Origin: Bradyrhizobium guangdongense
GTDB taxonomy: Bacteria; Pseudomonadota; Alphaproteobacteria; Rhizobiales; Xanthobacteraceae
Assembly (NCBI RefSeq): GCF_004114975.1
Contig: NZ_CP030051.1
Coordinates: forward strand, 7,392,046 to 7,456,045
DNA: 64,000 nt
Direction of reading: 5' to 3'
The notes below the pieces were generated by a model that ran no database searches, was not told where the DNA came from, and was given only the letters and a program-made list of their open reading frames with translations. This document shows positions 1-64,000 of this stretch, piece after piece. Both the position numbers and the translations under genes were made by a program. Position 1 is the stretch's first letter. Each line of letters opens with the position of its first letter.

Positions 1-743
1 ACGTGGTTCGCACCGCGCACAGGCTCGGCATCTCCTCGAAGCTCGAGCCCAACGCCTCGATCGCGCTCGGCACCTCGGAAGTCTCGGTGGTCGAGCTGGT
101 CGGTGCCTATGCGCCGTTCGCCAATGGCGGCTTCGCAGCGACCCCGCATGTGGTGACGCGGATCAAGACGCTCGACGGCAAGCTGCTCTACATGCGTCAA
201 CCGGACGAGCATAATCAGGTGGTCGAACCGCGCTATGTCGGCATGATGAACACGATGATGCGCGAGACGCTGATCTCGGGCACCGCCAAGAAGGCCGAGA
301 TTCCCGGCTGGCAGGCGGCCGGCAAGACCGGCACCAGCCAGGATTATCGCGACGCCTGGTTCATCGGCTACACCTCCAACCTCGTCACCGGCGTCTGGCT
401 CGGCAATGACGACAACTCGCCGACCAGGAAGGCGACCGGCGGCGGCCTGCCGGTGGAGGTCTGGACCCGCTTCATGCGCGCGGCGCACGAAGGCGTGCAG
501 GTCGCCGCCTTGCCGAACCTGCAGAGCAATTGGGGACCATCGAACCTGGCGCAGATCTCATCGCAGATCTCGCCGCCGACGCAGCTGGCGCCCACGCCTG
601 GCTATGCGCCCGGCCCCGCTCCTGCGCCGGTCAGCAATGGCGGCTATCGTGCGCCACCGCCGACACGCGCCAATGTACGGCCGGAAGCAGCTGCGGGACT
701 TGATGGCTGGCTGATGGACCGGTTGTTCGGCGGGAATCGTTAG
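1..743 (+). CDS. Penicillin-binding protein 1A, class A, C-terminal part (partial)
   Basis: This is the 3' end of a bifunctional peptidoglycan synthase; the gene begins before the window. The visible 246 residues are the end of the transpeptidase domain, which cross-links peptidoglycan in the periplasm. The KTG box is visible as GKTGTSQDYRDAWFIGYT, followed by the usual WLGNDD segment. After about residue 180 the chain becomes a Pro/Ala/Gln-rich tail, as is common at the C-terminus of rhizobial PBP1A. The glycosyltransferase domain and the SxxK serine lie outside the window. The family assignment is secure; the paralogue is not. Confidence 0.93.
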   Translation, partial: VVRTAHRLGISSKLEPNASIALGTSEVSVVELVGAYAPFANGGFAATPHVVTRIKTLDGKLLYMRQPDEHNQVVEPRYVGMMNTMMRETLISGTAKKAEIPGWQAAGKTGTSQDYRDAWFIGYTSNLVTGVWLGNDDNSPTRKATGGGLPVEVWTRFMRAAHEGVQVAALPNLQSNWGPSNLAQISSQISPPTQLAPTPGYAPGPAPAPVSNGGYRAPPPTRANVRPEAAAGLDGWLMDRLFGGNR

Positions 744-762
744 GCGTCAGAATAAGAACGCG

Positions 763-784
763 AAAACAACCCCATGCACAGTAG
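763..784. repeat. 22-bp dispersed repeat, copy 1
   Basis: The 22 bases from 763 to 784 are identical to those at 54028-54049. Both copies lie in non-coding DNA just after a gene 3' end. The core reads CCCCATGCACAGTAG. Its function is unknown. Confidence 0.7.
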
Positions 785-890
785 CCGGAGGTTGCGGCGG
801 GATGCGCGGTGGACGTTTGGAGGTCGTTGATCTGGCTGACGGATCGGCGGCCGTGACGCAAAGCGCGCCATGCTTGCCTCAAACTCCGCT

Positions 891-991
891 GTCATTGCCC
901 GCGAAAGCGGGCAATTCAGTACGCCGCGGCGTCTCGGATTAACGACAACTGTCTCTGGAATACCGGGTCGCCCGGTCAAGCCGGGCGACGA
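891..991. repeat. Intergenic palindromic element, family E (CCGGG type)
   Basis: The segment opens with GTCATTGCCCGCGAAAGCGGGCAA-like dyad symmetry and closes with a CGGGTCGCCCGGTCAAGCCGGGCGACGA-like dyad. It fills most of the gap between the convergent PBP and metallopeptidase genes and resembles the elements at 8185-8337, 17698-17745 and 59264-59326. Confidence 0.6.
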
Positions 992-1018
992 CACTGTGTG
1001 TTGGGCGAGCAGCGCGCC

Positions 1019-1774
1019 CTAATCCTCGACCCCATAGCGGTGCAGATCATTGCCGCAGGTGTCGAGCCACTTCTTGGCGCGCTCCATCGAGGGGCAGATC
1101 TTGCCGCAGACGCGCCAGAACCGGGCCGAGTGGTTCATCTCGACCAGATGCGCCACTTCATGCGCGGCGAGATAGTCGAGCACGAAGGGCGGCGCGAGGA
1201 TCAGGCGCCAGGAGAACGACAGCGAGCCGGCCGAGGTGCACGAGCCCCAGCGGCTGGACTGATCGCGGATCGAGAGCCGCTTCACCTTGACGCCGAGCTC
1301 GGCGGCATGGGTCTCCGCCGAACGCTGCAGGTCGCGGCGCGCTTCGCGCTTGAGGAAGTCGCCGACGCGGCGATCGACATGCTCGAGCCCGCCGGCGACG
1401 CAGAGAATTTTCTCGCCGCTATCGCGCGTCTCGGTCCACACCGTGCCGCGCTGTCCGGCGCGATGCACGATGCGATGAGGGACGCCGCGCAGCGGTATCA
1501 CTGTGCCAGGCTGGAACGGCGCGGCCTTCGGCAAACGACCAAGACGCGCGGCAATCCACGCGCCGTGACGCTGCGCGAAGTCCTTGGCGTCGGCGAGCGT
1601 GCCGCGCGGCGGCATGGTGAGGATGGCTTCGCGGTCGCTTGGATGAATTCTGAGCGTGTATCGGCGCGCGCGTCTGTGCCGGCGCAATCGGATGGCAAAA
1701 AACTGCGATCCGTGGGTGATGACGAGGGTCTTCGGTTCGTGGGGCCGACGATAAAGGAGTGCGCGAGTGGCCAT
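1019..1774 (-). CDS. YgjP-family (DUF45, SprT-like) zinc metallopeptidase
   Basis: The predicted 251-residue cytoplasmic protein has the zinc-binding signature AAHEVAHLVEMNHSARFW near its C-terminus, in which HExxH supplies two zinc ligands and the catalytic Glu. The downstream His of NHSARFW is also conserved in the YgjP/DUF45 family. The preceding RSQSSRWGSC-type motif (here DQSSRWGSCTSAGSLSFSWR) is also typical of this family. The physiological substrate is not known. I chose the ATG at 1774 (MATRALLYRR) because it gives the family length; the frame is open 28 codons further upstream. Confidence 0.85.
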   Translation of the reverse strand: MATRALLYRRPHEPKTLVITHGSQFFAIRLRRHRRARRYTLRIHPSDREAILTMPPRGTLADAKDFAQRHGAWIAARLGRLPKAAPFQPGTVIPLRGVPHRIVHRAGQRGTVWTETRDSGEKILCVAGGLEHVDRRVGDFLKREARRDLQRSAETHAAELGVKVKRLSIRDQSSRWGSCTSAGSLSFSWRLILAPPFVLDYLAAHEVAHLVEMNHSARFWRVCGKICPSMERAKKWLDTCGNDLHRYGVED

Positions 1775-2076
1775 GTCTGTCAGTCCGGGGGGCAGGAGAG
1801 CGCCCGGATTCTGCCATAACCGCCGCCATGGAAAGCGCTCGGCGCAAAAACAAATCATTTGCCCAATATACAGCGGTCAGGCGTCCGGGAGACCCTACAG
1901 ACTGGGGTTGGAACCGGCTTTTTTCGCCCCCGCTGGACGCATGCGACACCCCCAAGGGGTGAGGATAGACTCACTCCTAGAGAGCTACCTAAATACCGCG
2001 AATCTGGAGGGAACTCCCCCTGCCGAAGGCTCCGCCCGGGGGCGAAATCTTCGACGGGAAAGCCGAAATGCGAGCA
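1775..2076. other. Intergenic region upstream of the metallopeptidase
   Basis: About 300 bases lie between the metallopeptidase start and the end of the PHB depolymerase gene, both on the minus strand. I see no convincing gene. A GC-rich dyad around 2022-2043 (CCGAAGGCTCC/GGGGGCG) may help end phaZ transcription, but it lacks a T-run. The promoter of the metallopeptidase should lie here. Confidence 0.4.
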
Positions 2077-3405
2077 CTATTCAGCCGCGCGCGCCTGCAG
2101 TGAGCTCGGATTGGCCGCCGAAACCATGAAGTCATGGATGCGTGGCACGATCTCCGACTTGAAGCGCGAGCCGTTGAACACGCCGTAATGTCCAACGCCC
2201 TTCTGCACGTAATGAACGCGGCGATGATCGGGGATTGCACTGCATAGCGCGTGCGTCGCTTCGGTCTGACCGAGCCCCGAGATGTCGTCGTTCTCGCCTT
2301 CCACCGTCATCAAGGCAACGCGCGTCACCTTGCTGGGATCGACGCGTGTTCCGCGATGGGTCATCTCGCCCTTCGGAAGCGAGTGCTTCACGAATACCGT
2401 ATCGACCGTCTGCAGGTAATATTCGGCCGAGAGATCCATCACCGCGAGATATTCATCGTAGAATTCGCGATGCTTGTCGACGAGGTCACCGTCGCCCTTC
2501 ACCAGATTGGCGAACAGCTGCTTGTGAGCATCCATGTGCCGGTCCAGGTTCATGCTGATGAACCCGTTGAGCTGCAGGAAGCCCGGATAGACGTCGCGCA
2601 TCATGCCCGGATGCGGGAAGGGCACCTTGGTAATGACGTGATTGCGGAACCAGTCGATGCCGCGCTCCTGCGCGAGGTTGTTCACCGCAGTCGGATTGCG
2701 GCGCGTGTCGATCGGACCGCCCATCAGCGTCATCGAGGTCGGCACGAAGGGATCGCGCCGCGCTTCCATGACCGAGACGGCCGCGACGACGGGCACGGAG
2801 GGTTGGCACACCGCCATCACGTGGGTGTTGCCGCCGAGGACATGCAGCATCTCGATGACGTAATCGATGTAATCGTCGAGATCGAAGCGGCCTTCGCTCA
2901 AAGGCACCATCCGGGCATCGGCCCAATCGGTGATGTAGACCTCGTGCGCCGGCAGGAACGCTTCGACCGTGCCGCGCAGCAGCGTCGCGTAGTGGCCGGA
3001 CATCGGCGCGACGATCAGCACACGCGGCTGCGGGCTGCGCAACGGGCGCGCGAACTTGCGATCGAAATAGAGCAGCCGGCAGAACGGCTTTTCCCACACC
3101 GAACGAACCTCGACGGGAACCCGGATGCCGTTGACCTCGGTATCGTCGAGGCCCCATTCCGGCTTGCCGTAGCGGCGCGTGGTGCGCTCGAACAATTCGC
3201 AGGCCGCGGCGACCGACTTGCCGACCTCGGTGCGCGCCCAGGGATTGAGGGGATTCTGAAACAGGAGCTTGGTCGCGTCGGTGACCGCGCGTGCCGGATT
3301 GAGAGAGGCGTGCGCCATCTCGTACATCCAGTACATCGGCGTGGTCAGAACCGGGCTGCCTTCTGCTGCCAGGGGCGGTGCGCCGCCAAACTCACCAATA
3401 GGCAT
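2077..3405 (-). CDS. phaZ: Intracellular poly(3-hydroxybutyrate) depolymerase
   Basis: This 442-residue protein hydrolyses native intracellular PHB granules to release 3-hydroxybutyrate. It matches the PhaZ1-type intracellular depolymerase family, which uses a Cys nucleophile. Here the nucleophile is Cys200 in the box AVCQPSVPV, with an Asp in VEGENDDISG and a His in KGVGHYGVF completing the triad. It has no signal peptide, as expected for a granule-associated enzyme. The ATG at 3405 has a GAGGA ribosome site 9 bases upstream. The gene is monocistronic in appearance. The product mobilises the carbon reserve that rhizobia accumulate under oxygen or nitrogen limitation. Confidence 0.95.
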   Translation of the reverse strand: MPIGEFGGAPPLAAEGSPVLTTPMYWMYEMAHASLNPARAVTDATKLLFQNPLNPWARTEVGKSVAAACELFERTTRRYGKPEWGLDDTEVNGIRVPVEVRSVWEKPFCRLLYFDRKFARPLRSPQPRVLIVAPMSGHYATLLRGTVEAFLPAHEVYITDWADARMVPLSEGRFDLDDYIDYVIEMLHVLGGNTHVMAVCQPSVPVVAAVSVMEARRDPFVPTSMTLMGGPIDTRRNPTAVNNLAQERGIDWFRNHVITKVPFPHPGMMRDVYPGFLQLNGFISMNLDRHMDAHKQLFANLVKGDGDLVDKHREFYDEYLAVMDLSAEYYLQTVDTVFVKHSLPKGEMTHRGTRVDPSKVTRVALMTVEGENDDISGLGQTEATHALCSAIPDHRRVHYVQKGVGHYGVFNGSRFKSEIVPRIHDFMVSAANPSSLQARAAE

Positions 3406-3526
3406 CGCTATATTCCTCTTCGCATCGCAGCATACTGCCGAATGCGTAATATTGCGTCAATGCATGGTTCCGTACATCTACGTAGCCAGGACGGCCAAAT
3501 CAGCGGGAATCCACGAGAAAGTGACG

Positions 3527-4345
3527 TTATTCGCCGCTCGACAGCAGCGAGCCGTGCATCTTGGCGCTGCGCAACAGGGCAAGGAATGCCCAAAACGAAG
3601 CAGCCAGGAGGCAGGCGTTGATCGCCAACGCCTCCAGCATGAGATCGGTCCTGAAGCTGTTCTCGATCAGCAGCGCGCGCATCCCCTCGAACACGTAAGT
3701 CGGCGGCAGCGCCCAGGCGACGTATTGCAGCCAGCCCGGCAGCACGCTGACCGGATAGTAGATGCAGGCAAGCGGCATGATCGCGAACATCAACGTCCAG
3801 ACGATGCTCTCGGCGCCAAGGCCGTTTCGCAACACCAGGCCCGAGACGAAGATGCCGACCGACCAGCTGGTGAAGATCAGGTTGCAGAAGAACGCGATCA
3901 GCGGCAGGCCGAGGCTGTAGACATTGAAATGAAAGAAGATCAGCGCAAGCAGCGTCATCGGGATGATACCGATCGCGAGCCGGATCAGGCTCATGACGGT
4001 CAGCGAGAGCAGAAACTCGATCGGCTTCAACGGGCTCATCATGAGGTTGCCGAGATTGCGCGCCCACATCTCCTCCAGGAAGGAGATGGAGAAGCCGAGC
4101 TGGCCGCGAAACAGGATGTCCCAGAGGATGACGGCGCCGATCAACGTGCCGCCGGCGCGCGCAAAGAAGCTGGCGTTTTGCGCGATGTAGTACTGGATGA
4201 AGCCCCAGGTGATGACCTGGAGCGCCGGCCAGTACAACAGCTCGAGCAGCCGCGGCCAGGACGACAACAGCAGGTACCAGTAGCGCAGGATCATCGCGCC
4301 AATGCGGTGGCCGGAGATGCCGCCAGTTAAAGAGATCTCAGTCAT
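3527..4345 (-). CDS. ABC-2 type exporter permease
   Basis: This 272-residue inner-membrane protein has six hydrophobic segments and the ABC-2 layout, with the conserved region LACIYYPVSVLPGWLQYVAWALPPTYVFEGMR in the second half (seen in residue order near the C-terminus). It pairs with the ATPase encoded at 4478-5281, 132 bases upstream in the same direction, to form an exporter. The substrate is not evident; ABC-2 systems move drugs, polysaccharides or lipids. I chose the ATG at 4345 (MTEISLTGG); an in-frame start 10 codons earlier would run into the palindrome at 4371. Confidence 0.88.
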   Translation of the reverse strand: MTEISLTGGISGHRIGAMILRYWYLLLSSWPRLLELLYWPALQVITWGFIQYYIAQNASFFARAGGTLIGAVILWDILFRGQLGFSISFLEEMWARNLGNLMMSPLKPIEFLLSLTVMSLIRLAIGIIPMTLLALIFFHFNVYSLGLPLIAFFCNLIFTSWSVGIFVSGLVLRNGLGAESIVWTLMFAIMPLACIYYPVSVLPGWLQYVAWALPPTYVFEGMRALLIENSFRTDLMLEALAINACLLAASFWAFLALLRSAKMHGSLLSSGE

Positions 4346-4370
4346 GATCGCTCCGCTGGCTGCCCAAGCC

Positions 4371-4456
4371 GTCATTGCGAAGAGCTCTTGCGACGAAGCA
4401 ATCCAGAATCTTTCCGCGGGCAGACTCTGAATTGCTTCGCTGCGCTCGCAATGACG
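4371..4456. repeat. Intergenic palindromic element, family A, copy 1
   Basis: The element begins GTCATTGCGAAGAGC and ends with the complement CTCGCAATGACG, with an internal GAAGCAATCCAGA / TCTGAATTGCTTC arm pair. It can fold into a long hairpin. Related copies are at 7561-7646, 10161-10222 and 50911-50996. It lies between the two ABC exporter genes and could attenuate the downstream permease mRNA. Confidence 0.8.
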
Positions 4457-4477
4457 AGGGAAGCATCACGAGTCCTC

Positions 4478-5281
4478 TCATCTTGCCCCCTCCTTCGCCC
4501 CATTGCTCCGCCCGCGCGCGACATCGAGGAACACTTCTTCCAGCGTGGTGCGGTTGTAGCGGGCCATGATGGCGTCGGGCGTGTCGTCGTCCTCGACGCG
4601 GCCACGCTTCATGATGATGACGCGGTCGCACAGACGTTCGACCTCGAGCATGTTGTGCGAGGCCAGGAGGATGGTGGCGTTGTTGTCCTTGCGGTAGCGC
4701 TCCAGATGCGCCCGCACCCAGTCGGCCGTATCGGGATCGAGCGAGGCGGTCGGCTCGTCCAGCAAGAGCAGCTCGGGTTGGTTGATCAGCGCCTTCGCCA
4801 GCGCGACGCGGGTCTTCTGGCCGGCGGAGAGCTTGCCGTTGGCACGGTCGATGAAATCGTTCAGATCAAGCTCGGCAGCCAGTTTTGAGATGCGGTCGGC
4901 AAGGTCCTTCACGGCGTAGAGCTTGCCGAAAATGGTGAGGTTCTGCCGCACCGTGAGCCGCATCGGCATGTCGACATAGGGGCTCTCGAAATTCATCCGC
5001 CCCAGCACCTCGGCGCTTTGCTCCGGCATGGCGTGGCCGAGCACGCGGACGCGGCCGGAGGTCGGCAGCACCAAGCCCATGATCATCGCGATGGTGGTGG
5101 TCTTGCCAGCGCCGTTGCCGCCCAAGAGTCCGGTGATGCTGCCGCGCGGAAGCGAAAAGGAGATGCCGTCCACCGCACGGGTCTGCTTGTAGACCTTGAC
5201 GAGGCGATCGACCGCGATGGCCGCGGACGAAATGCCATCCGCGACAGTCGGCCGGCTTGAAGCATTGTCATTCCCGGTCAT
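4478..5281 (-). CDS. ABC transporter ATP-binding protein (ABC-2 exporter)
   Basis: This 267-residue cytoplasmic ATPase energises the neighbouring permease. Walker A is LLGGNGAGKTTT at about residues 49-60, the signature is LSAGQKTRVALAKAL, and Walker B is LLLLDEPTASLDPD, followed by the switch His in LLASHNMLEVERL. I chose the ATG at 5281 (MTGNDNASS). The frame stays open 175 codons upstream, but that part overlaps the divergent regS gene and has no conserved content. The pair is a simple two-gene ABC-2 exporter. Confidence 0.92.
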   Translation of the reverse strand: MTGNDNASSRPTVADGISSAAIAVDRLVKVYKQTRAVDGISFSLPRGSITGLLGGNGAGKTTTIAMIMGLVLPTSGRVRVLGHAMPEQSAEVLGRMNFESPYVDMPMRLTVRQNLTIFGKLYAVKDLADRISKLAAELDLNDFIDRANGKLSAGQKTRVALAKALINQPELLLLDEPTASLDPDTADWVRAHLERYRKDNNATILLASHNMLEVERLCDRVIIMKRGRVEDDDTPDAIMARYNRTTLEEVFLDVARGRSNGAKEGAR

Positions 5282-5414
5282 GCTAGAGGCGTTCTTCTGC
5301 CATTGCGCGGTGGAGCGCAAGACTTGATTGACTTGAAGCCGACAGCTCGCAACCAGACCGGATGCGGGCCCGCGTGTTTGTGATCGGACACGCGCACCGC
5401 TAGATTGGCCTGCC

Positions 5415-6725
5415 ATGACCGAGACCTCAGCCTCCGACTTCCGCCCGTCGCAACGACACATCCGCCTGGATACGATCCTGCGGCTGCGCTGGCTCGCGGT
5501 GCTGGGCCAGTTAGCTGCGATCTTCGTCGTGGCGCAGGGGCTCGAATTCGACGTCGAGATCGTGCCTTGCGTCAGCATCATCGGCCTATCGGCCGTGCTC
5601 AACCTTGTGCTCCAGACCGCGGTGAACCCGATGCGGCGGCTGGAGCCGATCCAGGCGGCCGGACTGCTGGCGCTGAACATCGTGGAACTGGCCGCGCTGC
5701 TGTTCTTCACTGGCGGATTGCAGAACCCGTTCTCGTTCCTGTTCCTGGCGCCGGTCCTGATCGCCGCGACCGCGTTGCCGGCGCGGCTGACCTTCGGCCT
5801 CGGCATCCTGGCCGTGGCCTGCGCCTCGATCCTGTTCTTCGTTCATTTCCCGCTGCCGTGGGATGCGGAAGATCCCGTCGTGCTGCCGCCGATCTATCTG
5901 GTCGGCGTCTGGCTTTCGATCGTGCTCGCGATCGGCGTCACCAGCCTCTATTCGTTCCAGGTGACCGAGGAGGCGCGCAAGCTTGCCGACGCGCTCGCGG
6001 CCACCGAGCTGGTGCTGACGCGCGAGCAGCACCTGACCCAGATCGACGGCCTCGCCGCGGCCGCCGCGCACGAGCTCGGCACGCCGCTCGCCACCATCTT
6101 CCTGATCGCGCGCGAGCTGGAGAAGACGGTGAAGGACCCGAGTTTCGCCGGCGACCTCAAGACCTTGCGCGAACAGACGCAGCGTTGCCGCGACATATTG
6201 AGCAAGATCACCCAGCTCTCCTCGACGGGCGCGCCATTCGACCGCATGAAGCTGTCCGAGCTGATCGAGGAGGTGGTGGCGCCGCACCGCGATTTCGGCG
6301 TCGAGATCAAGGTGCGGATCGCGGTGACCGCCGCAGCCGAGCCGGTCGGCTCGCGCAATCCGGCGGTGCTCTACGGGGTCGGCAACATCGTCGAGAATGC
6401 CGTCGACTTCGCGCGCACTACCGTGGAAGTGAATGCATGGTGGAACAACGACACCATCGAGATCGTGATCTCCGACGACGGCCCCGGCATACCGCCCGAC
6501 CTCATGAAACGGATCGGCGAGCCTTATCTGTCGCGGCGACGAACCCAGGATTCCGGCGGAGGCCTGGGGCTCGGGGTGTTCATCGCCCGAACGCTTCTCG
6601 AACGCACCGGCGCCAAGGTCTCGTTTACCAACAGGACGTTTCCGGAACACGGCGCCGTGGTGCAGATCGCGTGGCCGCGCGAGCGATTTGAGGCTATCGA
6701 GAGCCTCGAGGAAACAATAGGATAG
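5415..6725 (+). CDS. regS: Redox-responsive sensor histidine kinase RegS (RegB/PrrB family)
   Basis: This 436-residue membrane kinase senses the redox state of the respiratory chain and phosphorylates RegR. The first 190 residues hold about six membrane segments with the quinone-site motif GGLQNPFSFL. The H-box AAAAHELGTPLATI puts the phospho-accepting His at 219, the position known for Bradyrhizobium RegS. A cysteine in QRCRDIL lies where RegB carries its redox switch. The N-box is NIVENAVDFA, and G-boxes SDDGPGIP and GGLGLGVFIA follow. regR lies 102 bases downstream. It starts at the ATG at 5415, diverging from the ABC exporter genes. Confidence 0.96.
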   Translation: MTETSASDFRPSQRHIRLDTILRLRWLAVLGQLAAIFVVAQGLEFDVEIVPCVSIIGLSAVLNLVLQTAVNPMRRLEPIQAAGLLALNIVELAALLFFTGGLQNPFSFLFLAPVLIAATALPARLTFGLGILAVACASILFFVHFPLPWDAEDPVVLPPIYLVGVWLSIVLAIGVTSLYSFQVTEEARKLADALAATELVLTREQHLTQIDGLAAAAAHELGTPLATIFLIARELEKTVKDPSFAGDLKTLREQTQRCRDILSKITQLSSTGAPFDRMKLSELIEEVVAPHRDFGVEIKVRIAVTAAAEPVGSRNPAVLYGVGNIVENAVDFARTTVEVNAWWNNDTIEIVISDDGPGIPPDLMKRIGEPYLSRRRTQDSGGGLGLGVFIARTLLERTGAKVSFTNRTFPEHGAVVQIAWPRERFEAIESLEETIG

Positions 6726-6827
6726 GCGCGACCTTGCGTCGCACGTGAGGCCCGATCGACTATTGGCGGCCTTGGCACCGCCGGATTGCGACGCCATATA
6801 TAGATGTGCTGGAGAGAGGACAAAACC

Positions 6828-7382
6828 TTGAACGCCATCGCTGAGCTGAACGAACAGACCGACCGCTCGCTTCTCATCGTGGAAGACGACAAGCCGTTTC
6901 TGGAGCGCCTGTCGCGCGCGATGGAGACACGCGGCTTTGCGGTGACGTCCTGTGACACGGTTTCGGATGGCCTTGCGCAAATCGGCAAGTCAGCGCCTGC
7001 TTTCGCCGTGGTCGATCTCAGGCTCGGTGACGGCAACGGTCTCGACGTCGTCTCCGCGCTGAAGAAGAAGCGCCCCGAAGCGCGCGCGATCGTGCTCACT
7101 GGCTATGGCAACATCGCCACCGCCGTCACGGCGGTGAAGATGGGCGCGGTCGATTATCTCTCGAAGCCCGCGGATGCCGACGACGTCGTCGCCGCGCTGC
7201 TGTCGACCAATGCTGAAAAATCCGAGTTGCCGGCGAACCCGATGTCCGCCGACCGCGTGCGCTGGGAACACATCCAGCGAATCTACGAAATGTGCAACCG
7301 CAACGTCTCGGAAACGGCGCGAAGGCTCAACATGCACCGCCGCACGCTGCAGCGGATTCTCGCCAAGCGCGCGCCGCGGTAG
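6828..7382 (+). CDS. regR: Response regulator RegR (RegA/PrrA family)
   Basis: This 184-residue DNA-binding regulator has a receiver domain (residues 15-130) with the acidic pair EDD and a phospho-acceptor Asp63 in VVDLRLGDGNG. A short linker leads to a Fis-type helix-turn-helix at the C-terminus (CNRNVSETARRLNMHRRTLQRILAKR). In Bradyrhizobium, RegR activates the nifA operon and many redox-controlled genes. I chose the TTG at 6828 because the strong ribosome site GGAGAGAGGA ends 7 bases before it, and because this start puts the phospho-Asp at 63 as in the known protein. The ATG at 6804 lies ahead of that site and has none of its own. Confidence 0.96.
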   Translation: MNAIAELNEQTDRSLLIVEDDKPFLERLSRAMETRGFAVTSCDTVSDGLAQIGKSAPAFAVVDLRLGDGNGLDVVSALKKKRPEARAIVLTGYGNIATAVTAVKMGAVDYLSKPADADDVVAALLSTNAEKSELPANPMSADRVRWEHIQRIYEMCNRNVSETARRLNMHRRTLQRILAKRAPR

Positions 7383-7403
7383 TTTCGGCAATCCACTATT
7401 TCT

Positions 7404-7505
7404 CACCGTTACAGTGGCCGCTTCTTCAGCGGCCCTCGACGGGCGACGGCCCGGCTGCATCGCGGCCGTGCATCCTTCGCGGCTCGTTGCGCGAGCACCT
7501 CAGAT
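7404..7505. repeat. Intergenic palindromic element, family D, copy 1
   Basis: The segment contains GTGGCCGCTTCTTCAGCGGCC and GGCCCGGCTGCATCGCGGCC dyads after the regR stop. An inverted relative occurs at 22874-23010, sharing the GCCGCTTCTTCAGCGGCC and GGGCGACGGCCCGG parts. Confidence 0.65.
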
Positions 7506-7523
7506 GACATGATACAGATCACG

Positions 7524-7558
7524 TAGGGCGGGCAAAGGCGCGCAGCGCCGTGCCCACC
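7524..7558. repeat. Short palindrome, family B (GGGCAAAGGCG...GCCGTGCCCAC)
   Basis: A GGGCAAAGGCGCGCAGCGCCGTGCCC-like hairpin lies directly against family A copy 2. The same motif recurs at 52697-52776 and, inverted, at 57249-57350. Confidence 0.6.
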
Positions 7559-7560
7559 TC

Positions 7561-7646
7561 GTCATTGCGAGCGTAGCGAAGCAATCCAGAATCTCTCCGC
7601 GGAGGCAGTCTGGATTGCTTCGTCGCAAGGGCTCCTCGCAATGACG
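7561..7646. repeat. Intergenic palindromic element, family A, copy 2
   Basis: GTCATTGCGAGCGTAGCGAA at the left end pairs with the right end CTCGCAATGAC. The inner arms are GAAGCAATCCAGA and TCTGGATTGCTTC. It sits between the convergent regR and mmcB genes. Confidence 0.85.
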
Positions 7647-7666
7647 GTTGAGCAAAGCGACCGCCG

Positions 7667-8155
7667 CTAATCCCAAAAATCCGCGTGCCCTTGCGGGTCG
7701 ACCAGGCGGTTGATGCGCAGCGCTGCGGCCATCGCAAACCGCACCGTCATCTGCTTGCGCGTCGCCGCAGCGATCTTGTGCTCGGGCGCTTCGCAATGCA
7801 TGTGCGCACCATAGGCGTCTGCGATGATCAGGCCGGTATCTTCAGGAAAGATCTCGCAGGGCAGGTCCTGTGTGAAGGCGAAGAACAGCCGGTCGCAATG
7901 GGCGCGGTATTCGTGCCATTTCTGGTCGGCGCGCAGATCTTCCACCGATGATTTGATCTCGACGATCCAGATTTCGCCGCGCTCGTTCAACGCCACGAGA
8001 TCGGCACGCCGGCCCGACGGCAGCGGCAATTCGCTGAGGCAGGAAAAGCCGAGCGAACGCAACAGCCGCGCCGTACCGCGCGCGACCGCGAGCGCCGTTT
8101 CGGATTGGCGGCGGTCGGGTGGTGGAACGAGGGTGATGCGGGCGGTGTTGTCCAT
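7667..8155 (-). CDS. mmcB: MmcB-family DNA repair protein (PD-(D/E)XK nuclease-like)
   Basis: This 162-residue cytoplasmic protein matches the alphaproteobacterial MmcB family (former DUF1052). Caulobacter mmcB belongs to the SOS response and affects mitomycin C resistance. A restriction-endonuclease-like core is visible as SGRRADLVALNERGEIWIVEIKSS, in which the Asp and the EIK form the PD-(D/E)XK site. It starts at the ATG at 8155. I did not find a clear LexA box in the repeat-filled upstream region. The family call is good; biochemical activity is inferred. Confidence 0.87.
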   Translation of the reverse strand: MDNTARITLVPPPDRRQSETALAVARGTARLLRSLGFSCLSELPLPSGRRADLVALNERGEIWIVEIKSSVEDLRADQKWHEYRAHCDRLFFAFTQDLPCEIFPEDTGLIIADAYGAHMHCEAPEHKIAAATRKQMTVRFAMAAALRINRLVDPQGHADFWD

Positions 8156-8184
8156 GACGGGAGATTAGCCGATTCCATCCACTC

Positions 8185-8337
8185 CGTCATTCCGGGGCAC
8201 GCCACTTGGCGCGAGCCCGGAATCCATAGCCACAGGGAGGGGTGTGGGACGAAGCGGGTAACTCCGAGTCATCGTCAAACCTGATCCTGTGGTTATGGGT
8301 CCGGGGCTCGCGACTTCGTCGCGCCCCGGGACGACAG
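8185..8337. repeat. Intergenic palindromic element, family E, copy 2
   Basis: The segment runs from GTCATTCCGGGGCACGCC to GCCCCGGGACGAC, with GCGAGCCCGGAATCC and GGGTCCGGGGCTCGCGAC in between. Two such elements appear back to back in the gap between mmcB and the GH13 gene. Confidence 0.65.
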
Positions 8338-8420
8338 CCAGGAGGCGGAACCTCCCCTTCCCCAATCACTTATCACGCAGCCGCCGCACCCCTCGGCGGG
8401 AGCATCGAGGCTGCGCGCGC

Positions 8421-10121
8421 ATGATCGACGATCTCTGGTACAAGAACGCCATCATCTATTGCCTGTCGGTCGGCACCTATATGGATGCCAACGGCGACGG
8501 AATCGGCGATTTCAAGGGGCTGCAACGTCGGCTCGACTATCTGCACGGTCTCGGCATCACCACGATCTGGCTGATGCCGTTCCAGACCTCGCCGGGCCGC
8601 GACGACGGTTACGACGTCGCCGATTACTACAGCGTCGACCCCCGTTACGGCACGCTCGGCGATTTCGTCGAGTTCACCCATGGCTGCAAGCAGCGCGGCA
8701 TCCGCGTCATCATCGACCTCGTCGTCAACCACACCTCCGACCAGCATCCCTGGTTCAAGGAGGCTCGCCGCGACAAGAACTCACCCTATCGCGACTGGTA
8801 TGTCTGGTCGGACAAGAAGCCTGCCAACGCCAACAAGGGCATGGTGTTTCCCGGCGTGCAGAAATCGACCTGGACGCGCGACAAGGAAGCCGGCGCCTAC
8901 TACTTCCACCGCTTTTACGATTTCCAGCCCGACCTCAACACGTCCAATCCGCGCGTGCAGGCCGAGATCCTGAAGATCATGGGCTTCTGGATCCAGCTCG
9001 GCGTCTCCGGCTTCCGCATGGACGCTGTACCCTTCGTGATTGCGACCAAGGGCGCGAAGGTGAAAAAGCCGGTCGAGCAGTACGACATGCTGCGCACCTT
9101 CCGCGAATTCCTGCAATGGCGGGAAGGCGATGCCATCATCCTTGCCGAAGCCAATGTGCTGCCCGACACCGACATGGAATATTTCGGCAAGGACGCCGAC
9201 CGCATGCACATGATGTTCAACTTCCAGGCCAACCAGCATCTGTTCTATGCGCTGGCGTCGAGCGACTCGCGCCCGCTGGCGAAGGCGCTGAAGGCAACCA
9301 AGCCGCGCCCGGCCTCGGCGCAATGGGGCCTGTTCCTGCGCAATCATGACGAGCTGGACCTCGGACGACTCACCAAGGCGCAGCGCGACACCGTGTTCAA
9401 ATGCTTCGGTCCCGACAAGGACATGCAGCTCTACGATCGTGGCATCCGCCGCCGCCTTGCACCGATGCTCGGTGGCGACCGCCGGCGGCTCGAGCTCGCC
9501 TACAGCCTGATGTGCACGCTGCCGGGGACGCCTGTGATCCGCTATGGTGACGAGATCGCGATGGGCGACGATCTCTCGCTGCCCGAACGCAACTGCGCAC
9601 GGACGCCGATGCAATGGTCGACCGAGCCGCATGGCGGCTTCACCAAGAGCGACAGGCCGGCGATCCCCGTGATTGACGAGGGGCCCTACGGCTATCCGCA
9701 CGTCAACGTCGCCAAGCAGCGGCGCGATCCCAACTCCATGCTGAACTGGACCGAACGCATCATCCGCATGCGCAAGGAGGTGCCGGAAGTCGGCTGGGGC
9801 GACTTCACCGTGATCCCGACGCGCGATCCCGCCGTGTTCATCATCCGCTATGACTGGCGCAACAATTCGGTGCTGTTCGTGCATAATCTCGACGAGAAGC
9901 CGCGCGAGATCGCGTTCTCGGCGGGCCTGCCGGGCGACGCCGGCGCGCATCTGATCAATCTGCTCGCGGAAGACCACAGCCACGCCGACAAACGCGGTCA
10001 GCACCGCGTGGTGATGGAGCCGTACGGGTACCGGTGGTACCGGGTGGGAGGGCTGGATTATCTGCTGAAGCGGAGTGATGTGGATGGGGCGAGGGTGAAG
10101 GGAAAGAAGCATCCGGGATGA
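8421..10121 (+). CDS. GH13 alpha-amylase family enzyme (trehalose synthase-like)
   Basis: This 566-residue cytoplasmic enzyme acts on alpha-glucosidic bonds. The GH13 regions are visible in order: DLVVNHTSDQHPW (region I), GFRMDAVPF with the nucleophile Asp (II), ILAEANV with the acid/base Glu (III), and LRNHDELD with the third Asp (IV). The N-terminus YKNAIIYCLSVGTYMDANGDGIGDF resembles the trehalose synthase/alpha-amylase group that starts with WYKDAVIYQ. It may act in maltose/trehalose or glycogen turnover. The frame is open from 8289, but the earlier part is palindrome, so the ATG at 8421 is the start. A second GH13 gene converges from the other strand. Confidence 0.88.
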   Translation: MIDDLWYKNAIIYCLSVGTYMDANGDGIGDFKGLQRRLDYLHGLGITTIWLMPFQTSPGRDDGYDVADYYSVDPRYGTLGDFVEFTHGCKQRGIRVIIDLVVNHTSDQHPWFKEARRDKNSPYRDWYVWSDKKPANANKGMVFPGVQKSTWTRDKEAGAYYFHRFYDFQPDLNTSNPRVQAEILKIMGFWIQLGVSGFRMDAVPFVIATKGAKVKKPVEQYDMLRTFREFLQWREGDAIILAEANVLPDTDMEYFGKDADRMHMMFNFQANQHLFYALASSDSRPLAKALKATKPRPASAQWGLFLRNHDELDLGRLTKAQRDTVFKCFGPDKDMQLYDRGIRRRLAPMLGGDRRRLELAYSLMCTLPGTPVIRYGDEIAMGDDLSLPERNCARTPMQWSTEPHGGFTKSDRPAIPVIDEGPYGYPHVNVAKQRRDPNSMLNWTERIIRMRKEVPEVGWGDFTVIPTRDPAVFIIRYDWRNNSVLFVHNLDEKPREIAFSAGLPGDAGAHLINLLAEDHSHADKRGQHRVVMEPYGYRWYRVGGLDYLLKRSDVDGARVKGKKHPG

Positions 10122-10160
10122 CTGCCGAGACGCTCTCCTTCACTCCGCTGCTTCAGCGAT

Positions 10161-10222
10161 CGTCATTGCGAGCGCAGCCAAGTGGCGGCAGTCTGGATTG
10201 CTTCGCTGCGCTCGCAATGACG
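10161..10222. repeat. Intergenic palindromic element, family A, copy 3 (shortened)
   Basis: CGTCATTGCGAGCGCAGC pairs with GCTGCGCTCGCAATGACG at the other end, and GCAGTCTGGATTGCTTCG is present, but the left inner arm is missing. It lies between convergent GH13 genes and may terminate both. Confidence 0.8.
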
Positions 10223-10266
10223 GGGGAACAGTGTCGGCCACCTCTTCGCCCTTGCAGGGAGGGCGG

Positions 10267-11865
10267 CTAGGCAGGCACCACCACCACGCCCTCGTTGCCG
10301 CGCAGATCCAGCACGCCCTCCAGCCGCTCGCCCTCGCGATCCAGAAAGGTCGACAGCAGGATCTCGCTGCCGAAACGGATCGCGCTGGTGGTCACCGCAA
10401 TCGGCTCGGGACCGAGATTGAGTACGATGACGACCGCCCTGCCCTGGGCTTCGCGGCGATAGACCAGCAGATCGCCCTGCGCGGCGACCGGATGATAGTC
10501 GCCTGACACCAGCGGCGGACAGGTCTTGCGCAACGCGATCAGGCGCTTGTAGAGGCTCAGGATCGAGCGCATGTCGGCGTTGAGATTGACGACGTTCTCG
10601 CGGACATGATCTTCCGGCAGCGGCAACCACGGCTTGGCCTCCGAGAAGCCGGCGAACCGCGAGCCGTCCCACTGCATCGGCGTGCGGCAGCCGTCACGCC
10701 CGACGCCGATGCCGGGCACGTTCTTCTCGAAGGGATCGCGGACATCGTCCGGCGCGATCGCGAGCTGATGCATGCCGATCTCGTCGCCGTAATAGAGCGT
10801 CGGCGTGCCGCGCAAGGTCAGCAGCAGCATGGCGGCGACTCGGGCCTGCTCGGGCCCGACGCGGCTCGCCACGCGCGGGCGATCGTGATTGCCGAGCACC
10901 CAGTTCGGCCAGGCGCCCCTGGGGAGCGCCTTTTCGTAGTCCTCGATGATCTTCTCGATCGAACGCGCGCTCCAGAATGTCGAGAGCAGCGCGAAATTGA
11001 ACGGCATCTGCGCGCCGGTGAGATCGTTGCCGTAATAGGCCATCAGGCGATGCAGCGGCAGATAGATCTCCCCGATCAGCACGCGCGCATCGTAGGAATC
11101 CGTGACGCGCCGCATCTCGGCGATGACATCGTGCACTTCGGGTTGGTCGGTGGAATATTGAGTGAGGATCTTTTCGTTCGGCGGCCGGCCCTCGACGTAA
11201 TGCGGATTGGGCGGGTTGTCGCGGAATTCGGCATCCTTGATCAGGTGCCAGATCACGTCGACGCGAAAGCCGTCGACGCCCTTCTCCAGCCAGAACCGCA
11301 TCACGTCGTAGATCGCGGCGCGCACCTGCGGATTGCGCCAGTTGAGGTCCGGCTGCTGGGTGAGAAAGGCGTGATAATAATACTGCCCGGTGGCCTCGTC
11401 GAAAGCCCACGCGCTGCCGCCAAATTCGGACAGCCAGTTGTTCGGCACACCGCCGCCGGGCGCGGGATCGCGCCAGATGTACCAGTCGCGTTTGGCATTG
11501 TCGCGCGAGGAGCGGCTCTCGATGAACCAGGGGTGCTGGTCGGAGGTGTGGTTGGGCACCAGATCGAGGATCAGCTTCAATCCGTTTTCATGCGCCGCCG
11601 CCAGCAGCGCATCGAAATCCGCCATGGTGCCGAACAGCGGCTCGATGCCTGTATAGTCGGAGATGTCGTAGCCGAAATCGGCCATCGGCGAAGGGAAGAT
11701 GGGTGACAGCCAGATCGCATCGACGCCGAGCGATTTCACATAAGGCAGCCGTCTAAGGATGCCGGCGAGATCGCCGACGCCGTCGCCGTTCGAGTCCTGA
11801 AAGGAGCGTGGATAGATCTGGTAGAAGATTCCGTCGCGCCACCAGTTTTCGCCGCTCTGAGCCAT
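10267..11865 (-). CDS. GH13 alpha-glucosidase (oligo-1,6-glucosidase type)
   Basis: This 532-residue enzyme matches the alpha-glucosidase/oligo-1,6-glucosidase group. The N-terminus WWRDGIFYQIYPRSFQDSNGDGVGDL is diagnostic. The GH13 sites follow: DLVPNHTSDQHPWF, GFRVDVIWH (nucleophile Asp), LIGEIYL (Glu) and LGNHDRPR (Asp). It probably hydrolyses maltose, sucrose or isomalto-oligosaccharides in the cytoplasm. I chose the ATG at 11865 (MAQSGENWW); the 47 open codons upstream have no conserved content and overlap the region before the MBL gene. Confidence 0.93.
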   Translation of the reverse strand: MAQSGENWWRDGIFYQIYPRSFQDSNGDGVGDLAGILRRLPYVKSLGVDAIWLSPIFPSPMADFGYDISDYTGIEPLFGTMADFDALLAAAHENGLKLILDLVPNHTSDQHPWFIESRSSRDNAKRDWYIWRDPAPGGGVPNNWLSEFGGSAWAFDEATGQYYYHAFLTQQPDLNWRNPQVRAAIYDVMRFWLEKGVDGFRVDVIWHLIKDAEFRDNPPNPHYVEGRPPNEKILTQYSTDQPEVHDVIAEMRRVTDSYDARVLIGEIYLPLHRLMAYYGNDLTGAQMPFNFALLSTFWSARSIEKIIEDYEKALPRGAWPNWVLGNHDRPRVASRVGPEQARVAAMLLLTLRGTPTLYYGDEIGMHQLAIAPDDVRDPFEKNVPGIGVGRDGCRTPMQWDGSRFAGFSEAKPWLPLPEDHVRENVVNLNADMRSILSLYKRLIALRKTCPPLVSGDYHPVAAQGDLLVYRREAQGRAVVIVLNLGPEPIAVTTSAIRFGSEILLSTFLDREGERLEGVLDLRGNEGVVVVPA

Positions 11866-12026
11866 GCCGGACACCTTCCAAAGACTGCCTCTCGCGCGGG
11901 AGAACGCAGAAGCACCGCCCCGGTTCAGATTGGCGAGCCAATTGGGACGGCCGTGTGACCTGTTCCCCGGCCTCTCGCGCGAATCTTTTGCTTGGCGACA
12001 TGGCAAAAATCGGCATTGTGGCGCCC

Positions 12027-12695
12027 ATGACCGAGCAAAATGAAACTCAAGCCAAGGCCGGCGCGATCATCGTCCCGGTGACGCTGTTCGAGCAGAACTG
12101 CACCATCATCTGGGACGAGCCTTCGAAGAAGGCCGTGGTGATCGATCCCGGCGGGGACGTGCCGAAAATCCTGGAGGCCATCAAGCAGACCGGCGTCACC
12201 GTGGAGAAGATCTGGCTGACCCACGGCCACATCGACCACGTCGGTGGCGCGGCCGATCTGCGCGACGCGCTGAAGGTGCCGATCGAGGGCCCGCACCTCG
12301 CCGACAAATTCCTGCTCGACGCCGTCGTGGAGAGCGGCGCGCGCTTCGGCATGACGGGGTTGCGCAATTTCGCGCCCGACCGCTGGCTCGAGGAAGGCGA
12401 CAGCGTGTCGATCGGCGGATTGACCTTCGACATCCTGCATTGCCCCGGTCACTCGCCGGGCAGCGTGGTGTTCTTCAACGGCGATTTGCGCTTTGCCCAT
12501 GTCGGCGACGTGCTGTTCGCGGGCTCGGTCGGGCGCACCGACCTGCCCGGCGGCAGTCACGCCACGCTGATCAACTCGATCAAGACCAAGCTGCTGCCGC
12601 TCGGCGACGATGTCGGCTTCATCTGCGGCCACGGCGCCGGCTCGAGCATCGGCCAGGAGCGGATGACCAACCCGTTCATCACCGGCGAGATGTGA
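12027..12695 (+). CDS. MBL-fold metallo-hydrolase (glyoxalase II-like, YcbL type)
   Basis: This 222-residue cytoplasmic hydrolase has the metallo-beta-lactamase metal motif THGHIDHVGG at about residues 70-79, a second ligand in LHCPGHSPGS, an Asp in HVGDVLF and a His in ICGHGAGS. The compact length and the FEQNCTIIWDE start fit the YcbL group of glyoxalase II-like thioesterases. An in-frame ATG at 12000 would add nine residues; neither start has a clear ribosome site, so I chose the one that gives the family length. It ends 4 bases before the convergent HxlR gene. Confidence 0.85.
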   Translation: MTEQNETQAKAGAIIVPVTLFEQNCTIIWDEPSKKAVVIDPGGDVPKILEAIKQTGVTVEKIWLTHGHIDHVGGAADLRDALKVPIEGPHLADKFLLDAVVESGARFGMTGLRNFAPDRWLEEGDSVSIGGLTFDILHCPGHSPGSVVFFNGDLRFAHVGDVLFAGSVGRTDLPGGSHATLINSIKTKLLPLGDDVGFICGHGAGSSIGQERMTNPFITGEM

Positions 12696-12699
12696 GGGT

Positions 12700-13065
12700 T
12701 TATTCGGCGGCGTCTGCCAGCGCCGCCGTCTCGCTCAGGTTACGCTCGCCCCATTCGCGGATGGCCGCCACCACAGGCACGAAACTCTTGCCCTTGCGGG
12801 TGAGGCGATATTCGACCTTGGGCGGGACCTCGCCGAAATCCTTGCGATCGATCAGACCGCTCGCGGTCAGCGCCTTCAACTCGCGGCTGAGCACGCGCGG
12901 GGTGATCTCGGCGCTGCCGGTCGCGCCGCGCAATAGGCCGCTGCGGATCTCGCCATAGCGGCGCGGGCCGTCCTTCAAGTCCCAGACGATGCGCAGCTTG
13001 TACTTGCCGCTGATCATCTTCTGGAACGCTGCGACCGGGCAGGCACGTGCGGAAGCTCTTGCCAT
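12700..13065 (-). CDS. HxlR-family winged-helix transcriptional regulator
   Basis: This 121-residue protein has the HxlR layout: CPVAAFQKMISGKYKLRIVWDLKDGPRRYGEIR, then the recognition segment ITPRVLSRELKALTASGLIDRK and the wing PPKVEYRLTRKGKSF. The early Cys (residue 9) is the conserved sensing cysteine of the family. It starts at the ATG at 13065 with GGGAGGAG upstream. It diverges from the small ABM-like gene at 13194, and the 128-base gap between them probably holds the operator, so that gene is its likely target. Confidence 0.92.
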   Translation of the reverse strand: MARASARACPVAAFQKMISGKYKLRIVWDLKDGPRRYGEIRSGLLRGATGSAEITPRVLSRELKALTASGLIDRKDFGEVPPKVEYRLTRKGKSFVPVVAAIREWGERNLSETAALADAAE

Positions 13066-13193
13066 GTCGTCTCCTCCCGGGAAGGAAGGATAGGAGCAGC
13101 GTTGAAAAAGTCCATACTATCAATTTTGTCCGTACTTGCAGGACGGCGCACAGGCCGCAGATGATGGTGCACATGACGAACAGGGAGCGTCAC

Positions 13194-13496
13194 ATGAAGC
13201 ACTTCATGATCAAGTACCAGTTCAAGAACGGCGCGGCGGAAGAGTGGCACCGCGAGATCGGCCGCTTCATCAAGGCGATCGACGCCGATCCGGAATTGAA
13301 GGGGCGGATCGGCTATCGCGTCCTGAAGAACCGCGACGACAAAAACTATTTCCACCTCGCCAGCGTCGCCGACGAGGACGCGCAGAAGACGCTGCAATCC
13401 CGCGACTTCTTCAAGCACTATTCCGCGATGACCCGGCAAGTCTCCGGCGGCGAAGTCACGGCGACGCCGATCGAGATGATCGACACGACGGCTTGA
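13194..13496 (+). CDS. Small protein resembling ABM/dimeric alpha-beta barrel enzymes
   Basis: This 100-residue protein begins MKHFMIKYQFKNGAAEEWHREI and ends VTATPIEMIDTTA. The beta-alpha layout and the repeated aromatic/His residues suggest a ferredoxin-like dimeric barrel, as in antibiotic-biosynthesis monooxygenase-like proteins. I do not recognise a precise family. The ATG at 13194 follows AGGGAG at the right distance; earlier in-frame starts lack one. It is divergent from, and probably regulated by, the HxlR protein. Confidence 0.7.
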   Translation: MKHFMIKYQFKNGAAEEWHREIGRFIKAIDADPELKGRIGYRVLKNRDDKNYFHLASVADEDAQKTLQSRDFFKHYSAMTRQVSGGEVTATPIEMIDTTA

Positions 13497-13498
13497 AC

Positions 13499-14647
13499 CT
13501 ACTTCATCAAGCCGGCGGCGGTCAGCGCGCGGGTGATGATCTGGCCGAGATCGAAGCCGCGAGGCTCGCGGTTCGGCTCGGCCTTGTCTTCTGCGACCTT
13601 CGTCCGGATCGTGCGGGCGAGATGCGGCGCGGGCGTCGGCTTTGCCTCCGCCTTCTTCGCATCCTGGATCCACCCCGTGAGGCCGAAGAACTTCGCGATG
13701 TGGTAGGACGACGAAATGCCGGCCTCGATCAGAAACGCGCCTTCGACGCCGTAGCGCTGGTCATTGTCGGCAAGTCCAAGCGGCGTGCCATGGGCCATGC
13801 CTGTGATGGCGTAGGACTCGACCAGCGTCTCGCCGTCCTTGTTCCACCAGGCCTGGCGCGGATAGCCGTCGACATTGGTCTCGGCCATCGGCGTCGCCGG
13901 CAGATCATGCAGATCGAGCCACTGCTTGACGATCTCGTTAGCGTTGCCGGGGTTGACGGTGCGATCGGCGCTGCCGTGCCACACCGAAATCTTCGGCCAG
14001 GGCCCGCGATGGTTCGAGGCCCGCCGCACGAAATCGCCGAGCTCGCGCTCGGGCCTCTCAGGGGAATGGAACATGCCGTCCAGCGCTTCACGCAGGTTCG
14101 AGGCGATGCCGTAGGGCAATCCGGCAATCACCGCACCGGCCGCGAACACTTCGGGATAGGTCGCGAGCATCACCGAGGTCATGCCGCCGCCGGCGGAGAG
14201 GCCGGTGATGAAGATGCGCCTGGGATCGATGCGATGCGCCTCGACCATATGCGTGATCATCTCGCGGATCGATCGCGCCTCGCCGCTGTCGCGCGCGGTG
14301 TCCTCGGGGTTGAACCAGTTGAAGCAGGTGTTGGCGTTGTTGATGCGCTGCTGCTCGGGCATGAGAAGCGCAAAACCGTAGTGGCGTGCCAGCGTCGACC
14401 AGCCCGCGCCGAGATCGTACGTCGCGGCGGTCTGGCCGCAGCCATGCAGCACGACCACGAGCGCGTGCGGCTTCTGCATTTGCGCCGGCACGAACGCGAA
14501 CATGCGCAAGGCTCCTGGATTGTCGCCGAAGCCGGTGACCTCCTGCAGCGGGCTGGAGGCACCGGCGCTCGCGCCGAAGTCGGGCAGGCGCAGGCCATCC
14601 AGCTTTGGCAAGCGTCTCAAGAGATCGACATTACGGGCAAGCGACAC
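13499..14647 (-). CDS. PHB depolymerase-family esterase (LpqC-type alpha/beta hydrolase)
   Basis: This 382-residue protein belongs to the extracellular-type PHB depolymerase/feruloyl-esterase-like family. Visible features are the oxyanion segment VVLHGCGQTAATYD, CFNWFNPEDTARDSGEA, the lipase box ITGLSAGGGMTS with the catalytic Ser, and the late WHGSADRTV and GMAHGTPLG segments that supply the Asp and His. There is no obvious signal peptide. The start is a GTG at 14647 with AGGA 7 bases upstream. It is unrelated in sequence to the intracellular depolymerase at 2077-3405, so this strain has two different routes to PHB-like esters. Confidence 0.87.
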   Translation of the reverse strand: MSLARNVDLLRRLPKLDGLRLPDFGASAGASSPLQEVTGFGDNPGALRMFAFVPAQMQKPHALVVVLHGCGQTAATYDLGAGWSTLARHYGFALLMPEQQRINNANTCFNWFNPEDTARDSGEARSIREMITHMVEAHRIDPRRIFITGLSAGGGMTSVMLATYPEVFAAGAVIAGLPYGIASNLREALDGMFHSPERPERELGDFVRRASNHRGPWPKISVWHGSADRTVNPGNANEIVKQWLDLHDLPATPMAETNVDGYPRQAWWNKDGETLVESYAITGMAHGTPLGLADNDQRYGVEGAFLIEAGISSSYHIAKFFGLTGWIQDAKKAEAKPTPAPHLARTIRTKVAEDKAEPNREPRGFDLGQIITRALTAAGLMK

Positions 14648-14789
14648 GGCAAATTCCTGGGTGGGCGGCTTTCAACGTTTACCCAGACCAGATAGTTGCT
14701 GCAGTGCAAAATGAAAAGACCGTGTGCTGCCGATCAGCTCGAAAGCGCGCAGGATCCCGCAGGAATCCGCACGTATTAACCGCACTGCC

Positions 14790-16202
14790 TCAACTTCGCG
14801 CAGATACGCGACGCATCCATGACAGGAATGCGGCGCAGATCATGATTAACGCCGCAAACAGCGCGAGCGAGACGAGGAATCCTGCGCGCGCTGATTGCAG
14901 CGATTCGACAGCGAAGAACACCGCGCCGATTGCGGCCACTCCGGCCGCATTTCCGATCTGCGCAATGGTGCCATACATGCCGGAGGCCGAACCGGCCGCG
15001 ACCGGCTTCACGGTCGAGAGCACCGCCGCCGACAGCGGCGCCATCACGAGGCCCTGGCCGTAGCCGAAGATGATCATGACAAGGGCGAGCATGAGCGGCG
15101 TCGGCGCATCGACGTCAATTGCAGCAACCGCAAGCGCGGCGAGGCCCGCGATCTGCAGCGCGCAGCCTTCGATCAACACCTTGGTGCCGCGATGCTTCGC
15201 GCGCGCGGCGCTGTGGCGCGAGGCCACGACGAAAGCGAGCGCGAGCGGAACGAAGGCGAGTCCCGCGGCGAGCGGCGCAATCTTCAAGCCGCGCTGCATG
15301 AACAGCGTCATCACCAGGTAGAACGAGAGATTGGCGACGAAGAAAAAGAAGGCGGCGCCGAGCCCGCGCAGGAACGCGGCATCCGAGAGCAGCGTCAGAT
15401 CGATCAGCGGCATGCCGCCGATGCGCGCCACGGCGCGTTCGAGCCGCAGGAATGCGAACAGGATCGCACCGCCGCCTGCCATCACGGCCCACAGCGACGG
15501 CGCCCAGCCGAAATCGTGGCCGAACAGCAGCGGACCGATCAGGCACAACAAGCCGGCGAACAGAACCAGGCTGCCCTTGATGTCGAGCTTGGTGGCCGGT
15601 CGCCGCGGCACCGTCGGCATGATGCGCCAGGCCGCCATCGCAATGACGAGGCCGCAGGGCACGTTGACGAAGAACACCGCGCGCCAGCCGGTGTGGGCGA
15701 GGTCGATCGTGACCAAGAGACCGCCGAGCAGAAAGCCCGCGGCGCCCGCAAGCCCCAGCACGATGCCGTAGATGCCGAAGGCGCGGCTGCGCGCTTCGTC
15801 GGTGAAAAGCAGGTGCAGCGTCGCCAGCACCTGCGGCACCATCAGCGCCGCGGTCGCGCCCTGCGCCAGACGGGCAACGATCAACTCGGTCCCGGATTGC
15901 GCGAGACCGCACCACAGCGACGTCACTGCAAAGCCGACCACGCCGGCGAGAAACACGTTCTTGGTGCCGTGGATGTCGCCGAGACGGCCGCCGGTGACGA
16001 CCAGTGTGGCATACGCGATCAGATAGATCGCGATGACGGACTCGATCTGCGCAGGCGTCGCCTTCAGCTCGATCGCGATGGTGGGAATGGCGACGTTGAC
16101 GACGAACGCGTCGACGCCGAACATGAACTGCGCGGCGACAACGATCGCCAGCACCCACCAGCGGCGGGTCGAATCGACAGGTTTTGTGACGATTTGATGC
16201 AT
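14790..16202 (-). CDS. MFS transporter, DHA2 (EmrB/QacA-like) family
   Basis: This 470-residue inner-membrane exporter has about 14 hydrophobic segments. It shows the DHA2 hallmarks MFGVDAFVVNVAIPTIAIEL in helix 1 and the loop GGRLGDIHGTKN, and a helix-5 region GLAGAAGFLLGGLLV. It probably exports drugs or metabolites by proton exchange. No adaptor protein (EmrA) is next to it, and no regulator is attached. The LLM monooxygenase gene starts 230 bases away on the opposite strand. Confidence 0.92.
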   Translation of the reverse strand: MHQIVTKPVDSTRRWWVLAIVVAAQFMFGVDAFVVNVAIPTIAIELKATPAQIESVIAIYLIAYATLVVTGGRLGDIHGTKNVFLAGVVGFAVTSLWCGLAQSGTELIVARLAQGATAALMVPQVLATLHLLFTDEARSRAFGIYGIVLGLAGAAGFLLGGLLVTIDLAHTGWRAVFFVNVPCGLVIAMAAWRIMPTVPRRPATKLDIKGSLVLFAGLLCLIGPLLFGHDFGWAPSLWAVMAGGGAILFAFLRLERAVARIGGMPLIDLTLLSDAAFLRGLGAAFFFFVANLSFYLVMTLFMQRGLKIAPLAAGLAFVPLALAFVVASRHSAARAKHRGTKVLIEGCALQIAGLAALAVAAIDVDAPTPLMLALVMIIFGYGQGLVMAPLSAAVLSTVKPVAAGSASGMYGTIAQIGNAAGVAAIGAVFFAVESLQSARAGFLVSLALFAALIMICAAFLSWMRRVSARS

Positions 16203-16432
16203 CGGCGCGGTCCCCGGGATAATCCCAGCCCGACGATTTCAGACCGCGCGCCGCGGCGCGATTACCTCCAAGGTCAGATTCGGGCGCCATTCGCCTCTTT
16301 CCGCGTACGGGGAGAGGGAGAAAGCGCGCATGCTTGCATTCCGCCGTGCGGGACATCGCGCGATTGCGTTCGCGTCGGGCAGCACGTAGCCTCACCCTCT
16401 CAACAAACAAAAAGACAGCCGGAGAGAACGCC

Positions 16433-17674
16433 ATGGCGCGCCTGAAATTCGGAGCCTTCCTTGCCCCGCATCACCCGATCGGGGAGCATCCGATGCTCCA
16501 GTTCCGGCGCGATCTCGACCTGGTCGAGCAGCTCGATGCGCTCGGCTATGACGAGTTCTGGTGCGGCGAGCATCATTCGTCCGGCTGGGAGATGATCGCT
16601 TCGCCCGAGATGTTCCTGGCCGCCGCCGGCGAGCGCACCAAGCGGATCAAGCTCGGCACCGGCGTGGTGTCGCTCCCTTATCACCATCCCTTCAACGTTG
16701 CCCAGCGCATGGTGCAGCTCGACCACATGACCGGCGGCCGTGCCATCTTCGGCTCCGGCCCCGGCGCGCTGGCCTCCGACGCGCACACGCTCGGCATCGA
16801 CCCGATGACGCAGCGCGATCGCCAGGACGAGGCGATCGCCGTGATCCGCCGCCTCTTCAACGGCGAGCGTGTCACCGCAAAGAGCGACTGGTTCACCATG
16901 AATGACGCGGCGCTGCAGATCCTGCCGCTGCAGGAGGAGATGCCGTTCGTGGTGGCCTCGCAGATCTCGCCATCGGGCATGACGCTCGCGGGCAAATACG
17001 GCATCGGCATCATCTCGCTGGGCTCGATGACGACGCAGGGCTTGATGTCGCTGCGGCAGCAATGGCAGTTCGCGGAAGATGCCGCCAAGAAGCACGGCAC
17101 GAGGGTCGACCGCGCCGACTGGCGCGTGCTCCTGACCTTCCACATCGCCGAGACCCGCGAGCAGGCCCGCAAGGAAGCGGGCGCCGGACTGATGCGCTGG
17201 CACAACGAGTATAATGTCGGCACGCTGCAGCGTCCGGGCCTGACCGCATTCTCCTCGCCGGACGAAGCCGTCGACAAGACGGCCTTCGTCGAAGGTGCCG
17301 CATCCACCATCGGCACACCCGACGATCTCGTCAAAACCATCAAGAACGTCATGGAGGTGTCCGGCGGCGTCGGGGCCATCATCGGCTTCGTGCACGACTG
17401 GGCCAATCCGGAAGCGACCCGCCGGAGCTGGGACATGGTGGCACGCTACGTCGTGCCTGAAATCAACGGCTACATTGACGGCCTGCGCAGGTCGCAGAAA
17501 TTCGTGATCGAGAACCGCGCGATCTTCGAGCGTGCGGGCCAGGCCGTGATGGCCAAGATCATGGAGAACGAGAAAGCCGCCGAGGCGCTGAAGGTGACCG
17601 GCCCCGGCCGCGTCGCCATTCCCGCCGTGAACGCGCCGGATCTGCAGAAGGAAGCGGCGAAGCAGCGGGGATAG
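16433..17674 (+). CDS. LLM-class flavin-dependent monooxygenase (limonene monooxygenase-like)
   Basis: This 413-residue protein belongs to the bacterial luciferase-like family, which uses FMNH2 to oxygenate small organic molecules. Characteristic segments are LGYDEFWCGEHHSSGWE, RIKLGTGVVSLPYHHPFNVAQRMVQLDHMTGGR and GSGPGALASDAHTLGIDP. The length and the MARLKFGAFLAPHHP start resemble limonene 1,2-monooxygenase-type enzymes. The ATG at 16433 follows GGAGAG. A P450 gene lies 165 bases downstream on the same strand, which may mean a shared oxidative pathway for a terpenoid or alkane. Substrate unknown. Confidence 0.9.
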   Translation: MARLKFGAFLAPHHPIGEHPMLQFRRDLDLVEQLDALGYDEFWCGEHHSSGWEMIASPEMFLAAAGERTKRIKLGTGVVSLPYHHPFNVAQRMVQLDHMTGGRAIFGSGPGALASDAHTLGIDPMTQRDRQDEAIAVIRRLFNGERVTAKSDWFTMNDAALQILPLQEEMPFVVASQISPSGMTLAGKYGIGIISLGSMTTQGLMSLRQQWQFAEDAAKKHGTRVDRADWRVLLTFHIAETREQARKEAGAGLMRWHNEYNVGTLQRPGLTAFSSPDEAVDKTAFVEGAASTIGTPDDLVKTIKNVMEVSGGVGAIIGFVHDWANPEATRRSWDMVARYVVPEINGYIDGLRRSQKFVIENRAIFERAGQAVMAKIMENEKAAEALKVTGPGRVAIPAVNAPDLQKEAAKQRG

Positions 17675-17697
17675 CGGGCAAGCCGGATCTCACGCGC

Positions 17698-17745
17698 GTC
17701 GTCCCGGACCAGCGCACCAAAAGCGCCCGTAGGTCCGGGACGACA
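17698..17745. repeat. Intergenic palindromic element, family E, copy 3
   Basis: CGTCGTCCCGGACC at the left pairs with GGTCCGGGACGAC at the right around an AGCGC/GCGCC core. It lies between the LLM and P450 genes and would form a strong hairpin in the shared transcript. Confidence 0.75.
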
Positions 17746-17839
17746 ACGGGATGCGCGACGCTTCGCGCGCAAGACAACCGCCGCACGACCGTGCCGGGAT
17801 TGTGCTATATCGGAAGCCACAGCCAATCGGAGCAACCCC

Positions 17840-19201
17840 ATGTCGATGCAGGCTGGGCCGACGCCGCCCAAGCGCAATCAGCTGAAGCACATTCCGGGAG
17901 ACGAGGGCTGGCCGATCATCGGCAAGACCCTGCAGGTGCTGGCCGATCCCAAGGGCCATATCGAGGCGAACGGGCGGAAATACGGGCCGGTGTATCGCAC
18001 CCATGTATTCGGCGAGACCAGCGTCGTGCTGCTCGGGCCCGAGGCCAACGAACTCGTGATGTTCGACCAGCAGAAGCAGTTCTCGTCCGAGCATGGCTGG
18101 AACCCGGTGCTCGGACGCCTATTCCCGCGCGGCCTGATGCTGCTCGATTTCGACGAGCACCGGCTGCATCGCAAGGCGCTGTCGGTCGCGTTCAAGTCCG
18201 GGCCGATGAAATCCTATCTCAGCAATCTCGATCGCGGCATCTCAGCGCGCGTCGCGCAGTGGAAGGCGAACCCCGGCGAGATGCAGCTTTACCCGGCGAT
18301 GAAGCAGCTCACGCTCGATCTCGCCGCGACGTCCTTTCTCGGCGCCGACATCGGGCCGGAGGTCGATGAGATCAACCGCGCCTTCGTCGACATGGTGGCG
18401 GCCGCGGTCGCCCCGATCCGCCGCCCGCTACCCGGCACGCAGATGGCCAGAGGGGTGAAGGGACGCAAACGCATTATCGCATACTTCCGCGAGCAGATAC
18501 CGTTGCGGCGCGGCAACCACGGCGGCGACGATCTGTTTTCGCATCTCTGCCGCGCCACCCATGAGAACGGTGCGCCCTTGTCCGACCAGGACATCATCGA
18601 CCACATGAGCTTCCTGATGATGGCCGCACACGACACGCTGACCTCGTCGCTGACGTCCTTCGTCGGCGAGCTCGCGGCGCATCCCGACTGGCAGCAGAAG
18701 CTGCGCGACGAAGTCTCTGCGCTTGGCCTTTCGGCCGATGCGCCGACGAGCTTCGACGATCTCGACAAGCTGCCGATGACGGAGATGGCTTTCAAGGAGG
18801 CGCTGCGGATCAAGCCGCCGGTGCCATCCATGCCGCGTCGCGCGGTGCGCGACTTCTCCTTCAGGGGATTCGACATTCCGGCCGGCACCTCGGTCGGGGT
18901 CAATCCGCTTTACACGCACCATATGAAAGACATCTGGCCGGAACCGGATCGCTTCGATCCCCTGCGCTTCACCGAAGAGGCCCAGCGCAATCGGCATCGC
19001 TTCGCCTGGGTCCCGTTCGGCGGCGGGGCGCATATGTGCCTCGGACTGCATTTCGCCTACATGCAGGCGAAATGTTTCGCGCGGCACTTCCTGCAGAACG
19101 TCGAGGTGTCGCTGGAGCCTGGCTATAAGCCGGACTGGCAGATGTGGCCGATCCCGAAGCCGAAGGATGGGTTGCGGGTGCGTGTGAAAGCGATCTCGTA
19201 G
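17840..19201 (+). CDS. Cytochrome P450
   Basis: This 453-residue heme monooxygenase has the heme-binding loop FGGGAHMCLGLHFA with the axial Cys at about 400, the I-helix AAHDTLTSSL, and the K-helix ExxR as KEALRIKPP. The WPEPDRFDPLRF segment precedes the heme loop. There is no membrane anchor, so it is probably soluble and uses ferredoxin-type partners, none of which is adjacent. The IPGDEGWPIIGKTLQVL start resembles CYP120/CYP26-like proteins that act on terpenoids or retinoids. The ATG at 17840 has GGAG upstream. Confidence 0.95.
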   Translation: MSMQAGPTPPKRNQLKHIPGDEGWPIIGKTLQVLADPKGHIEANGRKYGPVYRTHVFGETSVVLLGPEANELVMFDQQKQFSSEHGWNPVLGRLFPRGLMLLDFDEHRLHRKALSVAFKSGPMKSYLSNLDRGISARVAQWKANPGEMQLYPAMKQLTLDLAATSFLGADIGPEVDEINRAFVDMVAAAVAPIRRPLPGTQMARGVKGRKRIIAYFREQIPLRRGNHGGDDLFSHLCRATHENGAPLSDQDIIDHMSFLMMAAHDTLTSSLTSFVGELAAHPDWQQKLRDEVSALGLSADAPTSFDDLDKLPMTEMAFKEALRIKPPVPSMPRRAVRDFSFRGFDIPAGTSVGVNPLYTHHMKDIWPEPDRFDPLRFTEEAQRNRHRFAWVPFGGGAHMCLGLHFAYMQAKCFARHFLQNVEVSLEPGYKPDWQMWPIPKPKDGLRVRVKAIS

Positions 19202-19336
19202 GGTGGGTTGGCACGCGGCTGCGCGGAACGCAGCCCGCTGGCGTAACCCACCCCTTTCGTGTCCGCGGTGACAGAAGTGGTGGGGTTACGCCAGCGCCTG
19301 CGCTTTGCGCAGACGCCGTCTAATCCACCCTACGAC
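19200..19336. repeat. Palindromic element, family B variant (GGGTGGGTT...AATCCACCCTAC)
   Basis: The left part GGGTGGGTTGGCACG and the right part TCTAATCCACCCTAC bound two GC-rich hairpins, including CTGCGCGGAACGCAG and GCGCCTGCGCTTTGCGCAG. It begins at the P450 stop codon and ends exactly where a broken dehydrogenase reading frame stops being recognisable. Confidence 0.75.
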
Positions 19337-19498
19337 ATCCTTGCTCGCGGCTGCACTCTCGCCTTCCCGCATGCTCTGCCCCGCGATCACAATTTTGGCA
19401 CCTTCCGCAACGAAGACTGCCACAGTCCGCGATCCGATCCCGCTGGTCGCCGCCGCGACCACCGCAACCTTGCCATCCAGCCTCCCGGTGGAATGTCC
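19337..19498 (-). pseudogene. N-terminal remnant of a short-chain dehydrogenase/reductase
   Basis: About 54 codons encode LDGKVAVVAAATSGIGSRTV followed by AVFVAEGAKIVIAGQSMREG, the first beta-alpha-beta unit of an SDR Rossmann fold with its TSGIG cofactor loop. The next strands, the YxxxK active site and the rest of the domain (about 200 residues) are missing. The similarity stops at the palindromic element at 19200-19336. It reads as the 5' end of an SDR gene deleted by, or at, the repeat. It is not expected to be functional. Confidence 0.72.
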
Positions 19499-19683
19499 CT
19501 GTTTTCGAATGATTCGATGCCAAATGGCGGAGGCCGATCGGTGACGTTGCCGCAACAATCGGCGCCGCGGCCATCACTATTTCTGCCGGCTTCCGACAAG
19601 GCAAGCTATGCTTGGCCGTGTGAGATGCGTAACATCCTCGACAGCCGATCGATTTTCGAACGCATATCGTCACCGGACTGCGC

Positions 19684-20649
19684 ATGGGGAAGCTGATCGA
19701 GCAATTCCGCAAGGGCTGGCAGGGCGTGGCGCCGCCATCGTTCGGCCTGAGCATTACGTTTGCGGTCGCCTGCCTGCTGGTCGCGACCCTGGCTCGCTGG
19801 GGCCTCGCGCATGTGCGCCCCGACGTCTACTTCACGCCGTACTTTCCGGCCGTATTCTTTGCCGCCGCCTTCGGGGGTGCTCGGGTCGGCGTGGTGACCG
19901 CACTCGTCGGCGGCGTGCTCGGCGTGATCGTGAATTTCAGCGATTTCTCCGCCGATCGCGCCCGATTCGTCCTGCTGACACTGTATTGGGCCGTCTCGGC
20001 GCTCACCATTTGGGGGGTCGAGCACTACCGCACCATGCTGGCCGAGCAGCGGCGGATCTCCCGCCGTCTGATCGAGGAAGAGGATTATCGCAAGGTTCTG
20101 GTCGACGAGTTGCAGCACCGGCTGAAGAACAAGCTGTCGACCGTGCATGCCGTGCTGCACCAGGTACTGCACGACGAGCCGCAGGTCTGGGCCCGGATCG
20201 ACCCGCGGTTGCGATCGCTGGCCGCAACCGACGATCTGATCTCGCGGATCGACAAGGCCGGCTGCGACATCCGCGACCTGCTGATCTCCGAGCTCGGCCC
20301 CTACGGCCATGTCCGCTTCACCCTCAACGGCGAGCGGCTGTTCCTGCCGCCGAAGCTGGCGGTCACGCTGTCGTTGATGTTTCACGAGCTCGCCACCAAT
20401 GCCGGCAAATACGGCGCATTCTCCTCGCCGCGCGGACTGTTGCAGGTGTCATGGACGGTCAGCGACGATCGCCTCACCATCACCTGGGACGAAACCGAGG
20501 GACCGACCATCGGCGAAATCTCTGCGCCCGGCTTCGGCACCAAGCTGCTGAAATCGGCACTCTCCGCCTTCGACGGCAAGACCGAGACCTCCTATTTGAA
20601 GACCGGCCTGCATTGCATCATGCAATGTCGCATTCCCAAAAGCGAATAG
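19684..20649 (+). CDS. HWE/HisKA_2-type sensor histidine kinase with DUF4118-like membrane domain
   Basis: This 321-residue membrane kinase has about four membrane segments in residues 20-115 (KdpD/DUF4118-like: YFTPYFPAVFFAAAFGGARVGVVTAL). A short linker leads to the dimerisation helix VDELQHRLKNKLSTVHAVLHQ, in which the HRxKN His is the phospho-acceptor. The ATPase N-box FHELATNAGKYGAFS and a shortened C-part follow. Such kinases control general stress responses in alphaproteobacteria. No response regulator is adjacent, so it is an orphan. The signal is unknown. Confidence 0.88.
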   Translation: MGKLIEQFRKGWQGVAPPSFGLSITFAVACLLVATLARWGLAHVRPDVYFTPYFPAVFFAAAFGGARVGVVTALVGGVLGVIVNFSDFSADRARFVLLTLYWAVSALTIWGVEHYRTMLAEQRRISRRLIEEEDYRKVLVDELQHRLKNKLSTVHAVLHQVLHDEPQVWARIDPRLRSLAATDDLISRIDKAGCDIRDLLISELGPYGHVRFTLNGERLFLPPKLAVTLSLMFHELATNAGKYGAFSSPRGLLQVSWTVSDDRLTITWDETEGPTIGEISAPGFGTKLLKSALSAFDGKTETSYLKTGLHCIMQCRIPKSE

Positions 20650-20682
20650 CCAAGAGGTAAGTAAGCTCGATCGGCTTGGTTC

Positions 20683-20834
20683 ACCTCTCCCCAGCGGGGA
20701 GAGGTCGAATTACTCAGGCGTGCAATTGCGCGCCTGAGTAATTCGGGTGAGGGGCCGCGGCATCCAGTGAAACCAGATCCCCTCACCCGGATCGCATCTC
20801 GCGATGCGATCCGACCTCTCCCTACGGGAGAGGT
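20683..20834. repeat. Intergenic palindromic element, family C, copy 1
   Basis: It is bounded by ACCTCTCCCCAGCGGGGAGAGGT at the left and CCGACCTCTCCCTACGGGAGAGGT-like sequence at the right. Between them lie ACTCAGGCGTGCAATTGCGCGCCTGAGT and GGATCGCATCTCGCGATGCGATCC, both near-perfect hairpins. It follows the HWE kinase. Related elements are at 29522-29641 and 60751-60855. Confidence 0.8.
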
Positions 20835-21097
20835 GACCGCCCCCCGGAGCTCATACCCTTTCCATCAATGAACATGATGCCGTTCGCTTCGCCACAAACG
20901 AAAGCGAACCGCGCGCTACGCTTCCCGCTTTCGCAGGCGCTGTTGACGTCCTGTTAATGACGATCGATGGCGCGCCTCGCATCGTCGCAACTTTCTCGCA
21001 AAACACCCCCGTATTTCTTCGGACCCCTTAACCAAACCTAAGAGGGAACTGCGCATGATCGCGCCCATTGCAAAGGCGCGCTGAAACAACAAGATTC
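20835..21097. promoter_or_regulatory. Long leader/promoter region of the GGDEF-EAL gene
   Basis: After the palindrome, about 260 bases precede the GGDEF-EAL start and contain no gene. The part from about 20935 to 21060 is less GC-rich, with GTTGACGTCCTGTTAATGACG and TTAACCAAACC. TTGACG near 20943 could serve as a -35 element. I see no obvious -10 match, so the promoter is a suggestion only. Confidence 0.3.
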
Positions 21098-22843
21098 ATG
21101 AATTCTATGAACGACAACGCATATAACGGCGCGAACGAAGCCGAACTCGGATTTCTCAAGGAAATCGTTAGAATGCTTCCTGCCGGCCTGACCGTGCAGG
21201 ACGCGCAGGGCACGCTTCTGCTGGTTAACGATGTCGCGGCGTCGCAGCTCGGCATGGACGGCAGCCGTCCCTCGCCCGATCTCGCGCCGCGTCGCGAGGC
21301 CTGCCAGCAGGCCCTCAGATCCGGCCAACCCGTCACCTCCGAGGAAGCGCTCCACCACGGAGCCGTACGCCGCGTGCTGCTGACCACCCATCGCCCTATC
21401 AGCTTCGCCGGACGCGAGCTGTTGATCTCGGCCTCCTCCGACATCACCGAACAGAAGAATTTTGAGGACCAGCTGTTCCGCTCGGCCTATTTCGACGAGC
21501 TGACCGGCCTGCCCTCGCGGCGCGTGATCGAGCATCGCGCCAACAGCCTCTTGGCGCGCGGCGAGGCTAACGATCGTTTCGCGCTGGCCTTTCTCGACGT
21601 CGACAATTTCAAGCACATCAACGACTATTACGGCCACGCCGTCGGCGATGCGCTGCTGGTGGAACTGGCCAAGCGGCTCGGTCGCGACTTGCGCGACTCC
21701 GACATGCTGTCGCGAATCTCAGGCGACGAGTTCCTGCTGCTGCTGTCGCCGGTCCAGAGCCAGGAGGAAGTCGCCGAATTCATGCAGTCGATGCTGGAGC
21801 GCCTCACGGCGCCGTTCTTCATCGACAATTCGGAGGTGTTCGCCTCGACCTCGGTCGGCATCAGCCTCTATCCCGATCACGGCCGCAGCTTCGAGACGCT
21901 GCGTCAAAACGCCGACATCGCGATGTACCGGATCAAGAACGACGGCAAGGGCTCGGCGGCGTTCTTCAATTCCAGCATGGAGCGCGAAGCGCTGGCGCGG
22001 ATGAAGATCGAGCAGTCGCTGCGTCTCGCCATCCTCGAGAAGCGCTTCTGCTGCGCGTTCCAGTCAAAGGTCGATATCCGCACCCAAGCCGTGAAGGGCA
22101 TCGAGGCCCTGGTGCGTCTGCGCGACGACGAAGGCGTGATCCAGGCGCCCGGCTCGTTCATCGATCTTGCCAGCGAACTCGGGCTGATCGACGAGCTCAC
22201 GCATCTGGTGCTCGCCGAGATCGTCAAGTCGATCGACCCGATCAACGACACGTTCGGCGCGGACGCGACCATCAGCATCAATGTCGCCGCCAAGCAGGCC
22301 GGCAACCCCGAGTTCATGCGCAGCTTTGCGCAGGCGCTGCAGGACACCGGCTTTCCGCAGCGTTTCATGATCGAGGTGACGGAAGACGCCTTCGTCGCCA
22401 AGAATCACTTCCAGGCCGAGATCCTGCCGATGTTCCGCAAGCTCGGCGTCGGCATCTCCATCGACGATTTCGGCATCGGCTATTCCTCGCTCTCGGCGCT
22501 CGCCGACATCACCGCCGACGAGATCAAGATCGACCGCTCCTTCATCACGGACATCCATAAACGTCCGCGCAGCCAGGGCATCCTGCGCGCGATCGAATCC
22601 TTGAGCGAGGCGCTCGGCATGACCGTGATCGCCGAAGGTCTCGAATCCTTCGAGGAACTCGCCTATCTCCAGGCCGCCACCAAGATCCGCTACGCGCAAG
22701 GCTATTATTTCGCGCGACCGATCTTCCTGGAGGAGCTGAAGCTCGCCACTCCCGCCTCGAGCGAGTCCCGCGGCAGCGTGTCCGCCCGCCCGATGCAGCA
22801 AAACCGCCAGGGCTATTCGCGCGCGAGCGGCTATCGGCGGTAG
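21098..22843 (+). CDS. GGDEF-EAL c-di-GMP signalling protein with N-terminal PAS-like domain
   Basis: This 581-residue cytoplasmic protein has a PAS-like sensor (about residues 15-125), a GGDEF domain with a degenerate site RISGDEF at about 207, and an EAL domain from about 320. The EAL site is intact: KGIEALVRL, INVAAKQ, EVTEDAF, IDDFGIGYSSL and IAEGLES. It probably degrades c-di-GMP; the SGDEF site may be regulatory or weakly active. I saw no RxxD inhibition site at the usual place. The start may be 21098 (MNSMNDN) or 21107. It stands alone between two palindromic elements. Confidence 0.92.
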   Translation: MNSMNDNAYNGANEAELGFLKEIVRMLPAGLTVQDAQGTLLLVNDVAASQLGMDGSRPSPDLAPRREACQQALRSGQPVTSEEALHHGAVRRVLLTTHRPISFAGRELLISASSDITEQKNFEDQLFRSAYFDELTGLPSRRVIEHRANSLLARGEANDRFALAFLDVDNFKHINDYYGHAVGDALLVELAKRLGRDLRDSDMLSRISGDEFLLLLSPVQSQEEVAEFMQSMLERLTAPFFIDNSEVFASTSVGISLYPDHGRSFETLRQNADIAMYRIKNDGKGSAAFFNSSMEREALARMKIEQSLRLAILEKRFCCAFQSKVDIRTQAVKGIEALVRLRDDEGVIQAPGSFIDLASELGLIDELTHLVLAEIVKSIDPINDTFGADATISINVAAKQAGNPEFMRSFAQALQDTGFPQRFMIEVTEDAFVAKNHFQAEILPMFRKLGVGISIDDFGIGYSSLSALADITADEIKIDRSFITDIHKRPRSQGILRAIESLSEALGMTVIAEGLESFEELAYLQAATKIRYAQGYYFARPIFLEELKLATPASSESRGSVSARPMQQNRQGYSRASGYRR

Positions 22844-22873
22844 GCTACTCACCGCTTACGCAACGAGCTGACC

Positions 22874-23010
22874 GTTCCATCATCCTGGGGTGCGAGCGGC
22901 GCGATGCAGCAGCAGCGCGCCGCAAGCCTCGAAGGATAGACGGCCGGGCTGCCAGCCGGGCCGTCACCCTTCGAGGGCCGCTGAAGAAGCGGCCACCTCA
23001 GGGTGACGGG
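22874..23010. repeat. Intergenic palindromic element, family D, copy 2
   Basis: It contains CGGCCGGGCTGCCAGCCGGGCCG and GAGGGCCGCTGAAGAAGCGGCC hairpins, the inverse of the arms seen at 7404-7505. It fills the gap between the GGDEF-EAL and sigma54-regulator genes. Confidence 0.7.
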
Positions 23011-23119
23011 AGATGGGGTTTCGCAAGGACGCCGTCTCGCCATTAACCCCGCCTCACCGAATTCCCTTTGAAATCGCTGCCCTTTTGGTAATAACGGGCG
23101 GACCTCCCCGAGGCGCGCC

Positions 23120-24562
<1,443 letters not shown>

Positions 24563-24661
24563 GTTTCGAGATTCATCTTGTCTGGAGTCTCGGATTCCTG
24601 ACACGGCACCGGGCGCCGCTTTTGCCGCCTTGGTTCGAAATTGTCGGGTTTTCAGCCATTT

Positions 24662-24674
24662 TGCGCAAGGCGCA
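24662..24674. promoter_or_regulatory. Small inverted repeat before the sigma54 promoter
   Basis: TGCGC-AAG-GCGCA is a perfect 5-bp dyad just upstream of the -24 element. It may be an activator or IHF-adjacent site, but enhancer sites usually lie further upstream, so its role is uncertain. Confidence 0.25.
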
Positions 24675-24680
24675 CGCATC

Positions 24681-24696
24681 TGGCGCGGACCTTGCT
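24681..24696 (+). promoter_or_regulatory. Sigma54 (-24/-12) promoter of the MFS symporter gene
   Basis: TGGCGCGGACCTTGCT matches the consensus TGGCACG-N4-TTGCW with one change (A to G). It lies 63 bases before the symporter start and 119 bases after a gene for a sigma54 activator, in the right orientation. Transcription should start near 24708. Confidence 0.8.
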
Positions 24697-24758
24697 CTTC
24701 GCTTTTGCACAATGACGCATGCTGCACATGCGCATTCGCAAACCAGGGAGGACGCAAG

Positions 24759-26069
24759 ATGAGTGAAGCGATCTCGGTCCATCAGCTTCAGGCGAGACAG
24801 CCCTCGCACGTCACGGTCGCCACCGCGAGCCTGATCGGCACGGCCATCGAGTGGTACGATTTCTTCCTCTACGGCACCGCCGCGGCGCTGATCTTCAACA
24901 AGCTGTTCTTTCCGACGTTCGACCCGATGATGGGCACGCTGCTGGCGTTCGCGACCTATGCGCTCGGCTTCATCGCGCGCCCGCTCGGCGGGGTCGTGTT
25001 CGGCCATTACGGCGACAAGATCGGCCGCAAGACCATGCTGTACCTGACGCTGCTGATCATGGGGGCGGCGACCGCGGCGATCGGCTTCCTGCCGACCTAC
25101 GAGACCGCCGGCATCGGCGCTGCGATCCTGCTCGTCACCTGCCGCCTGGTGCAGGGTTTTGGCTTGGGCGGCGAATGGGGCGGCGCCGTGCTGATGGCCG
25201 TCGAGCACGCGCCGGAGGACAAGAAAGGCTTCTATGGCAGCTGGCCGCAGCTTGGCGCGCCGCTCGGCCTCGTGCTCGGCACGCTGGTGTTCTCGGTGGT
25301 CTCGGCACTGCTGACCGACGCGCAGCTCTATGCCTGGGGCTGGCGCATTCCGTTCCTGTTCTCGATCGCGCTGGTGCTGGTCGGCCTGTGGATCCGCTTC
25401 ACCATCGCGGAATCGCCCGAGTTCCAGAAGGTCAAGGACACCAAGCAGGAGGTGAAGATGCCGATCCTCGAGGCGATCAGGATGTACCCGAAGAACATCC
25501 TGCTGGCGATGGGCGCGCGCTTTGCCGAGAACGGCTTCTTCTACATCTACGCGACCTTCGTGCTCGCCTTTGCGACGCAATCGCTCGGCATGAACAGGCA
25601 GGACATGCTGAACGGCGTCTTGATCGCCGCCGCGATCGAGACCTTCACCATCCCCGCCTTCGGCGCGCTGTCCGACAAGGTCGGGCGGCGACCGATCTAC
25701 ATCTTCGGCGCGGTGTTCTCGGCGCTGATGTCGTTCCCGCTGTTCATGCTGCTGTCGACCAAGAACCCGCAGCTCGCCTGGATCGCGATCGTGCTGGGCC
25801 TCGCCATCGGCCATGCCGCGATGTACGGCCCGCAGGCGAGCTTCCTGTCGGAGCTGTTCGGCACCAAGGTGCGCTATAGCGGCGTCTCGCTCGGCTACAA
25901 CCTCGCCTCGATCTTCGCCGGCGCGTTGTCGCCGTTGATCGCGACGGGCCTGATGACGGCCTATGCGCCGGCGACCTGGCCGATCTCGCTCTACATGATC
26001 GCGCTCGCGATCATCACGGTGGTGTCGGTCTATTTCGCCACGGAAACGCGCAAGATAGTTCAGGCCTGA
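24759..26069 (+). CDS. MFS metabolite:H+ symporter (MHS family)
   Basis: This 436-residue inner-membrane importer has 12 hydrophobic segments. The N-terminus [22 protein letters not shown] and the loop [22 protein letters not shown] are diagnostic of the metabolite:H+ symporter family (ShiA, KgtP, ProP relatives), which take up organic acids or osmolytes. The ATG at 24759 follows AGGGAGGA. It is preceded by a sigma54 promoter and followed by a CoA-transferase gene, so the substrate may be an organic acid that is then activated to its CoA ester. That link is an inference. Confidence 0.93.
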
Positions 26070-26083
26070 ACTCGGCGCTTGCG

Positions 26084-26113
26084 GCGGGGCGGCCTGTTCC
26101 GGGGCCGCCCCGC
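26084..26113. terminator. GC-rich hairpin between symporter and CoA-transferase genes
   Basis: GCGGGGCGGCC (26084-26094) and GGCCGCCCCGC (26103-26113) form a perfect 11-bp stem with an 8-base loop, 15 bases after the symporter stop. There is no T-run, so it may slow or end transcription partially, or stabilise the upstream mRNA. Confidence 0.55.
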
Positions 26114-26176
26114 GCGCTAGACTTCGTTCAAAGCAACAACGATGGCGTGCGATCCACAGAGATCGGGAGGAATGCC

Positions 26177-28219
26177 GTGAGCCAGCATCCCGCGTTGCCC
26201 TATTTGCCGCACTCTGAGAAAGGCAAGGTCGTCACGGCGGCCGAAGCGGTCATGCTGATCCGCGACGGCGACACGGTGGCAACCGGCGGCTTCGTCGGCA
26301 TCGGCTTCGCCGAGGAGATCGCGATCGCGCTGGAGGAGCTCTATCTCTCCCATGAGGGCGATGCGCCCTACACGCAAGGCAAGCCGCGCAATCTGACGCT
26401 GGTCTATGCCGCTGGCCAGGGCGACGGCAAGCACAAAGGGCTCAACCATTTCGCGCATGAAGGCCTGGTCCGTCGCGTGATCGGCGGGCATTGGGGGCTT
26501 GCTCCGAAACTGCAGCAGCTCGCGATCGCAAATCAGATCGAGGCCTACAATCTGCCGCAGGGCGTGATCACGCATCTGTTCCGCGACATCGCGGCGCACC
26601 GGCCCGGCCATATCACGCGCGTCGGCATGGGCACTTTCGTCGATCCACGACGCGGCGGCGGCAAGCTCAATGCACGCACCACCGAGGACATGGTGGAGCT
26701 GATCACGCTGCGTGGCGAAGAATGCCTGCTCTATCGGACGTTCCCGATCAATGTCGGAATCATCCGCGCCACGACAGGCGATCCCGACGGCAACCTCACC
26801 ATGGAGAAGGAGGCGCTGACGCTGGAGGCGCTGGCGATTGCCATGGCCGCGCACAATTCCGGCGGCATCGTCATCGCCCAGGTCGAGCGTGTCGCCGAGA
26901 GCGGCAGCCTCAATCCGCGCCAGGTCAAAATCCCAGGAATTCTGGTCGACTGCGTCGTTGTCGCCAAACCCGAGCACCATTGGCAGACGTTCGGCACGCA
27001 ATACAATCCGGCCTTCGCGAGCGAGATCCGGGTGCGCGCGGCATCGCTCCCCGAGATGCCGATGAGCGAGCGCAAGATCATCGCCCGCCGCGCGGCCTTC
27101 GAGCTGAAGGCCAACAGCGTCGTCAACCTCGGCATCGGCATGCCCGAAGGGATCGCCTCCGTCGCCAACGAAGAGCGAATCATCGACCTGATCACGCTGA
27201 CGGCCGAGCCCGGCGTGATCGGCGGCATTCCCGCCAGCGGCATCGATTTCGGGGCGGCGATCAATACGCAAGCCGTGATCGACCAGCCCTACCAGTTCGA
27301 CTTCTACGACGGCGGCGGACTGGACGCCGCCTTCCTCGGGCTCGCGCAGGTCGACCGCGCTGGCAATCTCAATGTCAGCAAGTTCGGCCCGAAGCTCGCC
27401 GGCGCCGGCGGCTTCATCAATATTAGCCAGAACGCCAAGGAGGTGGTCTTCGTCGGCACCTTTGCCGCGGGCAAGCAGCGGGTCGCGGTCAGCGACGGCA
27501 GGCTATCCGTCCACGAGGAGGCGAAGTCCCGCAAATTCGTCGATCATGTCGAGCACGTCACCTTCAGCGGCCCGTTCGCGGCCGCGCGCGGACAGCGCGT
27601 GCTGTATGTCACCGAGCGCTGCGTCTTCGTGTTGCGCCCCGACGGGCTCGAGCTCACGGAAGTCGCGCCCGGCATCGACATCGAACGCGACATCCTGCGC
27701 CTGATGGATTTCAAGCCGCTGATCCCGCGCGATCCCGCGCTGATGGATGCACGCATCTTCCGCGACGGTCCGATGGAGCTGCGCGAAAGGCTGCTGACCA
27801 TCCCGCTCGACCAGCGCTTCACCCTCGACGAGCAGCAGAACCTGTTCTTCGTCAACCTCGAACGCTATCCCCTGCGCAGCAAGGCCGAGATCGACGAGAT
27901 CGCGCGGATTGTCGCGGCGCGGCTCACCCCGCTTGGCCGCAAGGTCTACGCCATCGTCAATTATGACAACTTCTCGATTCTGCCTGAGCTGCTGGACGAT
28001 TATTCGGCCATGGTGCGCAACCTGGTCGACCGCTTCTATGTCGGCGTGTCGCGGTACACCACCTCGGGCTTCCTGCGCATCAAGCTCGGCGAGGCCCTGG
28101 AGAAGCGCGGCGTCGCGCCGCATATCTTCGAGAGCGCGGACGAGGCGCAGTCGGACTGGCGTCAGCTCGAGGGCACGCCTCCAACGTCCGGCGAGACGCC
28201 TACCGCGCGGCAGGCCTAA
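26177..28219 (+). CDS. Acyl-CoA:acetate/3-ketoacid CoA-transferase, fused subunits with C-terminal extension
   Basis: This 680-residue family I CoA-transferase moves CoA between acyl-CoA and a free acid. Both halves are fused: the first has [13 protein letters not shown], and the second has [16 protein letters not shown] and the active-site Glu in [12 protein letters not shown]. Single-chain relatives such as YdiF are about 530 residues long. Here about 140 further residues follow (from about [10 protein letters not shown]), so the tail is extra. I chose the GTG at 26177 since GGGAGGA ends 5 bases before it; the ATG at 26147 lies ahead of that site. It could release or load the acid imported by the upstream symporter. 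Confidence 0.88.
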
Positions 28220-28248
28220 AAATGATGCAAGCTCATCTGCCGATACAA

Positions 28249-28264
28249 TCAACCGGAAGGTTGA
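28249..28264. promoter_or_regulatory. Short inverted repeat upstream of livK
   Basis: TCAACC-GGAA-GGTTGA is a perfect 6-bp dyad with a 4-base loop, 30 bases after the CoA-transferase stop and 67 bases before livK. It may be an operator or a weak terminator; no T-run follows. Confidence 0.35.
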
Positions 28265-28330
28265 ATTGCAATGTTCGCACTGTTGTGCAAATCGCTGTTG
28301 CCGAGAAACTTTAAATCAGGAGGGACCATC

Positions 28331-29515
28331 GTGCGTCGTTCACTCATCATAACAACAACCATTCTCGGGTTGGCCGCGGCGAGCGCCGCGCACGCCGACG
28401 ACCTCAAGGTCGCGCTGATCTACGGCAAGACCGGCCCGCTCGAGGCCTATGCCAAGCAGACCGAGACCGGCCTGCAGATGGGCTTCGAGTACGCCACCAA
28501 GGGCACGATGACGATCGACGGTCGCAAGATCGTCATCATCACCAAGGACGACCAGGGCAAGCCGGACCTGTCCAAGGCCGCGCTCGCGGAAGCCTATCAG
28601 GACGACAAGGCCGACATCGCGATCGGCACGACCTCTTCGGCCGCCGCGCTGGCCATTCTCCCCGTCGCCGAGGAGAACAAGAAGATCCTGATCGTCGAGC
28701 CCGCCGTCGCGGATCAGATTACCGGCGAGAAGTGGAATCGCTACATCTTCCGCACGGCGCGCAACTCCTCGCAGGACGCGATCTCCAACGCGGTTGCGAT
28801 CGGCAAGCAGGGCGTCACCGTAGCAACGCTGGCGCAGGACTATGCCTTCGGCCGCGACGGCGTCGCCGCCTTTAAGGAGGCGCTGGCCAAGACCGGCGCG
28901 ACGCTGGCCGCGGAAGAATACGCCCCGACCAGCACCACCGATTTCACCGCGGTCGGCCAGCGCCTGTTCGATGCGCTGAAGGACAAGCCCGGCCGCAAGG
29001 TGATCTGGGTGATCTGGGCCGGCGCCGGCAATCCGCTGGCGAAGCTCCAGGACATGGACCCGAAGCGTTACGGCATCGAGCTCTCCACCGGCGGCAACAT
29101 CCTGCCGGCGCTCGCCGCCTATAAAAGCCTGCCCGGCATGGAAGGCGCGACCTATTACTACTACGACATCCCCAAGAATCCGGTAAACGATTGGCTGGTC
29201 GCCGAGCACCAGAAGCGCTTCAACGCGCCGCCGGATTTCTTCACCGCGGGCGGTTTCGCCGCCGCGATGTCCGTGGTCACCGCCGTCACCAAGGCGAAGT
29301 CGACCGACACCGAGAAGCTGATCACGGCGATGGAGGGCATGGAGTTCGACACGCCGAAAGGCAAGATGGTGTTCCGGAAAGAGGACCATCAGGCGCTGCA
29401 GAGCATGTATCACTTCAAGGTCAAGGTCGATCCGAACGTCGCCTGGGCCATTCTCGAGCCGGTGCGCGAGCTGAAGATCGAGGACATGGACGTTCCGATC
29501 AAGAACAAGCGCTGA
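28331..29515 (+). CDS. livK: Branched-chain amino acid/amide ABC transporter substrate-binding protein
   Basis: This 394-residue periplasmic binding protein captures the ligand for the Liv-type permease that follows. A signal peptide (RRSLIITTTILGLAAASAAHA) ends before DDLKVALIYGKTGPLEAYAKQ. The type I periplasmic-binding fold is seen in IGTTSSAAALAILPVAEEN and ARNSSQDAISNAVAIGKQG. The start is a GTG at 28331 with the strong site AGGAGGG. HAAT-family proteins of this kind bind branched-chain amino acids, amides, urea or aromatic acids, so the ligand is open. A repeat separates it from livG. Confidence 0.93.
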   Translation: MRRSLIITTTILGLAAASAAHADDLKVALIYGKTGPLEAYAKQTETGLQMGFEYATKGTMTIDGRKIVIITKDDQGKPDLSKAALAEAYQDDKADIAIGTTSSAAALAILPVAEENKKILIVEPAVADQITGEKWNRYIFRTARNSSQDAISNAVAIGKQGVTVATLAQDYAFGRDGVAAFKEALAKTGATLAAEEYAPTSTTDFTAVGQRLFDALKDKPGRKVIWVIWAGAGNPLAKLQDMDPKRYGIELSTGGNILPALAAYKSLPGMEGATYYYYDIPKNPVNDWLVAEHQKRFNAPPDFFTAGGFAAAMSVVTAVTKAKSTDTEKLITAMEGMEFDTPKGKMVFRKEDHQALQSMYHFKVKVDPNVAWAILEPVRELKIEDMDVPIKNKR

Positions 29516-29521
29516 GTGGTC

Positions 29522-29641
29522 CACCTCTCCCGCTTGCGGGAGAGGTCGCGCCGTAGGCGCGGGTGAGGGCTTTCTCCTCTTGGGGATTGTCCCATTGCGG
29601 AGATACCCTCTCTCCGGCCCTCCCCCGCCAGCGGGGGAGGG
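29522..29641. repeat. Intergenic palindromic element, family C, copy 2
   Basis: CCACCTCTCCCGCTTGCGGGAGAGGT and GCCCTCCCCCGCCAGCGGGGGAGGG hairpins flank a GCGCCGTAGGCGC dyad. It lies between livK and livG. A hairpin there would protect the livK mRNA and lower the downstream genes, as is common for binding protein genes. Confidence 0.8.
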
Positions 29642-29690
29642 AGCGCAGCGTGCCCGCGGGCGTATCTCGTCTCATCATTGTCCGAGCCTC

Positions 29691-30467
29691 ATGACCTTCT
29701 CCCTCGAAACCCGCGACCTCACCATCCGCTTCGGCGGCCATGTCGCGGTCAACAATGTCAGCTGCACGTTCCGGCCGGGCGAGCTCACCGCCATCGTCGG
29801 GCCGAACGGCGCCGGCAAGACCACCTATTTCAATCTGATCTCGGGCCAGCTGCGGGCCTCCAGCGGCAGCATCCTGTTCGACGGCACCGACATCACCCAG
29901 CAATCCGCGCCGCTGCGGACCCGTGCGGGTCTGGGGCGCGCGTTCCAGCTGACAAATCTCTTTCCGAACCTGACGGTGGAGGAGAACGTCCGCCTCGCAG
30001 TCCAGGCGGCTGATGGCACCCACTATGACATGCTGCGGCCCTGGATGGTCCGCCGCGACCTGATCGCACGCGCCGACGCCATCCTGGACCAGGTTGCGCT
30101 CGGCAGCCGCCGCGGCGTCGCCGCGACCGCGCTGTCGCACGGCGACCAGCGCAAGCTCGAGGTGGCGCTGATGATCGCGCTGGAGCCGAAGGTGTTCATG
30201 TTCGACGAGCCGACCGCCGGCATGAGCATCGACGAGGTACCTGTGGTCCTGAACCTGATCGCGCAGCTCAAGCAGGACAGAAGCAAGATCATCCTGCTGG
30301 TCGAGCACAAGATGGACGTGGTGCGCTCGCTCGCCGACCGCATCATCGTGCTGCATAACGGCCAGCTCGTCGCCGACGGTCCGCCGGCGGAGGTGATCGC
30401 CTCGCCGATCGTGCAGGAGGCCTATCTCGGCGTCGCACCCAAGAATGCCGCAGGGAGTGCAGCATGA
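29691..30467 (+). CDS. livG: Branched-chain amino acid ABC transporter ATP-binding protein LivG
   Basis: This 258-residue ATPase is one of the two that drive the Liv permease. Walker A is VGPNGAGKTTYF, the signature is LSHGDQRKLEVALMIA, and Walker B is VFMFDEPTAGMSIDEV, followed by ILLVEHKMDVVRSLADRI. The LTNLFPNLTVEENVRLAVQ segment is typical of LivG. Its end overlaps livF by 4 bases, so the two are translationally coupled. It acts at the inner membrane's cytoplasmic face. Confidence 0.94.
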   Translation: MTFSLETRDLTIRFGGHVAVNNVSCTFRPGELTAIVGPNGAGKTTYFNLISGQLRASSGSILFDGTDITQQSAPLRTRAGLGRAFQLTNLFPNLTVEENVRLAVQAADGTHYDMLRPWMVRRDLIARADAILDQVALGSRRGVAATALSHGDQRKLEVALMIALEPKVFMFDEPTAGMSIDEVPVVLNLIAQLKQDRSKIILLVEHKMDVVRSLADRIIVLHNGQLVADGPPAEVIASPIVQEAYLGVAPKNAAGSAA

Positions 30468-31186
30468 CTGACCTGCTCGAACTCTCCGGCGTGCACACCC
30501 ATATCGGGCGCTACCACATCCTCCAGGGCATCGACCTCGCCGTGCCACAGGGGCAGGTCACGATGCTGCTCGGGCGCAACGGCGCCGGCAAGACCACGAC
30601 GCTGCGCACCATCATGGGCCTGTGGCAGGCCTCTGCGGGCGAGATCACGCTCGGCGATGCGCGCATCGAGAGCCGCGCCACGCCAGACATCGCGCGGCTC
30701 GGCGTTGGTTATGTGCCCGAGAGCATGGCGGTGTTTTCTGATTTGACGGTGAAGGAAAATCTCGTCCTCGCGGCCCGCGACGCGCCGATGGACGACAAGC
30801 AGCTGGACTGGATCTTTGGCTTCTTCCCGGCGCTGCGCCGGTTCTGGCTGTCGCGCGCCGGAAGCCTCTCGGGCGGGCAAAAACAAATGTTATCGATCGC
30901 GCGCGCCATCATCGAGCCGCGCAAGCTGCTGCTGATCGACGAGCCGACCAAGGGATTGGCGCCCGCGATCGTCGTGGCGCTGATCGAGTGCCTGAAGGAG
31001 ATCAAGCGCAAGGGGGCGACCATTCTCCTCGTCGAACAGAATTTCTTTGCCGCCCGCGAGCTCGGCGACAGCGTGCTGGTGATGGACAACGGCACCATCG
31101 TCCATCGCGGCGCGATGGCTGATCTCGCCGCCGACGTGCCGCTGCAGGAGCGGCTGCTCGGCTTGAGCCTGGAGGCACATCAGTGA
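30464..31186 (+). CDS. livF: Branched-chain amino acid ABC transporter ATP-binding protein LivF
   Basis: This 240-residue partner ATPase has Walker A LLGRNGAGKTTTLRTIMGL, the signature LSGGQKQMLSIARAI, and Walker B LLIDEPTKGLAPAIV, ending in LLVEQNFFAARELGDSVLVMDNG. The GVGYVPESMAVFSDLTVKENL stretch is a LivF hallmark. It overlaps both livG (4 bases) and livH (4 bases). Confidence 0.94.
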   Translation: MTDLLELSGVHTHIGRYHILQGIDLAVPQGQVTMLLGRNGAGKTTTLRTIMGLWQASAGEITLGDARIESRATPDIARLGVGYVPESMAVFSDLTVKENLVLAARDAPMDDKQLDWIFGFFPALRRFWLSRAGSLSGGQKQMLSIARAIIEPRKLLLIDEPTKGLAPAIVVALIECLKEIKRKGATILLVEQNFFAARELGDSVLVMDNGTIVHRGAMADLAADVPLQERLLGLSLEAHQ

Positions 31187-32193
31187 CTGAAATCGCCGGA
31201 TCCGATCCGCTGCCGAAGCCGAAGCGCGACATCGCGCCGGCCCTGCTGCCGATCGCGCTCGCGCTTCTCATGATCCCGCTAATCGGCTCGACCAGCTCCT
31301 GGCTGACGCTGACGGCCGCGAGCCTCGCCATGGGCATGATGATCTTCATCATGGCCTCCGGACTGACGCTCGTCTTCGGCCTGATGGACGTGCTGAATTT
31401 CGGCCACGGCGCCTTCATCGCGGTCGGCGCCTATATCGCAACATTGGTGTTCGCGCCGTTCGCGGCCTCGGTGCAGGCCGATTCGCTTTGGATCAATCTC
31501 GCGGTGCTGGCGCCGGCGGCGCTGCTGTCGATGGCGGTGTCCGGCGCCCTCGGCCTCGTCGTCGAGCGCGTGCTGATCCTCCCCGTCTACGGTCAGCACC
31601 TGAAGCAGATCCTGATGACGACGGGCGGCCTGATCGTCGCTGAACAGACGCTCTACGCATTGTGGGGACCGCAGATCATCCCGATGCCGCTGCCGGCCTC
31701 GCTGAGAGGCTCCTTCATCCTCGGCGACGTCGCCATTGCAAAATACCGTGTGCTGGCGATGGTGATCGGGCTCGCCGTCTTCGTCGCGATCCAGCTCGTG
31801 CTCAACCGCACCAAGCTCGGCCTGTTGATCCGCGCCGGCGTCGAGAATCGTGAGATGGTCGAGGCGCTGGGCTATCGCATCCGCCGGCTGTTCCTCGGCG
31901 TATTCATGACGGGATCGGCGCTCGCCGGCCTCGGCGGGGTGATGTGGGCGCTCTATCGCGAGCAGGTCCACGCCTCCATGAGCGACGAGCTCACGGTGCT
32001 GATTTTCGTCGTCGTCATCATCGGCGGGCTGGGGTCGATCGGCGGCTGTTTCATCGGCGCGATCCTGGTCGCCATGGTCGCCAATTACGGCGGCTTCCTG
32101 GTGCCGAAACTCGCCCTCGTTTCCAACATCCTGCTGATGGTCGCCATTCTGATGTGGCGGCCGCGCGGTCTCTATGCGGTGACCAGCCGATGA
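31183..32193 (+). CDS. livH: Branched-chain amino acid ABC transporter permease LivH
   Basis: This 336-residue inner-membrane permease has eight to nine hydrophobic segments and the LivH pattern SGLTLVFGLMDVLNFGHGAFIAVGAYIA. Near the C-terminus, GGLGSIGGCFIGAILVA is the EAA-like loop that contacts the ATPases. The start is a GTG at 31183 overlapping the livF stop, and it overlaps livM by 4 bases (ATGA). Confidence 0.93.
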   Translation: MTEIAGSDPLPKPKRDIAPALLPIALALLMIPLIGSTSSWLTLTAASLAMGMMIFIMASGLTLVFGLMDVLNFGHGAFIAVGAYIATLVFAPFAASVQADSLWINLAVLAPAALLSMAVSGALGLVVERVLILPVYGQHLKQILMTTGGLIVAEQTLYALWGPQIIPMPLPASLRGSFILGDVAIAKYRVLAMVIGLAVFVAIQLVLNRTKLGLLIRAGVENREMVEALGYRIRRLFLGVFMTGSALAGLGGVMWALYREQVHASMSDELTVLIFVVVIIGGLGSIGGCFIGAILVAMVANYGGFLVPKLALVSNILLMVAILMWRPRGLYAVTSR

Positions 32194-33272
32194 TGATCCT
32201 GTCAGGCGATTCGCCGCGGAGCCGCGTGCTCACGCTGATTCTCGTCGTCATCATCCTGGCGCTTGCGGCGACGCCGTTCCTGTTTCCGGGCGCGAAGGCG
32301 CTGAACGTCGCGGCCAAGATCTGCGTGTTCGCCGCGCTGGTCGCCTCCTACGATCTGCTGCTCGGCTACACCGGCTCGGTGTCGTTCGCGCACACGATGT
32401 TCTACGGCATCGGCAGCTACGCGATCGCGATCGCCTTGTACGGCATGGGCCCGAACTGGGGGGCGGTGGCAACGGGCATCGTGGTTGGGCTGCCGCTGGC
32501 CGCGCTGCTTGCGCTCGCCATAGGCCTGTTCTCGCTCCGGGTCGCGGCGATCTTCTTTGCCATGATCACGCTCGCGGTCGCCTCCGCCTTCCAGGTGCTG
32601 GCCTCGCAGCTCTCCTGGCTGACCGGCGGCGAGGACGGGCGCAGCTTCCAGCTCCCCGAGCTGCTGCGCCCCGGCACGGTGCTTATCTCCAAGAACCTGT
32701 TCGGCTTCGAGATCAATGGCCGCATCCTGACCTTCTACCTGGTGTTCGCGATCTCGGCCCTGATGATCCTTGCCCTGCTGCGTGTGGTGAACTCGCCGTT
32801 CGGCCGCGTGCTGCAAGCGATCCGCGAAAACCGCTTTCGCGCCGAGGCGCTCGGCTTTCGTACCGTCTTTCACCTGACTTACGCCAACTGCCTGGCCGCG
32901 CTGGTCGCCGCCGGTGCCGGCATCCTGAACGCGTTATGGCTTCGCTATGCCGGCCCGGACACTTCGCTCAGCTTCTCGATCATGCTCGACATCCTGCTGA
33001 TGGTCGTGATCGGCGGGATGGGGACGATCTACGGGGCGATCATCGGCGCCGCGATCTTCATCCTGGCCCAGAACTATCTGCAATCGTTGATGGGCGTTGC
33101 CTCCAAGGCGGCATCGGAAGCCGGTCTGCCGCTGCTGCCGGGACTGCTTCATCCGGACCGCTGGCTGCTGTGGCTCGGGCTGCTGTTCATCGCCAGCGTC
33201 TACTTCTTCCCGAGCGGGGTGGTCGGGCGGCTGCGCCATGGCGGCGGCAAGGGCGTGGGCACATCGCATTAA
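32190..33272 (+). CDS. livM: Branched-chain amino acid ABC transporter permease LivM
   Basis: This 360-residue second permease subunit has about ten hydrophobic segments. The LivM pattern is DLLLGYTGSVSFAHTMFYGIGSYA, and the ATPase-contact loop is VIGGMGTIYGAIIGAAIFI. I chose the ATG at 32190 because it overlaps the livH stop, as in other liv operons; a second ATG follows at 32193. It closes the livKGFHM gene set. Ligand specificity is set by livK. Confidence 0.93.
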   Translation: MMILSGDSPRSRVLTLILVVIILALAATPFLFPGAKALNVAAKICVFAALVASYDLLLGYTGSVSFAHTMFYGIGSYAIAIALYGMGPNWGAVATGIVVGLPLAALLALAIGLFSLRVAAIFFAMITLAVASAFQVLASQLSWLTGGEDGRSFQLPELLRPGTVLISKNLFGFEINGRILTFYLVFAISALMILALLRVVNSPFGRVLQAIRENRFRAEALGFRTVFHLTYANCLAALVAAGAGILNALWLRYAGPDTSLSFSIMLDILLMVVIGGMGTIYGAIIGAAIFILAQNYLQSLMGVASKAASEAGLPLLPGLLHPDRWLLWLGLLFIASVYFFPSGVVGRLRHGGGKGVGTSH

Positions 33273-33447
33273 CCATCGGTTCACGATGCAGCGCAGCGAT
33301 CGTTGCGGACCGCTTGCAACCGGCGAGCGATTCACGCTGCGCTTGTCTCGGAGCGGAATCCGCAACCGTATTAATGCTTGGGTAACTGGCTTTCCTAAGG
33401 TTTGCGCCATTTGTGAGGTGTACTCCTGTCCTTCGAGGGAGGGGGGA

Positions 33448-36400
33448 ATGCGTCAGATCTTGTCCAGGATCGCAGCCGGAATGTCCCTGGCCACCAGAGG
33501 CGGCTGGGAGGCCGCGACGCGGCGCGGCCCGGTGTTGTGGCTGACAATGTGCGGCGTGCTGCTGGTCGCCGGCATATTCGCCGTGACCGCCATGGCGATC
33601 GGGGATTTTCGCGAGCGCACGCTGACCAACCGCGAGCGCGAACTTGAAAACACGGTGCAGCTGATCGCACGGCATTTCGATCAGCAGTTCGAGGACTCCG
33701 ACGTCGTCGCCGCGGATGTGATCGGCCAGATGAAGCTGCCGGAGATCACTTCGCCCCAGATGTTCCGCGAGCGCATGTCGGGAGACGATGCGAACCAGAT
33801 GCTGCGCAGCAAGATCAGCGCCGTGCCCTATCTCGGCGACATCGCGATCTACGACGTCGACGGCGAGTTGATCAACTGGTCGCGCGCCCAGCCGCTGCCC
33901 AAGATCAACATCTCCGAGCGTGCCTACTTCCGGACGTTCAAGACCAATCCGACGGCAGAGCCCGTACTGCTGGAATCGGTACGGAGCTTCATCATCGGCA
34001 AGTGGACCACGATCGTCGCGCGCAGGCTGAGCCTGCCTGACGGCACCTTCGTCGGGGCGATGGTCCGGCGGATCGACCCTGACAGCTACCAGCAATATTT
34101 CGCGTCCGTGGCTCTTGCGGAGGGGACCGCGATTTCGCTGTTCGACCGCGAAGGCAAGATGCTCGCCCGCTATCCGAACAACGAGGAACTGCTCGGCAAG
34201 AGCTTCAAGGATGGGCCCCTGCTACAGAAGGTGCTGGCCAAGGGCGGCCGGCAAACGCTTCGCATCAAGAGTCTGGTCGACGGCGGGGAACGCCTCGGCT
34301 CGGCCGCATCGCTCACGCATTTCCCCCTGATCATCGCCGCCACAAACACCACAGCGGCCGCGCTTGCAGACTGGCGGCAGCAGACCGGGTTCATGATCAT
34401 GACCGCGGCGCTTTCGGCCACCGTGATCGCGCTGATCCTGTTCCTGATCATTCGTCAGATCAACCGGCAGAACCGCGACGCCCAGCAGCGGCTGGAAGCC
34501 GAACGGCTGCGGCTCGACACCGCCATGAACAACATGTCGCAAGGCCTGATCCTGTACGATGCGAACGGCACCATCGTCACCTGTAACCGCCGCTACGCCG
34601 ACATGTTCGGCCTCTCCCATGACGTGATCAAGCCGGGCTGCCACATCCTCGAGGCGATGTACCATCGCAAGGAGTGCGGCGCCTTCGACGGCGACGTCGA
34701 GGAGTTCTGTGCCGACGTGATGCGGGTCGTGGCCGAAGGCACGGTTTCCACCAAGATCCATCTGCTGCCCAACGGCCGCGCGTTTCAGGTCATCAACACC
34801 CCGCTGGTGCAGGGAGGCTGGGTCGCCACGATCGAGGAAATCACCGAACGGCGTAACCTTGAGCAGGAACGTGATCGCAACTACACGTTCCTGCGCGAGA
34901 TCATCGACCATATCCCGTCGCAGATCACGGTGAAGGACGCTCGAACGCGGCAATATCTGCTGATCAACCGCACCGCGGAGGAGCAATTCGGTCGATCGAG
35001 CGAAACCGTCATCGGCAAGACTCCCTTCGACATATACCCCGAGGAGTCCGCCAGGGACGTCACCGAGGACGACAGCAAGGCGCTGCAAGCCGTCGACGGG
35101 CTGTTCAAGGATGAACATGCCTGGCCGAGTCTGACCATGGGACAGCGGTACATTACCTCAACCCGGATCGGTATCCGCGACGGGTCCGGCGAGCCGCGCT
35201 ACCTCATCAACGTGGTCGAGGACGTCACCGAGCGACGGCGCGCCCACGAAAAGATCGCGCATATGGCGCATTACGACCCGTTGACCGACCTGCCCAACCG
35301 CACGCTGTTCCGCGAGCAGATCGAGCGCGAGCTCGAGAAGGTCGCCGGCGGCAGCCAATTCGCGCTGCTCTATATCGACGTCGACGAATTTAAGGGCATC
35401 AATGATTCACTCGGCCACCATGTCGGCGACGAGCTGCTGAAGGCGATCGCGGGCCGTATTCGCGCCTGTCTGAAGCCGGGCGATCTGATCGCGCGGCTCG
35501 GCGGCGACGAATTCGCCGTGATCCAGAGCGGAATCGACTCGTCCGCCGACGTGCTGGCCTTCGTGACGCGGATTCACGAAGCGATCCGCCGCCCCTATCA
35601 TTGCCTCGGACACCAGCTCTCGACGGACGCCAGCATCGGCATCGCGCTCGCACCGCAGGACGGCACCGATCTCGACCAGCTCGTCAAGAATGCCGACCTC
35701 GCGATGTACGGCGCCAAGGCGGAAGGGCGGCGCACCCATCGCTTCTTCGTGCCGGAAATGGATGCGAGCGCCAAGGCCCGCCTCACGCTGGAGCAGGATC
35801 TGCGCCAGGCGCTGGTCAATGGCGGCTTCGAGATCCATTATCAGCCGCTGGTCAATCTGCGCACGGGCATGGTCTCCGGCTGCGAGGCGCTGCTGCGCTG
35901 GCGCCATCCGCAACGCGGCATGGTATCGCCGGCCGAATTCATTCCGATCGCCGAAGACACCGGCCTGATCAACGATCTCGGTGACTGGGTGTTGCGCACG
36001 GCCTGCAACGAGGCCGCGACCTGGCCCCTTCATGTCCGCCTCGCCGTCAACGTATCGCCGGTCCAGCTCAAATGCGACACGCTGGCGCTTCGGATCGCCG
36101 GCGCCCTCGCCGCCTCCGGGCTCGATCCTCGCCGGCTCGAGCTCGAGATCACCGAAGCGGTGTTGATCCGCGACGACGAGGCGGCGCTCTCGATCCTGCA
36201 CCAGCTCCGCTCGATCGGCGTGCGCATCGCGCTCGACGATTTCGGCACCGGTTATTCCTCGCTGAGCTATCTGAAACGCTTCCCGTTCGACAAGATCAAG
36301 ATCGACCGCTGCTTCGTCGCCGACATCGACGCCGATTCCAGCGGATCGCCCGTGATCGTCCAGGCCGTGGTGAACATCGCCTCCGCCAGCAACATGACAA

Positions 36401-36561
36401 CGGTCGCCGAAGGCGTCGAGACCGAGGCCCAGCGCGAGATGCTGCGCACGCTCGGCTGCACGGAGATGCAGGGCTATCTGTTCAGCAAGCCGAAACCGGC
36501 GGCGGAAGTGCGCGGGCTGTTCGGCCCTGATGATGTCCTGCCTGTGGCGGCGGTGGCCTGA
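33448..36561 (+). CDS. Membrane dCache-PAS-PAS-GGDEF-EAL c-di-GMP protein
   Basis: This 1037-residue inner-membrane protein has a first membrane helix at about 27-50, a periplasmic dCache ligand domain (about 55-310, with ERAYFRTFKTNP), a second helix at about 315-337, a PAS-7-type domain with TAMNNMSQGLILYDANG, and a PAS-4-type domain with IIDHIPSQITVKD. A GGDEF domain (RLGGDEFAVI at about 684) and an EAL domain (CEALLRWRHP at about 812, with LDDFGTGYSSL and AEGVET) follow. Both catalytic motifs are intact, so it may make or degrade c-di-GMP according to the ligand. The ATG at 33448 has a long purine-rich site. It is followed after one base by another cyclase gene. Confidence 0.95.
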   Translation: MRQILSRIAAGMSLATRGGWEAATRRGPVLWLTMCGVLLVAGIFAVTAMAIGDFRERTLTNRERELENTVQLIARHFDQQFEDSDVVAADVIGQMKLPEITSPQMFRERMSGDDANQMLRSKISAVPYLGDIAIYDVDGELINWSRAQPLPKINISERAYFRTFKTNPTAEPVLLESVRSFIIGKWTTIVARRLSLPDGTFVGAMVRRIDPDSYQQYFASVALAEGTAISLFDREGKMLARYPNNEELLGKSFKDGPLLQKVLAKGGRQTLRIKSLVDGGERLGSAASLTHFPLIIAATNTTAAALADWRQQTGFMIMTAALSATVIALILFLIIRQINRQNRDAQQRLEAERLRLDTAMNNMSQGLILYDANGTIVTCNRRYADMFGLSHDVIKPGCHILEAMYHRKECGAFDGDVEEFCADVMRVVAEGTVSTKIHLLPNGRAFQVINTPLVQGGWVATIEEITERRNLEQERDRNYTFLREIIDHIPSQITVKDARTRQYLLINRTAEEQFGRSSETVIGKTPFDIYPEESARDVTEDDSKALQAVDGLFKDEHAWPSLTMGQRYITSTRIGIRDGSGEPRYLINVVEDVTERRRAHEKIAHMAHYDPLTDLPNRTLFREQIERELEKVAGGSQFALLYIDVDEFKGINDSLGHHVGDELLKAIAGRIRACLKPGDLIARLGGDEFAVIQSGIDSSADVLAFVTRIHEAIRRPYHCLGHQLSTDASIGIALAPQDGTDLDQLVKNADLAMYGAKAEGRRTHRFFVPEMDASAKARLTLEQDLRQALVNGGFEIHYQPLVNLRTGMVSGCEALLRWRHPQRGMVSPAEFIPIAEDTGLINDLGDWVLRTACNEAATWPLHVRLAVNVSPVQLKCDTLALRIAGALAASGLDPRRLELEITEAVLIRDDEAALSILHQLRSIGVRIALDDFGTGYSSLSYLKRFPFDKIKIDRCFVADIDADSSGSPVIVQAVVNIASASNMTTVAEGVETEAQREMLRTLGCTEMQGYLFSKPKPAAEVRGLFGPDDVLPVAAVA

Positions 36562-36562
36562 G

Positions 36563-37630
36563 ATGGCAAAGCTCACCAAGGCTCCCGCCGATCCCGTCGA
36601 CGTGGCGGATTCCTACGCGGTGCGGTTGATGCAGCATCTGGTGGTGCCGACCTTCGTGATCGATCCGAAGCGGCGCGTCGTGATCTGGAACAGGGCCTGC
36701 GAGCGGCTGACCGGCGTTGCAGCCTCCGAGGTGATCGGCACCAGCAAGCACTGGCAGGCCTTCTACGAGACCAAGCGCCCCTGTCTCGCCGATCTGGTCG
36801 CGCTCGACCGGCCCGAGCAGCTGCCGGAATTCTATCCGGAATACGCCGCGCGCGGCCATAACGGCCTCGGCTTTTCTGCGGAGAACTGGTGCCGGATGCC
36901 GAAGCTCGGCAACCAGCTTTATCTTGCGATCGACGCGGGCCCCATCCATGACGAGGCCGGCAATCTGATCGCCGTGGTGGAGACGCTGCGCGACCTCACC
37001 GACCAGAAGCGCGCCGAGACGGCGCTGAAGGAGCTCGCCACCAAGGACGGGCTGACCGGGCTCTCGAACCGCCGCTCGTTCGACCAGATGCTGATGAGCG
37101 AATGGGCGCGCGCGCAGCGGACGCGGAAGCCGCTGGCGCTGCTGTTCGTCGACGTCGACCATTTCAAGCTGTTCAACGACCATCACGGCCACCAGACCGG
37201 CGACGAGTGCCTGCGCGCGGTCGCCGGTGTCGTCAGCCGGCATGCGGTGCGCCCGCTCGACCTTGCCAGCCGCTATGGCGGCGAGGAGTTCGCGCTGATC
37301 CTGCCCGAGTTGAACTGCGACGATGCCTGCGCCATCGCCGAGCAGATCCGCCGTGCCGTCCTGGCCTTGGGGATCGTCCACGGCGCCCATGGGGCCGGCA
37401 ACCACGTCACTCTCAGTGTGGGCGTCGCCAGTCACGTCCCCGGCGAGACCGACAGCGCCCCCGACCGGCTATTGAGCGCCGCCGACCAGGCGCTCTATGC
37501 CGCCAAGCGGCTCGGCCGCAACCGCATCGTCTGCTCCGATCGGGTCTTGGCCGAATTCGCAGGCCTCGGCCGGGACGATGTGCCTGACAGCGGCCAGGTT
37601 CCTGGCTCCTCCCCGCGCAAATCGGCCTGA
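36563..37630 (+). CDS. PAS-GGDEF diguanylate cyclase
   Basis: This 355-residue cytoplasmic protein has a PAS domain (residues 20-155: VVPTFVIDPKRRVVIWNRACERLTGV) and a GGDEF domain. The active site RYGGEEFALILP is intact at about 238, and an RxxD inhibition site (RPLD) lies five residues before it, so the product c-di-GMP should feed back. It starts one base after the stop of the GGDEF-EAL gene and must be co-transcribed with it. It lacks an EAL domain, so it is predicted to be a dedicated synthase. Confidence 0.94.
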   Translation: MAKLTKAPADPVDVADSYAVRLMQHLVVPTFVIDPKRRVVIWNRACERLTGVAASEVIGTSKHWQAFYETKRPCLADLVALDRPEQLPEFYPEYAARGHNGLGFSAENWCRMPKLGNQLYLAIDAGPIHDEAGNLIAVVETLRDLTDQKRAETALKELATKDGLTGLSNRRSFDQMLMSEWARAQRTRKPLALLFVDVDHFKLFNDHHGHQTGDECLRAVAGVVSRHAVRPLDLASRYGGEEFALILPELNCDDACAIAEQIRRAVLALGIVHGAHGAGNHVTLSVGVASHVPGETDSAPDRLLSAADQALYAAKRLGRNRIVCSDRVLAEFAGLGRDDVPDSGQVPGSSPRKSA

Positions 37631-37658
37631 TGCACGGCTCATCCCGCGGCAAGACCGG

Positions 37659-37686
37659 TTGCCCACCCCTCGCCATTAGGCTAAAT
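37659..37686 (+). promoter_or_regulatory. Candidate sigma70 promoter of tRNA-Arg
   Basis: TTGCCC (37659-37664), a 16-base spacer and CTAAAT (37681-37686) lie 11 bases before the tRNA 5' end. The fit to the consensus is moderate. Confidence 0.45.
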
Positions 37687-37697
37687 GAGGCCTCGTT

Positions 37698-37774
37698 GCG
37701 CCCGTAGCTCAGCTGGATAGAGCGTTGCCCTCCGAAGGCAAAGGTCACACGTTCGAATCGTGTCGGGCGCGCCA
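37698..37774 (+). tRNA. tRNA-Arg (anticodon CCG)
   Basis: The cloverleaf is complete over 77 bases: acceptor GCGCCCG/CGGGCGC, D-arm GCTCAGCTGGATAGAGC, anticodon stem TTGCC/GGCAA with loop CTCCGAA giving anticodon CCG (37732-37734), T-arm with GTTCGAATC, and an encoded CCA end. It reads the CGG codon. The region downstream turns to less biased, accessory-looking genes. Confidence 0.96.
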
Positions 37775-37996
37775 CCTTACGATCTTGCACGACACCGTGC
37801 GATTTGGCCGCCGCAAGCCGCCCGAATAGCTCATCCCGACTGTGACGAAGACGCGGTTCGAGAAACGAGCATGAGCCGGATATCTATCTCATAAATGCAA
37901 TCGTCAACACTTGCATCCGCATGCAATCCAAAGGCGTCTGTTAACGGATTTTCGCGTATTGGCTTACCGAAACTCCATACTGAGGCCGTGATTGCG

Positions 37997-39424
37997 ATGG
38001 CGCTGTCGAGCAATTTCAATAAGCCGTTTGGGGATCCCTCGAACTATCCGCCGGCGGCCGGCGACGAGGACATACGCGCCCTGTTGCATCGGACGGCCGA
38101 CGAATCGGCCGTCTTCAAACATCAGTTCCCGCCGCGCTTCCCGATCAGCGGCCGCACTTATTTCGGCGGCCTGCCGACGGCGCCGGCTGATTTTCGCTGG
38201 CCACGCGCACCGGACGGCACGCCCTATTCGTTCATGGCGCAAGTCGACTGTGCGGAGCTTCCCGACTTCCAGCTCCGCAAGTTCCTGCCGGCAAGCGGCG
38301 TGCTGCATTTCTTCGTGAATTGGGATGTCTTTGACGGCTTGGATGAGGCTCAGAGCTGGCCCAACCACGTCGTTCTCAGCCGCGACACCACAGAACCTTG
38401 CCGTGAGGTGCGTCCACCGGACGATCTGCCGCCGTGCTACGGAGCCTCGAACGCCAGATTCTATTTCCCGTGGCTCGAGCATACTGACCGGCACGACTAC
38501 CCGAGGGCATTCGCCAGGAAGGCCATGACGATGGGTGTGGTGCGCACCTTTGCCGAAGAGCACCCGAGGGAATTGGACGGCAATTCGGCGGGGCGCTACC
38601 AGCAGATCTGGGAGGAGGAGCAAGCTGCCGAGCTCGCGCGTTTCTATGGCGATCCCGTGATCGCAGATGCGCTCCCCGGACCGAAGGACGACTTTGCGGC
38701 GAGGCGAACCGTTCAGCGGCCCACAACGACATTTCCCGCGGGCTGGATCGATATCGAGGTCTTTTGCGGCCTCTTCCTCAAGGAGGTGCTCGAAAGGGGC
38801 ATCAAGCAAATCGAGCGCGGCAAGGATGCGGCCGGCCAACCGTGGCCCGTTGACCCCGCGGCGGTCCGGGCAGCTTACGAGAATGCTCTGACCACAGCGA
38901 ACGGGTGGATCGAGAGGTCGCGCAGTGCCGGACTCACGAGCCCTGTGCCGGAGGCAGACCGAATGGCGTTCTGGAGCTGGCTCGAGGAGATGAACGCCGC
39001 CGCCGTCGACCCGATAACCGATAGCAGGTGCGCGCGGGTCCTCAACCAGCTGAGCTGGAAAACAGTGCGCACTGGCGCTCACATCTGCCTGTCCGCCAGT
39101 GAAGCCGCATCGTCGCTCGTGCCCGAGGAAATGATGGGCGAGCTGCGCATGGAGCACAGCGTGCTGGTGGCGGGCAAATGGCCCCGCCGGGCCGGACGCC
39201 ACCAAATGCTCGGCGCCGGCCGCGATGTGCAGGGCGCACCACGGCGCCATACGCTGGCAGCCGGGGATCCGCTCCTCAGCGACGTGCTCCTCCTGCAACT
39301 CGACACCGATTGGGCCGTGCCGTGGATGCTGGCCGACTGCGGCGTGCTGCAATATTGGATTTCCGTGAGCGATCTTCGCGCCGAAAGATTTGACCGGGTC
39401 CGCGTAACGATCGAGGGGCATTGA
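37997..39424 (+). CDS. DUF1963 (YwqG-like) domain protein
   Basis: This 475-residue cytoplasmic protein of unknown function shows the DUF1963 pattern. FPISGRTYFGGLPTAPADFRWPR is the opening PxxxFGGxPxxP...WP motif, and SFMAQVDCAELPDF the next conserved strand. The C-terminal part repeats the family's W/LLQLDTD motif (LLLQLDTDWAVPWMLADCGVLQYWIS). B. subtilis YwqG lies in a locus with a polymorphic toxin, which allows but does not prove a role in immunity. Codon use is less biased than in neighbours, suggesting transfer. The start may be 37997 (ATG) or the GTG at 37988. Confidence 0.78.
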   Translation: MALSSNFNKPFGDPSNYPPAAGDEDIRALLHRTADESAVFKHQFPPRFPISGRTYFGGLPTAPADFRWPRAPDGTPYSFMAQVDCAELPDFQLRKFLPASGVLHFFVNWDVFDGLDEAQSWPNHVVLSRDTTEPCREVRPPDDLPPCYGASNARFYFPWLEHTDRHDYPRAFARKAMTMGVVRTFAEEHPRELDGNSAGRYQQIWEEEQAAELARFYGDPVIADALPGPKDDFAARRTVQRPTTTFPAGWIDIEVFCGLFLKEVLERGIKQIERGKDAAGQPWPVDPAAVRAAYENALTTANGWIERSRSAGLTSPVPEADRMAFWSWLEEMNAAAVDPITDSRCARVLNQLSWKTVRTGAHICLSASEAASSLVPEEMMGELRMEHSVLVAGKWPRRAGRHQMLGAGRDVQGAPRRHTLAAGDPLLSDVLLLQLDTDWAVPWMLADCGVLQYWISVSDLRAERFDRVRVTIEGH

Positions 39425-39821
39425 CCCCTTGGCGCGTTCGATCGTGTCTTCGGGACGAGGGCGTAGCGTGAGATCGCGGCCCGTCGCAACTTCGCCCGTT
39501 CGAGCGTATCGCCGGCTATGGAATCATAGCGCCACGGCGAAGCAATAGTGCCCATCTTCATCGGCCGTGGCGCGCCAGTTCTATGCCCAAGTACGTCCAC
39601 CGGCCCTGAGAGCCGCTGCCAGCACTATTAGGGGTCACGGCTGGCGACACCGGATGATCCGCAATTCTGGCGCGACGACGAGCAGACCCGTCCCGGTTGG
39701 ATATGAGAACGGTCGTATGGTCGCTAGCGGACGGCAAAATAGACGTCGCGATCTCGACGAGAGTACGCTGCGATAAAGCTCTGCTCAGAGTACCGCCGCA
39801 GACCCTTACCGCAATGGGATG
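39425..39821. other. Gene-poor gap between DUF1963 and DUF4272 genes
   Basis: I see no gene with a proper start and ribosome site here. The short open frames on either strand lack codon bias. The minus strand between about 39430 and 39555 encodes a fragment (IASPWRYDSIAG) that looks like part of a worn-out reading frame, but I cannot assign it. Confidence 0.4.
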
Positions 39822-40586
39822 TTAGGTGTCAGTCGTGACATCATCCCACGCTTGCTCGTTGTATCCGATAAGCCAGTTCAAAGCGTAGTGTCTTTCTTCC
39901 GTTACACCGGGATCGAGATCTGCCGGTACTCGCAGTCCTTTGATTTGGGCGTTTCGAACGGCCCAGTGGTACCTGTAGATCAGATCAGCTTGATCGAGAA
40001 TGTCAGCGATCGGACGAAGTTCGGCGTCTTCGATGAATTGTGAGGTTGTCCTTTCGGCCATCGTGCTCGCGGCGAATGGTACGTCGCAAATCTGAGTTGG
40101 CTTGCCGAGTTGGGCCACGAAGCCCAATGCCCAAAGCAGCGTCCAGGCGGCTTCGTGCCTCCACGTGAATTGAATCCGGTCGGGCTGCGAGGGGGAATTG
40201 TCGAGCACGAAGGCGAGCTCCTTGGGCGTCAGATGCGGACGGAGTTCGTATGATTCCAAAAGTCGCTCTACTAGCTCTTCACCAAGCCCTTTGCCCTTTG
40301 CGGCAACGAAAAGGAGACAAAGAGTGCGCAGCGCGACCTCTTCTTTTGAGCGTCTCAGCGCCTCAGACGCGGTGTCGATAACCGGCAACGCCGCCATGAA
40401 AGGCACACCCTGGGCTTGAAGAAGCCTTTCCGATCGGAGCTTCCTGTCAACAGCTTCCGCTGGGATTCCCCTGTTCTCCCCTAACCCCCTCCCACTCGGG
40501 ATAAAGTCCTTTGGGGTGCCCGGACCGTCGGCACCTCCCGTCCCCTGCGCCTGTGTCTTGGACTTCAACCAATCGAAGAAACCCAT
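39822..40586 (-). CDS. DUF4272 domain protein
   Basis: This 254-residue protein of unknown function has the DUF4272 pattern: GVPFMAALPVIDTASEALRR with SKEEVALRTLCLLFVAAKG, ELAFVLDNSPSQPDRIQFTWRHEAAWTLLWALG, and the end ERHYALNWLIGYNEQAWDDVTTDT. The first 40 residues are a Gly/Pro-rich linker after MGFFDWLKSKT. I chose the ATG at 40586, with GGGGCAGG just before it; the frame is open 18 codons further. Base use is less GC-biased than in core genes. It converges with the DUF1963 gene across a 400-base gap. Confidence 0.82.
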   Translation of the reverse strand: MGFFDWLKSKTQAQGTGGADGPGTPKDFIPSGRGLGENRGIPAEAVDRKLRSERLLQAQGVPFMAALPVIDTASEALRRSKEEVALRTLCLLFVAAKGKGLGEELVERLLESYELRPHLTPKELAFVLDNSPSQPDRIQFTWRHEAAWTLLWALGFVAQLGKPTQICDVPFAASTMAERTTSQFIEDAELRPIADILDQADLIYRYHWAVRNAQIKGLRVPADLDPGVTEERHYALNWLIGYNEQAWDDVTTDT

Positions 40587-40985
40587 CCTGCCCCCAACCG
40601 GTGCAATCGACCCTGTCCCGCCAGTCAGAGCATACTCCAAATTCGCCCGTAAGTTGTATTGAAGTGGTGAAGTTCAGCGGCGAGAAGGCAGCGCCCGGAT
40701 GGTATCTAGCGGCTCACCGCGCTGGGCCACGCGAACGCTCGCGCCGGCGCTGGCGGATTGCAGCGGATCAAATGGCACGAGGGCTCTGCCGGTTCTTCGC
40801 TGTCCGGCGTCCGTCTCAACGATCAGAACCGATCCACGCAAACGCGCCGAGCGCCGGACTCAACACTCCTTCGTACGCAGAAAAGCCGGCTCTGTGCCCC
40901 CCATCACGGCAGCGCGGCCGACATAACCGCATTCTCCTCGGATCGCGCGCGGAATGGTCCGCCCGATATACAAAAGGAGACTGCC
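40587..40985. other. Upstream region of the double-glycine peptide and DUF4272 genes
   Basis: This divergent 400-base gap should hold promoters for both flanking genes. The frame of the peptide is open back to 40758, but the extra part has no start with a ribosome site and looks non-coding. I find no clear -35/-10 pair. The strong AAAAGGAGA ribosome site of the peptide lies at 40972-40980. Confidence 0.4.
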
Positions 40986-41126
40986 ATGCAGAACATGGCT
41001 CGCGAATTGACGGAGATGGAGCTCGAGACGATTTCCGGCGGAAGCTTCTGGGGCAGCATTGCCGGGTTCTTCCGCGGCCTGTTCGGCGGCCCCGGCGACC
41101 TGCGCCGTCCGCTCGACCGTCCCTGA
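40986..41126 (+). CDS. Small peptide with double-glycine (bacteriocin-type) leader
   Basis: This predicted 46-residue peptide begins MQNMARELTEMELETISGG. The ELTEMELETISGG part fits the leader that C39-peptidase ABC exporters cut after GG. The remaining 27 residues (SFWGSIAGFFRGLFGG, then PGDLRRPLDRP) have an aromatic, glycine-rich, amphipathic half and a basic Pro-rich tail. The ribosome site AAAAGGAGA ends 5 bases before the ATG, much better than usual here. No exporter, modification or immunity gene is adjacent, so it is either an orphan bacteriocin-like precursor exported by a remote system or a signalling peptide. It is followed by a strong hairpin. Confidence 0.72.
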   Translation: MQNMARELTEMELETISGGSFWGSIAGFFRGLFGGPGDLRRPLDRP

Positions 41127-41155
41127 TCTCAACTCATTTCTCGACTGCAGCATCC

Positions 41156-41183
41156 GGACGAGGGTCGCACGCGGCCCTCGTCC
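41156..41183 (+). terminator. Hairpin after the double-glycine peptide gene
   Basis: GGACGAGGG (41156-41164) pairs with CCCTCGTCC (41175-41183), and the inner CGC-AC-GCG can pair too. It lies 29 bases after the peptide stop and 10 bases before the end of the convergent gene, so it could end both transcripts. There is no T-run. Confidence 0.55.
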
Positions 41184-41192
41184 TCGCCGAAT

Positions 41193-41486
41193 TCAGTGCC
41201 TGATATGCTCGAACACGACGATCACGCCGGTCGGCTCGGGCTCGTGTGCCATCAGGCGCGTCAGATCTGCATCGCTCCAGTCCGCGAGGCTGACGACTTC
41301 GCCGGTCTCGCGGTCCGCGCCGGCCGACGGGGTCGGCTCCAGGACCTTCAGTCCCATCTCGTCGACGAAGAACGTGTGCTCGCCGAACATGCTGTTGAGC
41401 TGCGGCATGGCGGGATGCTCGTCGGGCAGCACCTGCGCGCCGAGCTGGTTGACGGTCTGCTTCACCTGTTCGGATGTGAGCTTCAT
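41193..41486 (-). CDS. Hypothetical 97-residue acidic protein
   Basis: The protein begins MKLTSEQVKQTVNQLGAQVLPDEHPAMPQLNSMFG and continues with EHTFFVDEMGLKVLEP and an acidic C-half. I recognise no catalytic motif and no signal peptide. A GGAG ribosome site lies 6 bases before the ATG at 41486, and codon use is typical, so it is probably real. It converges with the double-glycine peptide gene. Confidence 0.68.
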   Translation of the reverse strand: MKLTSEQVKQTVNQLGAQVLPDEHPAMPQLNSMFGEHTFFVDEMGLKVLEPTPSAGADRETGEVVSLADWSDADLTRLMAHEPEPTGVIVVFEHIRH

Positions 41487-41688
41487 GAGCTGCTCCGTTC
41501 TGTCATTCGCGTTTCGTGGAACTGAGCCGGAGCGTGCGTGTTCCCTGCGCCTGTCTCGCCTGGCTCACACGTCCGAACAGGTGCTGCGCGCGAATGTTCC
41601 TGCAAGATGAATTTTGTGATCGCGTGCTGCATCTGCCGTGTTCACGTCGTGGGATCGCCACAGGATTTCCACGATCCGCCGGGCTACG

Positions 41689-42375
41689 CTACTCGCTCCT
41701 GACTTCGCCAATCGAAAGTGCGCAGATGCGTGACAGATAGGTGTAGGGAAGGCCGGTCTCCTCGGCCCAAGCGTTGAACTGCGCCTGCACTTTTGCGAGA
41801 TCGCCTTTCGACTTGACCTCTTCGGCGATGTCGAGGCCGGCATCGCGCAGGCAGGCGACGACGTCCTTCGAGGTGACGAAGCCGTCCCAGCCGACGAAAC
41901 GCAGCAGCATCTGCCCTGTGTTGCCGCCCAGCCGGCTGCCGCGCTTGGCGAGGAGATCGAGCAGGCCGATCTCGTTGGACGGCGGCCATGCCGCCAGAAA
42001 CCTGCCGAAGCTGCCGTGCTCCTTCGCAATCTCCTGCACGAAGGCCGCATTCTCGCGCACCGACATGATCTTGGCGCCGTTGCGCACGATCCGCGCGTCG
42101 CGCAGCAGGCCTTCCCAATAATCCTCGGGCTGGAAGCTCAGCTTGGCCGGCTGGAAGCGCAGGAAGGCGTCTTCGAAGCCGTCCCATTTGGCGTCGATCA
42201 CGCTCCAGGCAAACCCTGCGCAAAACACCCGCTTGGTCATCTCGGCGAGGATGCGATCGTCGCCGAGCCTGGCCAGGCGTTTGTGGTCCGGCTTCTCAGG
42301 CATCAGCCTGTCGAGCGCCTTGGGACCGCCCTTGCGCTTCTCGGCGCGGGCGCGAATGGTCTTGAAGGAAGTCAT
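41689..42375 (-). CDS. DNA-3-methyladenine glycosylase I family protein
   Basis: This 228-residue protein fits the 3-methyladenine glycosylase I family, which removes alkylated bases from DNA. Supporting segments are FCAGFAWSVIDAKWDGFEDAFLRFQP (the Tag-like F-x-x-G-x-x-W pattern), a helix-hairpin-like LGGNTGQMLLRFVGWDGFVTSKDVVACLRDAGL and the usual length. The zinc-binding Cys/His of E. coli Tag are not evident, so this is the divergent branch found in rhizobia. I chose the ATG at 42375 (MTSFKTIRAR); the frame is open 11 codons upstream. The GNAT gene follows at 42486 on the same strand. Confidence 0.78.
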   Translation of the reverse strand: MTSFKTIRARAEKRKGGPKALDRLMPEKPDHKRLARLGDDRILAEMTKRVFCAGFAWSVIDAKWDGFEDAFLRFQPAKLSFQPEDYWEGLLRDARIVRNGAKIMSVRENAAFVQEIAKEHGSFGRFLAAWPPSNEIGLLDLLAKRGSRLGGNTGQMLLRFVGWDGFVTSKDVVACLRDAGLDIAEEVKSKGDLAKVQAQFNAWAEETGLPYTYLSRICALSIGEVRSE

Positions 42376-42485
42376 GCGGACACCTGCGACAAAGGTGCTC
42401 CACGACATCAGAATTCGGCGATCCGGTCCAGCCCCACTGGCGTCGGGCGGCTCGCACGGCGCACGGACGGTCGAGCAAACCTTGG

Positions 42486-43016
42486 CTATCGCAACAAACG
42501 TTTTGCAAGATGGACGGAGAACCAGTCTCCGAGGCCGGAGCTTTCATAACCCGCCTTCTTTGCAAGGCCGCGCATCTCCACATTCGCCCGCGCCGTTTCG
42601 GCCGCGATCATCTCGTGACCGAGATCGCCCGCCTGCCGCTCCATCGCATTCATCATCTGCAGGCCGATGCCCTTGCGCTGAAACATATCGGCCACGGAGA
42701 TGGCGAAATCTCCGCAACGCGCGGCCGCATCATAGGCATATCGCGTTTCGCCGATGATCGTGGCCGGCCCTCCTCCCTGCCTGAGTTCGGCCAGCAAGGT
42801 GAAATGACCGGGATGGCCAGCCATGGCGACGCATTCCGCTGCAACCACCGCGAGGTCGGCGCGCGCTCCCATGAAACGCCTGTTGCGCGACATCGAGGAC
42901 AGGCCGGTGAAATAGATCGAGAGGCTTTCGACATCAGATGCCTTGGCGGGACGGATGCAGACCGGACCCGTGATCCGATGCGGCCGGACGACGGCATCCA
43001 GAGACAGCTGTGACAT
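42486..43016 (-). CDS. GNAT-family N-acetyltransferase
   Basis: This 176-residue protein has the GNAT fold: VCIRPAKASDVESLSIYF at the start, GDFAISVADMFQRKGIGLQMMNAMERQA (the acetyl-CoA pyrophosphate loop QRKGIG) and ENVEMRGLAKKAGY-like late motif (here ARANVEMRGLAKKAGYES). The substrate is unknown. It starts at the ATG at 43016. It lies 110 bases upstream of the glycosylase gene and may be co-transcribed with it. Confidence 0.88.
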   Translation of the reverse strand: MSQLSLDAVVRPHRITGPVCIRPAKASDVESLSIYFTGLSSMSRNRRFMGARADLAVVAAECVAMAGHPGHFTLLAELRQGGGPATIIGETRYAYDAAARCGDFAISVADMFQRKGIGLQMMNAMERQAGDLGHEMIAAETARANVEMRGLAKKAGYESSGLGDWFSVHLAKRLLR

Positions 43017-43153
43017 GCGCGAGGCTCTCGGCAGGTTACGGGACTAGCAGACCTAGCCGAGGTCACGCGTTCGCGGCTTGGACGTGGCCGCCAATCTTGC
43101 TGCCGAAAACGAACTGCCCTTGTCCGGTGCTTGATGTCACACAGAGGCCGCGC

Positions 43154-44680
43154 TCATGCGGCCTCACGCCTTCCAACGCGCCGCTCCGGCCGTGCTGCCG
43201 TCATCGCCTGCTCTTCGGCATCCTGGGGCGCACCCCAAAATTCCCGCACCGTCGGGCCCCATCGCAGCCGTCGGGCGCGCAGGAATTCCAGGATCTCGTG
43301 CGGCCAGACCCGGCGTCCCATCTGCGTGTACCAGCGCATGGCATGACGCAGGCCCGCATCGCGCTGAAACAGCACGCGCCAGATCGCCTTTGGGCGACAT
43401 TGCAGCACCATCTCCGTGAACTTGAACCAGACCAGCACCCGCCACGGCGCCATGTGGCGCGTGGCCAGCACCTGGTGCTTGTAGTCCCAGCGACGGCGAT
43501 CCGGCTGGATCACGCGCCGGTCGGCCGCAAGGCGGAAATACGGTGTCCAGCGATGCGGCGTGACTTAGAGCAGCTGGACCTGATCGGGATCATAGGCGAG
43601 CAGCTGCTTCAACCCGCGCCAGTGATCGCGATCGGTCTCCTCTTCGAACCCGACCACCCAGGTTGCCATCGACAGGATGCCGTGCTGCCGCAGAAGGCGA
43701 ATGGCCTCGCGGTCCGTCGCTGTCGTGGCACCCTTTCGGATCAGCTCCAGTGTCTTCTCGTCGGTATTCTCCAGCCCGAGCAGGAAGCGCTGCCAGCCGG
43801 CCTTCTTGTAGAGATGCAGGATGTCGGCATCGCGCACGATGTCGTCGGCACGGGTCGAGCCGACCAGGATGAGTTCGACATTCTCGGCGATCAGCGCGTC
43901 GAGAAAGGCGCGCCATGCTTTCTTCGAGACGGTCGGATTTTCGTCGGCAAAATTGATGACCTTGACGCCGTGCTCGCGATGCAGGCGCGCCAACTCCTTG
44001 GCAAAGCGGACGGGATCACGATGGCGCCAGCGCGTCCAGAAGCCCCGCTGGCCACAATAATTGCACAGATGCGGACAGCCACGCGAGAACTGCACGACCA
44101 CGGCGCGCAGGCCGCCCCAATAGCTGTAGCGCGCGTGATCGATCAGCTCCCAGCCGATCCGATAGGCGTCAAGATCCGCAATCACGGGCGCCGGGGACGT
44201 CGCGCGTGGACCGGCAGCGTCGCGAAACGCGATGCCGGGAATGCTGCCGAGATCGTGGCCGCATTCGAGCGCTCGCATCAGGCGCCGCGCCGTCTCTTCA
44301 CCTTCGCCGCGCACGATCGCGCTGACATGGGGCTCGTCGCGCAGGATCTCCCGCCAGTGATAGGTCGGGAAGACGCCGCCATAGACGATCAGAACGCGCG
44401 GCATCGCTTTCACCAGGGCCCGCGCAATCTCTGAAATGACGGGATGTCCGGAGGTCGAGCCGGAATGGCCGAACAGCACGGCATCCGGGGCAAAGCGGTT
44501 CGCTTCGCTGATGATGTCCGCGGCCGGCATCGGGCCGAACTCGGCGTCGATCAGCCGCACGACGTGGCCGTCGTCGATCAGCGGCCCGCCGATCGCAAGC
44601 AGGCCGAGCGGCGGCAGATGATCGTCCGGAATCCGACTTCCGATCGAGGGATGAGGCACATTGACGAGAAGAACACGCAT
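43154..44680 (-). pseudogene. B12-binding radical SAM protein (BchE/P-methylase type), broken by an in-frame TAA
   Basis: The intact gene would encode about 508 residues. An N-terminal cobalamin-binding domain (MRVLLVNVPHPSIGSRIPDD, LFGHSGSTSGHP) is followed by a radical SAM domain with the cluster motif GCPHLCNYCG (CxxxCxxC). Codon 372, at 43567-43565, is TAA, within QLL-stop-VTPHRWTPYFRLA, where relatives carry Tyr (LLYVTPHRW). The same frame then continues for 136 codons with conserved sequence (RRRWDYKHQVLATRHMAPWR). A single base change thus explains the break. The radical SAM core is intact, so the truncated 371-residue product might still fold. The reaction is unknown. Confidence 0.82.
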
Positions 44681-44810
44681 GGACTTTCGCTCCCGCTTTG
44701 GCTGGCGTGATCGTCCGTCCCACTTCGATGAAGAAGCCCAATCCCCCGACTGAACCTGAAGACACTGTACTGGAACTGCCGCGGAGCTCTTGCTCGGCTC
44801 CGCCTCACTC

Positions 44811-45551
44811 CTACGCCCGCGAGAGTGAAGGCACCTCCTCGGGCAGGATGGCCTGAAGGCCGCCGAAACGGCGCTCGCGGCCATGGAAGGAGGCCAGCGC
44901 CGCGGCGAGATCGCCCGCGTCGAATTCGGGCCACATCCGCTCGGTGAAATGCAGCTCGGCATAGGCGCCTTCCCAGAGCAGGAAGTCCGACAGCCGCTTT
45001 TCACCCGAGGTACGGATGATGAGATCGACGTCGCGCAAGCCGGCCTCGCCGGTGACGAGCTGCGAGAAGGCTTCGCGGGTCAGGCTGGTCAGCGCGGCGG
45101 CTTTCGCCGCGGCGTTCAGGATGGCATCGCGCGCGGAGTAGTCGACGGCGATCCGCAAGTGCAGCGTTGCGCCGTGTGCGGTGGCGTCCTCTGCGCGCGC
45201 GATGGCGTTAGCGATGCCTTCAGGCAGGCGATCACGGCGGCCGATCACGTTGAGCTTCACGCCATTCTTCACCAGGCTCTGCACTTCATTGGCGAGATAG
45301 AAGCGGAGCAGTGTCATCAGCGCGGCGACCTCGGCTTTCGGCCGGCGCCAATTGTCGGTCGAGAACGCGTAGAGCGTCAGCGTGCCGATGCCCTGCTTGG
45401 GCGCTGCCTCGACGATGCGACGGATCGTCTCGACGCCGGCCTCGTGGCCGCGCACGCGCGAGAGGCCTCGCCGTGTCGCCCATCGTCCGTTGCCGTCCAT
45501 GATGATGCCGACATGAAGCTTGTCATTGAGGGACGTGACGTCACTTTGCAT
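44811..45551 (-). CDS. uppS: Cis-prenyl transferase (undecaprenyl diphosphate synthase-like)
   Basis: This 246-residue cytoplasmic enzyme condenses isopentenyl diphosphate units with cis geometry. The signature HVGIIMDGNGRWATRRG holds the catalytic Asp, RGHEAGVETIRR the conserved region II, YAFSTDNWRRP region III, and DLIIRTSGEKRLSDFLLWEGAYAELHFT region V. It is not in the usual frr-cdsA cluster of uppS, so it is probably a paralogue, for instance for a hopanoid- or polyprenol-related pathway. A perfect palindrome (45543-45559) overlaps its ATG at 45551. It follows the winged-helix regulator gene by 31 bases. Confidence 0.9.
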   Translation of the reverse strand: MQSDVTSLNDKLHVGIIMDGNGRWATRRGLSRVRGHEAGVETIRRIVEAAPKQGIGTLTLYAFSTDNWRRPKAEVAALMTLLRFYLANEVQSLVKNGVKLNVIGRRDRLPEGIANAIARAEDATAHGATLHLRIAVDYSARDAILNAAAKAAALTSLTREAFSQLVTGEAGLRDVDLIIRTSGEKRLSDFLLWEGAYAELHFTERMWPEFDAGDLAAALASFHGRERRFGGLQAILPEEVPSLSRA

Positions 45552-45559
45552 CGCAAAGT
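45543..45559. promoter_or_regulatory. Palindromic operator candidate overlapping the uppS start codon
   Basis: ACTTTGC-ATC-GCAAAGT is a perfect 7-bp dyad that includes the start codon of uppS. A near-identical palindrome lies at 46614-46630 ahead of the unit's first gene. Likely ligand: the winged-helix protein encoded between the two sites. Confidence 0.72.
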
Positions 45560-45582
45560 CTCCGGTCAAAAAAAGGGAACGG

Positions 45583-45960
45583 TCAGGTCGGGAGAATTCC
45601 GAGGTGACCGAGCGGGGTTGCCTCGCGGCCGGCGGCCTTGGCGGCATCGCGCACCAGCCGCTCGAGCACCGCGAGATAGTCGAGGAAGCGGCGTCGGCCG
45701 GTCTTGGTAAGTCGGCAGGTGGTGTGCGGGCGATTGCCCTCGTAGCCCTTGGTCACCTCGACGAGGCCAGCCTCCTGGAGCACGGCGAGGTGCCGGCTGA
45801 GATTGCCGTCGGTGAGACCGCAGAGCTGCTTCAAATCGGCGAAGGCAAGCCCCTTCGGGTGAGCCATCAGCGAGGTCAGAAGCCCGAGCCTCGCCTTCTC
45901 GTGGATCACACGATCGAGCCCCTCATAGGAGAAAGGCGCGCTGTCAGTCTTCGACATCAT
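45583..45960 (-). CDS. Winged-helix (ArsR/MarR-like, HTH_34) transcriptional regulator
   Basis: This 125-residue DNA-binding protein has the helix-turn-helix FADLKQLCGLTDGNLSRHLAVLQEAGLVEVTKGYEGNRPHTTCRLTKTGRRRF, with a wing around YEGNRPHT. This is typical of the HTH_34 group, which often pairs with a membrane protein of unknown role. It overlaps the upstream membrane-protein gene by 17 bases and precedes uppS by 31. It probably represses the whole unit through the ACTTTG palindromes. An alternative start is one codon in (45957). Confidence 0.9.
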   Translation of the reverse strand: MMSKTDSAPFSYEGLDRVIHEKARLGLLTSLMAHPKGLAFADLKQLCGLTDGNLSRHLAVLQEAGLVEVTKGYEGNRPHTTCRLTKTGRRRFLDYLAVLERLVRDAAKAAGREATPLGHLGILPT

Positions 45961-46573
45961 TGTCTCCGGACGCGAAATACAGAATGGCCGCCATCATCGA
46001 CTGGCCAACCACGAAAGGCAGCCCCATGGTCCACGGCGACAGCATGTGGGTCCCGCTCGCCAGCACCACGACCGCAAAGCCCGAGACGAAGTACCAGGCG
46101 CCGGCGAACGCGACGCTGCGCGGCAGCGAACGAACCGATGCGAAAATACCGAGCGACACCAGGATCTGCCACAATCCCGGCAGCAGCCACAGCGTCTCGG
46201 CGGCGAACTTCCACATCACCACCGCAAGCAGCACGCCGGCGACGCCCGCCGGCAGGAACTGCTCGACGGCCTGGTGGATCATCGCGTCGGCAAGGCCGGA
46301 ATGATGACGACGCGAACGCGCGCGCATCTCGATCCAGATCATCAGGCCGGACAGCGCCGCTGCAACGAACCAGCCGAAAAAGAAACCGAGCGGCTCACCC
46401 GTGGGATCGCCGAGCAGCCAGAATTGCAGAATGGCGGTGACGAGTGCAACCGCGCCGGTGGCGACCATCGTCGCAGGACCGTAACCGCGGAACGCGGTGC
46501 CGGCCGCGATCTGGCTGCGGATCGCCACGATGTCGGCCAGCGCCTTGTCGAGATCCCGCATCGGCAACGCCAA
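45944..46573 (-). CDS. Hypothetical multi-pass membrane protein
   Basis: This 209-residue inner-membrane protein has about five hydrophobic segments after a soluble start DLDKALADIVAIRSQIAAGTAFRGYGP. I recognise no enzymatic motif. Such proteins are regularly encoded just before HTH_34 regulators and may act as their sensors or anti-regulators; this is inference from the overlap. A TTG at 46573 has a GGAG site 7 bases upstream, while an ATG four codons later (46561) has none at the right distance. Confidence 0.78.
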   Translation of the reverse strand: MALPMRDLDKALADIVAIRSQIAAGTAFRGYGPATMVATGAVALVTAILQFWLLGDPTGEPLGFFFGWFVAAALSGLMIWIEMRARSRRHHSGLADAMIHQAVEQFLPAGVAGVLLAVVMWKFAAETLWLLPGLWQILVSLGIFASVRSLPRSVAFAGAWYFVSGFAVVVLASGTHMLSPWTMGLPFVVGQSMMAAILYFASGDNDVED

Positions 46574-46613
46574 AACTCCGCTCCACCCGGCTCACGGACC
46601 GGCTTGCCCGGTC

Positions 46614-46630
46614 ACTTTGTATCGCAAAGT
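46614..46630. promoter_or_regulatory. Palindromic operator candidate upstream of the membrane protein-regulator-uppS unit
   Basis: ACTTTG-TATCG-CAAAGT is a 6-bp dyad matching the site at 45543-45559 in 16 of 17 bases. A further half-site (ACAAAGT, 46641-46647) follows at 17 bases. It lies 41 bases before the first start codon. Confidence 0.7.
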
Positions 46631-46760
46631 ATACCGCGTTACAAAGTAAAGGCAAGGATGAAACTCGTCCAGGACAGGAGGGGCGCGATCGAACAACTGT
46701 CGGTTGCATCCCGGCCGCCGGCCCAGCTAAGATGCGGCCAAGGTGCCCTGGGGGGAAGTC

Positions 46761-48011
46761 ATGCGGTTAAGGTCGTTCGTCGCTGCAGCTCTGCTGCAGG
46801 TGTGTCTGGTTGGGGCGGCGCATGCGAAAGGACCATTTGGCACGGTCAATGTCGGCGGCTGGGTCGGGGGCGCCTTCAGCAACGACGAAACGGGCGCCTT
46901 CTCCCATTGCGCGGCGACGGCGCCTTATGCGAACGGCGTCATCCTCGTCGTGAGCCAAAATGCCGCCGGCATATGGTCGCTCGCCTTTGCCAGTCCCAAC
47001 TATCACTTCAACAAGGACGAGAACGCCGCAATCGACGTGACCTTCGACGGGCGGGAGCAAGCCAGGCTGTACGCCACGGCGTACCGGTCCGACATGCTCA
47101 CGGCCGTCATGCCGCTGAACGTCGTGCATACGTTTCAGAAGGCGAGCCTGATGGTCGCGACGGCCGGCCACGCCGTCCTGAACTTCGACCTCAGGTCAAC
47201 CGGCCCGGCGATCGCCGCATTGGCCAATTGCGTGACCCGGGTGAAAGCCGACGGGCTCGACAAGGCGGGTGACTTCACCAAAGGCGCAACGAAGCCGGCA
47301 ACTGCGGCGGACAAGCAGGGCTCACCACCGACAGCCAAATCCAGCAGAGGGACCAAGAGCGGCTTTGGCACCGGCTTCGTGGTGAGCGCCAGCGGCCACA
47401 TCGTCACCAACAACCACGTGATCGACGGTTGCAGCGAACTCAAGGGCAATCTCACCGGCGAAGCCGCGATGGTGTTGCGCGTCGTGTCGAACGACGCGAG
47501 CAACGATCTGGCCTTGTTGCAGCCCGCGTCGACGACGGCATTCAGGGATTTCGCGAGGATCCGCGACCGCTCGATCCGCTCCGGCGATTCCGTCGTCGCG
47601 ATCGGCTTTCCCCTTCACGGGCTGCTGACCTCGGATTTCACGGTGACCACAGGTATCGTGAGCTCGCTCAGCGGCATGCGCAACGATTCGCGCTTCCTGC
47701 AGATCAGCGCGCCCGTGCAGCCCGGCAACAGCGGCGGCCCGCTGTTCGACACCTCCGGGCAGGTCGTCGGCGTGGTCACAGGAAAGATCCCTGGACTGCG
47801 TATCGCCGCAATCACCGGCGACATCCCCGAAAACATCAACTTCGCCATCAAGACCGGTGCGCTGCGCGACTTCCTCGACAATTCGGTCGTGCCGTACCAG
47901 ACGGCCGAACCGCGGGGCGAGCTCAAGACCACCGAGATCGCCGGCAACGCCCGTGCCTACACGATGCTGATCTCGTGCAACGGCACGGTGCAGGCGGACG
48001 CGAAGAAATAG
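46761..48011 (+). CDS. Secreted trypsin-like (Do/S1C-type) serine protease with a unique N-terminal domain
   Basis: This 416-residue protein has a signal peptide (MRLRSFVAAALLQVCLVGA, ending AHA-KG) and a domain of about 140 residues (KGPFGTVNVGGWVGGAF onward) with no known motif. A Ser/Lys/Thr linker leads to a chymotrypsin-fold protease with His in TNNHVIDG, Asp in SNDLALLQ and Ser in VQPGNSGGPLFD. There is no PDZ domain, unlike DegP. It should act in the periplasm. The ATG at 46761 follows GGGGGAA. It stands alone between the divergent uppS unit and a palindrome. Confidence 0.88.
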   Translation: MRLRSFVAAALLQVCLVGAAHAKGPFGTVNVGGWVGGAFSNDETGAFSHCAATAPYANGVILVVSQNAAGIWSLAFASPNYHFNKDENAAIDVTFDGREQARLYATAYRSDMLTAVMPLNVVHTFQKASLMVATAGHAVLNFDLRSTGPAIAALANCVTRVKADGLDKAGDFTKGATKPATAADKQGSPPTAKSSRGTKSGFGTGFVVSASGHIVTNNHVIDGCSELKGNLTGEAAMVLRVVSNDASNDLALLQPASTTAFRDFARIRDRSIRSGDSVVAIGFPLHGLLTSDFTVTTGIVSSLSGMRNDSRFLQISAPVQPGNSGGPLFDTSGQVVGVVTGKIPGLRIAAITGDIPENINFAIKTGALRDFLDNSVVPYQTAEPRGELKTTEIAGNARAYTMLISCNGTVQADAKK

Positions 48012-48030
48012 CGACAAAGCCGGTCTCGTA

Positions 48031-48060
48031 ACCCGGATGGAGCGGAGCGTAATCCGGGAC
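48031..48060. repeat. Short palindrome (ACCCGGATGGAGCGGAGCGTAATCCGGGA type)
   Basis: CCCGGAT and ATCCGGG flank GGAGCGGAGCG. It lies 20 bases after the protease stop and may end that transcript. Confidence 0.6.
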
Positions 48061-48080
48061 CGCTGCTTCTCCGAGAGGAC

Positions 48081-48548
48081 TCAGGCGACGAAGGCCTCGA
48101 GCTTGTCGAAGAACGAGCTCCAGCCGCGCTGGTGGTTGTCGCGCGCAGTCTCGTCGAAGAACTGGGCGTGATAGAAGATCATCAGCGTACCGGCGCTGTC
48201 CGGCTTGAGCGTGATCGTCACCAGCGATTCGCGTTCGGGCGTCGAATGCCAGGCCCAGGTGAAGACCAGACGTTCGTTCGGCATCACCTCGCGGTAGATG
48301 CCGCCGGCCTCGAAATATTCGCCGTCGTCGCGGGTGAACGAGATGCGGAAGCGGCCGCCGGTGCGAACATCGACGTCCGCACGCAGCGTCGCCGGCTTGA
48401 TGTTCGGCGGCCCGAACCATTGCACTAGCTGCTCGGCTTGCGTCCAGGCGGCGAAGACCTTTTCCGGCCGCGCGCGGAGGCGGCGCGTGAGCGTGAGGCT
48501 CGGCGCTTCGTTTGCACGTTCGGCGACGCCGGCGACTGCGTTGACCAT
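48081..48548 (-). CDS. SRPBCC/AHSA1-family protein
   Basis: This 155-residue protein has the START-like fold of Aha1/CalC relatives: LTLTRRLRARPEKVFAAWTQAEQLVQWFGPP, then GGRFRISFTRDDGEYFEAGGIYREV and the final HQRGWSSFFDKLEAFV. These proteins bind hydrophobic ligands and are regularly encoded after ArsR regulators, as here. Its start lies 124 bases inside the ArsR gene, in another frame. Confidence 0.88.
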   Translation of the reverse strand: MVNAVAGVAERANEAPSLTLTRRLRARPEKVFAAWTQAEQLVQWFGPPNIKPATLRADVDVRTGGRFRISFTRDDGEYFEAGGIYREVMPNERLVFTWAWHSTPERESLVTITLKPDSAGTLMIFYHAQFFDETARDNHQRGWSSFFDKLEAFVA

Positions 48549-48877
48549 GGTTTGTCCTCCACAAAGGCGGCAAGGCGATCGAAACTCTCCGACCAGAACT
48601 GCGCGTAGCGATTGAGCCAGTTCATCGCCCGCTCCATCGGCTGCGTGGTGAGCCGGCAGGAGACGGTGCGCCCGCTCTTCTCCCGCACGATCAGGCCGGC
48701 ATCGGTGAGCACGTCGAGATGCTTCATGATCGCCGGCAGCGACATCGCGAACGGCGCCGCCAGCTCGCTCACCGACAGGCTGTCCCCGTCGCCGAGACGC
48801 GCGAGCAGGGCTCGCCGCGTCGGGTCGGACAGCGCGGCAAAGGTGCGATCGAGCGTCTCGTCCTGATACTTAACCAT
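48425..48877 (-). CDS. ArsR-family winged-helix repressor with long overlapping tail
   Basis: This 150-residue protein has the ArsR DNA-binding core: FAALSDPTRRALLARLGDGDSLSVSELAAPFAMSLPAIMKHLDVLTDAGLIVREKSGRTVSCRL. No metal-binding ELCVCDL motif is present, as in the AHSA1-linked subgroup. The conserved part ends at about residue 108; the last 40 or so residues are a Ser/Arg/Lys-rich tail, encoded where the gene overlaps the AHSA1 gene in a different frame. I chose the ATG at 48877 (MVKYQDETL). A TTAACC/GGTTTA motif at the start may be its own operator. Confidence 0.87.
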   Translation of the reverse strand: MVKYQDETLDRTFAALSDPTRRALLARLGDGDSLSVSELAAPFAMSLPAIMKHLDVLTDAGLIVREKSGRTVSCRLTTQPMERAMNWLNRYAQFWSESFDRLAAFVEDKPWSTQSPASPNVQTKRRASRSRAASARGRKRSSPPGRKPSS

Positions 48878-48962
48878 TAGGTTTAGTATAAACGCAAGCA
48901 CGATCGCGTCAAGCGGGAGCCCGCCCGACGCGATGCATCAGACTGCAATCGATTTGGGACGA

Positions 48963-49241
48963 TCAGTAAGGCGCTACAGGCCGCGCACGACGATGCAGCC
49001 GAGGTTGCGGCTGCGGCGCCGGTTCATAAGCGAAGCGCGGATTCGGCCCGCAATACAGCAGCCGGCCCGAGACGCTGGCCAGGCATTGCTCGTAAGTGCT
49101 GTAGGCACATTCGCCGGGGTAGTCGAATTCGCCGCCTTGCGCGCACCACGGGTAGTCCCGTGCCGCGGCAGGTGTCGCGGAGACGAAGCCGGCAAGGAAC
49201 GCCGCACCCAAGGTCAACAGCACCAATTGCGTCTTGCGCAT
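48963..49241 (-). CDS. DUF3551 small secreted protein
   Basis: This 92-residue protein has a signal peptide (MRKTQLVLLTLGAAFLAGFV, ending PAAA) and the DUF3551 pattern DYPWCAQGGEFDYPGECAYSTYEQCLASVSGRLLYCGPNP, with four cysteines that could form two disulfides. This family is largely restricted to Bradyrhizobium and relatives, in many copies. The role is unknown. The C-terminus is a Pro/Arg-rich tail. Confidence 0.85.
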   Translation of the reverse strand: MRKTQLVLLTLGAAFLAGFVSATPAAARDYPWCAQGGEFDYPGECAYSTYEQCLASVSGRLLYCGPNPRFAYEPAPQPQPRLHRRARPVAPY

Positions 49242-49337
49242 GGTCCCAACTCCTCTCTTCCCGGCGCGAGATACGCACCATGTATCATCAGGTCTTGCTG
49301 CGCGATTTTATTCCAGATCACCGCGCAAGACCACGCA

Positions 49338-49365
49338 AGAAAAAGCCCCGCCGTTCGGCGGGGCT
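49338..49365 (-). terminator. Rho-independent terminator of the Bug-type binding protein gene
   Basis: AGCCCCGCCG (49344-49353) and CGGCGGGGCT (49356-49365) form a perfect 10-bp stem, followed on the minus strand by a T-run (TTTTTCTT). It begins 24 bases after the gene's stop. Confidence 0.85.
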
Positions 49366-49389
49366 CCGTTTGCGGCGATCACAAGATCG

Positions 49390-50364
49390 CTACTCGACCT
49401 TCAGGCCGGCAAATTCGACGACCTTCTTCCACTTGGCGGTCTCGGCTTCGATCTCCTTGCCGAACGCCTCCGGCGTCTCGATCAGCGGATCGCCACCGAG
49501 CTCGACCAGGCGCTTGGTCATGTCGGGCTCCTTCATCAGCGTGTTGATCTCGTTGTTGAGCTTGGTGATCAAGTCCTTAGGCATATCCTTCGGCGCACCG
49601 ATGCCGAACAGCGCGCTCGCCTCGTAATCCTTCACGGTCTCGCCGATCGCGGGCACGTCCGGCAGCTGCGGCGAGCGCTGCGCCGTGGTGACGCCGAGCG
49701 CGCGAAGCGAACCGGAGCGGATGTGCTGGATGATGGACGGCATGTTGTCGAAGATCACCTGCACCTGTCCACCGAGCATGTCGGTGATCGCGGGCGCCGC
49801 GCCGCGATAAGGCACGTGCTGCATCTTGCAGCCGGTCATCGCCATGAACATCTCGCCGGACAGATGCACCGAGGTGCCGTTGCCGGAGGACGCCATGTTC
49901 ACCTTGCCGGGATTGGCCTTCACGTAGTCGATGAACTCGGCGACGGTCTTGGCCGGCACGTCCTTGTTGACGGTCATCACGTTCGGCACGCGCTGGAACG
50001 CGGCGATCGGCGCGATGTCGCGGACGAAGTTGAACTTGAGATTGGCGTAGAGTGTTGCGTTGATGTAGTTGGCCGGATTGATCAGCAGCACGGTGTAGCC
50101 GTCTGGCTCGGCGTTCACGACCGATTCGGTGCCGATATTGTTGCCCGCGCCAGGCTTGTTCTCGACCACGAATTGCTGGCCGAGCCGCTCCGACAGGCGC
50201 TGGCCGATCAGGCGCGCCAGGATATCGGTGGCGCCGCCCGGGGGATAGCCGACCACGAACTTCACCGGCCGGGACGGATAATCCGCTGCAAAAGCTTTCG
50301 ACAGCGGGCTGGCTGCAAGCGGAGTGGCGGCGAGCAGGCCGAGCGCGGAACGGCGAGTGATCAT
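49390..50364 (-). CDS. Bug-family tripartite tricarboxylate transporter substrate-binding protein
   Basis: This 324-residue periplasmic binding protein has a Tat-like signal MITRRSALGLLAATPLAASP and the Bug (TctC) start YPSRPVKFVVGYPPGGATDILARLIGQRLSERLGQQFVVENKPGAGNNIG. Later segments QVQVIFDNMPSIIQHIRSG and LRALGVTTAQRSPQLPDVPAIGE are equally typical. No TctA/TctB membrane genes are adjacent, so it is one of the many orphan Bug proteins and probably feeds a remote transporter or acts in sensing. Ligands are usually carboxylates. The gene ends at a strong terminator. Confidence 0.93.
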   Translation of the reverse strand: MITRRSALGLLAATPLAASPLSKAFAADYPSRPVKFVVGYPPGGATDILARLIGQRLSERLGQQFVVENKPGAGNNIGTESVVNAEPDGYTVLLINPANYINATLYANLKFNFVRDIAPIAAFQRVPNVMTVNKDVPAKTVAEFIDYVKANPGKVNMASSGNGTSVHLSGEMFMAMTGCKMQHVPYRGAAPAITDMLGGQVQVIFDNMPSIIQHIRSGSLRALGVTTAQRSPQLPDVPAIGETVKDYEASALFGIGAPKDMPKDLITKLNNEINTLMKEPDMTKRLVELGGDPLIETPEAFGKEIEAETAKWKKVVEFAGLKVE

Positions 50365-50472
50365 CTCAAGGGTTCTCCCAGGTGTGTTCTTGATGGTGGC
50401 GTCCGCGGCGTTGTAACAAAGCCTGCTTGCTGCGGAAAGTGCGCAAGCCCGATGACGACGAAAGGATAAGGC

Positions 50473-50883
50473 ATGCCGCTCAAGGTTCACGCCCTCGATC
50501 ATCTCGTGATCAACGTCGCCGACGTCGCTGTCACCGCCGAGTGGTATCGCAGGATCCTCGGCATGGAAGTCAAGGTGTTCGACCCCGGTGGCGGCAAAGC
50601 GCCGCGGACCTCGCTTCAGTTTGGTCAACAAAAGATCAATGTCCGGCCGCGTGATGCCGACAAGGTGGAATGGTTCACCGCCGACCACGAGACTCCCGGC
50701 AGCGAGGATCTGTGCTTTCTCACCACCTCGACTCCCGACGAGGTGGTGGCGCATTTGAAAGCACACGGCGTCGCGATCGAGCAAGGCCCCTCACCTCGGC
50801 AAGGCGCCCGCGGCACGCTGCACTCGGTCTATTGCCGGGATCCGGACGGGAGCCTGATCGAGATTTCCTCGTATGAGGAGTGA
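50473..50883 (+). CDS. VOC-family (glyoxalase/dioxygenase-like) protein
   Basis: This 136-residue metalloprotein has the vicinal-oxygen-chelate pattern VHALDHLVINVADVAVTAEWYRRILGMEV, with the metal-binding His in the first repeat, and the closing LHSVYCRDPDGSLIEISSYEE with the metal Glu. The second-repeat metal residue is probably the His in TLHSVY. It may be a dioxygenase or resistance protein. The ATG at 50473 follows AAAGGATAAGG. Confidence 0.9.
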   Translation: MPLKVHALDHLVINVADVAVTAEWYRRILGMEVKVFDPGGGKAPRTSLQFGQQKINVRPRDADKVEWFTADHETPGSEDLCFLTTSTPDEVVAHLKAHGVAIEQGPSPRQGARGTLHSVYCRDPDGSLIEISSYEE

Positions 50884-50910
50884 TCGGTGAGGTCACGTCT
50901 TCCGCTCCAT

Positions 50911-50996
50911 CGTCATTGCGAGCGAATCGAAGCAATCCAGACTTTCTCCGAACGGGCAGTCTGGATTGCTTCGTCGCTACGCTCCTCGCAATGACG
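50911..50996. repeat. Intergenic palindromic element, family A, copy 4
   Basis: CGTCATTGCGAGCGAATCGA pairs with CTACGCTCCTCGCAATGACG, and GAAGCAATCCAGA with TCTGGATTGCTTC. It lies between the VOC and acyl-CoA ligase genes. Confidence 0.85.
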
Positions 50997-51036
50997 GGGA
51001 GAGAGCGGAGCCTCCGATTGCGCCCCGCGCCGTCCG

Positions 51037-52683
51037 ATGGCAGGAAGACGCAATAATCAAAAGGCAGCCGCGAGCAAGATGCAGGCTGCATGGGAGGATG
51101 CATTGGCCATTCAACAGACCGCCGCCGGAATCGTGGGCCCGTTCGACGGGCTCGACGTGCCCTGGCTGCTCAAGCTGCGCGCGGAGGTGCGCCGTGATCA
51201 TCCGTTCCTGATCTGGGCGCCATTCGACGCGCCGGCGCGGCATTGGAGCTATGGCGAATTTCACGAGCGGGTCGGCGCGCTCGCGGCGGGGCTCACCCGG
51301 CGCGGCGTGGAGCCGGGCGAGTATGTGCTCATTCACCTGGACAATTGCATCGAGGCGCTGCTGGCCTGGTTCGCCTGCGTCGAATGCGGGGCCATCGCGG
51401 TGACCACCAACACCCGTTCCGCGCCGGCGGAGATCGCATATTTTGCCGATCATTGCGGCGCGGTCGCCGCGATCACGCAGCCGGCCTATGCGGAAGTCGT
51501 CGCACAGAACTGCCGCAACATCCGCTGGATGGCGGTGACGTCGCATGATGCGGGCGCTGCGCCTGCCCATACGGTCTCGCACGGCGACAGCTTTGAAGCG
51601 CTGTTCGCCGACAGCGCCGACCGACCCAGGCGCGCCACGGATCCGCTCGCGCCCTGCAGCGTGCAGTACACGTCGGGGACGACGTCGCGCCCGAAAGCGG
51701 TGCTCTGGACTCATGCCAACGCATTGTGGGGCGCCAAGATCAATGCTGCACATGAGGACCTGCACGCGAGCGACGTGCACCAGACTTATCTGCCGCTGTT
51801 TCACACCAATGCGCTGGCCTACTCGATGCTGGCGACGCTCTGGGTCGGCGCGAGCTGCGTGATCCAGCCGCGCTTCTCGGCCAGCCGGTTCTGGGGCGTC
51901 GCGCGGGAGCACGGCTCGACCTGGACCTCGACGATTCCGTTCTGCATGAAGGCGCTTCTCGAGCAGGAGATCCCGAAGGACCACAAATTCCGCCTGTGGG
52001 GCACCGCGATCAACGAGCCGCCGGCATTTGCCGCATTCGGCGTCAAGATCATCGGCTGGTGGGGCATGACCGAGACCATCACCCACGGCATCGTCGGCGA
52101 GGTCGACCAGCCCAACATTCCGATGTCGATCGGCCGCGCCGCGGGCGAATATCAGATCCGCATCACCGATGATGACGGAAGGCCGACCGCCGTCGGCAAC
52201 ACCGGCAATCTTGCGATCAGGGGCATTCGCGGCCTGTCACTGTTTGCCGAATATCTGCACAACGAGGCGGCGACGCGCGAGAGCTTTGACGAGCACGGTT
52301 TCTTCATCACCGGCGACCGCGTCGAGCGGCTGGCTAACGGCTTCATCAAGTTCGGCGATCGCGCCAAGGACATGCTGAAGGTCGGCGGCGAGAACGTCGC
52401 GGCCTCCGAGATCGAGCAGGTGATCGCAATCGTATCAGGCGTGCGCGAGGCCGCAGTGGTGGCGAAGAAGCATCCGATGCTGGACGAGGTGCCGGTCGTC
52501 TTTATCATCCCGCATGGCGGGGTCGCGAGTGCTCCGCCTGATCTTCAGGAGCGCGTGATGGCGGCGTGCCGCAAGAGCCTTGCCGACTTCAAGGTGCCGC
52601 GCGAGATCAGACTCGTCGACGACATGCCGCGCTCGACGCTGGAGAAGGTGGCGAAGGCGGAGCTGCGAAAGATGCTGGACTAG
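51037..52683 (+). CDS. AMP-forming acyl-CoA synthetase (ligase)
   Basis: This 548-residue enzyme activates a carboxylic acid with ATP and CoA. The ATP-loop VQYTSGTTSRPKAVLWTHAN, the motif GWWGMTETITHG, the adenylate-binding GFFITGDRVERLANGFIKFGDRAKDMLKVGGENVAASEIE, and the final Lys region RSTLEKVAKAEL are all present. It resembles CaiC-like crotonobetaine/carnitine or medium-chain acid ligases; the acid is unknown. The start may be 51037 or the ATG at 51079 (MQAAWED), neither with a strong site. Confidence 0.92.
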   Translation: MAGRRNNQKAAASKMQAAWEDALAIQQTAAGIVGPFDGLDVPWLLKLRAEVRRDHPFLIWAPFDAPARHWSYGEFHERVGALAAGLTRRGVEPGEYVLIHLDNCIEALLAWFACVECGAIAVTTNTRSAPAEIAYFADHCGAVAAITQPAYAEVVAQNCRNIRWMAVTSHDAGAAPAHTVSHGDSFEALFADSADRPRRATDPLAPCSVQYTSGTTSRPKAVLWTHANALWGAKINAAHEDLHASDVHQTYLPLFHTNALAYSMLATLWVGASCVIQPRFSASRFWGVAREHGSTWTSTIPFCMKALLEQEIPKDHKFRLWGTAINEPPAFAAFGVKIIGWWGMTETITHGIVGEVDQPNIPMSIGRAAGEYQIRITDDDGRPTAVGNTGNLAIRGIRGLSLFAEYLHNEAATRESFDEHGFFITGDRVERLANGFIKFGDRAKDMLKVGGENVAASEIEQVIAIVSGVREAAVVAKKHPMLDEVPVVFIIPHGGVASAPPDLQERVMAACRKSLADFKVPREIRLVDDMPRSTLEKVAKAELRKMLD

Positions 52684-52696
52684 CGGCGCTGTCGTA

Positions 52697-52776
52697 TGGT
52701 GGGCAAAGGCGCTTCAGCGCCGTGCCCACGTCCTTGGAAGTGGTGGGCACGCTTCGCTCTGCCCAGCCGGCACCGA
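52697..52776. repeat. Palindromic element, family B (GTGGGCAAAGGCGC type)
   Basis: GGGCAAAGGCGCTTCAGCGCCGTGCCC is followed by GTGGGCACGCTTCGCTCTGCCCA, two hairpins in tandem. It lies between the convergent ligase and HD-GYP genes. Confidence 0.7.
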
Positions 52777-52780
52777 GCTC

Positions 52781-53875
52781 TCAGAACGATCCCAGCGCCA
52801 CGGGCCGGAACGCCTGCAGCAGCTGCTGATCCAGCTTGCCGCCCATGCCTTCCATCATCGTGAACGCGCGCGCGTGGGTGAACGGCATGCGATAGGCGCG
52901 CTTCTCCACCAGAGCGGCATAGATGTCGACGATCGTCGTAAGCCGCACGATGTCGCTGATCTGGTTCGAGGACAGGTTGTTGGGATAGCCGCTGCCGTCG
53001 AGGAATTCGTGGTGATGCAGCACCACGTCCAGCATTTCCGGCGGGAAGCCGCCTTGGGCGGCGAGGGCCTCGTAACCGCGGCGTGGGTGCTGGCGAACTT
53101 CTTCCATCTCCTCGTCGGTGAGCTTGCCGGGCTTGTCGAGCAAGGCGAAGGGAACGAAGGCCTTGCCGACATCGTGCAGCAGGGCGGCGCGGGTCAGGCG
53201 GCGCTGGTCGTCCTCGCGCATGCCGAGATGCTGCGCGAAGGCAACCGCGAAGCCGGTGACGAACAGGCAGTGGCGATAGCTGCCGACATGATGGCAGCCG
53301 ACCGTGGTGAGCCATTCGCGCAGCGAGGAGTGCTTGATCGCCTTCAGAATCTTGTTCTCGGCGGCGATGACGTCGTCGAAGGTCAGGGGCACCCCGAGCG
53401 GCAGCTTCTCGAACATCTTCGTCAGCACCGCATGCGCCGCCTCGACGCCACGGTTGAGCGTCTTGCCGCGATCGGTCGCGTCATAGCTTGCCGTATCGGG
53501 AAACGCGGCGCGGATGCGCTGGAGGATCGCATCGGGCTGCAGCGGTCGCGAGATGGTATCGGTCGCGCCGAGCGCCCAGGCCTGCATGGTGCCGTGATGC
53601 AGCGCGTCGGCGAGCACGAACAGCCGCGGCATCGAACGATAGGCGTCGCCGCGCAGCTTGTTGCGCACCCGCTGCACGCTCTCGGGCGAGCGCAAATTGA
53701 TGTCGACCACGAGACCGGAGAGATCGCGCGAGGGCTGCTCGGGGATGCCTTCCGTCGTCACCGTCGAGACGTCGCCGACGGCCTTCAGAATGCTGGCGAG
53801 CTCGGTGCTCGCATCGCTCCGGTCGGAGGCGAGCAGAAGCCGGCGTTTGGCGGCGGATTTGGCTGGCGCGTTCAT
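52781..53875 (-). CDS. HD-GYP domain c-di-GMP phosphodiesterase with receiver-like N-terminus
   Basis: This 364-residue cytoplasmic protein begins with a degenerate receiver-like domain (residues 10-125: VVDINL, then SRPLQP in place of the usual KP) and ends with an HD-GYP domain. The metal motif LLHDVGKAFVP and the diagnostic HHHEFLDGSGYP are intact, so it should open c-di-GMP to pGpG/GMP. The replaced Lys and missing acidic cluster suggest the receiver is not phosphorylated in the classic way. The gene is on the minus strand, monocistronic, with a GGGGAAA site. Confidence 0.92.
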   Translation of the reverse strand: MNAPAKSAAKRRLLLASDRSDASTELASILKAVGDVSTVTTEGIPEQPSRDLSGLVVDINLRSPESVQRVRNKLRGDAYRSMPRLFVLADALHHGTMQAWALGATDTISRPLQPDAILQRIRAAFPDTASYDATDRGKTLNRGVEAAHAVLTKMFEKLPLGVPLTFDDVIAAENKILKAIKHSSLREWLTTVGCHHVGSYRHCLFVTGFAVAFAQHLGMREDDQRRLTRAALLHDVGKAFVPFALLDKPGKLTDEEMEEVRQHPRRGYEALAAQGGFPPEMLDVVLHHHEFLDGSGYPNNLSSNQISDIVRLTTIVDIYAALVEKRAYRMPFTHARAFTMMEGMGGKLDQQLLQAFRPVALGSF

Positions 53876-54027
53876 GGTTTCCCCAGAGCATGGGAGTGTC
53901 TTCAGAGTCAGCCTAAGCCGGATCAGGTTCTCCGGCCCTTAAGAGGCGTGCTCAACGGACCCTGTCGGATTTGGGTACAATTTTAGCGATCGCCCTTCCT
54001 TCGATCGGAACCCGCGAAACGACGTCC

Positions 54028-54049
54028 AAAACAACCCCATGCACAGTAG
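54028..54049. repeat. 22-bp dispersed repeat, copy 2
   Basis: The segment is identical to 763-784. It lies between the HD-GYP gene start and the terminator of the iorBA-type genes. Confidence 0.7.
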
Positions 54050-54083
54050 AAGGGGTACTGAAAACGCTGACTTTTTGGCGACG

Positions 54084-54114
54084 AAAAATCCGCCGGAGGC
54101 TGCCCTCCGGCGGA
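54084..54114 (-). terminator. Rho-independent terminator of the iorA-iorB-type operon
   Basis: TCCGCCGGAGG (54089-54099) and CCTCCGGCGGA (54104-54114) form a perfect 11-bp stem with a 4-base loop. On the minus strand a TTTTT run follows directly. It begins 28 bases after the large-subunit stop. Confidence 0.9.
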
Positions 54115-54142
54115 TCATCTCGTTCGGCAATCCAAGCCCGGC

Positions 54143-56437
54143 TTACGCCTTCATCGCCCCCTTCACGGCTTCGGCCGTGATCGGCAGCGCCCGGACGCGG
54201 GCGCCGGAGGCGTTGAAGATGGCGTTGCCGATGGCCGGGGCGACGACCGTCACCGCGGGCTCGCCGACGCCGGTGGCCTTCTCGCCATTGGCGATCACGG
54301 CGACCGCGACCTCCGGCATCTGGCTCATCCGCAGGGGCCTGTAGCTATCGAAATTGGTCTGCTCGATGCCACCGTCCTTCAGCGTCGCCTTCTCGTACAG
54401 GGCCAGCGACAGGCCCCACAGCGCCGCGCCCTCGACCTGGGCGCGGATGTTGTCGGGATGCACCTGGGTGCCGACGTCGGTTGCGACCGTGAGCTTCTTC
54501 ACGGTCACCTCGCCCGAAGGCGCGACGGCGACGTGCGCGACGCAAGCGGTCCAGCTTGCGGTCGCGCGTTCCTGCGACGACACGCAGGCGACGCCCATGC
54601 CTTCTCCCTTGGGGAGTTTCTTGGTGCCGTAACCGGCGAGGCCCATCGCGGCGAGCAGGGTGTTGCGCAGCCGCTGCGCGCCGCCGTCGTTCTTGCCGGC
54701 ACCGTCGAGCAAGGAGATGCGGTATTGCGCCGGATCCTTGCCGGCGGCAGCCGCGATCTCGTCGATCATGCTCTCGACCGCCCAGAAGGTCCAACCCGGC
54801 GCCACCGAACGGAGCTGACCCGAGGGGGTGGCGTTGTGCGCCATCTCGTTCTTGATCGCCCGCACGTGATGGTTGGGCACGGTGTAGAAGAAGTCCGATC
54901 CGTTCACCGTGAAGCTGTCGAGCGGACCCTTCTTGTCGACCGAAGGCGTGAGGAAGTCAGGAATTCCCCAGCGCGCGGTCGGCCAGGCCGACACCACGTC
55001 GTGGCTGAGCGCAATGAGCTTGCCGTCGCCGTCCACACCGGCCTTCACCTTTTGATAGGTGAGCGGACGCGAGAAATCCATCGTCATGTCGTTCTCGCGC
55101 GTGTAGATCACCTTCACCGGCTTGCCCACGGCCTTCGCCGCCTGCACCGCCGGCACCATCATGTCGGCGTCCAGCCTGCGGCCGAAGCCGCCGCCCAGCC
55201 ACATCTGGTGCATCACCACGAACTTCGGATCGATCCCGGCGGCGCCTGCCGCGATCGCGCCTGAGCGCGTCGCGAACTGGTTGCCGGAATAGATGTGCAG
55301 GATGTCGCCCTTGAACTCCGCGGTGGCGTTCATCGGCTCCATCGGCGCGTGGATGTTGATGCTGGTGGTGTACTCCGCCTCCAGCACCTTGGCCGCGGTG
55401 CCGAGGGCGGCTGCCGGATCGCCGTCCTTGACGAAGAACTGACCGGAGTCATCGAGGGCCTGAAGCCGCTTGGCTTCGTCGAGCAGCGACTGGCTCGACA
55501 GCTTCGCGTTCGGACCGCCGTCATAGGCGATCTTCAGCGCTGCGGCCGCCTTCTTGGCGTTGGCATAGGTGTTGGCCACCGCCACCACCCAGCCGGACGT
55601 CGTCTGCGTCTTGTCATCGAGGGCGATGGCCTTGATGAAGCCCGGCACGGACTTCGCAGCGGAATCGTCGATCGATTTCACCGTGGCGCCGAAGCGCACT
55701 GGCGGCGTCACGATGGCGCCATAGACCATGCCCGGAAGCATCACGTCGATGCCGTATTTGGCCGTGCCGTTGGTCTTGGAGGGGATATCGAGTTGCGGCA
55801 CCGACACGCCGATCATGGTGTATTGATCCGGCGTCTTCAGCTTGATCGCCTTGAGCTCGTCCGGCGTGAACGTCTTGGTAGCCTTGCCGCTCTTGACGAT
55901 CTCGGCGAAGCTCATCTGCTTCTTCGATTTCGGATGCGAGACAACGGAATCGCGAACGACGAGCTGGTCCTTGAAGTAGGGCGGCAGGCCCATGGCCGCC
56001 GCGGCGGCCTCCGTCAGGGCCATACGGCCGGCAGCGCCTGCGCGGCTCATCGCCTCGAAGTTCATCATGGTCGACCAACTGCCGCCGGTGATCTGCGCCC
56101 CGAGGACCGGGTCGTTGAACTTCGGATCGTTGGAGGCGAGATTGACTCGCATGTCGCTCCACTTCGCGCCCAGTTCCTCGCAGACGATCTGCGCCATGGT
56201 CGAGGCGATGTGCTGGCCCATGTCGGCCTTGCCGCAGGTCACGGTGACGAGACCGTCAGGCGAGATCGCGTACCAGACACTCGGCTCGAAATTGGCGGGG
56301 ACTGCGGCCAGCGCCTCACCGACGCCGGGCACGCCGGCATAGCCGAGCACGAGGCCGGTCGCGGCCGCGCCGACCAGGAAGGAGCGACGGCTGAGATCGG
56401 TCGCCTCAGGTGTGACGTTCTTCACGTGCTGGTTCAT
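54143..56437 (-). CDS. iorB: Molybdopterin-binding hydroxylase large subunit (isoquinoline 1-oxidoreductase beta-like)
   Basis: This 764-residue periplasmic subunit of a xanthine-dehydrogenase-family enzyme carries a twin-arginine signal ([20 protein letters not shown]). The molybdenum-cofactor sites are visible: [51 protein letters not shown] and [19 protein letters not shown] with the catalytic Glu. It oxidises N-heterocycles or aldehydes and passes electrons to the Fe-S subunit. The ATG at 56437 overlaps the small-subunit stop by 4 bases. No cytochrome c subunit follows; a terminator does. Confidence 0.9.
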
Positions 56438-56925
56438 GTGGGCCTCCGCTCGTTGCCGGCGGCGGATGCGGTGCGCATCTCGGTGGCGGCGCGCATGATC
56501 GCCTTCTGGATCCGCGAATAGGTCATGCAACGGCAGAGATTGCCGTCCATATGCGCCACGACCTCTTCCTTGGTCGGGTTGGAATTCTTCGCCAGCAGCG
56601 AGGCCGCCTGCATGATCTGACCGGATTGGCAGTAGCCGCATTGCGGCACCTGCTCGGCGATCCACGCCTTCTGCAAGGGATGATCGCCCTTGGCGGAGAG
56701 GCCTTCGATGGTGGTGATCTTCTTGCCGGCGACGTCGCCGACCATGGTCTGGCACGAGCGCACGGCTTCGCCGTTGACGTGCACGGTGCAGGCACCGCAC
56801 AGGCCGGCACCGCAGCCGAACTTGGTGCCGGTCATCTGCAATTGTTCGCGGATGGCCCAAAGGAGCGGCGTGTCGTTCGCCGCATCCACGGACATACTCC
56901 GCCCGTTGATCGTGAGCGTTGGCAT
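56434..56925 (-). CDS. iorA: 2Fe-2S subunit of the molybdopterin hydroxylase (isoquinoline 1-oxidoreductase alpha-like)
   Basis: This 163-residue subunit binds two 2Fe-2S clusters. The plant-type ferredoxin motif is [20 protein letters not shown] with a fourth Cys in RSCQTMVG, and the second cluster has [14 protein letters not shown] and [13 protein letters not shown]. It relays electrons from the molybdenum subunit. I chose the ATG at 56925 (MPTLTING); the frame is open 41 codons further upstream without conserved content. It is the first gene of a coupled pair. Confidence 0.92.
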
Positions 56926-57248
56926 AGGCGTCTTCCCCTGCCGGTGCATGAAGCCGCTTACGGCGGCAACTTGAACAGCGAACGCCCACCGGGCCGGCGC
57001 CCACCTTGCGCGGAGAATGATCGCGTTCGGAGCCAGAGGCAAATGCAAATTGGAAGCGATCGAAACTATATCAATGTCGGCTTATGTGCGTTGCGACAAC
57101 GGCGCTGACGTTAGCGACTGGACGCAACAGGAGCGCGCTCGGATATGCATACCATGCCGACCGCGATGGTTTCCTCCGAGTAACCTCGTCAGCTAGGATG
57201 GTGAGGACTGAGACAACCAATATCGTAGGGGTCGGCAAAGCGACTTGT
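56926..57248. other. Upstream region of iorAB
   Basis: I see no gene between the iorA start and the palindrome at 57249. The region around 57055-57100 is less GC-rich (GAAACTATATCAATGTCGGC on the plus strand) and may hold the iorA promoter; the minus strand there has no clear -35/-10 pair. Confidence 0.35.
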
Positions 57249-57350
57249 CCGCCGTAGCTCAAAGAGCGAAGGCGGAAGCGTGCCCACGCTTACCTTGCTC
57301 TATTGGGCAGGCGTGGGCACGGCGCAAGTGCGCCTCTGCCCACCCTACGA
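57249..57350. repeat. Palindromic element, family B, inverted copy
   Basis: TCCGCCGTAGCTCAAAGAGC opens and TGCCCACCCTACGA closes the element, with GCGTGCCCACGC and GCGTGGGCACGG arms inside. It ends 54 bases before the alpha/beta hydrolase gene. Confidence 0.7.
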
Positions 57351-57403
57351 TACGGGACTCGCGAAGAGGTAGCGGCGAAACAAAAAAAGAAAGGGCGGAA
57401 ACA

Positions 57404-58168
57404 ATGCCAAGGATCGATCGGGACGGCGTCGGAATTTACTATGAGGTTCATGGCGACGGGCCACCGCTGCTGCTCACGCACGGCTACTCCTCGACCTCGG
57501 CGATGTGGCACGGCCAGGTCGATGCGCTCGCGCGCGATCACAAGCTGATCCTGTGGGACATGCGGGGCCACGGCCAGTCCGATTATCCCGATGATCCCAA
57601 CGCCTATAGCGAAGTGCTCACCGTCGGCGACATGGCGGCGATCCTCGATGCGGTCGGCGCGCGGCGCGCGATCATCGGCGGATTGTCGCTCGGTGGCTAC
57701 ATGTCGCTCGCATTCTATCGCGCCCATCCATCGCGCACGCGCGCGCTGCTGATCATCGACACCGGCCCGGGCTTCAGGAAGGACGACGCGCGCGAGGCCT
57801 GGAATGCGCGGGCGCTCGCCACCGCCGACAAGCTCGATCGCGAAGGCCTCGACGTCCTGAAGGCGGCAACGCGCGAGCGCGCCACCGCCAGCCATCGCAA
57901 CGCGAAGGGATTGGCGCTCGCCGCGCGCGGCATGCTGACCCAGCGCGACGCCAAGGTGATGGAGCTGCTGCCCGAGATCGCAGTGCCCAGCCTGATCGTG
58001 GTCGGCGCCGACGACACACCGTTCCTGGCGGCGTCCGACTACATGGCGGCCAAGATTCCCGGCGCACAAAAGGTCGTGATCCCCGCGGCCGGACACGCCG
58101 TCAACATCGATCAGCCCAAGGCTTTTGTTGACGCGGTGCTGCCTTTCCTGAAGAACTTGCCGGCATAG
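57404..58168 (+). CDS. Alpha/beta hydrolase
   Basis: This 254-residue cytoplasmic hydrolase has the oxyanion motif LLLTHGYSSTSAMW, the nucleophile elbow IGGLSLGGYMS with the catalytic Ser, an Asp in VVGADDTPF and a His in PAAGHAVNID. It resembles 3-oxoadipate enol-lactonase/haloperoxidase-like enzymes; the substrate is unknown. I chose the ATG at 57404 (MPRIDRDG), downstream of AAAGGGCGGAAA. A small secreted protein gene follows after 22 bases. Confidence 0.9.
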   Translation: MPRIDRDGVGIYYEVHGDGPPLLLTHGYSSTSAMWHGQVDALARDHKLILWDMRGHGQSDYPDDPNAYSEVLTVGDMAAILDAVGARRAIIGGLSLGGYMSLAFYRAHPSRTRALLIIDTGPGFRKDDAREAWNARALATADKLDREGLDVLKAATRERATASHRNAKGLALAARGMLTQRDAKVMELLPEIAVPSLIVVGADDTPFLAASDYMAAKIPGAQKVVIPAAGHAVNIDQPKAFVDAVLPFLKNLPA

Positions 58169-58190
58169 ACAGGCAAGGAGGATCACGGCG

Positions 58191-58532
58191 ATGAAGCGGG
58201 CAATCCTGGCGGCGGGCGCAGCGCTGCTCGCAACGGCAGCGTCGGTGCAGGCCGAGCCGTTCGGCACGGTGCCGCTGCGCCGTCCCTTCGTCGACACCCT
58301 GTCGAACAACACACCGCTGGCGTTCGGGATGGATGCGGAGCAGACCGCGCATGCGCTCGGTCAGCCCCTGCAATATGTCCGGGGTCGCCCCGGCAACGAG
58401 ATCTATCTCGCCCTGCGCGATATCGGCGGCAGCGGATTGATTCCTTATCGCCACCGCCTGTTCCTGCAATTCCGTCACGGACGGCTGGCGGGATGGAAGG
58501 AGGATTACGGCGAGAACTGGATGTGGGAGTGA
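58191..58532 (+). CDS. Hypothetical small secreted protein
   Basis: This 113-residue protein has a clear signal peptide (MKRAILAAGAALLATAASVQA) and a mature part EPFGTVPLRRPFVDTL with no Cys. The mid-part GMDAEQTAHALGQPLQYVRGRPGNEIYL resembles a small outer-membrane-assembly (SmpA/BamE-like) repeat in outline, which is only a suggestion. AAGGAGG lies 11 bases before the ATG. Probably co-transcribed with the flanking hydrolases. Confidence 0.75.
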   Translation: MKRAILAAGAALLATAASVQAEPFGTVPLRRPFVDTLSNNTPLAFGMDAEQTAHALGQPLQYVRGRPGNEIYLALRDIGGSGLIPYRHRLFLQFRHGRLAGWKEDYGENWMWE

Positions 58533-58583
58533 GGGGCAAGAGCGAGCTCTCGCATTGACGATCAACCAAGAAGGACAACCCGC

Positions 58584-59258
58584 GTGGGACAAGACATCAG
58601 ACTGACGGCCTCGGACAATTTCCAGCTCGGCGCCTACCGTGCGGATCCCGCAGCCAGCCCGAAGGGCGCGGTGGTGGTGATCCAGGAGATTTTCGGCGTC
58701 AACCATCACATTCGCGCGGTCTGCGACCGCCTCGCCGGTGAGGGCTATGTCGCGATCGCGCCGTCGATCTTCCACCGCACCACGCCGAACTTCCAGTCGG
58801 GCTATACGCCCGACGAGATCGCAGTAGCGCGCAAATTCGTCGCCAATCCCAATTGGGAGGCGATGCTGCGCGACACGCAGGCCGCGATCGATGCGGTCAG
58901 CAGCGTCGGCTCGGTTGGCATCATCGGCTTTTGTCTTGGCGGCAGCATCGCCTATGTCGCGGCGACGCGCCTGACCGGACTGAAGGCTGCGATCGGCTAT
59001 TACGGCGGCGCCGTGGTGCGCTTTGCGGATGAGAAGCCCAAGGTGCCGACGCAATTGCATTTCGGCGAGAAGGATGCCGGCATTCCCTTGAGCGACGTCG
59101 AGACCATCAAGGCCAAACGGCCTGACGTCGAAGTGTTCGTCTATCCCGGCGCCCAGCACGGCTTCCATTGCGACGAGCGGCCGAGCTACGACAAGGCCAG
59201 CTCGGATATTGCCTGGCCGCGCAGCATGGCGTTTTTTGCGAAGCATTTGACGAAGTAG
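58584..59258 (+). CDS. Dienelactone hydrolase family protein
   Basis: This 224-residue alpha/beta hydrolase has the dienelactone hydrolase pattern with a Cys nucleophile: VVVIQEIFGVNHHIRAVCDRLA, GIIGFCLGGSIAY (Cys), HFGEKDAGIPL (Asp) and GAQHGFHCDERPSYD (His). It opens lactones such as dienelactone in chloroaromatic breakdown. The start is a GTG at 58584 following AAGAAGGA. It ends a short run of three co-directed genes. Confidence 0.92.
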   Translation: MGQDIRLTASDNFQLGAYRADPAASPKGAVVVIQEIFGVNHHIRAVCDRLAGEGYVAIAPSIFHRTTPNFQSGYTPDEIAVARKFVANPNWEAMLRDTQAAIDAVSSVGSVGIIGFCLGGSIAYVAATRLTGLKAAIGYYGGAVVRFADEKPKVPTQLHFGEKDAGIPLSDVETIKAKRPDVEVFVYPGAQHGFHCDERPSYDKASSDIAWPRSMAFFAKHLTK

Positions 59259-59263
59259 CGGGC

Positions 59264-59326
59264 AGCTCTCTCCTCCGTCATTCCGGGATGCGCCGGCGAG
59301 GCGCAGGCCCGCAATGACGGAGAGAG
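59264..59326. repeat. Intergenic palindromic element, family E, copy 4
   Basis: CTCTCTCCTCCGTCATTCCGGG is answered by GCCCGCAATGACGGAGAGAG around GCGCCGGCGAGGCGC. It lies just after the dienelactone hydrolase stop. Confidence 0.75.
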
Positions 59327-59402
59327 CGGAAATCGGGTGGCCGCATCTCTCCGCCCGGCGATAGAGCTGGCTGATCAAAGCCAGGTCACGCCGGAGAGCG
59401 CC

Positions 59403-59885
59403 ATGCAGCAGGCCGACACGAACATCGTCATTCGCAACCCGTTCGGCACCATGGATGTGCCGGACCCCCGCGGTTCCGATGTCATGCACTATGCGATATC
59501 GGCTTCGCTCGCCGGCGATGCCGACGACGGCAATGCGGCGCATTGGGCGTCCGTTCCCGCATCATCCGATCCGCTCGAAGGCGCCTGGGCGAGCCGCTGG
59601 AACGGCGGCGCCGACCCGACCATCGCGGGCGACACGCCGGAGGCATGGAAGCAGGGCCGCGCGGAAGTCCGCGTCGCGAATGGACGGGTCTATCTGCGGT
59701 TCGATTGGGACGACGGCCGTCGGCACGGATTGATCGATGCGATGCGCGAGAGCGGCAATCGTCTGGTCGGGAAGTATATCAACCTGACCAATCCGGCGAT
59801 CACGCGGCCATGGATCGGGCTCGTGGTGGCCCCCGCGCGCATCGACGGATGCTTTCCGAACGGGCGACTGGACTTCAGGCGATGA
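59403..59885 (+). CDS. Hypothetical protein
   Basis: This 160-residue protein begins MQQADTNIVIRNPFGTMDVP and holds the segment ASRWNGGADPTIAGDTPEAWKQGRAEVRVANGRVYLRFDWDDGRRHGLIDA. I know no family for it. The Trp/Asp/Gly-rich middle could be a beta-sandwich. The ATG at 59403 follows CGGAGAG; an in-frame ATG at 59337 lies in palindrome DNA. It converges with the polysaccharide-export gene. Confidence 0.68.
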   Translation: MQQADTNIVIRNPFGTMDVPDPRGSDVMHYAISASLAGDADDGNAAHWASVPASSDPLEGAWASRWNGGADPTIAGDTPEAWKQGRAEVRVANGRVYLRFDWDDGRRHGLIDAMRESGNRLVGKYINLTNPAITRPWIGLVVAPARIDGCFPNGRLDFRR

Positions 59886-59903
59886 AGGAAGCGGGGCAGA
59901 GCG

Positions 59904-60650
59904 TCAGAACCATCGCTCGCCGACGAACACGGTGTCGCCGGGGCTGACGGGGGTGCCGAGCGGCACGACGGCGCGCATGGCGCCGCCGGCTTCGGTATGC
60001 GTCACGGTGACCATGTCGCGCTTGGCGCGCGGAGAAAAGCCGCCGGCGATCGCGACGGCGCTTTCGACGGTCATGTTCGGCACGTAAGGATATTGGCCGG
60101 GGGCGGCGACCTCGCCAAGAATGAAGAACGGACGATAGGACTCGATCTCCACGGCGACCGAAGGCTCGCGGATATAGCCGTTGCGAAGCCGCGCGGCGAT
60201 CTCGCCGGCAAGCCCGGCGGTGGTGCGACCGCGCGCCGGCACCGCGCCGATCAGCGGCATGGTGATGGAGCCGCCGGCATCAATGGCGTAGCTGTTGGTG
60301 AGCCCTTCCTGGCCGTAGACCACGACGCGCAGCTTGTCGCCGGCATCGAGGTGATAGGAGGAATCGTAGCGCACGGGGGCGGCGACCACCGGTCCGCCAT
60401 AGGCGACCGGCACGGGCGCGGGACCCGAGGCAAAGGAATTGGCGAGCGCATCGATGGCGCCGCCGCCATTGGCAACGACGACAGGGGGCGGAGCGCTGTA
60501 GGGCTGGCCATAGGCCATCGAGTCGAGATCGGGACGGGGCTGCACCATCGCGACGGGACCTGTGGTCTGCATGCAGCCGCCCAGGGTCAGCGCGGCGGAC
60601 GCTGCCAGGATCGACCATCGAAACGCGCGCAGAACCCGCACTTGGAGCAT
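59904..60650 (-). CDS. Polysaccharide export (Wza-like, OPX) lipoprotein
   Basis: This 248-residue outer-membrane lipoprotein has a lipobox LTLGGCMQ with the lipidated Cys at about 26, a Pro/Ala-rich linker and the poly-export domain YHLDAGDKLRVVVYGQEGLTNSYAIDAGGSITMPLIGAVPARG. An SLBB segment (FFILGEVAAPGQYPYVPNMTVESAVAIAGGF) follows. It is shorter than Wza and lacks the C-terminal barrel helix, so it fits the short OPX class. No polymerase or tyrosine-kinase genes are nearby. Confidence 0.9.
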   Translation of the reverse strand: MLQVRVLRAFRWSILAASAALTLGGCMQTTGPVAMVQPRPDLDSMAYGQPYSAPPPVVVANGGGAIDALANSFASGPAPVPVAYGGPVVAAPVRYDSSYHLDAGDKLRVVVYGQEGLTNSYAIDAGGSITMPLIGAVPARGRTTAGLAGEIAARLRNGYIREPSVAVEIESYRPFFILGEVAAPGQYPYVPNMTVESAVAIAGGFSPRAKRDMVTVTHTEAGGAMRAVVPLGTPVSPGDTVFVGERWF

Positions 60651-60750
60651 CCCTACAAACGAGACAGCTCCAGTGATGCACCGGTTATGGTTAACAAAGG
60701 GTTGAGGGGGATGATGTGGGACGGCGCTGCACGCCGCGAGCGAGGTGCGC

Positions 60751-60855
60751 CCCTCTCCCGCATGCGGGAGAGGGTTTCTCCTCGACGGGACACTCCCCGG
60801 AGGAGAGAGCCCTCACCCGGCGCTACGCGCCGACCTCTCCCGCAAGCGGGAGAAG
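60751..60855. repeat. Intergenic palindromic element, family C, copy 3
   Basis: CCCTCTCCCGCATGCGGGAGAGGG and ACCTCTCCCGCAAGCGGGAGAAGT hairpins flank GCGCTACGCGC. It lies between the start of the polysaccharide export gene and the end of msrA. Confidence 0.8.
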
Positions 60856-60876
60856 TGCACCATGTCCGTGGCTTGC

Positions 60877-61533
60877 TTACGCGCTCACGCCGACACCGAT
60901 GGGACACGACACCCCGGTGCCGCCGAGACCGCAATAGCCGGCGGGATTCTTTGCCAGATATTGCTGATGATAGTCTTCGGCGAAATAGAACGGACCCGCG
61001 GGCGCGATCTCGGTTGTGATGGCTCCCAGGCCCTTGGTGGCGAGCGCCTTCTGATAGAGCGCCTTCGACTGCTCGGCCGCCTTCTTCTGCGCATCAGAGG
61101 TCGTGTAGATCGCGCTTCGGTACTGCGTGCCGACGTCATTGCCCTGGCGCATGCCCTGCGTCGGGTCGTGGTTCTCCCAGAACGTGTTCAGGAGCTTCTC
61201 GTAGGAGATCTTGGCCGGATCGAACACGACCAGCACCACTTCGGTGTGGCCGGTGCGTCCCGAGCAGGTCTCCTCATAGGTCGGATTCGGCGTGTGGCCG
61301 CCGGCATAGCCGACCGCCGTCGTATAGATGCCCTCGCCGAGCTCCCAGAATTTGCGCTCGGCGCCCCAGAAGCAGCCGAGCCCGAACACGGCCTGCTCGA
61401 GGCCGGTAGGATAAGGCGGCTTCAACCTGCTGCCGTTGACGAAATGGGTGCTCGCGGTGGGAATGGCTTGGGAACGGCCGGGCAGCGCTTCGGCTGCATC
61501 AGGCAGTGCGGTCGTCTTGCGCGTGAACAGCAT
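60877..61533 (-). CDS. msrA: Peptide methionine-S-sulfoxide reductase A
   Basis: This 218-residue enzyme reduces the S form of methionine sulfoxide in proteins and free Met. The active-site Cys is in [15 protein letters not shown], and the other diagnostic segments are [27 protein letters not shown] and [22 protein letters not shown]. The resolving Cys are in the tail ([13 protein letters not shown]). There is no signal peptide, so it is cytoplasmic. The ATG at 61533 has GGAG 9 bases before it. It is monocistronic. Confidence 0.96.
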
Positions 61534-61672
61534 GATCGGATCTCCGGGAAAACGAGCTGTGCGTCGCCTGAACCAGGCGCTCAGGCGGCGTGCTCGCGAT
61601 CGAGTGGGAATATAAGTCTTTACGCAGCCAGGGACAGGCTTGTTACGGCGCCCCCATTCGGTCGCTCAATCC

Positions 61673-61742
61673 GGCGGGAACCGAAGATCAATCCCGGGCG
61701 GGAATTGAAGATCAATCCCGGCGGGAATTGAAGATCAATCCC
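61673..61742. repeat. Three tandem 23-bp repeats
   Basis: Units 61673-61695, 61697-61719 and 61720-61742 share GGCGGGAA-(CC/TT)-GAAGATCAATCCC. Units 2 and 3 are identical; unit 1 differs in two bases. Unit 3 includes the stop codon and last codons of the membrane-protein gene at 61735. Confidence 0.9.
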
Positions 61743-62052
61743 GGGAATAGCCGATCAGCGGCTTGCGCGGACGGAACAGGATCATCAGCAAGATGCCAAG
61801 GAGGCCGAGGACGGCGAAAACCGGCTGGTCGAGCACGAGGCGGATCACCGAGGTCCAGAGCCAAGGCGCCTTGGCCTCGACCCAAGTCCGGAAGGCCGAT
61901 TGGCTGGCCTGGTTGATGTCGTTCCAGAACTGGCCGAACCGGGTGAAGCGCAAGGTCTGGTCGGCCACCCAGCGGGCGCCGTCATAGACCATGAAGAAGA
62001 ACCCGCCGGCCAGCAGCAGCAAGCCAATCAGTCGGAAAAAGCCGCGGATCAT
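61735..62052 (-). CDS. Hypothetical two-pass membrane protein
   Basis: This 105-residue protein has a hydrophobic helix at residues 6-24 (FFRLIGLLLLAGGFFFMVYDG) and another near 78-94 (VFAVLGLLGILLMILF), ending in a basic RPRKPLIGYSRD. The loop holds WVADQTLRFTRFGQFWNDINQ. I recognise no function. The ATG at 62052 follows GGGGTGG; the frame is open 18 codons upstream. The last codons lie inside a tandem repeat. Confidence 0.78.
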   Translation of the reverse strand: MIRGFFRLIGLLLLAGGFFFMVYDGARWVADQTLRFTRFGQFWNDINQASQSAFRTWVEAKAPWLWTSVIRLVLDQPVFAVLGLLGILLMILFRPRKPLIGYSRD

Positions 62053-62195
62053 GGTCCACCCCAGATGATCGTCCGACCGGACGACCTTCGAAACGCCGCC
62101 AGCCAATAGCTGGGAGACGGCAGAAATTCAACCTCATCAGGGCGTTACGGCCTCCCTTGGCGCACCGGGAGCCCGCTTTTCCAGCCCCTAAAGCG

Positions 62196-62224
62196 TTGAC
62201 GGTGCGAAAGACCCCCTCTATAAG
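62196..62224 (+). promoter_or_regulatory. Sigma70-type promoter of rpsT
   Basis: TTGACG (62196-62201), a 17-base spacer and TATAAG (62219-62224) form one of the best housekeeping promoters in the window. Transcription should start near 62231, giving a leader of about 209 bases before rpsT. Confidence 0.78.
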
Positions 62225-62439
62225 GGCGCCAACTGGCGGCGGGCGCAATCCTGCCGCCGCTGTTCTTTGAGCAGTTGCAGGCTCTTTTGGGGCCTCAGAG
62301 ATAGCCGCAAGGCCTATCGCTCATGTTCCGGGAACGGCCCAGCAACCGAACACCCTAAATCCGAGCGTCGATTCCGCGGTCAAGCTGCCGGCGCTATCAG
62401 AGCAAGACGCGACCGGTACCCGCAAAGGACATTGAGACC

Positions 62440-62706
62440 ATGGCCAATACCACTTCCGCCAAGAAAGCGACGCGCAAGATCGCCCGCCGCACCGCCGTCA
62501 ACAAGTCGCGCCGCACCCAGATGCGCGGCGCTGTCCGCAACGTCGAAGAAGCGATCAAGACCGGCGATCGCGCCGCTGCCGCCAAGGCGCTCGCCGCTGC
62601 CGAGCCCGCCCTGATGCGCGCCGCCCAGCGCAACATCATTCACAAGAACAACGCCAGCCGCAAAGTCTCGCGCCTCACCGCGCAGATCGCCAAGCTCGCC
62701 AAGTAA
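62440..62706 (+). CDS. rpsT: 30S ribosomal protein S20
   Basis: This 88-residue basic protein binds 16S rRNA early in 30S assembly. The sequence [39 protein letters not shown] and [22 protein letters not shown] is typical of bacterial S20. An AAAGGA site lies about 11 bases upstream of the ATG. It has a strong promoter and a long leader, which suits the known translational self-control of S20 in E. coli, although no particular leader structure is proven here. In several relatives rpsT lies directly before dnaA. Confidence 0.97.
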
Positions 62707-62718
62707 ACTTCGCAAGTG

Positions 62719-62743
62719 ACTTCGCGAGATCGTCTCGCGAAGT
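62719..62743. repeat. Perfect 11-bp inverted repeat after rpsT
   Basis: ACTTCGCGAGA (62719-62729) and TCTCGCGAAGT (62733-62743) flank TCG. It begins 13 bases after the rpsT stop. No T-run follows, so it is more likely an mRNA-stabilising hairpin than a terminator. Confidence 0.75.
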
Positions 62744-62811
62744 AAAGTTCGCAGCGCGACCCGATCCCTCATTCGATCGGTTGAAGCCATCGAACATCGC
62801 GCACGTCGATC

Positions 62812-62839
62812 AGCCCGGCTTTCACGCCGGGCTTTTTGT
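62812..62839 (+). terminator. Rho-independent terminator of rpsT
   Basis: AGCCCGGC (62812-62819) and GCCGGGCT (62826-62833) form a perfect 8-bp stem with a 6-base loop, followed by TTTTGTT. It lies 105 bases after rpsT. Confidence 0.88.
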
Positions 62840-62840
62840 T

Positions 62841-63660
62841 GCCCGTCACAATTCACGCTTGCGGTCCTTGTGAGAGCTATCTTTCATTGGAAGAGTCTCG
62901 CCGCCTTCGCTAAGCTGCATCCGTAGTTCTACCAGCCGGTGTTTGTGCAACAGCGGAAACTTTCACTGCGCTGCGAAACGCTTGGCAAAAACCCTTGCGG
63001 CACGGGCCTAAGTTGAATCGCGGGCGCTGAAGTTCTGCACACCGTAGTTTCACCGGAACATGGGTTACCCTGTGAAACGAGACTCGAAAAACGATGTCTC
63101 GCTAATCACTTATCGACATAGCGCCGACAAGCATTTGGAAAATTCGCTCGCAGCTCGCGTGCGTGACGATTTTGTAAAAATTTTTTGGCGATGGCGGAGT
63201 CATTGTCACATGACGCGCCGCATTTTCGAATCTGTGCACGAATCCAAAAACTTGGTCTCAAGCCTGTGAACAACTCGTGCGCGGCGTTAACGCTGGTCAA
63301 GTTTTTTGATGCCTCAAGTGTGAATCAATTCCGTTGCGAGTCTTTCCGCATAGTGTATTCCTTAAGTCGTTCGCGGCGCCCACGATCTTGAGACCAGCGC
63401 GGTTTGAGAAACGGGGCGAGCGTGCAAATCGGCGGCGGTGTGCACGTAGGCGACGCTTCAACAAGCGATTGTCGGATCAAACCCATAGCAATATGGGAAC
63501 GGTAGAGCTTTGTCTTATGTCTCCAAGCGGGATCTTATCGCTCCCGCTCGCGCCAGGCGGCAATGAGAGACAATTCGAGGCTGCCCCGACAGGCGCGACG
63601 GCGAAGCCGAGCGGACGACACGAACAGACGGGCAGGACATCCGCGACTTGAGTACAGCGC
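62841..63660. other. Gene-free, AT-enriched region after rpsT with DnaA-box-like sites
   Basis: No open frame here has a good start, codon bias or recognisable product. DnaA-box-like 9-mers occur at 63110-63118 (TTATCGACA), 63265-63273 (complement TTGTTCACA) and 63319-63327 (complement TGATTCACA), each one base off TTATNCACA. Around 63169-63188 lies an AT tract (GATTTTGTAAAAATTTTTTG), rare in this GC-rich DNA. It may be the chromosomal origin or the promoter region of dnaA. Confidence 0.5.
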
Positions 63661-63683
63661 GGAAGTTCATTTACGCAGGACCT

Positions 63684-63703
63684 TGCCGTGAGCGATCACG
63701 GCA
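63684..63703 (+). promoter_or_regulatory. GNRA-capped hairpin upstream of a small ORF
   Basis: TGCCGTGA (63684-63691) and TCACGGCA (63696-63703) form a perfect 8-bp stem closed by the stable tetraloop GCGA. It ends 15 bases before an ATG and just ahead of the GGGGAGG ribosome site, so in RNA it could control access to that site. Confidence 0.5.
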
Positions 63704-63718
63704 GGACGGGGAGGTATC

Positions 63719-63829
63719 ATGTCCTACGGATTCAACGCGGTATTGACTTTGGCTTCATCGTTCAACGATGCCGTTTCCAATCCGTCCTGCGACCATCCTC
63801 CGCGTGAACACGCGTCGAGTACGCGCTGA
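63719..63829 (+). CDS. Candidate small ORF of 36 codons
   Basis: The ATG at 63719 follows GGGGAGG by 5 bases, an excellent ribosome site. The product would begin MSYGFNAVLTLASSFNDAVS and end NPSCDHPPREHASSTR. There is no known family. A GNRA hairpin lies just upstream, so this may be a leader peptide or a small protein; it could also be chance. Confidence 0.35.
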   Translation: MSYGFNAVLTLASSFNDAVSNPSCDHPPREHASSTR

Positions 63830-64000
63830 CCTCGCGAACTCTCCATCTCCGACATCGCTGATCTGACCCGCGGCATTGACGCCGAACGGTCGAGCTGTGC
63901 CCGGCAGATGGACTCGCTCGAGGTCGCGTCATCCAGACGTCCGGCAGGACTTCTGCATGGCGCCCACCACGCAACCTTCTCTCTCTAGAAAAGTTTTCAA
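63830..64000. other. Last 170 bases, nothing recognised
   Basis: No gene start with a ribosome site is seen. The last bases (CTCTCTCTAGAAAAGTTTTC) turn AT-rich and might belong to the promoter of the next gene outside the window. Confidence 0.3.

What the first reader, a model, noticed from the sequence alone, without database searches (positions are those of the whole stretch)
40986..41126. Orphan double-glycine leader peptide, a candidate bacteriocin-like or signalling precursor
Seen: a 46-codon frame with a near-ideal ribosome site (AAAAGGAGA), a leader ending ETISGG, a 27-residue aromatic/glycine-rich core and a downstream hairpin. Known: GG leaders of this type are cut by C39-peptidase ABC exporters. 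Inference: a secreted peptide that relies on a remote exporter. No immunity or modification gene is adjacent, but DUF4272 and DUF1963 proteins of unknown role lie directly upstream.
Basis: partly seen in the sequence, partly recalled or inferred. Interest (0 to 1): 0.72.

Follow-up and report, generated by a model that had tools for sequence, protein, structure and literature searches.

The report
Secreted micropeptide regulon in Bradyrhizobium
A tiny gene in a soil bacterium encodes a peptide tagged for cutting and export, and it belongs to a scattered family of such genes that share one unusual on-switch and probably one distant export machine.

Summary
In detail: window 40986-41126 (+) encodes a 46-aa double-glycine (GG) precursor with a strong ribosome site and a 3' hairpin, conserved in Bradyrhizobium under purifying selection. 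It is not a lone orphan. About 85 bases upstream is a CRP-type dyad, then a short hairpin whose stem covaries between genes. A covariance model of this 5' module, trained without this genome's sequences, ranks four GG-leader genes first in the 8.4-Mb genome: one beside its only NHLM exporter, the window gene, and two dispersed genes with other cores; ranks 1-2 have orthologues in the training set. In relatives 40 of 51 places read precede GG-leader genes, seven of them training places. Precursors co-occur with the exporter: 27 of 30 genomes against 43 of 235. In the three exporterless genomes one precursor is broken, one evolves loosely, one looks intact. Best reading: a co-regulated, dispersed set of secreted micropeptides, probably class II microcin-like, sharing one NHLM exporter. 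The DUF neighbours look incidental. Export, regulation and activity are untested.

The parts
40893..40908 (+). CRP-type dyad TGTGCCCCCCATCACG, starting at -93 from the start codon
   Evidence: 8 of 10 consensus positions; in the 24 homologous upstreams aligned the best site scores 7 to 10, at -91 to -96 in 16 and at -112 to -127 in 8 (the exporter-flanking MLN second genes were left out of that set). On its own a score of 8 is not significant in the window
40930..40935 (+). -10-like element CATTCT, about 32 bases from the dyad centre (inferred)
   Evidence: a similar element recurs at this spacing in aligned upstreams; the generic sigma-70 scan finds no promoter
40942..40967 (+). 5' hairpin; inner arms GCGGA 40949-40953 and TCCGC 40958-40962, loop ATGG
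   Evidence: covariation in homologous upstreams; fold, which alone is no better than shuffles (z -0.36)
40972..40980 (+). ribosome-binding site AAAAGGAGA
   Evidence: a site is kept in the type-A relatives read except L038
40986..41042 (+). double-glycine leader MQNMARELTEMELETISGG
   Evidence: ComC and bacteriocin-leader models
41043..41123 (+). 27-residue core, net charge +2, glycines spaced G4-G8-G12-G16
   Evidence: this glycine series is not kept in all relatives
41124..41126 (+). stop codon
41156..41183 (+). 3' hairpin between the peptide gene and the convergent 97-aa gene (41193-41486, -); probably a shared terminator, without U-run
   Evidence: z -3.75, 0 of 200 shuffles fold as well; a like inverted repeat is visible, unfolded, in relatives

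Best explanation
The gene encodes a small precursor. Its 19-residue leader is recognised and cut after Gly-Gly by the C39 domain of the NHLM exporter (ABC1/ABC2/HlyD) at G000:C1 near 5.74 Mb, and the 27-residue core is secreted. It is one of at least six intact precursors at five loci of this genome: types E, A (the window), D and B, and a two-peptide operon. They share a promoter type (a CRP-family activator site about 40 bases before the presumed start of transcription) and a short hairpin near the 5' end of the mRNA. Shown by computation: the gene family, the shared upstream architecture, the covarying stem, the exporter's presence and its co-occurrence with precursors. Inferred: binding by a CRP-type protein, the start of transcription, export, the cleavage site, and an antagonistic class II microcin-like role for the core (about one in two; intercellular or plant-directed signal about one in four).
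For: (1) Model R1, trained on 15 upstreams with none from this genome, ranks four GG-leader genes 1 to 4 (E 2.5e-21, 4.4e-15, 3.2e-4, 0.0027); rank 1 lies beside the exporter (L033). (2) CRP score of 8 or more in 52 of 82 distinct GG-ORF upstreams against 7 of 594 other ORF upstreams. (3) Hairpin: 6 of 6 pairs have changes on both sides, 47 such cells, 0 of 500 shuffles; the 15-sequence MAFFT alignment gives 4 of 6 pairs, 15 cells, 0 of 500. (4) 40 of 51 R1 places read in relatives precede GG-leader genes (read by eye); control 12 of 208 SD-ATG sites. (5) Exporter subunits TIGR03796/97/94 over cut-offs, with ECGAAC and HWNFNH motifs; the only other C39-like match lacks the Cys. (6) In L109-L111 a two-peptide GG operon, its first gene behind an R1 element, stands on both sides of the NHLM exporter. 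(7) Exporter (E<=1e-150) in 27 of 30 strong precursor genomes against 43 of 235 others, p 6.7e-15; 14 of 17 for type-A-like genomes. (8) pN well below pS in pairs without L039.
Against: No expression, export or activity data. Species are related, so p-values overstate independence. R1's training set holds orthologues of the rank 1 and rank 2 genes from other genomes; only ranks 3 and 4 (types D, B) are kinds it had not seen, and their E-values are modest. G215 has an apparently intact precursor and no NHLM exporter. The window's CRP-like site is weak (8 of 10) and its hairpin alone does not beat shuffles. R1 places also precede other genes: 11 of 51, one at 54 bits, and 16 of 28, four of those being one small signal-peptide protein family. 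The whole-genome search did not list two own-genome places that the locus search scored at 24.9 bits. Two of eight cores tested are not amphipathic at the N-terminus. No immunity gene was recognised.
Confidence: 0.75

Rival explanations
1. The secreted core is a signal (between bacteria, or from bacterium to legume), not an antimicrobial.
For: No immunity gene recognised nearby; ComC and pheromone leader models score weakly; CRP-type control would suit a nutritional or symbiotic cue.
Against: Core sequences differ widely between genes sharing one leader and promoter type, which fits an arsenal better than one signal-receptor pair; 6 of 8 cores tested have an N-terminal hydrophobic moment reached by at most 109 of 2000 shuffles.
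Confidence: 0.25
2. The upstream dyad is a DNA operator for a repressor rather than an RNA hairpin.
For: It is a perfect dyad (GCGGA-N4-TCCGC) close to the presumed promoter, and many genes keep exactly this sequence.
Against: In other genes of the set the arms change jointly to unrelated sequences (GGCGGA/TCCGCC, GAGGG/CCCTC, TTGCGGGG/CCCGCAG), expected for a stem and not for one sequence-specific protein.
Confidence: 0.2
3. The 46-codon frame is not translated; conservation comes from a small RNA.
For: Short frame; hairpins at both ends.
Against: Excess of synonymous change, paralogues with the same leader type and other cores, length-variable homologues in frame.
Confidence: 0.04
4. The leader is a RiPP leader and the core is modified by an enzyme encoded elsewhere.
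For: NHLM exporters are linked to thiazole/oxazole and lanthionine systems (PMC2887384, passages).
Against: This core has no Cys and two Ser; no modification enzyme among six neighbouring frames of the window gene by domain search. Exporter flanks in L033 and L109 were only listed as open frames, so this is a weak test.
Confidence: 0.08

Closest known systems
NHLM (NHLP/Nif11) bacteriocin export system, TIGR03794/03796/03797 (Haft 2010, PMC2887384, passages read)
   Same: Same three exporter components over cut-off; GG cleavage motif; one genome can hold many precursors
   Different: Leaders here are short (about 16-28 residues, ComC type); the paper's passages describe long leaders, nearly 90 residues in one family. 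No modification enzyme recognised near the window gene; shared CRP-type site and covarying 5' hairpin
Class II bacteriocins / class II microcins with double-glycine leaders (Pfam ComC, Bacteriocin_IIc; TIGR01847)
   Same: Leader motif, small amphipathic or glycine-rich core, C39 peptidase exporter
   Different: No immunity gene or exporter recognised beside the window gene; precursors dispersed; below the cut-offs of the bacteriocin models
Prochlorosins of marine cyanobacteria (recalled)
   Same: Many dispersed precursors with a common leader and variable cores
   Different: A LanM enzyme was not searched for genome-wide here; the leader matched no long-leader model
Br-REP1 and Br-REP2 palindromes of Bradyrhizobium (PMC5082802, passages)
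   Same: Small GC-rich hairpins in Bradyrhizobium intergenic DNA
   Different: Other sequences, at least 50 to about 200 sites per genome, described in 3' regions; the element here is 5', 3 exact 14-mer copies in this genome

Membership tests
Double-glycine leader precursor (class II bacteriocin / ComC type) | Leader with hydrophobic spacing ending in GG, short core, start with ribosome site | tested here: met
   ComC 21.1 bits over 20.4; bacteriocin models below cut-off
Double-glycine leader precursor (class II bacteriocin / ComC type) | Cleavage and export by a C39 exporter | not testable with these tools
   Candidate exporter present and co-occurring
Class II bacteriocin / microcin | Antimicrobial activity and cognate immunity gene | not testable with these tools
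   No immunity candidate among six neighbouring frames by domain search; activity untested
NHLM system | ABC1 with C39, ABC2 and HlyD-type subunits | tested here: met
   All three over cut-off at L033
NHLM system | Precursor with NHLP or Nif11 type long leader | tested here: not met
   Window peptide matches neither NHLP nor Nif11 model at E<=1; its leader is 19 residues. Filed as a likely substrate, not as an NHLP/N11P precursor. NHLP genes elsewhere in the genome were not searched for
Known RNA family (Rfam 15) | Match of the 5' hairpin region to a curated family | tested here: not met
   None at E<=1 in window 40600-41300; in five loci one sub-threshold ctRNA match
CRP/FNR regulon | TGTGA-N6-TCACA type site at fixed distance | tested here: met
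   For the set: 52 of 82 against 7 of 594. The window's own site is 8 of 10
CRP/FNR regulon | Binding of a named regulator | not testable with these tools
   32 HTH_Crp_2 matches in the genome, 21 read; one bears RESVNR, like the recalled E. coli CRP helix RETVGR

The most novel reading that the evidence does not exclude
A new structured 5' mRNA element, coupled to a CRP-type promoter, marks and controls a whole dispersed arsenal of secreted micropeptides (11 GG-leader genes behind the 14 R1 places of one Bradyrhizobium genome, G012) that share one NHLM exporter. The promoter-hairpin module, not the coding sequence, is the conserved unit that new cores are placed under.
Probability: 0.5. Interest if true: 0.86.

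Novelty: new variant of a known kind. Interest (0 to 1): 0.75.

Why it matters
Orphan GG peptides in Gram-negative bacteria are hard to tell from noise. Here one regulatory module finds them genome-wide without knowing the peptide, links them to an exporter, and predicts that a major soil and nodule genus secretes a co-regulated peptide cocktail. It makes the function of NHLM exporters that handle short-leader peptides directly testable, and offers a search handle for new antimicrobial or signal peptides.

Tried and rejected
DUF4272/DUF1963 as partners: rejected, no blastn match in the stretches of five relatives. REP-type repeat: rejected, 3 exact 14-mer copies in the genome, and the third (L047) precedes no GG gene. 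The 14-mer alone as a marker: rejected. It occurs in 63 of 195 genomes, and 4 of 32 loci read precede a GG gene; the longer architecture is needed. RNAalifold on the MAFFT alignment of 25 upstreams did not find the hairpin, I think because loops were misaligned; a 15-row subset aligned without gaps in the hairpin did show it. That choice of subset, and the alignment being fitted to the model, favour the stem; slid controls are. The strong-match limit E<=1e-10 for co-occurrence was chosen after seeing the list; at E<=0.05 it is 52 of 60 against 18 of 205. Exporter operon under its own R1 element: an R1 match 0.8 kb upstream of HlyD in L033 is followed only by a 14-codon frame; possible relic, undecided. 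HlyB-type exporter of L034 as the processing enzyme: unlikely, no catalytic Cys. Rfam: no family. Literature: (listings and abstract starts only) and passages of PMC2887384 and PMC5082802 gave no report of this regulon; most subscription papers are not held. No structure prediction was run.

Full report
WHAT IS THERE. The frame 40986-41126 is a 46-aa GG-leader precursor with AAAAGGAGA before it and a 12-bp hairpin after it. A single-sequence search of 195 genus genomes gave 13 matches at E<=1e-3 in 11 genomes, G000 included. A protein database search gave 8 homologues of 8 candidates. Named relatives are Bradyrhizobium (14 of 16 loci; the other two are MAGs). Among 8 orthologues (28 pairs, one identical), the 20 other pairs without L039 have pS 0.09-0.27 and pN 0.01-0.06; the 7 pairs with L039 (genome G156) have pN 0.10-0.15 and pS 0.15-0.25.

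NEIGHBOURHOOD. Five relatives share a block that starts about 55-100 bases before the gene (at the start codon in L038) and continues through the convergent 97-aa gene and a glycosylase-like gene; blastn finds no match to the DUF genes there. The gene stands alone.

THE SHARED 5' MODULE. Aligning 24 chosen upstream regions showed a CRP-type dyad starting at -91 to -127 (scores 7 to 10 of 10) and, at about -38, a dyad GGCGGA-ATGG-TCCGCC or a different pair of arms. The 'MLN' type-B peptides, left out of that set, lack the dyad at -38. They are second genes: an R1 element lies before a first GG peptide in front of them in the L109, L110, L111, L112 and L116 places read. Among 82 distinct GG-ORF upstreams, 52 have a CRP score of 8 or more, against 7 of 594 control ORFs. 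The 30 low ones include scan false positives, second or later genes of tandem arrays and wrongly set starts. On 15 sequences, 4 of 6 stem pairs show changes on both sides, 15 cells, 0 of 500 shuffles and at most 5 cells in slid controls. On 42 distinct R1 matches it is 6 of 6 pairs, 47 cells, 0 of 500 (slid at most 11). Folding energy of the region is lower than in control upstreams (mean -11.2 against -8.4 kcal/mol, 50 against 594), but the window's own hairpin alone is not exceptional.

TEST IN THE OWN GENOME. R1 was built from 15 upstreams of other genomes, among them orthologues of the window gene and of the exporter-side gene. In the window's genome it gave 30 places at E<=10; I read 14. 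Ranks 1-4 are GG-leader genes: the exporter-side gene, the window gene, type D and type B; the last two are kinds absent from the training set. Rank 5 (E 0.007) and the other nine read are not GG genes. A direct search of fetched loci also found the two-peptide operon of L112 and an element near the exporter, both 24.9 bits, which the genome search had not listed.

RELATIVES. In the family sample 24 of 248 genomes, 11 of 47 genera, have R1 matches at E<=1e-3, 45 places. I read 28 of them: 12 precede a GG (or GA) leader, 11 of the 15 with 30 bits or more and 1 of the 13 below. The script flagged 11; by eye two flags are false and three leaders were missed, one of them (L260) in an uncertain frame; one place (L255) is a training place. 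Those 12 lie in three genera (g1, g11, g20). Six of the 45 were not read. In 40 relatives there were 43 places. Read together with 8 more places of G236, the script flagged 39 of 51; by eye one flag is false (L333) and two leaders were missed (L323, L337), so 40 of 51. Seven are training places, leaving 33 of 44, and three are the own-genome places above. G012 has 11 GG genes behind its 14 places; G012 and G236 share near-identical genes, so counts are not independent. Chance: 12 of 208 SD-ATG sites of the window pass the same test, 1 of 208 a stricter one.

EXPORTER. PF03412 has two matches in the genome. One belongs to an NHLM ABC1 with ABC2 and HlyD, all over cut-off, with Cys, His and Asp motifs; the other is HlyB-type without the Cys. 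In L109, L110 and L111 copies of the two-peptide operon stand on both sides of the exporter. Over 265 genus genomes, TIGR03796 matches at E<=1e-150 in 70 (67 over cut-off). It is present in 27 of 30 with strong precursor matches against 43 of 235 others; at the looser limit 52 of 60 against 18 of 205. Phylogeny was not corrected for. The three strong exceptions are G116 (precursor lost ribosome site and start), G156 (relaxed) and G215 (looks intact). Of their C39-like matches I read 2 of 2, 2 of 4 and 2 of 4: none has the catalytic Cys motif.

HOW IT PROBABLY WORKS. A CRP-family activator binds about 40 bases before the start of transcription, a class II layout (recalled). The mRNA begins near the hairpin, is translated from a strong site and ends at the 3' hairpin. 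The leader docks on the NHLM C39 domain, is cut after GG, and the core leaves through the HlyD conduit. All of this is inference. The first 16 residues of the window core are moderately amphipathic (70 of 2000 shuffles reach its moment) with a G4-G8-G12-G16 series, like class II two-peptide bacteriocins (recalled). Membrane-active antagonism is my first guess, signalling second.

STATUS. Known parts, new arrangement. I found no description in the searches named under Tried and rejected.

Noticed in passing
L302, L268, L276, L262, L273 (genomes G006, G239, G110, G308, G402): R1 matches before a small signal-peptide-like protein with the motif MCTGDAFRLCS or close to it (ACTPDAFRLCS); a second, non-GG set that may share the regulator.
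   Followed up: no
L175-L177 (exporter flanks of G002, G106, G104): Tandem blocks of near-identical GG peptides (FFDLSNLSNNIVAQ..) with a CRP-type site before the first copy of a block; in L178 (G253) the related copies each have a site.
   Followed up: partly
L041, L045 downstream of the type-A-like peptide: A second GG-leader frame follows (intact in L045, interrupted in L041), giving a two-peptide layout in some species.
   Followed up: partly
L109, L110, L111: The NHLM exporter is bracketed by two outward-facing copies of the same two-peptide operon about 8 kb apart.
   Followed up: partly
L300 (G008:C1:5523342-5523436): The strongest R1 match without a GG gene (54 bits) lies about 2 kb from the NHLM exporter of G008; not examined for a broken precursor.
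   Followed up: no
L034:7629-14001: A glycine-rich frame of over 2000 aa, open at the end of the fetched stretch, beside a HlyB-type exporter.
   Followed up: no
window 41193-41486 (-): Convergent 97-aa frame with no Pfam or NCBIfam match, inside the block conserved beside the peptide gene.
   Followed up: no
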